NCBI GenBank assembly: GCA_033762255.1
Contig: JANRLT010000047.1
Span: 1-41,668 of the forward strand
Length of the DNA stretch: 41,668 nucleotides
From: Pirellulales bacterium
GTDB lineage: Bacteria; Planctomycetota; Planctomycetia; Pirellulales; JALHPA01
Direction: 5' to 3'
In this document: positions 1-41,668 of the stretch, one piece after another
Layout of the letters: each line of letters starts with the position of its first letter
Numbering within the stretch: the stretch's first letter is position 1
Made by a program: the position numbers and the translations under genes
The notes under the pieces: model-generated
Database searches by the model: none
The model's input: only the letters and a program-made list of their open reading frames with translations
Told to the model about the DNA's origin: nothing

Positions 1-116
1 ACGCGTAAATCATTGGAATAAGCGTGCATCGAAAATCCTCCTTTTGGGATTCTACGCCCGGCACGCACATTTGGTCAAAAAAAACAAAGATGCTAGCAAA
101 GGATTTCCGCCAGTTG

Positions 117-476
117 TTAGCTAGCTAAAAAGCGCTCTAGATGAACTGAAATAGGGTTGAGAAGATTGCTTACGTGTTTTTTCATATCGATAATATCATC
201 ATCAGTGAGCCTTTTGTTGCTAATGGATATGAGGTCAATCCTGCGATATTCTTCATTGAAAAATATGCGAGCGATAATTCCCGCATAGCATTCGCGCAAC
301 CCATTTGTATTATTATTTATTGAGTACATCGAATATCCTTGCTGGCTCAAATGTGACAATGCATTTCTATGGTTGCTATATACGCTAATCGCACAGGAGA
401 TAGGAAGTAAAATAATTGCGCAAATTGCAAATGCAATTAAGGCGTGCCACAAACTAAAACGCATCTGAAGTTTCAT
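117..476 (-). CDS. Small membrane-anchored hypothetical protein
   Basis: A 119-residue protein with one clear hydrophobic segment near the N-terminus (about residues 9-32), preceded by basic residues, so it is probably anchored in the cytoplasmic membrane by a single helix. The rest is polar. Residues about 85-97 (LTDDDIIDMKKH) loosely recall the 'TDxxL..L' pattern of planctomycete leucine-rich-repeat proteins, but one such stretch does not make a repeat domain. The start follows directly on a short basic stretch, as expected for a membrane anchor. No neighbour shares its strand closely enough to suggest an operon. I do not recognise the family and give no function. Confidence 0.55.
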   Translation of the reverse strand: MKLQMRFSLWHALIAFAICAIILLPISCAISVYSNHRNALSHLSQQGYSMYSINNNTNGLRECYAGIIARIFFNEEYRRIDLISISNKRLTDDDIIDMKKHVSNLLNPISVHLERFLAS

Positions 477-781
477 GTTAAGTGGTGATAGAAAAAGGCA
501 AGCAATTCAGGCAATTCTCTAATCTATCCAGTTAAGAATGGGTTACGCCATCCAAAGGGGGGCAGGTGATTGTGTCATTAAAGGAACAGTTTTTGTAGGT
601 TGGGGCCAGCCGCCATAAATATAATGACGGGTCAAATAACGAGGCCGGCGCAGTCCCAACAACTATGGCTCTATATATTCGACTACCAATGAACAACGGG
701 TGGGACGGCGCAGGCAACCAAATCTTGACGTTTGCAAAACGTATTGTCTGCTGGTCCCACCCTTCAATTTTGCCTTTCCTC
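477..781. other. Intergenic region with an inverted repeat
   Basis: No convincing gene lies here. The visible structure is a 9-bp inverted repeat, GGGTGGGAC at 698-706 and GTCCCACCC at 754-762, just downstream of the SPFH gene that ends at 782. A stem there could help end transcription of that gene, but the 47-nt gap between the arms is long and there is no T-run, so the role is unclear. Confidence 0.4.
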
Positions 782-2227
782 CTAGTTCACATCCCCGCCC
801 CCCAGCTTTTCCTCGACCTGGTCCGCTTGCCAGGCGATCGCGCTCAGGGTTTGGCTGATGGCCAGGGGATTCAATAATTCCTCCAGCAAATTCGCCTGGA
901 TGGCCAGGGCCTCGCCGGTCCCCTGCGGCACCACGGCAAACGCCCCATAGACCATCTTGGTGTTAAACCGCAAGAGCGTCAGGGCGTTCTTTTCGCTCAC
1001 TGGCCCACAGATCGAAAGAAAGCTCACCAGTTTATTTCCCGCTTCGTCCTGACGGTCAAAGCGGACCGCCACTTTTTGCTTGCGCAAGGTGCCAATGGGG
1101 ACGGTGATTAACAGTTGGTCCGGCTCGTCGGCGATTTGATAATTGGCCGCGGTCGCCACTTGCCGGATCATTTCCACGGGATTGATGGTGGCCGGGGCTA
1201 GCGCCCCAAAATCCAGCGGCCCGGCCGTGGTCCGGGTCTCCTGCAGATTTCCCGGCCCGCTGACGGCCCCCGGAAAGACCGGCGTCCCCCCCGGCATACC
1301 GGGACTCGGTCCCCCCGCTGGAAAATTTCCCCCGCCAGGCGCGCCGCCGGGGCCTACTTGGCCGCCACCCGCCTGCCCACCGCCGGCTTGCATCGCTCCG
1401 TGGATCATTCCCGGCAGCATCATCCCAAAGCCCGCTCCCAGGCCCATGCCCATCGGCCCGTTGGCCCCGCCCCCTTGTTCGGCCATTTTACTCATGCTGT
1501 TGGCCGCCTGGTATTTCATGTAGGCGTTGAGGTCCCCGACCACGCCCATGCTGCTGCGGGTGTCGATGGCTTTTTGAACTTCGTCGGGGGGGGTGATGGC
1601 GTTAATGAACAGATCGACTAGTTCTAGGCCGAATTTGCTGAATTCCTCGGCCACTTTGGCCCGCGCGCCGGCGGCGATTTCGTCATAGCGGGCGGCCATG
1701 TCCAATAGATTCAGATTCAGCGTCCCCATCATGTCGGTCAGCCGCGACACGATAATATCTTTTTGATAGCTGGTGACTTCCTCGGTCGTGTACTTACCCT
1801 GGGTGCCGACCAGCGTATTGAGCAACAGGGCGGAATCGACCACGCGGAACGAATACTTGCCAAACGAACGTAGCCGGACCACGCCAAAGTCCCGGTCGCG
1901 AAAGATGATCGGCTGCCGCGTCCCCCATTTTTGGTCAATGAACGTCTGCTTGCCCACGTAATACACGCAGGCCTGAAAGGGGGATTTTTCCCACGGGATT
2001 GTCAGGATACGGGTGATCACGGGAATATTGGCCGTAGTCAGCGTGTAGCGGCCGGGGCCAAAGGTGTCCATGGCCTTGCCATCGCGAAAGAAGACCGCCT
2101 CCTGCGTGGCCGCCACAATAAGCTGCGCGCCGTATTTGATGTCTGCGGTCCCTTCCGGCGGGATGCGCTGCACGACGCTGGTGTTGGCTTCATCATGAAA
2201 CTGAATGACTTCTAAACGCAAACCCAT
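782..2227 (-). CDS. SPFH domain protein (YdjI / virion core-like) with C-terminal YbjN-like domain
   Basis: A 481-residue protein in three parts. Residues 1 to about 245 are an SPFH/band-7-like domain of the YdjI type: an N-terminal beta-rich part that starts with an EVIQF motif, then a helical segment ending near 'INAITPPDEVQKAID'. Residues about 250-345 are a linker rich in Gly, Pro and Met. The last 130 residues form a compact alpha/beta domain resembling YbjN or type III secretion chaperone folds; that match is by eye only. SPFH proteins of this type assemble into membrane-associated oligomers and are linked to envelope stress in some bacteria. The ATG at 2227 has GGAG seven bases upstream. 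It lies downstream of the helical protein at 2496-3005 on the same strand, separated by a repeat element, so the two may be co-transcribed. Confidence 0.85.
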   Translation of the reverse strand: MGLRLEVIQFHDEANTSVVQRIPPEGTADIKYGAQLIVAATQEAVFFRDGKAMDTFGPGRYTLTTANIPVITRILTIPWEKSPFQACVYYVGKQTFIDQKWGTRQPIIFRDRDFGVVRLRSFGKYSFRVVDSALLLNTLVGTQGKYTTEEVTSYQKDIIVSRLTDMMGTLNLNLLDMAARYDEIAAGARAKVAEEFSKFGLELVDLFINAITPPDEVQKAIDTRSSMGVVGDLNAYMKYQAANSMSKMAEQGGGANGPMGMGLGAGFGMMLPGMIHGAMQAGGGQAGGGQVGPGGAPGGGNFPAGGPSPGMPGGTPVFPGAVSGPGNLQETRTTAGPLDFGALAPATINPVEMIRQVATAANYQIADEPDQLLITVPIGTLRKQKVAVRFDRQDEAGNKLVSFLSICGPVSEKNALTLLRFNTKMVYGAFAVVPQGTGEALAIQANLLEELLNPLAISQTLSAIAWQADQVEEKLGGGDVN

Positions 2228-2261
2228 GAGTGAACTCCGCGATTAATTTTGGTTATCGTAA

Positions 2262-2478
2262 TTTTACAAAAGTTAACGAAGGGAACGAAGTTGGGATTCG
2301 GTCGTCTTCGTTTCCACATGTTTCCAATGCATTTTTAACAGGAGGTAGCGGAGGAAGCAGAGTTGTGATTCCGGCTTTACCTGTCTTCCTCCGTTCCCTC
2401 CGTTTCCGCCTGTTCAAAAAAATATCTGTTGGCTGCAAAACTTTACAAAAGTTAACGAAGGGAACAAAGCTGGGACTC
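2262..2478 (-). repeat. Palindromic intergenic repeat, copy 1 of the ~182-bp family
   Basis: The gap between the SPFH gene and its upstream neighbour is filled by one unit plus part of a second. The motif TTTACAAAAGTTAACGAAGG occurs at about 2264 and again at about 2441. Between them an element begins AACAGGAGGTAGCGGAGG and ends CCTCCGTTTCCGCCTGTT, so it can fold into a long imperfect hairpin. Read on the minus strand it matches the two plus-strand copies at 5169-5330 and 5351-5496, including the 'GCCAACAGA' spacer. It is non-coding and probably a dispersed mobile or REP-like element. Confidence 0.8.
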
Positions 2479-2495
2479 CGCCATGAACAATCTGC

Positions 2496-3005
2496 TTAAT
2501 GCCCCTGCTTGAGCAACTGGTCGCGCAATTGCCATTTTTGCTCCAGCATATCAAGTTCCGCCAGCAGACGCATCGCCGCGGCGGTAAAATCGGCCGCGCC
2601 ACCGCTCAGCTTTTTGACGTTGGCCGAAAGGAGTTCCACCTCGTCCAGCAGATTCAAGTCCGCCTCGTAAATTTTGTCCAACTCTTTTTCAGAGATCTGC
2701 ACATAGTCAAAAAAACCGCTGTAACCCTGCATCGCCCCGCGAATTTGGCCGATCAGCTTATCAATCCGGCCCCGCACGCGGTCGTACTGCGGCAGTGTGT
2801 CAATTTGACCGGCGTCCACCAACCCGCGGGTCACATCGTCAATCCCGCGTTTGCTGTTTTGCAGCAGGGTCACGAGTTGCTCGCGGGCCAGGGCGTCGCT
2901 TTCGCGACGGTATTCTTTTTCCAGGTATCCCTTGAAACCGGGAATCACCCGCAAAAACGATTCGATGTAACCACGATTTTGACTATGGTCGCGCGGTTCG
3001 GGCAT
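2496..3005 (-). CDS. Helical protein of unknown function upstream of the SPFH gene
   Basis: A 169-residue soluble protein predicted to be almost wholly alpha-helical, with many charged residues and heptad-like leucines over residues about 30-150, so coiled coils are likely. It has no signal peptide or membrane segment. The ATG at 3005 is preceded by GGGGAG nine bases upstream. It precedes the SPFH gene on the same strand, and the pairing suggests an accessory or partner role, but that is inference. I do not recognise a named family. Confidence 0.75.
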   Translation of the reverse strand: MPEPRDHSQNRGYIESFLRVIPGFKGYLEKEYRRESDALAREQLVTLLQNSKRGIDDVTRGLVDAGQIDTLPQYDRVRGRIDKLIGQIRGAMQGYSGFFDYVQISEKELDKIYEADLNLLDEVELLSANVKKLSGGAADFTAAAMRLLAELDMLEQKWQLRDQLLKQGH

Positions 3006-3306
3006 GTCAGGCTACTCCCCAGGGCAAAGTTTAACGCACCCCGCCTGGCGGGGCGTCAGTCGGTAATTTAGCAGAAAGTCGGCCAAGTCCGCAAAAAGAT
3101 TTTCCTCCCCCGCCGTACCTTCCGCAACTATTTCGTGCGCGGGGAGAAATTCTTGGTGAAATTAGCTGGGCAAGAATTGGATGCGGCGCTGACGCGTCCG
3201 TGGGGTATCCCTTGTTAAAGCAGCAGGCTGGAAAATTACGGAATTCGAGCAAATTCCGCTACATCCGTGGGGCAATTCCCTGGCTAACGCGGCGGGCTAA
3301 ATACCC

Positions 3307-4098
3307 TTACTCAAAAAACTCCGCGTGTTCCCAGGTCTGGCCGCGACGATCTTTCTCGGCCACGATGGGTTCGCTCACAGGCCAGGGGATCCCCACGGTA
3401 GCATCATTCCACAAGAGTGTCCGCTCATGTTCGGGACTGTACAAATCCGTGCATTTATAAACGACTTCCGCTTCCAGCGAAGACGTACAAAAACCGTGGG
3501 CGAATCCCGCCGGCAAATACATCATGCGGCGGTTTTCGGCGCTTAAGAGAGTGCCAAACCATTTGCCAAAGGTTGCGGAAGAGCGCCGCAAATCGACAGC
3601 CACGTCAAACACCTCTCCCCGGATGGCCCGGATCAGTTTTCCCTGGGGGCGGGAAACTTGATAATGCAGGCCCCGTAGGACATGCTGGACGGAGATGGAA
3701 TGGTTATCCTGGACAAACTGAGCGCCGATCCCCGCCTGGCTAAATTTTTCAGTGTGGTACGTTTCCCAAAATTCGCCCCGATTATCTCGAAAGACGCGCG
3801 GTTCAACCAAAACAATGCCCGTCTGTCCCAAGCGCGCAAAACTGGCCCCACCCACCACATCGATCGTGGCGGCCAAATCCGCGACATTATTCCACAGGCC
3901 GATCTGATCGACGGGCACCAAAAACTCCTCGGTTAAATCCCCCGCTATCCGCAAAGGGGGTGATAAAGCCTCGTGCGGCGTCCCCCCCGGGACCATTCCA
4001 GCCCTTTCACGGAAGGTGGCTGATGCAAAAGATTTGGTCCGCGCAAAGATTTCTTGCCAAGCTAAGCTTGCCACTGCCAGTTGCATGGGGGTTGCCAT
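3307..4098 (-). CDS. rfbC: dTDP-4-dehydrorhamnose 3,5-epimerase, with unusual N-terminal extension
   Basis: RmlC/RfbC epimerises dTDP-4-keto-6-deoxyglucose at C3 and C5 in dTDP-L-rhamnose synthesis. The cupin core begins around residue 90 (VLVEPRVFRDNRGEFWETY) and runs to the end. It carries the family hallmarks HxVLRGLHYQ (catalytic His), the KLIRAIRGEVFDVAVDLR strand and 'PAGFAHGF'. A normal family member is about 180-185 residues; this frame is open for 263. The extra N-terminal 80 or so residues match nothing I know. A GTG at 3858 would give a family-length protein of 183 residues, but I see no ribosome site before it. The ATG at 4098 is kept as the longest reasonable start. It follows rfbA by 78 bases on the same strand, so the two form a rhamnose operon; rfbB and rfbD are not in the window. 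Confidence 0.88.
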   Translation of the reverse strand: MATPMQLAVASLAWQEIFARTKSFASATFRERAGMVPGGTPHEALSPPLRIAGDLTEEFLVPVDQIGLWNNVADLAATIDVVGGASFARLGQTGIVLVEPRVFRDNRGEFWETYHTEKFSQAGIGAQFVQDNHSISVQHVLRGLHYQVSRPQGKLIRAIRGEVFDVAVDLRRSSATFGKWFGTLLSAENRRMMYLPAGFAHGFCTSSLEAEVVYKCTDLYSPEHERTLLWNDATVGIPWPVSEPIVAEKDRRGQTWEHAEFFE

Positions 4099-4176
4099 CA
4101 ATGAGGTCGCGACGGCCTAACGCCAGGGGAACGCACGGCCCGACGTTAGGAGGACTTTTGCTAGCATCCCGAGGGC

Positions 4177-5055
4177 CTACTTGGTCTGCAAGAGCTGCAA
4201 AAGGTACTGCCCGTACTCATTTTTCATCGACCGGCCCAGCCGTTCCAATTGCTCATCAGTGATAAATTTTTGGTGCCAGGCGACCTCTTCCAGGCAAGCA
4301 ATCTTCAACCCTTGCCGCGACTCTATCGTTTGCACAAAGTTTGACGCCTGGATCAGCGATTCGTGCGTGCCGGTGTCCAACCAAGCGAACCCCCGCGAAA
4401 ACTGCACCACCGCGCACTGCCCGCGGGCAATGTACTCTCGATTGACATCGGTGATTTCCAATTCTCCCCGGGGGGACGGGCGCATGTTGGCAGCGATGTC
4501 CAACACCTGATTGTCATAAAAGTACAGGCCCGTCACGGCCAAGTTGGACCGGGGCTGGGTGGGCTTTTCCATCAGGGAGGCCACCCGTCCATCCGGGGCC
4601 AACTCGACCACGCCGTACCGCTCGGGATCTTTGACCGGATAGGCAAAGATGGTCGCGCCCGCTTCCCGCGCGGCGGCTTGCTTGAGCAGTGGTTGAAAAC
4701 CCTGACCATAAAATATGTTGTCTCCCAGAACCATCGCCACATGGTCCCGCCCCACGAATTCCCGTCCAATGATAAACGCCTGGGCCAGGCCCTCTGGCTT
4801 GGGTTGGACGGCGTATTGAATTTCTATACCCAAGGAGTGACCATCCCCCAATAACCGCTGAAACCCGCCGATATCCTCGGGCGTGCTAATCACCAAGATT
4901 TGTCGAATCCCCGCCAGCAGCAGCGTTGACAGCGGATAATAGATCATCGGCTTGTCATACACGGGGAGTAACTGTTTGCTAACCGCGCGGGTGACGGGAT
5001 GCAGCCGAGTTCCCGCCCCGCCCGCCAGGACAATCCCTTTTTGAAAATAGTGCAT
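4177..5055 (-). CDS. rfbA: Glucose-1-phosphate thymidylyltransferase
   Basis: RmlA/RfbA makes dTDP-glucose from dTTP and glucose-1-phosphate, the first step towards dTDP-L-rhamnose for surface polysaccharide. At 292 residues it has the usual length. Visible signatures: the nucleotide-binding loop [16 protein letters not shown] near residue 8, '[18 protein letters not shown]', the [11 protein letters not shown] segment, VLGDNIFYG, '[19 protein letters not shown]', and '[12 protein letters not shown]' towards the C-terminus. The ATG at 5055 is chosen over a TTG six bases upstream. It is the first gene of a two-gene rhamnose operon with rfbC. Its upstream gap holds two copies of a palindromic repeat. 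Confidence 0.96.
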
Positions 5056-5168
5056 CGGCAACCCCGTAGAATATGTGTGTTCAAATGAAGTTTTGAACTG
5101 TTAATTTAGACGATTTAGCAAAGAGGGGGCAACAGGAGATTAGAATTGCCACCAGTTTGGCCTTTTTC

Positions 5169-5496
5169 GAACAGGAGGGAGCGGAGAAATACAGAAAATG
5201 CCGGATTCACAAACTTTTCTTCCTCTACTACCTCCTGTAAAAAATGCATTTAAAACAAGAAGAAACGAAGAAAACGAAGGGGAAGAAAAGTTCGAATACT
5301 TCCCTTCGTTACCTTTTATAAAAACTTTGGAGCCAACAGACTTTTGTTTTGAACAGGAGGGAGCAGAGAGATCGGAGAAATACAGAAAATGCCGGAATCA
5401 CAAACTCTGCTTCCTCTGCTACCTCCTGTAAAAAATGCATTTAAAACAAGTAGAAACGAAGAACAGCTAAATACTTCCTTCGTTAACTTTTGTAAA
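5169..5496 (+). repeat. Two tandem copies of the ~182-bp palindromic repeat
   Basis: Two direct copies begin GAACAGGAGGGAGC at 5169 and 5351, a period of 182 bases. Each continues with AATACAGAAAATGCCGGA, a CT-rich arm ending TACCTCCTGTAAAAAATGC, and a tail that reaches CTTCGTTA. The first GA-rich arm and the CT-rich arm are partial complements, so each unit can form a hairpin. A unit in the opposite orientation lies at 2262-2478. The gap between rfbA and dnaA (5056-5529) holds no gene apart from this. Confidence 0.85.
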
Positions 5497-5529
5497 TCGC
5501 TGAAAGGAGCGATTTTGCCTCAGATCGTC

Positions 5530-7176
5530 TTAACCCGCCGAGCGCAGCTTTTCCTCGACCCGGCGGATGGCTTCCTCAATATTCCAGGTTTGTTGGCCAA
5601 AGGAAATGGCCTCTTGTTGATTGACCCAACCACCCACCGCTTTTTGTGCCGAGATAACCGTGCTATGGCTGCGACGACCAAAATAACTGCCAATTTCCGT
5701 CAGGGCCACGCGTGTGTGTTTGCGCGCTAGCCACATCGCCAGCATGCGGGTCGTATTGAGTGACTTTACCCGCCGTTCCGTCTGCAAACTCTCGGCCGGT
5801 AGGCCCAATACTTCGCATACCGCCCGTTCGATGTCTTGCAGTTTGACACCCCGCGTCTGGCGATGCAGCAATTCCGCCAAGGAATCATCCGCCTGGGCGA
5901 CCGTAATCGGCTGGCCCGTCATGCGGCTAACCGCCCGCAGGCGATGCACGGCCCCGGCCAATTCCCGCGCGTGGGAGCTAAACTGCGTGGCAACAAAGTC
6001 GATCACCTCGGCATCGAGTTCCACGCCCAATTTTAGGGAAAATTGCCGTAAAATGCCTATGCGAGTGGCATGGTCGGGGGGATCCAGCCGGGCGACCAAT
6101 CCCCCGCTCAGACGCGTCCCCAGTTCGCGGCCTAGTTCTTGCATTTCTTGAATGGGGCGATCGGCGGTGAGGACAATTTGTCGCTGATCGACCAAAAGAG
6201 CGTCCACGGTGTGCAACAGTTCTGTCAGAGTGGCTCGTTTACCAAATAAAAATTGCACATCGTCCAGCAGGAGCAAATCGACACCGCGGATTTTACGGCG
6301 AAACATAGGGAGCCCGCCCCCATGCAATGCCTCTAAAAATTGCGTGGTGAATTGCTCGGCGGTCAGGTAGACGGCGTTGCGGGGGCGGGGAGCCTCGCGA
6401 TTGGAAGTTAAAATGGCTTCGAGCAGATGGGTTTTGCCCGTCCCGGTCCCCCCATAAATAAGGAGGGGGTTGGTTTCTCCGGGAGAATCCAACACCTGCA
6501 GCGCGGCGGCATGCGCCAGTCGATTACCCGATCCCGATACAAATTGATCCATGCGCGCGTATTGCCTGGGACGTCCCGTGGTGGCGGGGGGGGTTGTGGT
6601 GGTTAATCGTCCCTGAACTGACGTTCGTCCCTGGTTCGCCGGTGTTTGTCCTGGCCGTGGATCACGCGTCGGCGCTGCCCCCCCCTCTGGTGGGGATGCC
6701 AGCCGCGTCCGAGGGGCATCTACGACCCCGGGCAACTCGCTTGTATGATCAACAATCCGCCCATCTGTTCCCGCGCACCCAGTGCTTGCCAAACAGTCCG
6801 CCTGGGCTACGTCACCCGCTCTAGCAAATTGGACAATCGGAGCTAATTCTGCATTTTGGGAATGATAGGTTCCGTTGCTGGTGCTGGTGATATTTTGCGT
6901 ATGGGTTGGGCTAATGTCTCCCTTTTGTAAACTTGGTTCGATTCGAAATTCCAACGTGACCTGGCGGCGCAGAACCTGCGCGCAAACCGCTTCTAAATCA
7001 CGGCGAAACTGGTTACGCAGCCAATCTTGATAAAACCGGTTGGGGGCTTCCACCAGGACGCTGGCAGCGCGCACCGTCAACCGTGTCTGCGGCCCAAACC
7101 ACAATTCAAATCTTTCTCGACCGACCCGTTCAGCCAATGCGGCTAGCACGGCTGATACGATTTCCATATCGTCCAT
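5530..7176 (-). CDS. dnaA: Chromosomal replication initiator DnaA
   Basis: DnaA binds DnaA boxes at oriC, melts the origin and loads the helicase. The ATG at 7176 follows AGGATGTGATC, a good ribosome site; an open frame continues upstream but has no comparable start. The product is 548 residues against a usual 440-500. Domain I spans about residues 1-85, with 'RERFELWFG' and 'NRFYQDWL'. A long, low-complexity domain II of about 120 residues explains the extra length. The AAA+ core has Walker A GGTGTGKTH near residue 242 and Walker B LLLLDDVQF near 300. Domain IV ends with the DNA-binding signature around 'EIGSYFGRRSHSTVISA' near residue 500. Its neighbours (rfbA, a GNAT gene) are not the usual dnaN-recF set. 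No clear cluster of DnaA boxes is visible upstream. Confidence 0.95.
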   Translation of the reverse strand: MDDMEIVSAVLAALAERVGRERFELWFGPQTRLTVRAASVLVEAPNRFYQDWLRNQFRRDLEAVCAQVLRRQVTLEFRIEPSLQKGDISPTHTQNITSTSNGTYHSQNAELAPIVQFARAGDVAQADCLASTGCAGTDGRIVDHTSELPGVVDAPRTRLASPPEGGAAPTRDPRPGQTPANQGRTSVQGRLTTTTPPATTGRPRQYARMDQFVSGSGNRLAHAAALQVLDSPGETNPLLIYGGTGTGKTHLLEAILTSNREAPRPRNAVYLTAEQFTTQFLEALHGGGLPMFRRKIRGVDLLLLDDVQFLFGKRATLTELLHTVDALLVDQRQIVLTADRPIQEMQELGRELGTRLSGGLVARLDPPDHATRIGILRQFSLKLGVELDAEVIDFVATQFSSHARELAGAVHRLRAVSRMTGQPITVAQADDSLAELLHRQTRGVKLQDIERAVCEVLGLPAESLQTERRVKSLNTTRMLAMWLARKHTRVALTEIGSYFGRRSHSTVISAQKAVGGWVNQQEAISFGQQTWNIEEAIRRVEEKLRSAG

Positions 7177-7220
7177 GATCACATCCTGCCTAGGAATAAA
7201 ATTCGCGCAATAAGACAACG

Positions 7221-7244
7221 CAACCTTGTGTTGCCACAAGGTTG
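7221..7244 (-). promoter_or_regulatory. Hairpin in the dnaA leader
   Basis: CAACCTTGTG and CACAAGGTTG form perfect 10-bp arms around a TTGC loop, 45 bases upstream of the dnaA start. Partly matching flanks (CGCAATAAG and AATTGCGTTATT) could extend the structure. There is no T-run after it on the minus strand, so it is more likely an operator or leader structure than a terminator. Its role is inferred from position only. Confidence 0.45.
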
Positions 7245-7716
7245 TTGAACAAATTGCGTTATTCCGCCAGCCAGCGGGCTGGCGAGTTTGTTGCTTTCCG
7301 GAGACGATCTTGGTCAACGGAACGCGTGCTTGATTGTGTCACCCGACGATCCGATTGTAAGCTAGCTAGCATGTCTGTCAAACCTCTGCTCCCTCTCCCG
7401 ATTTTGAGTTCTCCAACAATCCACAAACATCCGCCACATTTTCCCGAAAGGATGTTTCCCGAATGGAAAAAATTGCCAGGAAGTTTTTTTCCCCAGGAAA
7501 GGACAGAACGTGGAAAAGTTGTTTGGTTCATGTAAAGAACTGAAGTCTCGAACTTGCAAAAAATGCGCAAACCTTTGTATAAAATGGACTTGTGTCAATT
7601 CACTAAATATCGCTTCCATTTGAATTGTGTTAAGGCCACCATTTTTTCGTCATGTTTCCTTGGTGTACTTGTTTCATCCGGTGGCGCGTTGCACCCCCGT
7701 GGCGACCCTTTCACAC
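7245..7716. other. Intergenic region upstream of dnaA
   Basis: No supported gene. It holds the palindrome GCTAGCTAGC at 7361-7370 and a repeated TTTCCCGAA (about 7440 and 7456) in an AT-richer stretch that ends in a run of Ts near 7484. Single near-matches to a DnaA box occur (for example around 7511, CGTGGAAAA), but they are too few and too scattered to call an origin. Confidence 0.4.
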
Positions 7717-8736
7717 CTATTCTGCTGGCAAACCACAACCCCACAAATCCAAACGCAAGGCTTCCACAAACCCCAGTTCCTGATAAACACCTAAGGCCGG
7801 GGTGTTGGCCACGTCTACCGTCGCCACAAGAGCTTTTGCCCGAAGGCATTTGCCTCGCCAAATAGCCCAAGCTACCAGTTTCTTTCCGTACCGCTGGCCC
7901 CGCGCTTCGGGAATTACTCCCCAATACAAAAGCTCCAGCAGCCCCCCCGCCGGAAGTGCGTCTTTGCAATGGGTTGCGTTTTCTCCTTCTGGATGCACCG
8001 CTAAAAGCACACACCCAATTAACGATAAAGCTTGGCCCGGCTGGTCGCCTGGTCCCATAGCTGGGCCCATAGTTCGACTAGTCCCCCGCGCCCACCACCA
8101 TTCCGCGGTGCCGCTGTGCCCCACGGCGGCATAGCCGGACAATGCTTGACCAGGGTTGCGCCATTGATCAAGACGGGGGCAGTCCTGGCTTTGCTCATAG
8201 GTCCGCAGGAGCAGCAATTCCAATGCCTCCCGATCGCCAGCCGGAGCATAAGGGGTGAATTCAGTCGGATCAATTTCAGGTAACACATCCTCCCCTGATA
8301 ACTCGCGAATTTGATAGGACAACGCGGTAAAGTGGCTCAAACGGTTGGCAAATATCGCTTGGTAGGTACCCCGCTGGGCTGGCCCCGTCAAACATTGACA
8401 CCACGTTGCACCCGCCGCTGCCGCTCCAGCCAGCGCCTGGGCCAGTAAATCCCGAATTTTTTTCAAGGAAAGGTTGGGATCCGCCAGGGGCGGGCGTAGC
8501 TGACAAATTTGGCCTGGTAAATTTTCCGCCCAGCAGAGCGCGCTTAGCGTGCCATTTTCCCATAAACCCCATAAACCTGCTAATAATTGGGGACGAGCGG
8601 TCGCGTTTTGAATCGCGTTTAACCAACCGCTCAGTTCAAATTCGCTCGCGGCAACGCTGGAAATCCAGCCAGCCACAAGCGGTAATTCCAGAACCGTTAC
8701 CGGACGGAGGGGGGACGAAGTCACAGGGGGGATCAA
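7717..8736 (-). CDS. GNAT-family N-acetyltransferase
   Basis: A 339-residue protein whose last 90 residues carry the GNAT acetyl-CoA-binding core: a beta strand LLELLYWGVIPEARGQRYGKKLV with the R/Q-x-x-G-x-G/A type loop, then the helix and 'VDVANTPALGVYQELGF', which is the typical motif B ending. The N-terminal half also has alternating strands and helices and could be a second, degenerate GNAT fold, as in tandem-GNAT proteins. The substrate cannot be told. Start choice is weak: the TTG at 8736 and a GTG at 8724 are both possible and neither has a good ribosome site. It is flanked by dnaA downstream and a low-complexity protein gene upstream, both on the same strand. Confidence 0.82.
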   Translation of the reverse strand: MIPPVTSSPLRPVTVLELPLVAGWISSVAASEFELSGWLNAIQNATARPQLLAGLWGLWENGTLSALCWAENLPGQICQLRPPLADPNLSLKKIRDLLAQALAGAAAAGATWCQCLTGPAQRGTYQAIFANRLSHFTALSYQIRELSGEDVLPEIDPTEFTPYAPAGDREALELLLLRTYEQSQDCPRLDQWRNPGQALSGYAAVGHSGTAEWWWARGTSRTMGPAMGPGDQPGQALSLIGCVLLAVHPEGENATHCKDALPAGGLLELLYWGVIPEARGQRYGKKLVAWAIWRGKCLRAKALVATVDVANTPALGVYQELGFVEALRLDLWGCGLPAE

Positions 8737-8777
8737 GAAAAATCGCGAGGCGTTATATTACCGAGATGCAGCGCAGT

Positions 8778-10127
8778 TTAGCGGGCATTGAGATTAAATT
8801 CCACTTGATAGCGTAAATGCGGGCTGCTGGCCCGAATAACGGGGGCGGGGGTGATTTTTAATTCACTGAGCGCCCGGCCGTTCCAGCGGATTTGATAAAG
8901 GTGCACGCCAGGTTCGGTGGAGGTCACGGCTTCCAGGCCAAACCGTTGGGACAGGTACGTGACCAGCTTAGTGGGATCGCCCGTGGTCCCGCGAAACGCC
9001 ACTCGCTGGCACAGATGTTCCTGGTCAAAATAGTAAGTCAACGCGCCAGCCAAGTCTTCCTCTCCCGCGCCCGTGACCAAAGGGACGCGATAACCGCGCA
9101 TGCTGTCATGGGCGACCGACGTATTCACCCGGTTCCAGCGCTGCATAATCCAGGGCTCGGTCACTTCAAAGCGCAGCGCTTCATCCCAACCGACCAGGCA
9201 AATATCCGCCGGCTTGACCGCGGGCTCGATATCGGCCAACTCCTCCGCCGTTGACTTGGCCGTGGCGGGTTCTTCGGCTTTTTTGCTAGAATAACTGCTG
9301 CCGTATTGATTGCCTCCCCCCCCATCGCCGTCACTATGGGAGGAACTTCCCCAAGAATTGCTTTTGCCCGTGGTATTGTTATTTGTTGATCCGCCATAAT
9401 TCGTACTTTTATTTGTCGAAGAAGAATACGAATTGCTGGATGAGCCTGTGTAATTTCCATTGCTGGAATTATAGTTATTTCCGCCGTAGCCATTACTAGC
9501 GGAGCTAGTTCCCGTACTGGAATTGGCATCGCTGTTATTGCCACTGGTACCAAAGCTGTTCCAACCGCTCGAAGTGCCCCCCGAGTTATTATTGGTTCCG
9601 CTACTATAAGAATTGGTCCCGCTGCTTTGCCCCGTGTAGGAGTTACCGGAATTGGAACTTCCTCCGTAGCTGTTGCCGGAATAAGTATTGCCAGAATTGC
9701 TTGACGATCCATAGGAATTGGCACCGCTGGTGGAACTTCCGCTACCCGTACCGCCGCGGGAATTGACGGACGAAGATCCAGCGGTCTTGCCCGACGCACT
9801 GGAGGCATCATTCCCCGTGGCAAAGGGAGAATTAAAAACCGGGCTATCGATGCCGCCGTAACTATTATCGCTGCCATAGCCCGCAAATTGCGTGGAAACC
9901 GGGCCGACGGCTCCCTGGGGTGATGTTTGTCCCCAACCTACGATCAAGGACGGGTTGGGGGGTTGGGCGCTTGCCGGAGGGGTCACGGCAACCGGATTTG
10001 CGGCAACGGGGGACGCGGCGCCTCCTTCTAGCACCCAGCGGGTGATGGTTTTCCACTCGCTGGCAGAGTAGGGGACCCCAACCGCGGCGGTCAATAATCC
10101 CAGATAGAACAAATGCTGCTTCAACAT
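8778..10127 (-). CDS. Exported or membrane-anchored protein with a Ser/Gly/Asn/Tyr-rich middle
   Basis: A 449-residue protein in three parts. Residues 1-20 are a hydrophobic N-terminal segment (LKQHLFYLGLLTAAVGVPY), a signal or anchor. Residues about 85-290 are a long low-complexity stretch dominated by Ser, Gly, Asn, Tyr and Thr with recurring SGNSY/NSYG-like units. The last 145 residues form an ordinary globular domain beginning 'ADICLVGWDEALRFEV'. The C-terminal domain has the look of a conserved planctomycete family, but I cannot name it. The ATG at 10127 is chosen because it starts the hydrophobic segment and has GGAG upstream; an open frame extends to 10250 without purpose. The repeat stretch probably varies in length between strains. 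Confidence 0.8.
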   Translation of the reverse strand: MLKQHLFYLGLLTAAVGVPYSASEWKTITRWVLEGGAASPVAANPVAVTPPASAQPPNPSLIVGWGQTSPQGAVGPVSTQFAGYGSDNSYGGIDSPVFNSPFATGNDASSASGKTAGSSSVNSRGGTGSGSSTSGANSYGSSSNSGNTYSGNSYGGSSNSGNSYTGQSSGTNSYSSGTNNNSGGTSSGWNSFGTSGNNSDANSSTGTSSASNGYGGNNYNSSNGNYTGSSSNSYSSSTNKSTNYGGSTNNNTTGKSNSWGSSSHSDGDGGGGNQYGSSYSSKKAEEPATAKSTAEELADIEPAVKPADICLVGWDEALRFEVTEPWIMQRWNRVNTSVAHDSMRGYRVPLVTGAGEEDLAGALTYYFDQEHLCQRVAFRGTTGDPTKLVTYLSQRFGLEAVTSTEPGVHLYQIRWNGRALSELKITPAPVIRASSPHLRYQVEFNLNAR

Positions 10128-10496
10128 GATCCACCACTCCCACCCGTGCGTTGGCGTCGGTGGCCCGCTTCCACTGCGGGAAACCCGAACGAATACCGCC
10201 GACGCTGCGTGAAACTGGATAACTGGAAAAAATCTTTCCCCAGGTTCCATCCACGGGGGGAGCGCGTCCGGGGGTGGATCATCGGCCTATCAAGCTGGCC
10301 GCGGGCAATGCCCATCGTCCGCTCCACCTGCCAGAACCGTCGCCGCTCTCCCGTTCTTTTCGACTTTATTGTTGGCGGGATTGATAAATCTTTATCCCCA
10401 GGTCACAACCGGCCCTTGTCATTGGAATCCATTTTGGGGGAAGAGCATAAATGGCGATTGCGCAAGCTTTATCGCGCCAAGAAAAGCACAGGCGGG
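10128..10496. other. Intergenic region between two minus-strand genes
   Basis: No supported gene. The stretch should hold the promoter of the low-complexity protein gene and the end of the nnrE transcript. I see no strong terminator hairpin. A short string TTTCCCCAGGT at about 10231 recurs near 10394 (TATCCCCAGGT) and near 18420 upstream of the sigma factor; this may be chance. Confidence 0.3.
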
Positions 10497-11207
10497 TTAT
10501 TTCCGTTGTTCCCGTTCGGCCGTACGCAGCACATCCTCCACCAAAATCCGCGGAGCGCCGATGTCTAACACGTGCACCACCCCCAGGTATGCATGGGCGG
10601 CATCCGCCGCAAAGCCCAGTTTTTCGGCCACAAAGGTGCAGGTATGCGTGGCCCGCACGGTCGGAATGGCGGGATGACCGGTGTCGCAGTCCAGTCCGCT
10701 AGGCAGGTCGACGGCCACCACCGGGCGTGCGGCCCGATTGAGGTATTCGATCGCCTTGTCATAAGGAGCACGCAAATTTCCTTGAAAACCCGTTCCCAGC
10801 AGGGCATCCACAATCCAACCAGCCCGACGCAGTTTTTCCCCCATGAGGTGCCGCCACGGGGGGGCCGGATCGGAACTCGCGGGACAGATCACCATCGGAA
10901 TCTGGGCGGCAACGGCAACCTGGTAATTCACCAGCGCGTCACCGGATAATTCCGCCGGATCGGCAAACAGCAGCACTTCCACGCTGATACGCCGCAAATC
11001 CAGATGCCGGGCAATAACCAGCCCATCGCCCCCGTTATTCCCCTTGCCACAACAGACCACGATCGGCCCATCGATGCCAAACTGGCAAATTTTATCGACC
11101 ACGCCGCGGCCAGCGTTTTCCATCAGGACCAATCCGGGCAGGCCATATTCCGCCATTGCCCGCGCATCCAAGGCGCGGCTATTTTCCCGACTGAGGCGGA
11201 CCTTCAT
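10497..11207 (-). CDS. nnrE: NAD(P)H-hydrate epimerase
   Basis: The enzyme interconverts the R and S forms of damaged NAD(P)HX so that a dehydratase can repair it. The protein is a stand-alone YjeF_N domain of 236 residues. Visible signatures: 'LVLMENAGRGVVD' near residue 27, the glycine-rich motif CGKGNNGGDGLVIARHL near 53, 'IVDALLGTGFQG' near 130 and 'VAVDLPSGLDCDTG' near 162, with the conserved Asp residues. The dehydratase half found in many bacterial fusions is absent. The ATG at 11207 has GGAG 10 bases upstream, overlapping the stop of the Dabb gene, so the two are translated from one message. Confidence 0.93.
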   Translation of the reverse strand: MKVRLSRENSRALDARAMAEYGLPGLVLMENAGRGVVDKICQFGIDGPIVVCCGKGNNGGDGLVIARHLDLRRISVEVLLFADPAELSGDALVNYQVAVAAQIPMVICPASSDPAPPWRHLMGEKLRRAGWIVDALLGTGFQGNLRAPYDKAIEYLNRAARPVVAVDLPSGLDCDTGHPAIPTVRATHTCTFVAEKLGFAADAAHAYLGVVHVLDIGAPRILVEDVLRTAEREQRK

Positions 11208-11213
11208 GGATTA

Positions 11214-11609
11214 CTACTCCGTCCAATAGTCCAGTACCAACACTTTTTCGCGGCGGTCCTTCACCACCCGCACATAAGCCTGGTGGGCCGGATGTTCGAG
11301 ATATTGATCGCGACCCGCTTCATCGGCAAAACTGACGACAAAGACATGGGTAAAGCCGTCGGATTTGCCTTCTTGGCTGACGTTGGTCCCCATTTCAAAC
11401 TGGCGAATCGTATCGATTTTGGAGGGGAGGGCGGCAAAGGTGTCCACCACTTCTTGAACTTGGGTGGCGGAAACCTCGGGCTTGAATTTGTACATGACGA
11501 TATGCCGAAGCAGTTTTTGCTTTTCAGCGGGAGCGGCCAGCGCCGCCGTAATAGCAACAACCCCCGTGGCCGCCAAAATAAACGTCAACCCGCCAAGAAT
11601 TTTTAACAT
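11214..11609 (-). CDS. Dabb (stress-responsive A/B barrel) domain protein with signal peptide
   Basis: A 131-residue protein. Residues 1-27 are a signal peptide (LKILGGLTFILAATGVVA, ending near ALAAPA). The rest is a dimeric alpha/beta-barrel Dabb domain: 'LLRHIVMYKFKPEVSATQVQE', a helix, 'FEMGTNVS', 'THVFVVSFADEAGRDQYLEHPAHQAYV'. The 'FK' and 'HPAH' signatures are typical. Function in the family is poorly defined; the export signal suggests a periplasmic role. The start at 11609 has AGGGAG eight bases upstream. It is the first gene of a two-gene operon with nnrE, four bases apart; the functional link is not obvious. Confidence 0.88.
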   Translation of the reverse strand: MLKILGGLTFILAATGVVAITAALAAPAEKQKLLRHIVMYKFKPEVSATQVQEVVDTFAALPSKIDTIRQFEMGTNVSQEGKSDGFTHVFVVSFADEAGRDQYLEHPAHQAYVRVVKDRREKVLVLDYWTE

Positions 11610-11927
11610 CGTGAAACTCCCTGGATGCGTGTTACAGAAGGAATGCCACAAATTGCCCAACTTATCATTTATCATGGCTGATTGTGAGTAGCTTGTAAAT
11701 TCTGTTTGTGAACAGGAGAAATCAGAGGAAGCGGAGGATTACGGGGAAAATTGTTCTAAATCACTTTCCTCTCCTTCCGCTAGATCCTGTTCAAAATTGT
11801 CTTTGGCAGGTTTTTAAGAGAAACCGCTTGCAATTCCGGCAAATTTTGGGAAATTAAGAATTCCGCTTAACAAAGTTTTTTGTTCGGGGCAGGTTCACCA
11901 TATTTTATTCTGAAGTGAGGAGCGATC
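11610..11927. other. Divergent intergenic region with a partial palindromic repeat
   Basis: This region separates the minus-strand Dabb-nnrE operon from the plus-strand DUF3467 gene and must carry promoters for both. It contains a hairpin-forming element at 11710-11792 whose arms begin GAACAGGAG and end CCTGTTC. It resembles the hairpin half of the ~182-bp repeats at 2.3 and 5.2 kb, but without their TTAACGAAGG tails. I could not pick out a confident promoter. Confidence 0.55.
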
Positions 11928-12278
11928 ATGGCGATGGAAAATGAAGCGGGAGCACCCGAAGCGGGCGCGGCCCAGCGGCAGCAGATTCAAGTCAATGATT
12001 CCAAGGTAGTGGCCAGTTATGCCAATTTTTGCCGCGTGACGGGAACTCCCGAGGAACTCATCGTCGATTTCGCGCTCAATCCCCAGCCGATGGGCATCCC
12101 GGCCGAGCCGATCAATATTTCCAACCGGATCGTGCTCAACTTTTTTACCGCCAAGCGTTTGCTAGTGGCCCTGAGCATGTCGGTCCAGCGGCACGAACAG
12201 GCCTTTGGCGTATTAGAGACCGACGTGCAAAAACGCGTGGTTCCGACCGCCTATCGCCAACCAGGGCAGCAGTCCTAA
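11928..12278 (+). CDS. DUF3467 domain protein
   Basis: A 116-residue soluble protein of the DUF3467 family, which is common in planctomycetes and other bacteria and has no known function. The conserved core is 'VVASYANFCRVTGTPEELIVDFALN' with the later 'RIVLNFFTAKRLLVALSMSVQRHE', both diagnostic of the family. The N-terminal 25 residues are rich in Ala, Glu and Gln. The ATG at 11928 is preceded by GTGAGGAGCGATC, a strong ribosome site. It is a single-gene unit: a divergent operon lies upstream and a rho-independent terminator directly downstream. Confidence 0.9.
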   Translation: MAMENEAGAPEAGAAQRQQIQVNDSKVVASYANFCRVTGTPEELIVDFALNPQPMGIPAEPINISNRIVLNFFTAKRLLVALSMSVQRHEQAFGVLETDVQKRVVPTAYRQPGQQS

Positions 12279-12307
12279 GCATGCGCAGACGTCTTTAAGA
12301 AATTAGC

Positions 12308-12345
12308 AAACCCGCGTGGGCCTGTTCCGCGCGGGTTTTTTATTT
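12308..12345 (+). terminator. Rho-independent terminator of the DUF3467 gene
   Basis: AAACCCGCG at 12308-12316 pairs with CGCGGGTTT at 12330-12338, followed by a T-rich run to 12345. It sits 30 bases past the stop codon. The A-run on the other side means it may also act on the convergent hydrolase transcript, which ends at 12347. Confidence 0.88.
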
Positions 12346-12346
12346 C

Positions 12347-12864
12347 CTACGATTCCAAAGCCGTTCTGCTCTCCACCAGTTCCACGCGGGTCGATACCGC
12401 GTGCAGCGCGATCAGATGGAGCATCTCCGACACGGTCGTGCAACAATCCGCCAGAATTTTACCTGGTAGTTCTCCGCCGTGGGCGAAATCGCCGTATGTG
12501 TGACGCAATTTTGCGTCATCATCCCGCAGACCAAAAGTTCCGTCACGCCCAACTCTAACAGCGTTGATTGCAACTTTGTTTGATAAAAACTGTCAGCGTA
12601 TTCCTTGATAATGACTGGCGCGTCCGGAGCAGCGGCCAAAATTTGGGGATGAATTTCGGCACCGACTGTCCCCCGCTCAAAAAACGGCGCCGGGCCCGCC
12701 GCCGGATTGGCAAGGTGCTGAATATGCACCAGCGGTATGCCTGACTCCCGCGCTAGGGCCATCGCGACGAGGATTCGCTCGGTGACGGGGCCGGTATTCC
12801 ACAAAGGGAATTTTCCACCGGGATAGTAATCGTTTTGCAGATCGATCAGTAGTATTCCGCGCAT
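12347..12864 (-). pseudogene. Isochorismatase-like cysteine hydrolase, frameshifted near the C-terminus
   Basis: The frame from 12864 encodes a cysteine hydrolase of the isochorismatase family. It shows the catalytic triad context: 'ILLIDLQNDYYPGG' (Asp), 'VIIKEYADSFYQT' (Lys) and 'VCGMMTQNCVTHTA' (Cys). In that frame it breaks into nonsense after 'AENYQVK' and stops at 12412. Shifting by one base within the TTTT run at 12457-12460 restores a normal family ending, ADCCTTVSEMLHLIALHA followed by about 15 residues, with a stop at 12347. The restored protein would be about 172 residues, normal for the family. The shift is either a real one-base deletion in a homopolymer or a sequencing error. 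There is no slippery heptamer to suggest programmed frameshifting. Confidence 0.82.
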
Positions 12865-12991
12865 GAAGTCACCTAGGAAGCATGGGGCGGAGTGGCAGTA
12901 GATTTAATAACCAACGTATTAAACCCGCTCCGCGGAATTAATGAAAGCATAAAATTCAATGGCTTTACTGTCCACGCGATTAGCGAGCTTG

Positions 12992-14410
12992 CTACACGCG
13001 CGCCTTCTTCCACTTTCCGCCGCTAAACCGCCATACTACTAGCGCGGTCCGCACATAAATATCGATCACCATGGCGTACCACGCCCCGGACAATCCCCAA
13101 CCTAAAAGCGGTAGCGATTGCGCCATCCACGGCAACGTCAGACTAGAATGAGCGAGCGCGGTCCCCAGCGGTATCCGCACCAGCAAAAAACCGACAAACG
13201 TCACCAAGAGCGGCCACCGCGTGTCCCCCGCCCCGCGCAACGCCCCCGTCAGGATCATCAGGATCACCAGCCCCGGCTGGGCGAGAGTCACAATCCGCAA
13301 GGCCCGCGCCGCCTGGGCGATTACCTCGGGCTGGTCAGATTTGACAAACATCCGCGCTAAAAACTCGTTGCCAAAAAACAAAATCGCGCAGCTCAAAATT
13401 AAAAACGCCTCCCCCACCAGACAGGCGATCCAGACGCTGCGCGTCGCGCGGGCGGGCTGCCCCGCCCCCAGGTTTTGCCCAACCATCGTCGTGGCGGCGA
13501 CCTGCAGGGCCGCGACCGGCAGATAACTGAGCGACTCTAGCCGGATCGCCACGCCATGTGCCGCGGCCGAGACCTCACCCAGGTCGTTGATCACCCGCAT
13601 GAACCACAGGTGGCAGCCGATCATGGCCAGTAAATCAATCCCGCCGGGAATTCCCACGGAAAATATTCGCCACGCCCGCGCGGCGTCCCAGCGAATTTCC
13701 GCCGGAATGATTTTTAGCCCGGCGGTCCCGCGGTTCATGGCCCAAAGCATGATCAGCACCCCCACGCCGTAACCGGCAACCGTGCCGATGACCAGGCCAT
13801 CCCAGCCCAATTGGGGGAATGGCCCCAGACCCACGACCAGGCCAAAGCTGACCAGCATATCAATGGCATTGACGGCGACCATGGAGAGCATGGGGCTAAA
13901 CGTGTCCCCGGCCGCGCGGAGCGCGCCTCCGCCGACGCTTTCGATCATCATCGCTGGAAGGGCGGGAATAAGAAACAAAAAATATCGGGCGGCCAGCTCC
14001 GCCGCGGTCCCGTGCAAACCTAATAGCTCCACCACGGGTCGGCTAAAAAAATACAGGCCCAACATGGGAACCAGACACAACAGCCCCCCCCAAAAGAGCG
14101 AGACATTGGCGATGCGGCGGGCTTCATGATATTCCCCCGCGCCGATGGACCGGGCCACAATGGCGGTGGTGCCGATGGAGACCAGGCTAAAAATGCTGAT
14201 CAAAAACCACAGGCAGTAATTAACCAGATTCATCGCGGCCAGATGTTCCGGCCGGCCCAGTTGGGTACCAGCCAGCCAGGAATCGGTCATGCCGACCAGC
14301 ATATCCAAAATTTGGACCGCCAGGATGGGGAGCGCCAGCCGGGCCAGCACGGGCAGAATAGGTCCCGGGGCGGTGATGGGAGACGGAGCTGGCGATAGCG
14401 ACTGGTGCAT
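12992..14410 (-). CDS. MATE family multidrug/Na+ antiporter
   Basis: A 472-residue polytopic membrane protein with about 12 hydrophobic segments arranged as two similar halves, as in MATE (NorM-like) exporters that expel cationic compounds in exchange for Na+ or H+. Recognisable features are 'ILDMLVGMTDSWLAG' in helix 1, 'GTTAIVARSIGAGEYHEARR' after helix 2, 'GALRAAGDTFSPM' in the first half and its counterpart 'GALRGAGDTRWP' in the second, and 'VGQNLGAGQPARA'. These paired G-A-L-R-G/A-A-G-D-T motifs are diagnostic. The start is uncertain: an ATG at 14410 is preferred to a GTG at 14428, neither having a strong ribosome site. It stands alone, 127 bases from the hydrolase gene. The substrate is unknown. 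Confidence 0.93.
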   Translation of the reverse strand: MHQSLSPAPSPITAPGPILPVLARLALPILAVQILDMLVGMTDSWLAGTQLGRPEHLAAMNLVNYCLWFLISIFSLVSIGTTAIVARSIGAGEYHEARRIANVSLFWGGLLCLVPMLGLYFFSRPVVELLGLHGTAAELAARYFLFLIPALPAMMIESVGGGALRAAGDTFSPMLSMVAVNAIDMLVSFGLVVGLGPFPQLGWDGLVIGTVAGYGVGVLIMLWAMNRGTAGLKIIPAEIRWDAARAWRIFSVGIPGGIDLLAMIGCHLWFMRVINDLGEVSAAAHGVAIRLESLSYLPVAALQVAATTMVGQNLGAGQPARATRSVWIACLVGEAFLILSCAILFFGNEFLARMFVKSDQPEVIAQAARALRIVTLAQPGLVILMILTGALRGAGDTRWPLLVTFVGFLLVRIPLGTALAHSSLTLPWMAQSLPLLGWGLSGAWYAMVIDIYVRTALVVWRFSGGKWKKARV

Positions 14411-14603
14411 GGTCCGCTCGAGGGTCACTTAAATCCGTGGACTGACTGCGGTGCGAAAAGCATGCGGGATCCCAGTAGGGTGGCTTTTTGACGATGTGAC
14501 GTTGCCACCACTCCAGCTTGCGTAAGCTACCAACACAGTTTATCCCTCCTCCGCGGTTAGGAACAGGAGGCTTCCCGTTTACGGCCAGGCCCCGCTTCCG
14601 ACG

Positions 14604-15785
14604 CTATTTGTAAATCGACGTCATTTGGGCCGCGGGGCCAATGATCTCCCCCACAACGCCATGATTACCCGTGGCAAACCCCACGGGACGCCGCAGCGGT
14701 TCTTGCGAAAAGCGCGCTTGCATTTTGGCCAAGGTGGGGGACCAATCGACTTGTCCGGTTTCCAACCATCGGATAACCGCCGATTTGCGGGCTTCCTCCA
14801 TTTCCGCAAAACTCCAACCGTGGCTATCGGCCACAACTCGCTCCCAATCAAACTTCTCTAGCAAGGGAGCGGGCCAGGTTTCGCGTACGAACCGTCTGCG
14901 CAATTCCGCGGTGGGATTGTTAAAATGCAGAATCTGATCCAGCCGCCCGGGACGTTTGGCGGCGGGATCGAGCTCATCCAAATTCAGGTTGCTGGTGAAT
15001 AAATAGATGACACCATGCTTGGGATGCATGCCATCCATTTCCGTCAAGAAGGTGCTTTGCCCTTCGTCACCGTAGCGCTGGCGGTCGCGCAAGGCCATGT
15101 CAAAATCGTCGAACAGGATGACTCCCGGCTCATCCAAGCTGAATAAATCGCGTATCGAGCCGTTAGAGCGTGCCGCTTGAAATTCCTCGCTCGTAACTTG
15201 ATTCCAGGCCAAACCGCGGCGCAGCGCTTCGTACCGCAGCCAGCGGCACGCCATGGTTTTGCCATTTCCCGGCGAGCCAAGCAACAAAACCCCGCGCTTT
15301 TGAGTGATCCGATACTGACGCAGCAGTCGCTGGTCGCGCTTTAACACGCCAATCGTATTATCCCACAGGCTTTGCTGCTCGCCTGGAGGCATGATGGGGG
15401 GCTGTTCCCGTTTCGCGCGGCGTTGACGGCGCAGCAGGTAGCGGTACAGCCGCCGAACCTGGCCCGTGGGCACAAACCACACATCGGGAAACTCCCATTT
15501 ACGTGGAGTCAGTAGCTCCACGGCGCGCAGTTCCGTTCCCGCATGCCGCAAGGTGTAAAATCTAAGCCCCCAAGATAATTGATGTCCCGGCTTACCCCCA
15601 TCTAAGTACATTAACGGCGGCAAGTCAATCAAACCCAAATGTTGCGTTTCCTTTCCGTCATGGTGCAAGTACCACTCAAACTCCCAGCCGAAGCGCAGGG
15701 TAAGCACTTCCTGCGTTAGCGCGCGTTCGACCTGCGCTTTGACTTGCGTCAAGACAGCGTGAATTTCAGTAAGCTTCTTTAACAT
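14604..15785 (-). CDS. AAA+ ATPase of the FtsH/proteasomal type
   Basis: A 393-residue protein. Residues 1 to about 140 form an N-terminal domain with no recognisable family, rich in aromatic and basic residues. The AAA+ module follows: Walker A LLGSPGNGKT near residue 170, Walker B GVILFDDFD near 222, sensor 1 in 'YLFTSNLNLDELDPA' and the arginine-finger/second-region-of-homology motif 'RPGRLDQILHF'. The C-terminal lid ends near residue 360. It lacks the protease domain of FtsH and a transmembrane helix, so it is a cytoplasmic ATPase of unknown substrate. The ATG at 15785 has AGGA only a few bases upstream. It reads away from the AT-rich island to its right. Confidence 0.88.
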   Translation of the reverse strand: MLKKLTEIHAVLTQVKAQVERALTQEVLTLRFGWEFEWYLHHDGKETQHLGLIDLPPLMYLDGGKPGHQLSWGLRFYTLRHAGTELRAVELLTPRKWEFPDVWFVPTGQVRRLYRYLLRRQRRAKREQPPIMPPGEQQSLWDNTIGVLKRDQRLLRQYRITQKRGVLLLGSPGNGKTMACRWLRYEALRRGLAWNQVTSEEFQAARSNGSIRDLFSLDEPGVILFDDFDMALRDRQRYGDEGQSTFLTEMDGMHPKHGVIYLFTSNLNLDELDPAAKRPGRLDQILHFNNPTAELRRRFVRETWPAPLLEKFDWERVVADSHGWSFAEMEEARKSAVIRWLETGQVDWSPTLAKMQARFSQEPLRRPVGFATGNHGVVGEIIGPAAQMTSIYK

Positions 15786-15873
15786 CGTCCTACCAACAAA
15801 GATGCCTGAGTGACCGGATCAATCCGGCCCGCAAGAACGTTGACACAGGGCCGACAGAGAGGTTCGGCGTGCC

Positions 15874-16311
15874 GTGGACAGAGGCCATGCGGAGAGTCAA
15901 ATTTCCTCCGCCGCCCCGTGGGATCCTGCCCGAATCCCAATAAATTGTATTGATGGAAATTGGTGTCTCGACTATGATGCCGAAAATAACCCTAATATTA
16001 ATTTACGATATTTCAACAGCAATACACCACTTGGTTCAACCACGGGATTTACATCTAAAGGAATACCTACACCCACCGCGATTTACGACCATCCACGCAC
16101 AAATGCTTTTAATACGCGTATCTACGAGTTTGAATCATATGCGGTTTGTGCGGACAACGGTCACGTTTTGGGTGGCATCGGCTGGGGATTTACAGTCTTA
16201 GGTGCCCAGCAACAATTAAGCGATGTTCAAATACCGAGAAAACTACAGGAATTAACTCCAACGGCCCGAGATGCGGCCAATAGGTACAATGCCCTCAACA
16301 AACCAAAATAA
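15874..16311 (+). CDS. Small protein of unknown function, possible orphan toxin-type C-terminus
   Basis: The frame starts at a GTG and gives 145 residues. Base composition changes from GC-rich to AT-rich about 40 bases inside it, so the first 15-20 residues may be read from older flanking DNA and the true N-terminus may be missing. There is no signal peptide or hydrophobic helix. The C-terminal part is 'SYAVCADNGHVLGGIGWGF', a link, then 'LTPTARDAANRYNALN'. This recalls tips of polymorphic Rhs/YD-repeat proteins, but I have only general resemblance for that. It overlaps the next gene by a few codons, which suggests a co-translated pair. The function is unknown. Confidence 0.5.
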   Translation: MDRGHAESQISSAAPWDPARIPINCIDGNWCLDYDAENNPNINLRYFNSNTPLGSTTGFTSKGIPTPTAIYDHPRTNAFNTRIYEFESYAVCADNGHVLGGIGWGFTVLGAQQQLSDVQIPRKLQELTPTARDAANRYNALNKPK

Positions 16312-16798
16312 TTCGCTTGTGTGCTACTGTATCGCGATCATTGTTGCGCTTACAGGATTTACCTTTCTTTCGCAGCACGAGAAGTCTATAGACGCCAATG
16401 AGACCACGGCCACTACGCAACATCGAGATATTCAATGCAAGATTGAATCACTCATCAGGACAATTACTGATGACCCAGATGAATTTGGCCGTTCAACTCC
16501 TTCGGTATACGAACTTACTAAGATTGGTAAACCCGCCACAAGGCAGTTACTTCAAGTATTAGAGGAAAAGGATAACGCTGAAATACGCTGGATGGCTGTC
16601 AGGGCACTGAAAAGGATTTATGCAAAGCAATATGGGTTTATTGAAGGAGGTGTTGGCTGGAAAAGCCAGAAGCACTATATCAATTTTCGGGCATTCTGGG
16701 ACTCATTGGGCAACTTACATGTAAACAGTACCTTTCGAGAGTGTCGCGCTGCGGTAAAAAAATGGTATAAGTGGCTTGATAGCCAAGGCATTGAATAA
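16289..16798 (+). CDS. Membrane-anchored HEAT-like hypothetical protein
   Basis: About 169 residues from the ATG at 16289; another ATG at 16271 is in frame. A hydrophobic segment lies at about residues 10-28 (an N-terminal anchor or signal). The middle part, 'YELTKIGKPATRQLLQVLEEKD' and 'IRWMAVRALKRIY', has the helix-turn-helix pattern of one or two HEAT repeats. It overlaps the upstream gene by about 23 bases and shares its low GC content, so the two were probably gained together. In a toxin/immunity reading this would be the immunity or chaperone partner; that is speculation from layout. Confidence 0.6.
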   Translation: MPSTNQNNSLVCYCIAIIVALTGFTFLSQHEKSIDANETTATTQHRDIQCKIESLIRTITDDPDEFGRSTPSVYELTKIGKPATRQLLQVLEEKDNAEIRWMAVRALKRIYAKQYGFIEGGVGWKSQKHYINFRAFWDSLGNLHVNSTFRECRAAVKKWYKWLDSQGIE

Positions 16799-17127
16799 CG
16801 TGCTGCATCCGCGTTTACATGGGTGCTTCCCGCTAAAAATATTTTTACTTTCCTTTGACTCCATCAACAAAACCAGTTTCCACCTGCGTCTCTGGCAGCC
16901 TCGATTACCAAAGTCTTGGCGAGCGACCGAAGGCTGGCTCCGTTGAAGGCAGAAACCCATTATTTTTCAGGAATGCGGTTATTGTGACCGTTCTCAACTG
17001 GCAATTATTTCCTAAATGGTATTCTGAACAAATTGGTCTGGCTTCAAAATACCTGTCCATCCGGAAACAGTGTGGGTCGCGGGCAAAAGCCGCGGATATG
17101 AGGGTTGATGCGTCGCGATTCGCCCGG
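16799..17127. other. Non-coding stretch ending in half of an inverted repeat
   Basis: No supported gene. From about 17035 the sequence (TCCATCCGGAAACAGTGTGGG) begins the left half of an imperfect inverted repeat whose other half is at 17600-17640. The base composition returns from AT-rich to GC-rich here. Confidence 0.4.
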
Positions 17128-17506
17128 TCAAGCGGCGGCTACGGGTTCCTCTTCTCTGTTTGTTGCGAGCGAGATGGTCGTGACTTGCAAACCGGCGAGG
17201 TGCTGATGCCGAGGCGCAAGCACAAGTCTTCCGTGGCCCGTCTTTCGCGACCTGGACAAGCGGCAGGCGAGAGACAGCGACCCACAGGTCGAGTTGATTT
17301 CCGCCAGCCCCGCAACCGAAGCAACGGAACGTGTTCTTTCGCGGATTTGCTGAGAATGAGCGGCTCTCCGGCGATGTTGATCCGTGAATCGGGCACGGCC
17401 CACGGACTTGGTCACCCGTACGCTCGACCACCTCAAACCCGACCAGGTCAAGAACCTGTTCTAGCGAAATCAGCCCCCGGACCTCACGAAACTCAATTCC
17501 TGGCAT
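17128..17506 (-). pseudogene. Decayed CHC2 zinc-finger (DnaG-like N-terminus) protein
   Basis: The first 80 codons from the ATG at 17506 read as a CHC2 zinc-binding domain like that at the N-terminus of primase: 'LEQVLDLVGFEVVERTGDQ', then CPIHG and 'KNTFRCFGCGAGGNQLDLW', with the Cys/His zinc ligands intact. After 'SRLPLVQ' the frame turns to nonsense. The expected continuation, 'ATEDLCLRLGI', lies in a second frame, and an ending 'NREEEPVAAA' with a stop at 17128 lies in a third. So there are at least two small indels. The intact gene would have been about 125 residues. GAGGAG precedes the start. Similar short CHC2 proteins occur in many planctomycete genomes, where I recall them as mobile or multicopy; that is memory rather than evidence here. 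Confidence 0.8.
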
Positions 17507-17543
17507 GGACCTTACTCCTCACAACAGAGAAGAGGAACCCGTA
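17144..17543. repeat. 21-bp perfect inverted repeat bracketing the CHC2 remnant
   Basis: TACGGGTTCCTCTTCTCTGTT near 17144 (21 bases, only its first 20 essential) is the exact reverse complement of the sequence at about 17523-17543. The outward flanks are also related: the stretch around 17063-17087 (TCCATCCGG, then GTGTGGGT) mirrors that around 17610-17632 (ACCCACAC, then CCGGATGGA). The left arm falls in the coding end of the pseudogene and the right arm in its leader. This may be a terminal inverted repeat of a small mobile unit. Confidence 0.6.
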
Positions 17544-17812
17544 CAAAGCGATATCGCTGACCGCAGATTTTACCACCCTTCAAGACCCCACCACCCATCA
17601 GGAGTAAAGCTTACCCACACTATACCCGGATGGACCAAATATCGTGCTAGCAGGCATTCGGAGTATCATAATCCGGGTCCTTATTTTTCGAGCGATCCTA
17701 ACCATTCCTTCCAACCCCCTGGGCGGCACGATTGCCGCCCAGGCAATGATAAAATTACGACCACTGGCCATAAGGTGCCACTAGCTAGAAACCTCGCGGA
17801 CAACACCACACC
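17544..17812. other. Intergenic region with a strong hairpin downstream of the sigma factor gene
   Basis: CCTGGGCGGCA and TGCCGCCCAGG at 17718-17743 form a perfect 11-bp stem with a CGAT loop, 70 bases past the sigma factor stop codon on its strand. No T-run follows on the minus strand, so it may stabilise the end of the message or help termination without being a classic terminator. The rest of the gap holds the outer half of the inverted repeat. Confidence 0.6.
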
Positions 17813-18385
17813 TTACGCGGGCGTCAGCTCCGCCAGCTCCCGCGCCAGCCGCTTGCGCGCGACGTGCAGCCGCCGCTTGATCGTGCCGATCGGCGCGTCA
17901 AACGCGTCGGCCATTTCCACCAGCGTCTGGCCCCGCACGTAAAACGCCTTCAGCGTGTCCCGGTCCAGCTTCCCCAGTCGCTTTAGCCCGGCCCGGACCT
18001 GGTTCCGCGTCTCGCTCCGCAGGATTTCATCCAACGGAGTTTCTTGCGTCGCGCAGTTGTGCTCGAACGACTCCACCTCGGTCGCGTACTCGGGACCGCG
18101 CCGCATGGCCCGGTTAATGGCCATCCGGTTGGCGATCGAGCGCAGCCACCCGCCCACGCACTCCGGCACCCGCAATTGATCCAGCTTTTCCAGGGCCTGG
18201 ATAAAGACCTCTTGTACCAGCTCTTGCGCTTCGGCGTGGTTCCCCAGCCGGCGCAACGCCACGGCGTAGATCGCTTGCTCGTACCGCAGGCACAACTGGC
18301 CGAACGCCTCGCGCTCGCCCGCCTGCGCGGCCAAGACCAACTCCCGGACCGACCATTGCTCAACCGACTTTTCCAAAGTCATCAT
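17813..18385 (-). CDS. ECF-type RNA polymerase sigma factor (sigma-70 family)
   Basis: A 190-residue extracytoplasmic-function sigma factor. Region 2 spans about residues 25-95 ('FGQLCLRYEQAIYAVALRRLGN', 'AQELVQEVFIQALEKLDQ', 'GGWLRSIANRMAINRAMRR'), the core-binding and -10 recognition part. Region 4 spans about 130-185 ('LGKLDRDTLKAFYVRGQTLVEMA', then 'APIGTIKRRLHVARKRLA'), the helix-turn-helix for the -35 element. Length is normal. No anti-sigma factor is adjacent on the same strand, as is often the case in planctomycetes. The start is the first of two consecutive ATGs, with GAGAG repeats upstream. Confidence 0.95.
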   Translation of the reverse strand: MMTLEKSVEQWSVRELVLAAQAGEREAFGQLCLRYEQAIYAVALRRLGNHAEAQELVQEVFIQALEKLDQLRVPECVGGWLRSIANRMAINRAMRRGPEYATEVESFEHNCATQETPLDEILRSETRNQVRAGLKRLGKLDRDTLKAFYVRGQTLVEMADAFDAPIGTIKRRLHVARKRLARELAELTPA

Positions 18386-18635
18386 GATTCACACTGCTCT
18401 CTCTCTTGAGCGAAGATTTTTCCCCAGGTCCCGGCGCACCATAACGCCGGGGGTAAAAAGCGGAAAAATCGAACCGGACCGCGACGCGCCAAATCATGCG
18501 CGAAATGCGGTTGCGAACGGGGAAACAGGGTCAGACGCTGGCGGGATCACCGGTCACACACCGGCTAGGGTCGCTAGCGTAGTCGTCAGATCTGCCAGGT
18601 TGTTCCACCAGGGCGAAACGCTCGCCCGCGGAGGA

Positions 18636-19034
18636 TTAACCCAGGACGACTCGGCCGTGGGCGTTTTTCCAGTGGCCCCGGCCGGAACGATCCGCCGATT
18701 CCGCCTGGTGCCCACCTGCCAGATAACTGGCCGGTGGCATCGGGGCGGGTACCGGCAGGCGTGCTAGCCTGAGGTCCGCTGACAAAAACGCCTCCCCAAA
18801 CAATCTGGCGCAGGACATAACAGCCGCGCCAAAAATCGCCGCGCACCAAGATCCACTTTGTTCGCACAAAGCGCGTAAACAGGCGTGTTGCCGGTTGCGC
18901 TTTATACTGTGGGACTGGCGCAGGGAGCTTACATGGGCCACTACAAAACGCACATCACGCACCGTCACGACGATGGCGCGGCCGAAATTGGCAATGGCGC
19001 TGGCAATCGTGGTTGTGGTGATGGACGTCCGCAT
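18636..19034 (-). CDS. Doubtful small protein upstream of the sigma factor
   Basis: A frame of 132 residues starting at an ATG with AGGAG seven bases upstream, which is the only strong argument for it. The first 35 residues have a mildly hydrophobic pattern (TTTIASAIANFGRAIVVTV, then VRFVVAHVSSL). The C-terminal half is rich in Pro, Ala and Arg and looks like non-coding GC-rich DNA. It would be transcribed towards the sigma factor gene about 250 bases away. I recognise no family and do not insist that it is a gene. Confidence 0.25.
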   Translation of the reverse strand: MRTSITTTTIASAIANFGRAIVVTVRDVRFVVAHVSSLRQSHSIKRNRQHACLRALCEQSGSWCAAIFGAAVMSCARLFGEAFLSADLRLARLPVPAPMPPASYLAGGHQAESADRSGRGHWKNAHGRVVLG

Positions 19035-19106
19035 GGCTCGCTCCTGCGCTGTCGCGCGGTTGAGAGAGAAACAAAAAAATGTGGGTTAGTTCCCCGGTTT
19101 TTTTAT

Positions 19107-19139
19107 TGGCATGTACGCCTTTTTACTGGCAAGTATGCC
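19107..19139. repeat. 13-bp direct repeat pair with 20-bp spacing
   Basis: TGGCATGTACGCC at 19107 and TGGCAAGTATGCC at 19127 differ at two or three positions. The 20-bp start-to-start spacing puts both on one face of the helix, which is how tandem operator half-sites are often arranged. No gene follows close by on either strand, so the role is unknown. Confidence 0.4.
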
Positions 19140-19618
19140 ACGGGACAGAGGAATGAACCCTATCCCGTAAAACCGCAGGAAATCGAACTATCTTAACAGT
19201 GCCCTGAATCAACGCCGGTGTCAAGTGAACTGTAAAACAACACAAGGTCCGCCAACTATCTCCCGGGACCGGCAACCGGGCCAATTTTGGCGTGACGCCT
19301 CTTAGACGCACTATCGGAGGGGAGGTTCGCGAAAATGTATCCAGAAAGTTGGAAAAATTTGAAAATCCGCTATTTTTGCCGGATAAATCGACATTTCACC
19401 GCGAAAATTAATTATTATTGTCAGAAATCGGGGCCACTTGTGAAGGAATTCACAAAGTCAGTGGGTAGCTTCCTGGCCAAAGCCCAGATTTTCGTCGTAA
19501 TTCATCATAATCACAACTGTGGCTGTTGTTTGGTTAATCAGGAGCTGACAAGCTAGCGGAAAATTTCAGCACTTTGTTTTCACCCGATCCTAGCAATTCC
19601 TTCCAGGATACACAGACA

Positions 19619-20296
19619 ATGCCTTCCCCCCCGCAGCCGACCGTCGAGGTCCAAAAACTTTGGGCGACGACATTTTACGCTTTTCAACGACCCGACCATA
19701 CGGAAACGGCGGGAGAGTTGATTAAGGACTTGTACGAACTGCGCGACGGACAAAACAAGCAAATTGACAGCCACGTCGCCCCCGCGGCAAAATCGACGGC
19801 GGGCCTGTACGAAAGCGATTTTGATTTGCTATCGCGACCGGTGGCCAGTCTGCAAAAGCTGCATGAGTTTTTAACACGCTGCCTGCAACTGGCGGTCTCG
19901 CATATTAACGGTGGTAAAGTCCCACCGGAGAAAATTCAGCCGCGCATCGTGGATAGCTGGTACCACATCACCAATGACGGCGGCTTTCACGACGCGCATT
20001 TTCATGGGGGATGCTCTTGGTGTGGAATTTACTATATCCAATTGGGCCAGTCCGGGCCGGTGGCGGGAGGAGGCGCGCCGAATGGCGGCAGCCGCTTTTA
20101 TTCTCCCCTGGGAGCCGGGGGAAATTATCGCGACTACGGTAATCAATATCTCAACCAAAGCTACATGGACCCTCCCTTGCGCAACGGGATGGTGCTGTTG
20201 TTTCCGGCGTATTTGCTGCATAGCGGGCTGCCGTACCGAGGAGAGACCGACCGGGTGCTGATCGCGTTTAACGCGCAAGCGGAAGTGAAAAAGTAA
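19619..20296 (+). CDS. Putative 2OG-Fe(II) oxygenase (TIGR02466-like)
   Basis: A 225-residue protein resembling the TIGR02466 family of putative 2-oxoglutarate/Fe(II)-dependent oxygenases. The double-stranded beta-helix ligands are visible: the first two in 'GGFHDAHFHGGCSW' (HxxH-type context) and the distal His in 'FPAYLLHSGLPYRGETDRVLIAFN', whose Arg would bind 2-oxoglutarate. 'PRIVDSWYHIT' upstream is also family-typical. The ATG at 19619 is preferred to a TTG at 19574 because AGGA precedes it and the family begins near 'VEVQKLWATTFYAF'. The substrate is unknown. It stands alone, followed by palindromic repeats. Confidence 0.85.
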   Translation: MPSPPQPTVEVQKLWATTFYAFQRPDHTETAGELIKDLYELRDGQNKQIDSHVAPAAKSTAGLYESDFDLLSRPVASLQKLHEFLTRCLQLAVSHINGGKVPPEKIQPRIVDSWYHITNDGGFHDAHFHGGCSWCGIYYIQLGQSGPVAGGGAPNGGSRFYSPLGAGGNYRDYGNQYLNQSYMDPPLRNGMVLLFPAYLLHSGLPYRGETDRVLIAFNAQAEVKK

Positions 20297-20478
20297 CGTA
20301 GGGGGGAACGCGTCCCTCCGGTTCGAGCACGTGGGGCGGAACGCGTTCCGCCGATTCAAGCACTTAGAAAGTAGGTCGGCAGGGGTTCGGCGCTGCAACG
20401 CACAAATGAGTATGTCGGATCACGATCCGACTTACGGGGTCTGTAAGAAATCATCTCCATAGTGTGGTGTGCGCCGCC
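20297..20478. repeat. Cluster of palindromes left of the integron
   Basis: Holds the perfect 18-bp palindrome GGCGGAACGCGTTCCGCC at 20335-20352, a degenerate relative at about 20311, and GTCGGATCACGATCCGAC at 20414-20431. A near-identical palindrome (GTCGGATCATGATCCGAC) lies at 24681-24698, on the other side of the integron and the RAYT. These are REP-like dispersed sequences; no gene is present. Confidence 0.75.
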
Positions 20479-20567
20479 GCATAACGCTACCGTTCACCGG
20501 GCCGCGGCGAAGTGCAAAGCTTCAGAATCCGCGCGGCCCGCGGCTTCGGTGCAACGGTTTGTTATCC
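20479..20567 (-). other. attC site of cassette 5
   Basis: About 89 bp between GCATAAC (20479-20485) and GTTATCC (20561-20567, R'' on the minus strand as GGATAAC). The inner arms GCCGCGG and CCGCGGC-type pair around an asymmetric centre, as in 59-base elements. The stop codon of the DUF4279 gene is the TAA inside R''. The distal core (GTTATGC on the minus strand) belongs to no remaining cassette, so the array once continued or ends here. Confidence 0.85.
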
Positions 20568-20993
20568 CGTGGTCTCTGGCGTTGGCTCCCCACCGTAAAT
20601 GTCGAACCCAATTTCGAGTCGACGGTCAGCAATCATTTTCATGACGCTGGCCGAAATGGTCAAACCCTCGTTGAATCCTTGCATGAACAAGCCGCAAAAT
20701 AAATCGGCAGAATAGGTTTCATGAATTCTCTGCCAAACGCTGAGATCGTCGGACATTTCATCAAATAGCTTCCGTAGCTGGCCATCAAGGTTCTCCGGCG
20801 TCCTATCATCGACCGACTTCAGCCACATTCCGGTTTGAGCGACCCGGACTTGCCCAGTTTGATTGATTCGGATTTCCTCGCCCTTCGAATGACTGAATGT
20901 CGGTTCGGCACCAAGCAGCGCCGTGACCTCCGCAGGGACAAGTGAGTCACCGCTGATACGCAGGGACAGTTTCGACTTGTGGAGGTGTGCCAT
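20562..20993 (-). CDS. DUF4279 domain protein (integron cassette 5)
   Basis: A 143-residue soluble protein matching DUF4279: 'SKLSLRISGDSLVPAEVTALLGAEPTFSHSKGE' at the N-terminus and a regular alpha/beta pattern to the end ('RRLEIGFDIYG'). The family is widespread in toxin-immunity and cassette contexts and has no known activity. The ATG at 20993 opens the conserved domain, whereas the frame further up is an attC and should not be read. The stop codon overlaps the attC core. It is the last cassette of the array, furthest from attI. Expression would need its own promoter or read-through from cassettes upstream. Confidence 0.85.
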   Translation of the reverse strand: MAHLHKSKLSLRISGDSLVPAEVTALLGAEPTFSHSKGEEIRINQTGQVRVAQTGMWLKSVDDRTPENLDGQLRKLFDEMSDDLSVWQRIHETYSADLFCGLFMQGFNEGLTISASVMKMIADRRLEIGFDIYGGEPTPETTG

Positions 20994-21036
20994 GAGTGAG
21001 CGTGAGAAAGAGTCGTGAGGGCAAGTCCATCTGGCG

Positions 21037-21128
21037 GGATAACGGCAGGGTTCAGCGAGCCCGAGCAGTTGACTCAACGCAAGTCACAGCGGCTGATCGA
21101 GGGCTTCGTCTGCAACCCTTTGTTATCC
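21037..21128 (-). other. attC site of cassette 4
   Basis: About 92 bp between GGATAAC (21037-21043) and GTTATCC (21122-21128). Inner complementary arms are around CAGGGTTCAGCGAGCCC and GGGCTTCGTCTGCAACCC, with unpaired bases on one side, as expected of attC. The upstream gene's TAA stop lies inside the R'' core. Confidence 0.85.
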
Positions 21129-21461
21129 GCTCATCTTCAGCGGTAGTCCAGTAGTGGAGTCAACGGCGTGCCATCGGGTATGCACCGCAATCTGTCGCGC
21201 AAACGCCAGTGCCGGGTGATTTTCATCTTCCGGAATGTCGCTCGTTATCTTGAACACGAGAATAAAGGACTCAACGGCATGCTTCGCACCGACGAACAAT
21301 GTTTCATAACGGAAGCTGGGATCGATATCGATCTCGGTTGGGCCGCGCCGAGATATTGCCGAACCAATGATTTGTTCACAGGCAGTTAAGAACTGTTCAC
21401 GGACATGCTCTTTCGTGCCCATTGATCCGTTCGGGCGGGAGTAGTGAATGTCCCAACTCAT
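21123..21461 (-). CDS. Unknown protein (integron cassette 4)
   Basis: A 112-residue soluble protein with a mixed alpha/beta pattern and no signal peptide or metal-binding motif. The C-terminal stretch 'FARQIAVHTRWHAVDSTTGLPL' resembles the closing strand-loop of several small immunity-like cassette proteins, but I cannot name a family. The ATG at 21461 is chosen because everything further upstream is attC sequence. Ribosome site is weak (AAGG about 13 bases up). Its TAA stop overlaps the attC core. Confidence 0.75.
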   Translation of the reverse strand: MSWDIHYSRPNGSMGTKEHVREQFLTACEQIIGSAISRRGPTEIDIDPSFRYETLFVGAKHAVESFILVFKITSDIPEDENHPALAFARQIAVHTRWHAVDSTTGLPLKMSG

Positions 21462-21510
21462 CGCGTATTTTGCACCCTTGTTGTTCGGTTTCGTCGTGAA
21501 TCGGTGAAGC

Positions 21511-21601
21511 GGATAACGCTGGCCATCACCCGGCACGCGCGAGTGTGGCCACCATGTAGAAAACGCCCGATCGCGTGCTCGGGTGGATGGCTTTGTTCGG
21601 C
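21511..21601 (-). other. attC site of cassette 3
   Basis: About 91 bp between GGATAAC (21511-21517, start core of cassette 4) and GTTCGGC (21595-21601, end core of cassette 3). Inner arms include CCATCACCCGGCACGCG and CGCGTGCTCGGGTGGATGG, which pair almost fully with a few bulged bases. Confidence 0.87.
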
Positions 21602-21607
21602 GATTTC

Positions 21608-22000
21608 TCACACCTCTGTCCACGTTACACAAGTTGGCAGCCTCGCGGGATGCAACACGAACTCGCGTATTGCCTGTCTTGCTTCCGTCTGAGAAATCAC
21701 GTTTCGCAACAGTGTTTCTGAATGATGATCGAGTGCGACATAGAATGTAAAGATGCCTTTAGCATTTGGATCGCCCAAGCTCACGAAATACGGTGGATTT
21801 CCGGTATTGCCAACGAAACTTAGGCAACTTCCCACTAGTGCCCCCAGCACTATCGTCAGGCAATCTCCATTTGTGCGGACAACATCCACGGCCTGCGGCC
21901 TTTCCGACGACACTTGCTGTGTGATCGAATCCAGCAATGCGTCAAGTTCTTCAATTGTCGTCGCTCGGTCTGTGGTTCTCCAGGACACCTCTGCTATCAC
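21608..22000 (-). CDS. Imm1-like immunity protein (integron cassette 3)
   Basis: A 130-residue soluble protein resembling the Imm1 family of immunity proteins: a central 'PPYFVSLGD' strand, 'FTFYVALDHHSETLLRNVIS' and 'EARQAIREFVLH', ending with 'LPTCVTWTEV', the typical W-containing close. Imm1 proteins neutralise secreted polymorphic toxins in other bacteria. The start is a GTG at 22000 with GGGAG seven bases upstream. An open frame continues for 220 codons beyond, but only through the attC and the opposite frame of the next cassette, so it is not coding. No partner toxin is in the window; it is an orphan. Confidence 0.8.
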   Translation of the reverse strand: MIAEVSWRTTDRATTIEELDALLDSITQQVSSERPQAVDVVRTNGDCLTIVLGALVGSCLSFVGNTGNPPYFVSLGDPNAKGIFTFYVALDHHSETLLRNVISQTEARQAIREFVLHPARLPTCVTWTEV

Positions 22001-22020
22001 GTACGTGCTCCCGTGTGGTC

Positions 22021-22133
22021 GCCGAACGACTAAGCTCACCGGCCCGGCCGCGACACCAGTGTGCGGCTGATGCGCCCAGGGAGCAACGGGAAACAAAGCA
22101 CATGGCCGGGTCCGGTGCAGCGCCGGGTTCGGC
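22021..22133 (-). other. attC site of cassette 2
   Basis: About 113 bp between GCCGAAC (22021-22027) and GTTCGGC (22127-22133). Inner arms on the minus strand run CCCGGCGCTGCACCGGACC and, after a loop, GGGCCGGTGAGCTTAGTCG, a pattern often seen in planctomycete-type attC sites. The longer loop makes it the largest of the five. Confidence 0.9.
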
Positions 22134-22145
22134 GTGCCTTGTGGG

Positions 22146-22583
22146 CTACCAACCACCCGGCGGGGGCTGGAGACGAGTCTTGAGGAACGCGAAGTACTTG
22201 TCCGCGCCCTCGAAGATGTCGGACCCAGCGCCCATGTACGCGCGGGCCAGCTCGTCCGCCGCCCGGTCCAAGCTCCCCAGCTCGAACTGGCACTGGCCCA
22301 GCCGAAGGTGCAGGAACGGGTTGCCGATGGCGTTCGGGCAGTGCATCGCCAGCGACAGGTTGTCCCGCCCGGCCGTGAAGTCGCCGCCGAGGAAGTTCGC
22401 GTCGCCGATGGCCGCGAGAATCCAGGTGGCCGCCTCCCACTCGGTTTGCGGCTCGGGGAGCAAGTCCCACGCGGCCCAGTACTGCTGGAGCGCGGCGGGG
22501 TACTGGCCCTTCTTGGCGAGGGCGTCGCCTTTCTTGCAGAGGGCTTGGGTGCGCTCGTGGGCTTCGTCCGAAAGCTCCGCCAT
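22146..22583 (-). CDS. TPR-like protein (integron cassette 2)
   Basis: A 145-residue all-helical protein. Two or three tetratricopeptide-like repeats are visible: 'CKKGDALAKKGQYPAALQQYWAAWDLLPE', then a second starting near 'GDANFLGGDFTAGRDNLSLAM', then 'LRLGQCQFELGSLDRAADELARAYMG'. The TPR pattern of small-large-aromatic positions is clear. It ends 'QPPPGGW'. Such proteins mediate protein-protein contacts; the partner is unknown. The ATG at 22583 has GGAGGG eight bases upstream, the best ribosome site in the array. It ends 13 bases before its attC. Confidence 0.9.
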   Translation of the reverse strand: MAELSDEAHERTQALCKKGDALAKKGQYPAALQQYWAAWDLLPEPQTEWEAATWILAAIGDANFLGGDFTAGRDNLSLAMHCPNAIGNPFLHLRLGQCQFELGSLDRAADELARAYMGAGSDIFEGADKYFAFLKTRLQPPPGGW

Positions 22584-22599
22584 CCGAGTGCCCTCCGCC

Positions 22600-22691
22600 G
22601 CCGAACGACCATGTTGACCGAGCCCCCGCCAATATGGTCTCTAAAGTTAGGAAAGGTCCGTCGGGGGCTTCGGTCCAACATTTTGTTCGTT
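22600..22691 (-). other. attC site of cassette 1
   Basis: About 92 bp between GCCGAAC (22600-22606, start core of cassette 2) and GTTCGTT (22685-22691, R'' of cassette 1). Inner arms are GTTGACCGAGCCCCCG and CGGGGGCTTCGGTCCAAC. The gene of cassette 1 ends inside this site at 22647. Confidence 0.87.
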
Positions 22692-23306
22692 GCTTAGCAG
22701 GTAAGGCTCTATCAAACCATTCTGTTCAGCGAACCTCGTCAACTTTGTATTCAAGTCATCAGGATCTCGCCAGTACGCCTCGTCAATTGCGTGGATCCGT
22801 TCACACCAATCAGGTAAAGTGTTTCTGTCAATTGTCTCGGGGTACTGTTTCATTGCGTCCCATCTCGCCGCGCGATCAGTAGGAGGCTCGACATCATCAA
22901 ACAATATAGACGATGCATTGTGCAACAAGCGTTTAGTTTCTTCTGCACCCAAAGTCTCAAGACCGCTTAGTGCTTCACTAAATAGTTCGCCGGACGAATT
23001 TGAAAAAAACTGATGCATCCCTCCATTGTAAACCTCGCCATTTAGAATGGACACGGAGTAGTACAAACGTTCGATATCAGAGAATTGCCGCCAACCTTCC
23101 TCTTTTGCATATGCTCGCTTCACGAGTGATGTCCAGAGTTTACGCCAAGGATCATATTTCTTCCGTTCCTCGTGGTAACGTCGACCTTCTTTGATACGCT
23201 TTCTCGTACCGTTCTTGCAGGGCATACACAGGCCACCAGTAGTTTCGGCGGTCGTCGCCAAAATCTCAGCGTTGCATTCACGGCAATTTGTCTTGAGTGC
23301 TGTCAT
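22647..23306 (-). CDS. DUF4375 protein with N-terminal zinc-ribbon (integron cassette 1)
   Basis: A 219-residue protein. Residues about 7-30 hold two CxxC pairs (CREC and CMPC), a probable zinc ribbon. After a basic linker, the DUF4375 domain spans about 60-200, with its hallmark 'SVSILNGEVYNGGMHQFFSNSSGE' and 'ALSGLETLGAEETKRLL'. The domain is common in immunity and cassette settings and has no known activity. The ATG at 23306 is chosen because the attI-like core lies 10 bases upstream; the frame further up is outside the cassette. The last 15 residues are encoded inside the attC. It is the cassette next to attI, so it would be the last one inserted and the best expressed if an integron promoter exists. 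Confidence 0.85.
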   Translation of the reverse strand: MTALKTNCRECNAEILATTAETTGGLCMPCKNGTRKRIKEGRRYHEERKKYDPWRKLWTSLVKRAYAKEEGWRQFSDIERLYYSVSILNGEVYNGGMHQFFSNSSGELFSEALSGLETLGAEETKRLLHNASSILFDDVEPPTDRAARWDAMKQYPETIDRNTLPDWCERIHAIDEAYWRDPDDLNTKLTRFAEQNGLIEPYLLSNEQNVGPKPPTDLS

Positions 23307-23315
23307 GTCTCTTGC

Positions 23316-23322
23316 AACGAAC
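23316..23322 (-). other. attI-like recombination core
   Basis: AACGAAC on the plus strand (GTTCGTT on the minus) lies 10 bases before the start of cassette 1 and is the complement of that cassette's end core at 22685-22691. In an integron this junction is attI x first cassette. The rest of attI should extend right, towards the integrase gene at 23444; its integrase-binding repeats are not obvious to me. Confidence 0.65.
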
Positions 23323-23443
23323 TTATATTCGACCGCAAAATCGCGGTATAGCACACGATTGAATTGCGGCCGAGTATGGATCGGTAAAAACAAATATGTA
23401 ATACTGAGTAAAGAGTTGCGACGGATCGCTCGGAGTTTTTACC

Positions 23444-23716
23444 ATGCTAGACCGCACTGGAGACCGTGCTATGCCGCAATCTTCACAATTCAAATCATAC
23501 CCTTCTCAAAATGACCGCACAATACCCGGTCGGGGAGAGCCACGTTTTTTGGATCAGGTGGCCATTGCGTGCCGCTTGAAGCATTTTTCCTATCGAACCG
23601 AGCAGTCCTATGTCGCCTGGGTTCGTAGGTTCATTTTGTTTCACAACAAGCGACACCCCAAAGATATGGGAGCCTTGGAGGTTAAGGCCTTTCTCTCGGC
23701 GGGGTGGCACAGTTAA
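23444..23716 (+). pseudogene. intI: Integron integrase, truncated after the N-terminal domain
   Basis: Residues about 34-85 match the N-terminal SAM-like core-binding domain of integron integrases: 'FLDQVAIACRLKHFSYRTEQSYVAW' and 'RFILFHNKRHPKDMGALEVKAFLS' are family-typical. After that the frame gives five unrelated residues and a stop. An intact IntI has about 320 residues and its catalytic Arg-His-Arg-Tyr residues are all in the lost part, so the product cannot recombine. The ATG at 23444 has GGAG eight bases upstream. It is divergent from the cassette array, the standard integron layout. The break at about 23698 lies some 100 bases before the REP of a RAYT element. Confidence 0.9.
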
Positions 23717-23800
23717 AGATTTTATTTTAAAAAAGTAATGCCACGCCCTTGCCGGTACCATTTCCTTGCACCCAACCGCATCCATCATCAACAACCGAGG

Positions 23801-24554
23801 GTGCCACTGGCGTTCCGCCAGTGCCAAGCATTGAAATCGGGTCGAAGCCATTAAGGACACTGCCTCCGATCCAACTTCTGAACGATGCCGTCCGAATCCC
23901 ATCGTAAACGGGTCAAGCATTACCACGATGCCGGTGACGTGCATGAATTGACCTGTTCCTGCTATCGGCGATTGCCGCTCTTAACCAACAATCTCTGGCG
24001 CGGCTACCTGGCCCGTGCCTTGGATACTGCCGCCCAAGCGGCGCAAATTCAACTGTATGCTTTTGTCTTTATGCGGGAGCATCTCCATTTGTTAGTGAAT
24101 CCCGTGGGCATCAATAAGAAGGAATCTCTAAGTCACTATCTCGCCGCTTTTAAACGCAAGTGTTCCGTCCAGGTGAAAGAAGATTGCGAGCGGGGTAATA
24201 ATGCTCTCTTAGCGAAGCTGACCATTCAGGAACGTCCGGGGCGAATCGTGTTTCGCTTTTGGCAAGAAGGGGGTGGTTATGACCGCAACCTGAAAACCGC
24301 CGCCACCATCCAGGCCGCTATCGATTATCTGCATCTCAACCCGGTGCGCGCGGGCCTGTGCAAGCTGCCCACCGATTGGAAATGGTCGAGTGCCCGTTGG
24401 TTTGCCAGCGAGGCTCAAACAGACGACCCGGACTTGCCCCGACTCTGGAAACTGCCAGCCGAATACGCTAGGGCGTGAAATTTCGCACAGAAGGGAACGA
24501 TTATCTTATGTATATCACGTCACGCCACGCAAGCACTGGCGAAACGCCAGTGGC
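23801..24554 (+). mobile_element. RAYT gene with flanking inverted REP palindromes
   Basis: The transposase gene at 23885-24478 is bracketed by two hairpins: CACTGGCG-TTC-CGCCAGTG at 23805-23823 and CACTGGCG-AAA-CGCCAGTG at 24534-24552. Extended flanks (GCCACTGG... with CCAGTGCCA and CCAGTGGCAC) show that the two REPs are inverted relative to each other, as in BIMEs. This is the standard context of REP-associated tyrosine transposases. Confidence 0.88.
23885..24478 (+). CDS. REP-associated tyrosine transposase (RAYT, Y1_Tnp / IS200-like)
   Basis: A 197-residue HUH-family single-strand transposase. The metal-binding HxH motif is in 'FVFMREHLHLLVNP' near residue 60. The catalytic region shows 'FRFWQEGGGYDRNL', typical of RAYTs, in which the Tyr is the nucleophile, and the C-terminal 'AIDYLHLNPVRAGLC' followed by 'WKWSSARWF' is diagnostic. 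RAYTs cut and join REP palindromes and are thought to spread them. The gene appears intact. The ATG at 23885 has no clear ribosome site. It lies between the truncated integrase gene and purD, and its arrival may have removed the rest of intI, although a separate deletion is equally possible. Confidence 0.93.
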   Translation: MPSESHRKRVKHYHDAGDVHELTCSCYRRLPLLTNNLWRGYLARALDTAAQAAQIQLYAFVFMREHLHLLVNPVGINKKESLSHYLAAFKRKCSVQVKEDCERGNNALLAKLTIQERPGRIVFRFWQEGGGYDRNLKTAATIQAAIDYLHLNPVRAGLCKLPTDWKWSSARWFASEAQTDDPDLPRLWKLPAEYARA

Positions 24555-24876
24555 ACACGAATGCTTGTCAAGATGGCCCAATTAACGGTAGTTCGTGGTA
24601 GTGCAAGGAAATGGTTGCCAACAAGAACAGGGCAATGCTTATATGCACTGCAGGAGATTCGTCAGTGCCAATACGCGTTTGTCGGATCATGATCCGACCT
24701 ACGGGATGATCCCTTGCTCACGCTGCGGGCTGAAATGTCCCTTGCTCACGCTGCGGGCTGAAAAACGCGATCCGCCCACTCCCCACTACACACTCCCCAC
24801 TCCCCACTACACACTCCCCACTACACACTATCCACTCCTCACTACACACTCCCCACTATCCACTAGACACTCCCCA
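24479..24876. repeat. Repeat-rich intergenic region right of the RAYT
   Basis: Holds the right REP (24534-24552), the perfect palindrome GTCGGATCATGATCCGAC (24681-24698), a 28-bp tandem duplication (TCCCTTGCTCACGCTGCGGG and eight more bases, at 24710 and 24738), and a run of short imperfect repeats of the CACTCCCCACTA type at 24776-24876. No gene is present. A similar short-repeat tract in opposite sense lies at about 38597-38680. Confidence 0.8.
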
Positions 24877-26163
24877 TCACCCCGTCTCCCACGCCAGCGC
24901 CTTATCGGCAATGTCCTTGCGGCACCAGGCCCCGTCCCAGCGAATCGCTTTCACCGCGGTATACGCGGCCAGCTTGGCCTGGGCGATGGTATTACCCAGT
25001 GCCGTCACGCCCAGGACGCGGCCCCCATCGGTGACAATTTTGTTGTCGCGCACCGTGGTTCCGGCGTGAAAGACTTGAACATCGGGGACTTTGGCCGCGT
25101 CTTCCAAACCACGGATTGGCAGTCCCTTTGTATAATTGCCGGGATAGCCCTCGCTGGCCATGACCACACAAACGCTGGGTCGGGGATCCCAGGCAATCGG
25201 GGGCAATTCCGCCAGGCGCCCCTCGACGGTCGCCAGCAGCAAATCGCAAAAGTCGCTTTTTAGCCGCATGAGCAGCGGCTGGCATTCGGGATCGCCAAAG
25301 CGGACGTTAAATTCCAGCACCTTGGGGCCTTGATTGGTCATCATTAGCCCGGCGTAAAGCACCCCTTTAAAGGGTCGCCGAGCACGCTTCATGGCATGCA
25401 CCACCGGAACCAACACTTGCTCTTCGATCTTGTGCAGGTCGGCGGGTTTCACCAACGGGGCGGGGCAATAGGCCCCCATGCCGCCAGTGTTTGGCCCTTT
25501 ATCGCCATCAAAGGCCGGTTTGTGATCTTGTGCCGGAGGGAGCGTGATAATTGTTTGCCCATCGGTAATTGCCAACACGCTGGCTTCCTCGCCATCCAGG
25601 CGTTCCTCGATCACAATTTGGCGACCGGCGTTGCCAAATTCGCGTTGATCGATAATACGATTCACCGCGTCGATCGCTTCGACACGATTATGGCAGACAA
25701 AGACTCCCTTGCCCGAGGCCAAACCGTCGGCCTTGACTACGACGGGAACATCCTCTCGGCCCCGCAGGTAAATCAGCGCGCGTTGCGGATCAGAGAACGT
25801 TTGATAATCGGCCGTGGGAACGTCCGCTTGCCGCAGCAGATGCTTGCAAAAGGCTTTGCTCCCCTCGAGTTCGGCGGCGACCTGGCTGGGACCAAAAATC
25901 CGCAACTTTTCTTTTTGAAAAAGATCCACTACCCCCGCCACCAGGGGTTGTTCCGGCCCCACCACCGTCAGATCTATTTTTTGCGCTTTGGCAAAGGCGA
26001 GCAACCGGGGAAGGTCCGTGGCCGCGATGGGGACATTTTCTCCCACGGCCAGGGTGCCAGCGTTTCCCGGCGCGATAAAGACCTCGCGCACACGACGGCT
26101 TTGCCGCAACTTCCAGGCGAGCGCGTGTTCCCGGCCCCCTTGGCCAATTATTAAAATTTTCAT
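24877..26163 (-). CDS. purD: Phosphoribosylamine-glycine ligase (GAR synthetase)
   Basis: PurD joins glycine to 5-phosphoribosylamine with ATP in the second step of purine synthesis. The 428 residues match the family length. Domains in order: N-domain with 'ILIIGQGGREHALAWKL' at residue 3 and 'VVGPEQPLVAGVVDLF' near 70; ATP-grasp with 'ADGLASGKGVFVC' near 150, 'EASVLAITDGQTIITLPPAQDHK' near 205, 'GPNTGGMGAYCPAP' and 'EFNVRFGDPECQPLL' near 290; C-domain with 'VVMASEGYPGNYTKG'. All key residues appear intact. It is a single gene with its stop at the edge of a repeat tract, and its promoter must lie in the region shared with the divergent respiratory cluster. Confidence 0.97.
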   Translation of the reverse strand: MKILIIGQGGREHALAWKLRQSRRVREVFIAPGNAGTLAVGENVPIAATDLPRLLAFAKAQKIDLTVVGPEQPLVAGVVDLFQKEKLRIFGPSQVAAELEGSKAFCKHLLRQADVPTADYQTFSDPQRALIYLRGREDVPVVVKADGLASGKGVFVCHNRVEAIDAVNRIIDQREFGNAGRQIVIEERLDGEEASVLAITDGQTIITLPPAQDHKPAFDGDKGPNTGGMGAYCPAPLVKPADLHKIEEQVLVPVVHAMKRARRPFKGVLYAGLMMTNQGPKVLEFNVRFGDPECQPLLMRLKSDFCDLLLATVEGRLAELPPIAWDPRPSVCVVMASEGYPGNYTKGLPIRGLEDAAKVPDVQVFHAGTTVRDNKIVTDGGRVLGVTALGNTIAQAKLAAYTAVKAIRWDGAWCRKDIADKALAWETG

Positions 26164-26712
26164 GCTGGCAATTGTTAGTTAAATAAATAGTCTACCGGCC
26201 CCCCACTGAATCAAGCGATTTGCACCTTATTTTCAGGGATCATCCTAAAAAGACAAGCCGCGAAATCCGAACTTCCCCCAGCGGCATGATTTTCCACCAC
26301 CAAGGCTTGTTATTTGCGGGTGGATTTCCTCAGTTAATTGACACAGGCGGGGATTTGGATATTACCAAAAGTTATGACTCGCCAGCGGCTAAAAACTTGT
26401 TAAGATACGTGCCTGAAATTGCCTGCTAGCCACCCCATTTGACCCGGGGAGGGTAGCAAAAAGAGGGAAAATGCGGTTTCTGGCAATTGTTGGGGAAAAG
26501 CCGTTGACAATCCGCTGACAAATCATAAACTGAAATAGTTCGTGAAAAAAGTCACAAGGACGACCCGGCTTTCGACCGAACGTATACAAAGCTTTTCCCT
26601 ATACGGATTTCCGATCTTTGTGTTTCTGCAAATTTCGGATTTTTTGATGTTTAACCCGGTTGCAACCTCTTTTGACCAGACGCCATTACGGTGCTGTCAT
26701 GGGTGAGTGATC
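26164..26712. other. Divergent promoter region between purD and the respiratory cluster
   Basis: About 550 bases without a supported gene. It is AT-richer than its surroundings. On the plus strand there is a good promoter (see 26504-26531) and a leader of about 180 bases. No riboswitch or terminator was recognised. A purD promoter should lie near 26180-26230 on the minus strand, but I cannot fix it. Confidence 0.5.
26504..26531 (+). promoter_or_regulatory. Sigma70-like promoter for the respiratory cluster
   Basis: A perfect -35 TTGACA at 26504-26509 is followed after 16 bases by TAAACT at 26526-26531, which matches the -10 consensus at four of six positions. Transcription would start near 26538, leaving a leader of about 175 bases before the Rieske ATG. 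Position in front of a nine-gene plus-strand cluster supports it. Confidence 0.55.
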
Positions 26713-27858
26713 ATGGCTGAAGAGAAAAAACGCCCAACTGTTGCCGAGATTTTAGCGGCCGCACGTAAAAATAAACCTGCGGAAGGGACGGAGTCGTCGG
26801 CGCCCGCTGCGGAAATCCCGGAAAAATCGTCAACAGCCGCCACGGCCGCTACTTCACCCCCCAGCAATCCGGCCGCTGCCCCGGCAAAGGCCGCTCCGCC
26901 TAAGGTTGCTGCTGCTAAACCCGCTAGCGGTGGAAAGCCCAGCGTGGCTGAAATGCTGGCTATGGCCCGCGCTCAAAAAGCTGGCGGATCGCCCGCGCCC
27001 GCCGCGGCAGCGGCCACTGCGGCCCCCGCCGAAAAACCTGCTCCAGCGGCAAAACCCGCCCCTAAACCGGCTGAAAAAGCCGCGGATAAGGCCGCGGCCA
27101 AGCCAGCCGCCGCCAAAGTCGTGCCGAAGGACACGGCCAGTATTTTGGCTTCTGCTCGGGGGGGAGCAAAACCTGGCCCCGTGACCAAAGCTGAAGCGGC
27201 CGCGGCCGAAGCCAAGGAAGACAAAGAAGCCACCGCAGCCGCCAAGGCAAAATTAGCCGCGGTGCCGCCTATGCCGGCCAAGCCCGACTATGCCAAGCCC
27301 AAGCCAAAAGGAAAAGAAGCGGCGGAGATTTCGCGGCGGGGGATGTTTGGGTGGATTGCCGGCGCGGCGGCCTTTGTGACTGGCTCCGCCTTTGCCCTGG
27401 GGAACACCGCCATGGCGATGACCGGCGGGTTGTGGACATTGGGCATGGCGCGTTACATGTTTCCCAATATTCTTACGGAACCCCCCAGTCGGTTCAAAGT
27501 CGGCTTTAAGGACGCCTTTGCACCAGGTATGGTCGACACCCGATTTGTGTCTCAATTTGGCGTGTGGGTGGTCAATACCGAATTTCAAGGTCAACGCATG
27601 ATTTACGCGTTGCGGACGGTATGCACGCACCTGGGTTGCACGCCAAATTGGCTAGAAGGGGAACAAAAATTCAAATGTCCGTGCCACGGCAGCGGTTTTT
27701 ATAAGGATGGCATTAACTTTGAGGGACCCGCGCCGCGGCCCCTCGAACGATACGCGATCCGCATTGCCGATGACGGTCAACTAGAAATTGATAAAAGCCG
27801 GATGTTCCAAGAGGAATTGGGCCAATGGGCCGATCCCAGCTCGTTTATTCCCGTTTAA
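26713..27858 (+). CDS. Rieske iron-sulfur protein of a bc-type complex, with long Ala/Pro/Lys-rich N-terminus
   Basis: The Rieske subunit passes electrons from quinol to cytochrome c. The C-terminal domain carries the [2Fe-2S] ligands in CTHLGC and CPCHGSGF, near residues 305 and 325. Before it is a membrane anchor, 'SRRGMFGWIAGAAAFVTGS', with a twin-Arg-like start, near residue 210. The first 195 residues are a soluble cytoplasmic tail dominated by Ala, Pro and Lys. It contains three copies of a short motif: VAEILAAARKNK, VAEMLAMARAQK and TASILASARGG. The total is 381 residues, about twice a usual Rieske protein. The ATG at 26713 is chosen over the GTG two codons up. It is the first gene of the respiratory cluster. 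Confidence 0.95.
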   Translation: MAEEKKRPTVAEILAAARKNKPAEGTESSAPAAEIPEKSSTAATAATSPPSNPAAAPAKAAPPKVAAAKPASGGKPSVAEMLAMARAQKAGGSPAPAAAAATAAPAEKPAPAAKPAPKPAEKAADKAAAKPAAAKVVPKDTASILASARGGAKPGPVTKAEAAAAEAKEDKEATAAAKAKLAAVPPMPAKPDYAKPKPKGKEAAEISRRGMFGWIAGAAAFVTGSAFALGNTAMAMTGGLWTLGMARYMFPNILTEPPSRFKVGFKDAFAPGMVDTRFVSQFGVWVVNTEFQGQRMIYALRTVCTHLGCTPNWLEGEQKFKCPCHGSGFYKDGINFEGPAPRPLERYAIRIADDGQLEIDKSRMFQEELGQWADPSSFIPV

Positions 27859-27966
27859 GCGGGTAAATTTTCCTTTTCGAACGACAATCGATCACTCGTT
27901 TTTTTATCATTTGCGAATCACCCACCCAAATCATCCCTTATCCCTCGACGGCTAGGAATTGTTCGC

Positions 27967-28740
27967 ATGTCACTTGGCGAATCCATCCGTAATTCCCAAA
28001 TTTGGAAAAGCATTTTTCGGCATCCGGCTCCGCTTGATCGGCGGAATCGCATCGTCGTGATGCTGACCAATTTCTTTTTGCACTTGCATCCCGTTTCCAT
28101 CAAAAAACAGGGGATTGCGCTTAGTTATACCTGGTGCATGGGGGGGATCACGTTCTTTTTGTTTTTGGTCGAGACGATCACCGGCGTCCTGCTGATGTTT
28201 TATTACCGTCCCACGCTGCAGTGGGCGTACCAGGACATCATGAATTTGCGCGATGTGACCAGCCTGGGGGTGCTGCGCGAATTGCACCGCTGGGGAGCCC
28301 ACGCGATGGTGATTACCGTCTGGCTGCACATGTACCGCGTATTTTTAACCGGCAGCTATAAACCCCCGCGCGAGTTTAACTGGGTGGTGGGTGTGATTTT
28401 ATTGTTACTGACGCTGTTGTTGTCGTTTACAGGCTATCTATTGCCGTGGGACCAATTGGCAATTTGGGCGATCACGGTCGGTTCCAATATGGCCCGGGCC
28501 ACGCCGCTTTTAGGCCATGAGGGACCATTGCAGGGATTGTTGTCGTTCGGTGGTCGGGACATGATCACTTCCGGCTCGGACGCGCGATTTGGGTTGTTGG
28601 GAGCGCGGTTTGTGGGTGAAGAGACCCTTAATCGCTTTTATGTGTTGCACTGTATTGCCATTCCCCTGGTGGTGGCGTTGCTCTTGGCGATCCATTTCTG
28701 GCGGGTGCGCAAGGATGGCGGGATTAGCGGGCCGCTGTAG
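27967..28740 (+). CDS. Cytochrome b N-terminal part (b6-like)
   Basis: A 257-residue protein equal to the first half of cytochrome b, with about four transmembrane helices. It binds both b haems. Helix B ligands are His107 and His121 (14 apart). Helix D ligands, in '[19 protein letters not shown]', are 15 apart, as in cytochrome b6 rather than in mitochondrial-type cytochrome b, where they are 14 apart. Cys57, in '[12 protein letters not shown]', aligns with the Cys of b6 that covalently holds the extra haem c(i). The Qo-side motif '[11 protein letters not shown]' near residue 160 is present. The second half is a separate gene 141 bases downstream, so this is a split, b6f-like complex. Confidence 0.94.
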
Positions 28741-28881
28741 CTTGGGCAGGAGTCCCGGGCGCGTTAGTGTCTGGGCGCTTCAGCATTTGGACGAATGTGA
28801 TAGTCTGTTGAAAGATTTTTTGTTAATCCGGCGATTGTTACGCATTTGATTTGCCGCGCTGGCGGCGGGTGAAGGACGCAG

Positions 28882-30264
28882 ATGGAACTTAGCTCGACAC
28901 TGTTGTTGTCACCGCTGTTGGCGTCGGCCGGTCCCGACCCGGTCAAGCATTTGTACGCCGTGGCCACCTTTTTGGGGGGCTATTACGTGCTGATGGCCGT
29001 GATGAACGGCGTGGCGGCCTATCTATGGTGGCAAAGGGAAAACGATAACGCGCGGGCGCTCATTTGGACGGTGGTGGCGGTCCTGCTTGCCGGGGTGTTG
29101 GCACCCTTGGCCATGAGCGGCCATCAGGGCTGGGTCCCCAGCATGCCCGACTTTATTAAGCAGATCGTCAATTATCTCTCTGGACCGGTCGCCTACACCC
29201 TGGGAACCACCCTCATCCTGGTGGTGATGTACATCTTTCGGCGATTTTTTGTCCAGACGGATGTCGCCTGGACCATGCTAAATCTTTCGCTGCTGGCATT
29301 AGGCCTAGCGATGGCCGACCCCAACTTTGCCGCGATTGTCATGAAGCCCGACAACGTGCCAATCGTGGGGCTGGTTTACTTGCTGGGTTATTTTACCTGG
29401 CTGGCCACCGCCATAGCCGTAAAAAATGACGATCGGATCGAGCAAGGATTGCCTCCTTTAGAAAAGTCCGACGGCATGGACGAAAAAGTTCTCGTTTGGC
29501 CCGATCTGGTCTACACCGAATTGATCTGCATGATCGCCCTGACCGCGTTCCTATTGGTCTGGGCCATTGCCCTTCCCGCCCCGCTGGAAGAACCCGCCAG
29601 CAGCGTCAAAACACCCAATCCGTCCAAGGCTCCGTGGTACTTTTTGGGCTTGCAAGAAATGTTGGTGTATTTTGATCCCTGGTACGCCGGCGTGGTGCTC
29701 CCCAGCCTGGTCATTGTGGGTTTGATGGCCATTCCGTATTTGGATTTTAACAAAAAAGGAAACGGCTATTACACGATTAAGGAACGACAATTTAGCTATT
29801 TGGTTTTTCAATTTGGCTTTTTGGAATTGTGGGTGACGCTGATTATCCTGGGGACGTTTTTGCGCGGGCCTAACTGGAATTTTTACGGACCCTTTGAATT
29901 ATGGGATCCGCACAAGGTTGAGGTGCTGTCCAACCGCGATTTGTCGCAATTCTTTTGGAATGACTTGTTGGGAATGCCATTGCCCAAGGCTCCCGAAGGC
30001 TCGGGGGCGGGGACGGGTTTTGCGTACATCTTGTTGCGGGAATTGCCAGGGATTGTGACGGTGCTGGCGTACTTTTTGTTTTTGCCGCCGCTTTTGGCCG
30101 TGACCGTGTTTCGCAAATTTTACGTCAAGATGGGCTTTGTGCGTTATATGGTCATGATCAATCTGTTTTTGTTCATGATGACCTTGCCAATCAAGATGGT
30201 CCTGCGTTGGACCGTCAACCTGAAATACTTTATTAACATTCCCGAATATTTCCTGAACTTTTAG
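28882..30264 (+). CDS. Cytochrome b C-terminal part (subunit IV-like), enlarged
   Basis: A 460-residue membrane protein carrying the second half of cytochrome b. The Qo-site segment is 'PSKAPWYFLGLQEMLVYF' near residue 250; the usual PEWY motif is here APWY, a form I associate with menaquinone-using complexes. Before that are about four or five more helices (residues 15-190), an extension absent from subunit IV of b6f, which has about 160 residues. Further helices follow to the C-terminus. Together with the upstream b6-like subunit it forms the quinol-oxidising core. The start ATG at 28882 is preceded by a spacer with no strong ribosome site. Confidence 0.88.
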   Translation: MELSSTLLLSPLLASAGPDPVKHLYAVATFLGGYYVLMAVMNGVAAYLWWQRENDNARALIWTVVAVLLAGVLAPLAMSGHQGWVPSMPDFIKQIVNYLSGPVAYTLGTTLILVVMYIFRRFFVQTDVAWTMLNLSLLALGLAMADPNFAAIVMKPDNVPIVGLVYLLGYFTWLATAIAVKNDDRIEQGLPPLEKSDGMDEKVLVWPDLVYTELICMIALTAFLLVWAIALPAPLEEPASSVKTPNPSKAPWYFLGLQEMLVYFDPWYAGVVLPSLVIVGLMAIPYLDFNKKGNGYYTIKERQFSYLVFQFGFLELWVTLIILGTFLRGPNWNFYGPFELWDPHKVEVLSNRDLSQFFWNDLLGMPLPKAPEGSGAGTGFAYILLRELPGIVTVLAYFLFLPPLLAVTVFRKFYVKMGFVRYMVMINLFLFMMTLPIKMVLRWTVNLKYFINIPEYFLNF

Positions 30265-30365
30265 CGTGTCAGAAGGACGTGACCGAGACGCGGCGTTGTT
30301 AAACGTCCGTTGGCTAGGGCGGTTTTTTTTCTGGGGACGCGGTTCATTTTTTGCGGTGATCGTTC

Positions 30366-33300
30366 ATGCCTGCTAACGAACAAACCTGGCGCAGCCTGCC
30401 AAAACTGCATGTGGTCTTTGGGATCTCGGCGATCTTGATGTTTTTGACCACGGTGTGGCTCTTGGTGGCGGACCATAATCGCGAATGGCGGCAGTACCAG
30501 ACAAAATGGTACGACTTGGAGGCGTGGAGCGTCTCGCAGCGCATTAACGAGACGGATTCGGCGAATTTTAAAAAGGACGTGGATAGTTTGCGGCGGGACG
30601 TCCTGGCCGATACCGTCCAAAGCTGGTTCGTTGATTCCACCGCCGTCGAAAAACTGGTCCAAATGGTCCAGGACGCCAAAGAGCTGGTGCCGTTAAAGTT
30701 GTCGACCGGTTATTTGACTTCGACGGATAATGTCACCGAGCAATTGACCACCGCGATTACCGCGGCCGGCACCGCCCGGAATGAGCTACTGACCGCCGCG
30801 GGCCTGGATCCCGCCACGGTCCCCCCCGGCCAACCTCTGCCGGACGACAACGCGGCCCAAAAGAAACTTTTGGAGATTGCCGCGGGACAGGGGACTACCG
30901 CCCAAACCGCCGCCCTAGAAAACTACCGCCTCGCACGGGAAAAAGTCCTTGGCCAAGTGCGCGACTTGATCAAGCAAGTATTTTTTGTGGAACAAAACCT
31001 GGTCGCGGAAGTGAAATTGCAACGCGCCAACCTAGACAAGGCCCGCGCGGAATACGACCAATCCATCAATGAGAATAAACCTGACGATGTTATCGCCAAA
31101 TACAAAAAAACTTATAGCGATTTACAGCAACAACTCGAGGGGACAGAACTTGCCCGCCCAGCCCCCGGAACGCAACCCGCGGCCCAAGTGGTCGGCATGT
31201 TGCCGCAATTGCAACAGATAAAGACCTTGCGGGAAGGGCTGGAAGGCCAGCTAAAGTCCGTCACCGCCATCGAAACCGCCTCCCGCAAAAAGCTGGACGA
31301 TCAACTGGCCAAGTTAGAGCAACTGCGCAAGAGCCTGGAAGAACGGGCGAATCATTGGCAAAAAGACGTTGTGGACCTACCCATCATCAATGCCTTTGGC
31401 GCGCGGCTGCGACCCGACCAAACCTGGCTCCCCAATCTTACCCAGACCTTTGGCAGCTTTGGCCAGGTGGCGCGGTTTGACCGCTGCACGACCTGCCACA
31501 TGGGCATCGCCAAGACCAAGCCCGGCTCCGCGGTTGAACCCCTGTTTCCTCCCCAGCATTCGTTCACGGTGGAAATAATTGCCCCCGCGCTGGAACAGGA
31601 CAAAATCAACGAAATGCAAGAAAAGTTCGCCGCGGGCGATCTGTTTACCGAAGGAAACAACTTTCTTTCACAGCAGTTTGGCTTTACCCTGGCCGAGACG
31701 GGGCTTTTCCGCCCGGACGAGGCCACCATCAGTTCCGTCCTGCCCGAAAGTTTAGCCGCCAAAGCCGGCCTGAACATGGGTGATGTGATTCTCTCGGTCC
31801 AGACCGCCGAGACTTCCACCATTAATCTGGCTTTCTCCTATCTCCTCGAGGACATGACGTGGGGGAAACCATTTAAAATTACCGTTAAGCGCGGCGCGCC
31901 GCAGCCTTATTGCGCCCATCCGCGCTTGGACTTGTTTGTAGGTTCGTTGAGTCCGCATCCGATCGAATCCTTTGGCTGCTCCGTCTGCCACCAGGGAAAT
32001 GGCTCGGCCACGGCGTTCAAATGGGCGTCCCATACGCCGAACTTGGTCGAGACCGAATCGGAATGGACCAGCGAGTATGGCTGGTTTAACAATCACCATT
32101 GGGTTTATCCCATGTGGCCGGCGCGCTTTGCCGAATCCGGTTGCCTAAAGTGCCACCACGAAGTAGCTGAACTAGATTCCAGCGAACGTTTTCCCGATAC
32201 CCCCGCCCCCCGCTTGGTGGAAGGCTTTAACACGATCAAGGATTACGGCTGTTTTGGCTGTCACGAAATCAACGGCTATGATGGGCCAAATCGCCGGATC
32301 GGTCCCGATTTGCGGAATGAACCTTCCTATTACGCCGCGGCGCAGCAGCTTTTGGCCGATGCCAAATTCAACGCCCTCGGCCCCGATGCCGTACAACTCG
32401 CCCAAACCGTGGTCCAACATCCCGAGGATGACGCCACTCGTCGGCGCTTGCTGGAAATGATCTCACTGGATGCCGCGGCGGCCGCCGCCGTGCGCGAGGG
32501 AAAATCCACCACTCCCCCGGTGCTGTCGCCGGACGCCCATCGCCTGGAAGCCGCGCTCAAGGATGTCTCCGTACCTGGCAAACTGCGCAAAGTCGGTCCC
32601 AGCTTGCGATTTATTAACGAGAAAGTGGGTTACGACTTTTTGTACGACTGGATTCGCGATCCGACGCACTTCCGCCCCACCACCAAAATGCCCCGCTTCT
32701 TTGGGTTGTGGGACGCGCTCTCCGGGGATCAACTGGAAAAAGCCAAGCTCTTTGAACAAGCCGAAATCCAGGGAATTACCGAATATCTGCTGACCGCCTC
32801 GCAGACCTACCAACCGGTGGAACCGACCGAAAAGGCGCTTCCCCCCTCGCTCGAACGGGGCAAGCAACTCTTTGAAGTGCGCGGTTGTTTAGCCTGCCAC
32901 TCGCATGTTGATTTTCCGTCTATCACCGCCAATCAAGGTCCCGACCTGAGCAACCTGGGGGCCAAACTAAGTCTCGATCCGGTAAAGGGTCAAAAGTGGC
33001 TCTATAGTTGGGTGCGCGAGCCACACCGTTACCATGTCCGCACGGTGATGCCCAACCTGTACCTCGATCCCTACGAGGACGCGCAATTGGGCGTCATCGA
33101 TCCCGCGGCGGATATCGCGGCCTACTTGTTTGCCTCTCAAAAATTAGATCCCCATTCGGACGCGGTCTACCAGCCGCTGGATGTCCCAGCGCGCGGGCTG
33201 GCCGGACCCGCCGCGACGGCCTTCAACGACCCGCAAAAATTCCAAAAGTTCCGCGATAGCGGCTATGACACCAGTATCAAGCTAACCGCCCTGACTCCCC

Positions 33301-35435
33301 TAGAAGCCCTGGCCTACGAGCACTTGATTGGCCGCTTTACTAAGTCGCGTGCCGCGGAATTACTGCAAAACGGACTCCCCGCGACCGCCGCCGAACAAAT
33401 CCAAGGGGACGAGGCGCTGTTGATTGGCCTGACCGCCGAAAATCGCCACCAGCGCCTCTTGCAGTACGTGGGGAAGCGTTCGCTCAACAAGTATGGCTGT
33501 TTTGGCTGCCATGATATCCCCGGCTACGAGGATGCCAAGCCCATCGGCGCCGCTCTGGCCGATTGGGGCCGCAAGGATACCTCCAAGCTGGCGTTTGAAA
33601 ATATCTCCGCCTACGTGCATCATGTCATGGAAGGTCATGGGCATGGCGGAAATAGCGGTCACGGTAACGCGCACGCCAATGATCAATCCGGCGGCCATGC
33701 GGGGGATATGCCTGGACCGGATAAAGGCGCTTTATCGCATGCAACGGGGCACGGGGCCGATGCGGTTACTCCCGCTGATCCCGCCACCAATAACAAACCC
33801 CTTAGTGCCACGGTAAACCCCGCGATCCTGGAACAGCAGGATGGACCTCCCCGGGTCGTGACCGATCCCTTTGCCCTGGCCACCGCCGATCCGCTTCCTC
33901 CGCTCTCGGTTCAAGCGCAAACACGCGAGTTCTTCATCGAAAAACTGCTCCTTAACGAGCGTGAAGGCTTTATCTGGCAAAAACTCAACGCCCCCCGCAG
34001 TTACGATTATCAAAAGACGGCCATGAAGCCGTACAACGATAAACTGCGCATGCCCAAGTTTCGCTTTGCCCGGGACGAGGCGGCCCACCAACGCGCGCTC
34101 GAATCGGTGGTCACCTTTGTGTTGGGCCTCGTTGCCGAACCACCCGCTCCGCAGTACATCTTTAATCCTCCCCCGGCCAAGCGGGACATCATTGCCGGTA
34201 AGTTGCTGCTAGAAAAATACAACTGCGGCGGCTGCCACATGATCAGAATGGAACAGTGGGATATCGCCTACACCCCGGAAATGATTGCTCCCGGGCCGGA
34301 TTTTGACGGTTTCCCCTTTGAAAAACCGATTGTCACGCCGGAACAAATCGCCCAGTCCAAAAAGCTGAATGCGGCGGGGCTGATGACCGCCACCCTGCAC
34401 GGTCTGGCGCAGCGTAATCCGCAAACAGGCGAAATACAAAAATTCAGCCTGGACGATGATTCGCCGCTGGAACCGGGGGACACCACGACCCCGGGATACT
34501 ATAACTTTGACCTGTTTGAGCCGGTCATCCTCAATGGCGAATACCGCCAGGTAAGCAAAATCCCCGTTCGCGTGCCGGAAGCCGCCATCGCGCGTCGCGG
34601 CCAGGGAGACAACCGCTTGAAGGTCTTTCCCACCTTGGGGGGTGCATTTGCCAAGTATTTATTTCCCATCTTGGTAAAGAACGAAAAAGAATACAAATTA
34701 GATGGCAAGGAACAAGAGGCCTGGGGCTGGGGTCCACCGACACTCTTTCACGAGGGGCGTAAGGTTCAAACCGGCTGGCTGCACGACTTTTTGTTAGAAC
34801 CCCACCCCATCCGTCCGGCCGCCGCGCTGCGCATGCCAAAATTTAACATGTCCTCCGCCGAGGCCCTCCAATTTGCCAATTACTTTGCGGCGATGGATGG
34901 TGTTCCGTACCCGTACGAGGCCAATCCCCAAACGCAAGAAACCTATTTAGCCGCCGCGCAACAAGCCCATTCCACCCGCTTGGACGACGCGCTAAAAATC
35001 GTCAACGCCCAATGCATCAAGTGCCACCTGCTCAATGATTACTCCGCGGGGGGAAGCCCCAAAGCGCTCGCTCCGCAGCTTAACCGCGTGCACGAGCGTC
35101 TGCGTCCGGAATATATTCAAAAGTGGGTGGCCAATCCTAATAGCATCCTTCCTTACACCGGCATGTTGCGGGTCATTGCCCACGGCGCTCCCGTCCCGGA
35201 TGCCCAGTTCCCCGGCGAAACGCCTGAGGAGCAAAGCTCGGCCCAGTTGCAGGGGGTATTGGACCTGCTGCTGAATTTCCATAAGTACAGCAAATCGCAA
35301 TTTTCGATCAAACCGTTGGTAACCGTTCCACCAGCGACCGATGGAGCGGCGACAGATGCCAAGGGGGCCGGGGCCAATGCCGCGCAACCGGAACAACCGG
35401 GCGAGACTTCCCCGGCGCAAACCCCGCCAGAATAA
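30366..35435 (+). CDS. Giant octahaem cytochrome c with PDZ domain
   Basis: A 1689-residue protein. It has an N-terminal membrane anchor at about residues 14-38 ('VVFGISAILMFLTTVWLLVA') and a long helical region to about 365 with probable coiled coils. Eight CxxCH haem c sites follow: CTTCH 374, CSVCH 538, CLKCH 593, CFGCH 629, CLACH 841, CFGCH 1045, CGGCH 1287, CIKCH 1550. Between the first two sites, about residues 430-515, lies a PDZ-like domain ('LPESLAAKAGLNMGDVILSV'). A His-rich low-complexity stretch is at about 1085-1135, and the C-terminus is Ala/Pro/Gln-rich. It probably takes electrons from the Rieske/cytochrome b complex in place of cytochrome c1. This fused design is unusual; the role is inferred from position. 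The ATG at 30366 opens the anchor. Confidence 0.9.
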   Translation: MPANEQTWRSLPKLHVVFGISAILMFLTTVWLLVADHNREWRQYQTKWYDLEAWSVSQRINETDSANFKKDVDSLRRDVLADTVQSWFVDSTAVEKLVQMVQDAKELVPLKLSTGYLTSTDNVTEQLTTAITAAGTARNELLTAAGLDPATVPPGQPLPDDNAAQKKLLEIAAGQGTTAQTAALENYRLAREKVLGQVRDLIKQVFFVEQNLVAEVKLQRANLDKARAEYDQSINENKPDDVIAKYKKTYSDLQQQLEGTELARPAPGTQPAAQVVGMLPQLQQIKTLREGLEGQLKSVTAIETASRKKLDDQLAKLEQLRKSLEERANHWQKDVVDLPIINAFGARLRPDQTWLPNLTQTFGSFGQVARFDRCTTCHMGIAKTKPGSAVEPLFPPQHSFTVEIIAPALEQDKINEMQEKFAAGDLFTEGNNFLSQQFGFTLAETGLFRPDEATISSVLPESLAAKAGLNMGDVILSVQTAETSTINLAFSYLLEDMTWGKPFKITVKRGAPQPYCAHPRLDLFVGSLSPHPIESFGCSVCHQGNGSATAFKWASHTPNLVETESEWTSEYGWFNNHHWVYPMWPARFAESGCLKCHHEVAELDSSERFPDTPAPRLVEGFNTIKDYGCFGCHEINGYDGPNRRIGPDLRNEPSYYAAAQQLLADAKFNALGPDAVQLAQTVVQHPEDDATRRRLLEMISLDAAAAAAVREGKSTTPPVLSPDAHRLEAALKDVSVPGKLRKVGPSLRFINEKVGYDFLYDWIRDPTHFRPTTKMPRFFGLWDALSGDQLEKAKLFEQAEIQGITEYLLTASQTYQPVEPTEKALPPSLERGKQLFEVRGCLACHSHVDFPSITANQGPDLSNLGAKLSLDPVKGQKWLYSWVREPHRYHVRTVMPNLYLDPYEDAQLGVIDPAADIAAYLFASQKLDPHSDAVYQPLDVPARGLAGPAATAFNDPQKFQKFRDSGYDTSIKLTALTPLEALAYEHLIGRFTKSRAAELLQNGLPATAAEQIQGDEALLIGLTAENRHQRLLQYVGKRSLNKYGCFGCHDIPGYEDAKPIGAALADWGRKDTSKLAFENISAYVHHVMEGHGHGGNSGHGNAHANDQSGGHAGDMPGPDKGALSHATGHGADAVTPADPATNNKPLSATVNPAILEQQDGPPRVVTDPFALATADPLPPLSVQAQTREFFIEKLLLNEREGFIWQKLNAPRSYDYQKTAMKPYNDKLRMPKFRFARDEAAHQRALESVVTFVLGLVAEPPAPQYIFNPPPAKRDIIAGKLLLEKYNCGGCHMIRMEQWDIAYTPEMIAPGPDFDGFPFEKPIVTPEQIAQSKKLNAAGLMTATLHGLAQRNPQTGEIQKFSLDDDSPLEPGDTTTPGYYNFDLFEPVILNGEYRQVSKIPVRVPEAAIARRGQGDNRLKVFPTLGGAFAKYLFPILVKNEKEYKLDGKEQEAWGWGPPTLFHEGRKVQTGWLHDFLLEPHPIRPAAALRMPKFNMSSAEALQFANYFAAMDGVPYPYEANPQTQETYLAAAQQAHSTRLDDALKIVNAQCIKCHLLNDYSAGGSPKALAPQLNRVHERLRPEYIQKWVANPNSILPYTGMLRVIAHGAPVPDAQFPGETPEEQSSAQLQGVLDLLLNFHKYSKSQFSIKPLVTVPPATDGAATDAKGAGANAAQPEQPGETSPAQTPPE

Positions 35436-35583
35436 TGCTTTTTTTGATGTCTTACCTTTGTCCGTCCCTATAATTCCTTACAGACCCAATTTACCGCTTG
35501 GCATGAGCGGTCCCACCTTGACCCGGGAGAAATCATTCGGCCTGGATGGCCAACTTCTCCCCCCGCGTAACAGGATAATTTTT

Positions 35584-36357
35584 ATGAAACATTTCATTTT
35601 GACCGGCGTTGTGTGCGGACTATTTTTGTCGTTGACTCCGTTGCTTTGTTCCGCGCAGGACTGGGGAACACTGAAGGGAAAATTTGTCCTGGATGGCGAA
35701 GCCCCGGCTCCCAAGGAACTCAAGTGCGACAAGGATCCCGCGACCTGCTGTGCCCAAAAGTTGATCGACGACACCCTGGTCATTGGCCCTAATAAGGAAA
35801 TCGCCAATGTGTTTGTGTACCTGCGGTCAAAGCCCAGCAAGGTCCACCCCGACTATGACAAGCTGGCGGCCACTCCCCTGGAACTAGACAACAAGAACTG
35901 CATGTTCACCCCCCATGCGTCGGTCCTGTGGAACAAGCGCAAACTGCTCCTCAAGAATTCCGACAATGTGGGCCACAACACCAACTACGGTTCGGCGGTA
36001 CAAGGATTTAACGTACTGATCCCCGCGGAAGGTTCCGTGGACAAGACCCTAAAGGCGTCGGAGAATCTGCCGCAAAACGTAAGCTGCAACATCCACCCCT
36101 GGATGTCGGCCAAGTTGTTGGTGCGGGATAACCCGTACGGAGTTGTCTCGGCGGCGGACGGCACGTTTGAAATCAAGCATCTCCCCCTGGACAAAGGGGC
36201 GGAGTTTGTCGTGTGGCATGAAAAATCGGGCTACGTCAAATCGGTCAAGTTCGCCAGCGGCGCGGTCGACGACAAGGGTCGGTTCAAGCTGGACATAAAG
36301 GCTGGCGACACCGACCTGGGCGAGATCAAAATCCCGGTCAAGCTGCTGAGTAAGTAA
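35584..36357 (+). CDS. Exported cupredoxin-like electron carrier 1
   Basis: A 257-residue protein with a signal peptide (residues 1-24, ending 'LLCSAQ'). The cupredoxin domain holds the likely type 1 copper ligands His131 (in GHNTNYG), Cys168, His171 and Met174 (in 'VSCNIHPWM'). Between them is an insertion-rich loop and at the C-terminus a carboxypeptidase-regulatory-like beta module ('DGTFEIKHLPLDKGAEFVVWHEK'). A conserved CxxxxxxCC cluster sits near residues 48-56. The ATG at 35584 has AGGA eight bases upstream; the open frame upstream overlaps the octahaem gene's 3' end and is not used. It is paralogous to the next gene. As a soluble copper protein it may carry electrons to the oxidase. 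Confidence 0.92.
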   Translation: MKHFILTGVVCGLFLSLTPLLCSAQDWGTLKGKFVLDGEAPAPKELKCDKDPATCCAQKLIDDTLVIGPNKEIANVFVYLRSKPSKVHPDYDKLAATPLELDNKNCMFTPHASVLWNKRKLLLKNSDNVGHNTNYGSAVQGFNVLIPAEGSVDKTLKASENLPQNVSCNIHPWMSAKLLVRDNPYGVVSAADGTFEIKHLPLDKGAEFVVWHEKSGYVKSVKFASGAVDDKGRFKLDIKAGDTDLGEIKIPVKLLSK

Positions 36358-36425
36358 TTTGGCTTTTTGGTTTTATGGTAAGTGGTTTTTGGTGGTTCGG
36401 CATCACACTAACATTAGGTGGAAAT

Positions 36426-37307
36426 ATGAAACTTAAATCTTTTCAGTTGATGTTAGTGTGTATTTTACCCATGGCGGCACTTGTATTGACGGGTTGTTCC
36501 TCCAGCTATCCCGATCCGCGGCCCGACCTGGACGCGGCGGCCGCCATCCGGACCAAGTGGAAAACCGCGGCCCCGGCGGCGGACGCCACCGAGCAGGCCG
36601 CCCCCGTCGGCACCGGTTGGGGGACGCTGAAGGGGCGGTTCGTGTGGGACGGCGAAATTCCCGTCCAAGCGACCTTGAATTGCGATAAGGATTCCGGCAC
36701 CTGTTGTAAGGAAAAAATTCTGGATGAATCGTTGGTGGTCGGCTCTGACAAGGGAGTCGCCAACATCATCGTCTTTTTGCGCAGCAAGGCCAGCCGCATC
36801 CATCCCGAGACCGAGAAAATCGCCGAGACCCCCGTGGTGCTGGACAACGTCAAGTGCGTCTTTCGCCCGCATGTCTCCGCCCTGTGGACCAAACAAAAGC
36901 TGATCCTCAAAAACTCCGATGACGTCGGCCATAACACCAACTACTCCTCCACGTCCCAGGGATTTAACGAACTCTTAGCCCCCAATAGCACCAAGGAACG
37001 GACACTCGCCAAGGGAGAGAACGCCCCCGCCGGGGTCAGTTGCAACATTCATGGTTGGATGGCGGCGCGCTTGCTGGTGCGGGACAATCCCTACTTTGCC
37101 GTGACCAAGGCGGACGGCACGTTTGAAATTCCCAACCTGCCCGCGGGGGAAGAACTGGAATTCAAAATCTGGCACGAAAAAAACGACAAGCTGGAACTGG
37201 CCGTGGGGGACATTAAAGTGGCCAAAGGTTCGTTTAAGCTCAAACTAACCGAAGACGAGACCAAACCCCTGGATGTTTCCTTAACACCCGCCATGTTCGG
37301 CAAATAG
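36426..37307 (+). CDS. Cupredoxin-like lipoprotein 2
   Basis: A 293-residue paralogue of the upstream cupredoxin, about 50-60% alike by eye. It has a lipoprotein signal with lipobox LTGC at Cys24, so it is anchored to a membrane, then a spacer of about 35 residues rich in Ala and Asp. The cupredoxin core follows with the same ligand contexts, 'VGHNTNYSS' and 'VSCNIHGWM', and the same C-terminal beta module ('DGTFEIPNLPAGEELEFKIWHEK'). The ATG at 36426 has AGGTGG just upstream. The pair arose by tandem duplication, one copy soluble and one tethered. Confidence 0.92.
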   Translation: MKLKSFQLMLVCILPMAALVLTGCSSSYPDPRPDLDAAAAIRTKWKTAAPAADATEQAAPVGTGWGTLKGRFVWDGEIPVQATLNCDKDSGTCCKEKILDESLVVGSDKGVANIIVFLRSKASRIHPETEKIAETPVVLDNVKCVFRPHVSALWTKQKLILKNSDDVGHNTNYSSTSQGFNELLAPNSTKERTLAKGENAPAGVSCNIHGWMAARLLVRDNPYFAVTKADGTFEIPNLPAGEELEFKIWHEKNDKLELAVGDIKVAKGSFKLKLTEDETKPLDVSLTPAMFGK

Positions 37308-37385
37308 CCCTTCCCGCGACTCACCAATGAGATGCCAGCCTTGCCTAACCACCAATCTATAATTTCCCCGATCCCGTTTAGTAAC

Positions 37386-38597
37386 ATGTTCGCTTTAACA
37401 AGTATTTCCCGCTGGGCGATCATTGCCGCTGTGGCCGTGCCGTTTTTTACCGGTTGCGGCCAGCCCGAGCCGGCCCGCTTTCACCTGAATATGGTTCATG
37501 CGGTAAAAAATAAAATCTCGCCCAAGAAACAGCAGGAAGTGGCCAATCTGCTGACGGCGTTGTTTGGGACGCCGGATGACCCGTATTTGCCGCCGGAATT
37601 GCAGGCGGACGGGGGGTTGGATATCAACCTGGTCCGGCGGGCGGCGGGCCCGGTGGGGAGTGACGTCAGCCGCAAAAAAAACGGTCTGTACCGCGAACAT
37701 TGCGTGCACTGCCACGGAATTAGCGGGGACGGCATGGGGACAACCGCCGCGTTTCTTAATCCCTATCCCCGCGATTACCGCCCCGGTCTGTACAAGTTCA
37801 AATCGACCAGTTCGGACACGCCGGTCCGGCCCACGCATGACGATCTGATGCGAACCCTGGTTGAGGGGCTGCCCGGCTCATCGATGCCGTCCTTCCGCCT
37901 GTTGCCGGACCAAGACCGCGAGGCGCTGGTGGAATATGTGAAGTACCTGACTGTCCGGGGGGAAACCGAACTGGCCCTCTATCAAATGGTCAATGACGAA
38001 TTTCCGGGCGAGGACGAATCGCTTCCCCAGGATCAAGAAACCATCGTGGCACTCGCGCGAACGAACGTTGATAAATGGATCAATTCCCTCGCTCAAACCA
38101 TCGAACCGCCGACACCACCCGCAAACTTTGGCACGGCTGAATCGATCGCCCTGGGGAGGGCGGCGTTTTTTGACGCTAAAAAAGGAAATTGCACCAGTTG
38201 CCATGGGACAACCGCGCTGGGTGACGGTCAATTGATCGTCAAGGACGAATGGTCAAAAAGCGTGGTGGAGGCCCGGACCGTGGCGGGGGAGGGTACCGAA
38301 AACCCCGACACCGCCGCATTAGCGCTGATTGATCAGTTTTCGCTTCCCGTGCGGTTTTTGCAGCCGCGCAATCTGCGCAACGGCATTTATCGCGGGGGAC
38401 GACGGCCCCTGGACATCTATTACCGCGTCCACGCGGGGATCCAGGGTTCCGGCATGTCCGGCGCCACGGCCGAGGCGACGCCCGACGAACGTTGGGCGAT
38501 TGTGGATTATGTCCTGTCCCTGCCGTACGAGCCGGGAGGAGCATTGCGGTTTGACCCCCATGCCGAACAGGCGGCGCCGGTCAAAGAGACGAATTAG
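37386..38597 (+). CDS. Dihaem cytochrome c lipoprotein
   Basis: A 403-residue c-type cytochrome. A lipoprotein signal ends in lipobox FTGC at Cys24. Two haem sites are visible: CVHCH near residue 104 and CTSCH near residue 269, each in a separate cytochrome c domain. Candidate Met ligands are in 'GSSMPSFRLL' and 'GIQGSGMSGATA'. The start at 37386 opens the signal; an ATG at 37332 is in frame but would bury the signal. It sits between the cupredoxins and coxB, so it is probably the direct electron donor to the oxidase. Confidence 0.9.
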   Translation: MFALTSISRWAIIAAVAVPFFTGCGQPEPARFHLNMVHAVKNKISPKKQQEVANLLTALFGTPDDPYLPPELQADGGLDINLVRRAAGPVGSDVSRKKNGLYREHCVHCHGISGDGMGTTAAFLNPYPRDYRPGLYKFKSTSSDTPVRPTHDDLMRTLVEGLPGSSMPSFRLLPDQDREALVEYVKYLTVRGETELALYQMVNDEFPGEDESLPQDQETIVALARTNVDKWINSLAQTIEPPTPPANFGTAESIALGRAAFFDAKKGNCTSCHGTTALGDGQLIVKDEWSKSVVEARTVAGEGTENPDTAALALIDQFSLPVRFLQPRNLRNGIYRGGRRPLDIYYRVHAGIQGSGMSGATAEATPDERWAIVDYVLSLPYEPGGALRFDPHAEQAAPVKETN

Positions 38598-38690
38598 TGG
38601 GTAGTGGAGAGTGTGGAGTGAAAGGTGGGACGTGGAGAGTGGGCGGGGAGTGGTAAATCGGTGGTGGGCGGTATTTTTTGAACTTTTGAT
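38597..38690. repeat. Short imperfect GTGG/GTGGAGAG repeats
   Basis: A GT/GA-rich tract of short units (GTGGGTAGTGGAGAGTGTGG and variants) between the dihaem cytochrome gene and coxB. It is the reverse complement style of the CACTCCCCACTA tract at 24776-24876. It is non-coding. Confidence 0.6.
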
Positions 38691-38713
38691 GTTTGACGCC
38701 GGAGGGTGAATCC

Positions 38714-39613
38714 GTGGCACGACTTTGGAGTTTACTGGTGTTGGCCGTGTTGATCGGCGGGGTGCTGACCTTTGCCATCGGCCCCACGTATCGCATGAGC
38801 TTGCCGCAGGATGTTTCCACGCATGGACACACCATCGACGGCCTGTATTACTTTATCCTGGCCTTGACCGGCATCGTGTTTATCGCCACGCAGTCGGTGC
38901 TGTTCTATTTTATGTGGCGGTACGAGGCCAACACCAACAAAGACCCCATCACCTACACGCATGGCAGCCACACGCTAGAGATCGTCTGGACGATTATTCC
39001 CGCAGCCACGCTCTTGTTTATTTCTATTTTTCAGTTTGATTCATGGGCGGAAGCCAAGATGCGTAATCCCATGTACGGTCCCGACGGCAAGCCCGGCACC
39101 GCGGACGACATGCCCCCCACGCTGGAAGTGACCGCGCGGCAATGGGAATGGCGGTTGCGATACCCTGGCCAGGACGGGCGCCTGGGAACCGCGGACGACC
39201 TGTTCACGGTGAATGAACTGCATGTGCCGGTCAATCAGGACATTGTGGTTTCGCTGAAAAGTATGGACATCTTGCATAGCTTTTTTCTGCCGGAACTGCG
39301 GGTCAAGCAGGACGCGGTGCCGGGGATGAAAATTCCCGTTTGGTTCCAGGCGACCAAAACCGGACGGTACGAGCTGGTCTGCGCCGAGCACTGCGGCGCG
39401 AGGCACTATGCCATGAAAGGCATGCTGGTGGTGGATACTCCCGAAGATTACCAAGCTTGGCTGCGCAAGTTGACCCGCGAGCAATTTCGCACGCAACCCG
39501 CGACCACACAGACAAACGCCACCGCGGACAATGCCACCTCCAATAATGCCACCTCCAACAATGCCCCCGCCGATTCCACACAACTCACTTCCGCCAATCA
39601 GGGTGAACTATAA
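38714..39613 (+). CDS. coxB: Cytochrome c oxidase subunit II
   Basis: Subunit II takes electrons from the donor cytochrome or cupredoxin through its binuclear CuA centre. Two N-terminal helices (residues about 5-30 and 50-75) anchor a periplasmic cupredoxin domain. The CuA motif CAEHCGARHYAMKGM is complete near residue 230. The family motif 'TARQWEWRLRYPG' is near 145. Two insertions carry nearly the same DGxxGTADD sequence (about residues 125 and 155), unusual for the family. The tail of 40 residues is Asn/Thr/Ala-rich. It has no haem c domain. The GTG at 38714 is chosen because GGAGG lies eight bases upstream. Its stop overlaps the coxA start as TAATG. Confidence 0.95.
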   Translation: MARLWSLLVLAVLIGGVLTFAIGPTYRMSLPQDVSTHGHTIDGLYYFILALTGIVFIATQSVLFYFMWRYEANTNKDPITYTHGSHTLEIVWTIIPAATLLFISIFQFDSWAEAKMRNPMYGPDGKPGTADDMPPTLEVTARQWEWRLRYPGQDGRLGTADDLFTVNELHVPVNQDIVVSLKSMDILHSFFLPELRVKQDAVPGMKIPVWFQATKTGRYELVCAEHCGARHYAMKGMLVVDTPEDYQAWLRKLTREQFRTQPATTQTNATADNATSNNATSNNAPADSTQLTSANQGEL

Positions 39614-41427
39614 TGAGTAGCGCCGCACTCCCCTCGCATGATAGCCACGGCGTGGCCCACCATGCCGACGCGCATGGCCATGGCCACTCGGCCAGCTTTC
39701 TGAGCACTTACGTGTTTTCGCTCGACCACAAGGTGATCGGGATTCAGTTTTTGTTCTCGACCTTGATCTGGTTTTTGATCGGCGGGCTATTGGCCCTGGC
39801 GGTGCGCTGGCAGATCGCCTGGCCCTGGTCGCCGGTGCCTGGTTTGGCGCATTTGTACACGGCCGAAGGGGGCCAGATGTCCCCGGAGGCGTACACCATG
39901 CTGTTTACCATGCACGCCACGGTCATGATCTTTTTGGTCATTATCCCCATCTTGGCCGGGGCGTTTGGCAACTTTTTGATTCCGCTGATGATCGGCGCCG
40001 ACGACATGGCGTTTCCAACGCTAAACATGCTGAGCTATTGGTTTATGTGGCCAGCATTTATCTGCTTTGGAGCCAGCTTTTTTGTGGAGGGAGGGGCTTC
40101 GGCGGCGGGCTGGACCAGCTATCCCCCGCTAAGCGTGGTTAAAACCGCGACCCCCGGCAGCCTGAATGGCCAAACACTCTGGCTCCTGGGCCTGACATTT
40201 GTCGGCGTCAGTTCCATGATGGGCTCGGTCAATTACATGACCACGATCATCTTGATGCGCGCCCCGGGCATGACAATGTTTCGCATGCCATTAACCATCT
40301 GGGGGATGTTTATCACCGCGGTATTGCAGGCCTTTGCCCTGCCGGTGCTAACCGCCGCGGGCTTTATGCAGCTCATGGACCGCGAGATGGGAACCGGCTT
40401 TTTTACGGCCGAAGGAAACGTTGTGAACAACTTTAGCGTCTCCGCCGGGGGGGGGCAGCCGCTGCTCTGGCAGCACTTGTTCTGGTTTTATTCCCATCCC
40501 GCCGTGTACATCATGATCCTCCCCGCCATGGGAATGGTCAGCGACATCCTCAGTTGTTTTGCCCGCAAGCCCATCTTTGGATATAAGCCGATGGTTTATT
40601 CCATCGCCGGGATTGCCGGCCTGGGCTTTATCGTCTGGGGACATCACATGTTTGTGTCGGGGATGAATCCGGCCCTGGGGATGACCTTTATGGTTTCCAC
40701 CATGATGATCGCGCTTCCCAGCGCGATTAAGACATTCAATTGGCTGGGGACCATTTGGGGGGGGAAAATCCAGTACACCACGCCCATGCTGTTTGCCCTC
40801 TCCTTTGTTTCGATGTTTATCATCGGGGGGCTTTCCGGCATTTTCATGGCGGCCACGCCGGTCGATATTTTTATCCATGACACCTATTTCATCGTCGCCC
40901 ACTTTCATTATGTGTTGTTTGCCGGCACGGCGATGGGCGTGTGGGGGGCGATCTACTTTTGGTTCCCCAAAATGTTTGGCCGGATGATGAACGAATTTTG
41001 GGGGAAAGTCCACTTTTTGCTAACGTTCATCTTTTTGAACGGGACATTTTTTCCCATGCACATCCTGGGGGCGGGGGGATTTCCCCGCCGTTTGGCCGAT
41101 GCCTACCACTATGAGTTATTCCAGCACATGCAGCCGCTGAATGCGTTCATGACGTGGTGCGCCATTGGCATGGTTGCCACGCAAATCATCTTTGCCATCA
41201 ACTTCTTTTACAGCATGTTTTATGGACCGGTGGCGGGACGAAATCCCTGGAAGGCCAATGGACTGGAATGGTCCGCCCCCAGCCCCCCGGGCCATGGTAA
41301 CTTTGATTTCCAGCCGATCATTTACCGCGGGCCTTACGAATATGGCTCTCCGGAAACGACCGAGGATTATTACCCGCAAATCCAGCCTCCCCCTCCGGGG
41401 GCTAAACCGGCCGTGGAACATCACTAA
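39613..41427 (+). CDS. coxA: Cytochrome c oxidase subunit I, A2-type
   Basis: Subunit I of the haem-copper oxidase, 604 residues with 12-13 membrane helices. The CuB and haem ligands are visible: 'FTMHATVMIFLVIIP' (His, low-spin haem), 'WFYSHPAVYIMILP' (His and Tyr of CuB), 'WGHHMFVSGM' (two His) and 'HFHYVLFAG' (haem ligands). In the helix VI motif the Glu of A1-type oxidases is missing and the YS form is present, so this is an A2-type enzyme. The K-channel Ser and Lys contexts ('GMVSDIL', 'FGYKPMVYS') are present. The N-terminus is His-rich (HHADAHGHGH). It overlaps coxB by one base and is co-translated. Confidence 0.97.
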   Translation: MSSAALPSHDSHGVAHHADAHGHGHSASFLSTYVFSLDHKVIGIQFLFSTLIWFLIGGLLALAVRWQIAWPWSPVPGLAHLYTAEGGQMSPEAYTMLFTMHATVMIFLVIIPILAGAFGNFLIPLMIGADDMAFPTLNMLSYWFMWPAFICFGASFFVEGGASAAGWTSYPPLSVVKTATPGSLNGQTLWLLGLTFVGVSSMMGSVNYMTTIILMRAPGMTMFRMPLTIWGMFITAVLQAFALPVLTAAGFMQLMDREMGTGFFTAEGNVVNNFSVSAGGGQPLLWQHLFWFYSHPAVYIMILPAMGMVSDILSCFARKPIFGYKPMVYSIAGIAGLGFIVWGHHMFVSGMNPALGMTFMVSTMMIALPSAIKTFNWLGTIWGGKIQYTTPMLFALSFVSMFIIGGLSGIFMAATPVDIFIHDTYFIVAHFHYVLFAGTAMGVWGAIYFWFPKMFGRMMNEFWGKVHFLLTFIFLNGTFFPMHILGAGGFPRRLADAYHYELFQHMQPLNAFMTWCAIGMVATQIIFAINFFYSMFYGPVAGRNPWKANGLEWSAPSPPGHGNFDFQPIIYRGPYEYGSPETTEDYYPQIQPPPPGAKPAVEHH

Positions 41428-41493
41428 TTTTTGAACGGCTCCGCGGCGGCGATCCAGTGACTCGCCGCCGCCCCATTTTCTTATCCGCCCCTC

Positions 41494-41668
41494 ATGCCCC
41501 CCACTTCCCCACAGTCGACTTCCCCGTGGCCGCTTTGGCTGGCCGGAATGTTGTGCTGCGCGACTTGGGTGCTGATTTTTTCGGGCGGGCTGGTCACCAC
41601 CACCGACGCCGGGATGGCCTACGCCGATTGGCCGAATAGCGGCGGGTATTTTTTGCTCTTTTTGCCCT
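41494..41668 (+). CDS. ctaA: Haem A synthase, N-terminal part (runs off the window)
   Basis: 58 codons from the ATG at 41494 to the edge. After a short Pro/Ser-rich start comes a transmembrane helix, 'WLAGMLCCATWVLIFSGGLV', followed by TTTDAGMAYADWP. This is the helix I signature of COX15/CtaA haem A synthase (GGLVxxTxxGxxxxDWP). The enzyme oxidises haem O to haem A for the oxidase encoded upstream. It is co-directional with coxA, 66 bases away. The symbol is by family resemblance and could equally be cox15. The assignment is on a fragment only. Confidence 0.8.
   Translation, partial: MPPTSPQSTSPWPLWLAGMLCCATWVLIFSGGLVTTTDAGMAYADWPNSGGYFLLFLP

Follow-up and report, generated by a model that had tools for sequence, protein, structure and literature searches.

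The window, that is, the whole stretch of 41,668 nucleotides analysed here, carries nine consecutive genes encoding a Rieske protein, the two halves of a split cytochrome b, a large multihaem cytochrome c, two cupredoxin-like proteins, a dihaem cytochrome c and two subunits of a cytochrome c oxidase (Table 1). The closest solved structure to the Rieske protein is Kustd1480 (9rk3; E 2e-39), and the cluster motif CTHLGC...CPCHG is present in all 61 Rieske proteins compared, the window's included. The N-terminal half of cytochrome b matches the NCBIfam cytochrome b6 subfamily below its cut-off; the motif YTWCMGG, found in 62 of 66 such halves, marks a site that we liken to the cysteine for the additional haem c in cytochrome b6. 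The C-terminal half bears APWYF where PEWY would stand (71 of 75 sequences) and ends with -LNF in most Pirellulales and mostly with -FFNI elsewhere. By our own topology count, the -LNF terminus is probably periplasmic. The two cupredoxin-like proteins gave no Pfam match over cut-off; a PDB comparison with the cupredoxin-like sequence yielded nothing useful, a single match standing at E 0.23. All 84 distinct open reading frames (ORFs) of this type share two His, a Cys and a Met in the order H, C, H, M, and 80 of them contain C-x-[VI]-H-x-W-M; these four residues correspond to the copper ligands of type 1 copper proteins. CoxB carries the CuA motif.

Table 1. Genes, domains and haem-binding sites of the respiratory block in the window.
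Feature	Position	Strand	Basis
Rieske [2Fe-2S] protein, long N-terminal extension, conserved tail ending -SFIPV	26707..27858	+	Pfam PF00355, closest structure 9rk3
Cytochrome b N-terminal half, b6-like, with YTWCMGG	27967..28740	+	Pfam PF00033
Cytochrome b C-terminal half / subunit IV-like, APWYF	28882..30264	+	Pfam PF00032
Octahaem cytochrome c subunit, 1689 aa	30366..35435	+	ORF, eight CxxCH motifs
N-terminal membrane helix, residues 11-37	30396..30476	+	predicted helix, conserved start
Long helices, coiled-coil-like, residues 162-327	30849..31346	+	model, mostly pLDDT ≥90
Haem 1 site CTTCH, within RxDRCxxCH	31485..31499	+	CxxCH motif
PDZ domain, residues 397-512, invariant G439 in Phi-G-Phi-x-Phi loop	31554..31901	+	Pfam, model, alignment
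Haem 2 site CSVCH	31977..31991	+	CxxCH motif
Haem 3 site CLKCH	32142..32156	+	CxxCH motif
Haem 4 site CFGCH	32250..32264	+	CxxCH motif
Class I cytochrome c domain, haem 5 (site 32886-32900), residues 814-926, SoxX-like fold	32805..33143	+	Pfam PF00034, model
Haem 6 site CFGCH	33498..33512	+	CxxCH motif
His-rich linker, residues 1085-1145, 9 His, mostly predicted disordered	33618..33800	+	sequence, model
Haem 7 site CGGCH	34224..34238	+	CxxCH motif
Haem 8 site CIKCH	35013..35027	+	CxxCH motif
Cupredoxin-like protein 1, start codon inferred, type 1 copper H, C, H, M conserved	35584..36357	+	alignment
Cupredoxin-like protein 2, paralogue of cupredoxin-like protein 1	36375..37307	+	alignment
Dihaem cytochrome c	37332..38597	+	Pfam PF00034/PF13442
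Cytochrome c oxidase subunit II (CoxB)	38693..39613	+	NCBIfam CoxB over cut-off
Cytochrome c oxidase subunit I (CoxA)	39613..41427	+	Pfam PF00115, E 7e-150

The initial annotation had placed the octahaem gene after the cytochrome b genes and had proposed a comparison with other planctomycete clusters. The octahaem gene does follow the cytochrome b genes directly, and the gene order proved invariant in every locus where it could be tested. Eighty loci were compared, 79 of them with planctomycete record titles and one (L073) titled only 'bacterium'. The Rieske gene and both cytochrome b genes lie upstream in 49 of the 49 loci with enough upstream DNA, and the genes for the dihaem cytochrome, CoxB and CoxA follow in all 46 with enough downstream DNA. 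The gap between the second cytochrome b gene and the octahaem gene ranges from 9 to 215 nt (median 64, 73 loci) and measures 101 nt in the window, where it contains a terminator-like hairpin with T8 at 30304-30321. This hairpin counts against the reading preferred below, but such terminator-like sites were observed 35 times against 24 expected, and T6 occurs in this gap in only 3 of 73 relatives. Five of the loci (L033, L059, L065, L099 and L110) are titled Candidatus Kuenenia stuttgartiensis and carry a Pirellulales-type octahaem gene; these titles are probably wrong.

Architecture of the octahaem protein

The octahaem gene is a single open frame and has the eight CxxCH motifs that had been described; they lie at residues 374, 538, 593, 629, 841, 1045, 1287 and 1550. 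All eight are kept in the 65 complete ORFs among the window and loci L032-L111, in 60 of 60 loci across the class (L117-L176) and in 19 of 20 across the phylum (L177-L196), so that they cannot be fortuitous. The exception, L190, has a split gene with six and two motifs in adjoining ORFs; a third related ORF with four motifs lies nearby. The longer motif around haem 1, RxDRCxxCH, is invariant in the 96 rows of alignment A5. Pfam recognizes a class I cytochrome c near haem 5 and a CBB3-type cytochrome near haem 8.

Structure was predicted with AlphaFold in two overlapping parts, residues 1-715 (model 1, from an alignment of 96 sequences of our own loci; mean pLDDT 85.7) and residues 654-1689 (model 2; mean pLDDT 82.5). 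Model 2 is confident except mainly in the His-rich linker and the C-terminal tail. The predictions bear out the remaining elements of the initial description. The membrane anchor is a predicted N-terminal helix, and the start of the protein is conserved as MPAxEQTWR...LHVVF; the coiled-coil region appears as long helices at residues 178-235, 240-258 and 278-327; and the His-rich linker, with pLDDT mostly below 50, is probably disordered. In one homologue (L148), the 157-residue spacer between haems 1 and 2 contains two apparent further membrane helices.

Foldseek searches with either model taken whole returned no match at E ≤0.001. Domain by domain, the haem 5 region of model 2 aligns with the SoxX chain 2c1d_B (VIA Z 12.5). 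The alignments of the haem 8 region to complex III chains, presumably cytochrome c1 to judge by their length, are too weak for use (Z 8.0, 7.4 and 7.2). SoxX itself is small, has a single haem and partners SoxA. The octahaem protein scores 82.5 against the 61-bit NCBIfam cut-off for SoxX, a sum over three stretches, but it counts 1689 residues and its haem 5 domain is one of eight. No Sox gene was found among the nine operon proteins scanned. We therefore rejected an identity with SoxX and attribute the score to class I haem domains.

A cytochrome c subunit at the place of cytochrome c1 or f

The initial annotation held that the octahaem protein replaces cytochrome c1. It does sit, with invariant synteny, at the place of c1, or of cytochrome f, given that cytochrome b is split and b6-like; it is also expected to take the same role as electron acceptor of the Rieske protein. 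Cytochrome c1 has a single haem and a C-terminal anchor, whereas the octahaem protein has eight haem motifs and an N-terminal anchor, and it gave no Pfam or NCBIfam match to cytochrome c1 at E up to 0.1. The replacement is not new, however. Homologues occur in 48 of the 57 genomes of the close-relative search (own genome included), in 168 of 297 genomes of the class and in 185 of 292 genomes of a phylum sample, the weakest of these matches being partial. Because homologues with eight motifs are found phylum-wide, including at the anammox-type locus L195, the octahaem subunit must be old within the phylum.

At L195, an octahaem homologue (eight motifs, 946-aa ORF) adjoins a Rieske gene whose product matches Kustd1480 (9rk3) over the whole solved length (E 3e-69), with 98 of 117 residues identical by our own count, about 84%; homology to the anammox subunit was judged through this locus. 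Published work on an anammox bacterium describes octahaem or hexahaem subunits for such complexes, the Kustd1480 complex having a multihaem c subunit of this kind instead of cytochrome f, modelled inside the complex (PMC12954380). The likeness to Kustd1480-1485 of Kuenenia stuttgartiensis extends to the split b6-like cytochrome b, to the Rieske protein nearest to Kustd1480 and to Kustd1485, a multihaem c subunit that is likewise large, anchored in the membrane and provided with long helices, and that stands in for cytochrome f (PMC12954380). The differences are that L195 has no PDZ domain and that the operon of the window ends in a cytochrome c oxidase. A Pfam scan of the nine operon proteins found no NAD(P) oxidoreductase; by sequence, the complex of the window is a relative of the Kustd1480-1485 type that lacks this part, and not an NAD(P)-reducing version.

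From what is known of the family, electrons from quinol would be taken up at the p-side site of cytochrome b and passed to the Rieske cluster, then to the octahaem subunit in the role of cytochrome c1 or f. Having travelled along its haems, they would reach the dihaem cytochrome c, the two cupredoxin-like proteins, or both, and finally CuA in the cytochrome c oxidase of the adjacent genes. In planctomycetes, the final stages of the respiratory chain seem to have received little description. The Thermogutta genome paper reports a b/c1 complex, but neither a typical cytochrome c gene nor one for plastocyanin (PMC5673643). The nine-gene block in the window spans the way from quinol to oxygen; it has an octahaem subunit in place of c1, and its two unannotated cupredoxin-like proteins could serve as carriers. 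Arranged in tandem and conserved alongside the octahaem gene, they may be the carriers that were missing on the way to the oxidase.

Alternative complex III is another route from quinol to oxidases by way of multihaem cytochromes. It has an NrfD-type subunit, and the genome of the window, which is 96.6% complete, shows no match to this subunit (PF03916), as against 13 of 13 other chosen genomes that have it. For this reason the octahaem complex is probably the main quinol-to-oxidase route of that genome, in which a second cytochrome b gene is also present. Eleven of the genomes with NrfD-type subunits (G016, G032, G052, G078, G007, G024, G047, G063, G067, G080 and G142) have no close homologue of the cytochrome b, with identities of at most about 38% and none in G047, while G086 and G119 have both such a homologue and the NrfD-type subunit. 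This distribution suggests that alternative complex III and the octahaem complex replace each other.

The PDZ domain: fold, distribution and history

Between haems 1 and 2 of the octahaem protein lies a PDZ domain. Pfam PF00595 matches residues 436-486 with 25.4 bits, over the gathering score of 23.2, and by Pfam models the domain is found in 77 of 78 haem 1-2 segments from the window and L032-L111, PDZ_6 and PDZ_2 each matching 77 of them (E up to 0.1). The AlphaFold prediction is confident here (block means of pLDDT 91-98 over residues 391-520). Residues 398-514 superpose on a solved PDZ domain with Z 9.2 and an rmsd of 2.1 over 86 aligned residues, and in a second-look alignment of model 1 PDZ domains made up 49 of the 50 matches listed. 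The PDZ-like fold suggested by the initial annotation is thus predicted where structure prediction was to look for it. Its limits, given as 430-515, come close but start too late: the fold begins near residue 397 and includes a helical insertion (411-438).

Over 78 sequences, the binding-loop positions show Tyr at 438 with a frequency of 0.90, G439 at 1.00 and L442 at 0.90; the window has Phe at 438, where Tyr prevails. Because these residues are kept, the loop fits a working binding loop. The best PDB sequence-profile matches to the domain come from the PDZ region of DegP (E 3e-7), but unlike HtrA/DegP proteins the octahaem protein has no protease domain in a Pfam scan. PDZ and c-type haems also meet within one protein in the magnetosome proteins MamP and MamE (PMC3971196). 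The haem domains and function are different there, and the NCBIfam MamE score of the octahaem protein is 19.6 bits against a cut-off of 800.

A PDZ profile of our own detected the domain in 79 of the 80 loci L032-L111, a count that is circular for the sequences from which the profile was built, that is, most of them, while the Pfam counts are not; the exception, L089, is a fragment starting behind the domain. These loci are called Pirellulales from record titles and the tree. In further loci of the same order, the domain is present between haems 1 and 2 in nine of nine members of families f3, f7, f9, f10 and f16, and in only three of five members of f18, the loop being short in L165 and L167. 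Most members of family f22 have a short haem 1-2 loop, and in 10 of 26 a PDZ domain sits elsewhere, seven times between haems 5 and 6 and three times between haems 6 and 7; these ten inserts were selected for Pfam testing on length among the 26. No PDZ was found in the 38 homologues of other families and classes scanned.

On a tree of 97 rows, computed by a quick method with SH-aLRT support only and leaving out the split gene of L190, the inserts between haems 6 and 7 fall in a single clade (support 100), those between haems 1 and 2 require two changes, and those between haems 5 and 6 require five, at least three of them forced by well-supported branches. L190 and L193 were also left out of alignment A8, and L084, L089 and L100, which are cut before haem 1, out of A2. 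Gains and losses are not separable everywhere on this tree. Since the domain stands at three positions in different lineages, it would have arrived at least three separate times, unless it moved within the protein.

Possible docking and alternative roles for the PDZ domain

The data are best explained jointly, with a probability of about 0.68, by a membrane-anchored octahaem c subunit that belongs to a b6f-like Rieske/cytochrome b complex of planctomycetes and carries an inserted PDZ domain for docking or assembly. Of the two parts, the complex III role of the octahaem protein is likely and the docking role of the PDZ domain plausible. The domain would stand outside the electron path, as a lineage-specific insert in the haem 1-2 loop, and would most likely serve in docking or assembly at the periplasmic surface, where it would hold a partner against the haem chain. 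The candidate partners are a carrier, the oxidase, a neighbouring complex or an assembly factor, whose C-terminus the groove might bind, as the initial annotation had suggested in proposing a possible supercomplex with the oxidase. Gene linkage is consistent with such a role. All 46 PDZ loci with enough DNA, and 12 of 12 further ones, are linked to the dihaem/oxidase genes, the f18 loci to the dihaem gene only; ten further PDZ loci are too short downstream and were tallied as 'short'. None of the 29 unlinked loci has the domain. A PDZ domain is not required, however, as 17 linked loci do without it. The three positions, and the restriction to linked loci wherever this could be judged, give docking circumstantial support, but the linked loci fall in few clades, and shared ancestry confounds the pattern.

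The partner considered most closely was the Rieske protein of the same complex, whose C-terminus, -[FY][VIL]x[VA]-COOH, would be held by the PDZ domain so as to steer or limit the swing of the Rieske head. Phi-x-Phi is the form of class II PDZ ligands, and it ends 60 of 61 Rieske proteins from the window and the PDZ-bearing loci L033-L111; 59 of the 61 have the full ending, which lies on the p side. The ending also looks looser in PDZ-poor f22 (6 of 26) and in other classes (6 of 18). This first striking agreement was weakened by further comparison. Only 7 of 10 further Rieske proteins encoded beside PDZ genes of the same order have the ending, and at L166, with a PDZ domain present, the Rieske protein ends -MLEHGVG. 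Conversely, the ending occurs in seven of nine PDZ-less f21 and three of five PDZ-less f23 Rieske proteins, and within f22 it is, by eye, not commoner with PDZ (1 of 10) than without (5 of 16). Kustd1480 itself ends FLKV, from a complex type without PDZ in the homologues scanned, and in its structural description the end of the tail is hydrogen-bonded to its own strand 4 of the Rieske sheet (PMC12954380). Covariation of tail columns -6 to -1 with the PDZ domain ranks 66, 26, 62, 81, 44 and 80 of 84. A tail that exists without PDZ and does not covary with it argues against the binding of a partner tail, and we consider the Rieske tail quite unlikely as the ligand. Other tails were discarded as well: that of cytochrome b is conserved everywhere, lies near the membrane and is not specific to PDZ lineages; the [RK]DRx ending of the dihaem cytochrome occurs in 30 of 56 sequences (window and L032-L111) but is absent from the window's own; and CoxA and CoxB share no PDZ-like ending.

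That no tail among those compared stands out as a ligand fits a domain that binds no peptide at all and serves as a structural or dimerisation module, packing on its own protein or on the second copy within a dimeric complex. In the model, strand 2, with which a ligand would pair, has only three residues (440-442), and two helices (411-423 and 426-438) immediately precede the binding loop; furthermore, the dimer of MamP, a protein that combines PDZ and c-type haem, is mainly stabilised by PDZ-PDZ contacts (PMC3971196). On the other hand, the Phi-G-Phi-x-Phi loop is strongly conserved, and three different positions are harder to understand as one fixed packing contact, so that this explanation, although a real contender, has the odds against it. 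At the opposite end, repeated recruitment into different loops of oxidase-joined operons could mean that PDZ domains latch the oxidase, the dihaem cytochrome or the cupredoxin-like proteins to the haem chain, giving a supercomplex held by peptide-recognition domains; we regard this as rather improbable, and an oxidase supercomplex built by PDZ as speculative. Finally, the octahaem protein could be a separate periplasmic electron store or sink, merely co-encoded with the complex, as its departure from the single-haem, C-terminally anchored c1 layout might suggest. Yet its gene follows cytochrome b in all testable loci, it has a predicted membrane anchor, and the anammox counterparts are modelled within their complex (PMC12954380), which makes this reading highly improbable.

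With the octahaem protein read as a complex III subunit and its PDZ domain as a docking insert, the known part is the large multihaem subunit of a known, little-studied complex III type. What appears to be new is that a respiratory electron-transfer complex contains a PDZ domain, and that this domain occupies three positions, each in different lineages; a literature search, with most subscription journals outside its scope, returned no PDZ in a bc complex among the matches listed. If docking is correct, the domain in the window may help keep the respiratory chain together, and repeated PDZ uptake by an electron-transfer subunit would offer a concrete and testable bacterial way of building supercomplexes.

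Inserts of other kinds occupy the same loops in some f22 members, which makes it possible that the octahaem subunit is simply tolerant of insertions. One of them weakly matches a PPIC-type rotamase (Pfam, E 0.008), and we take this match, judging from the sequence, to be the non-PDZ insert of L137 between haems 6 and 7. Domains related to periplasmic folding seem to enter the same octahaem loops.
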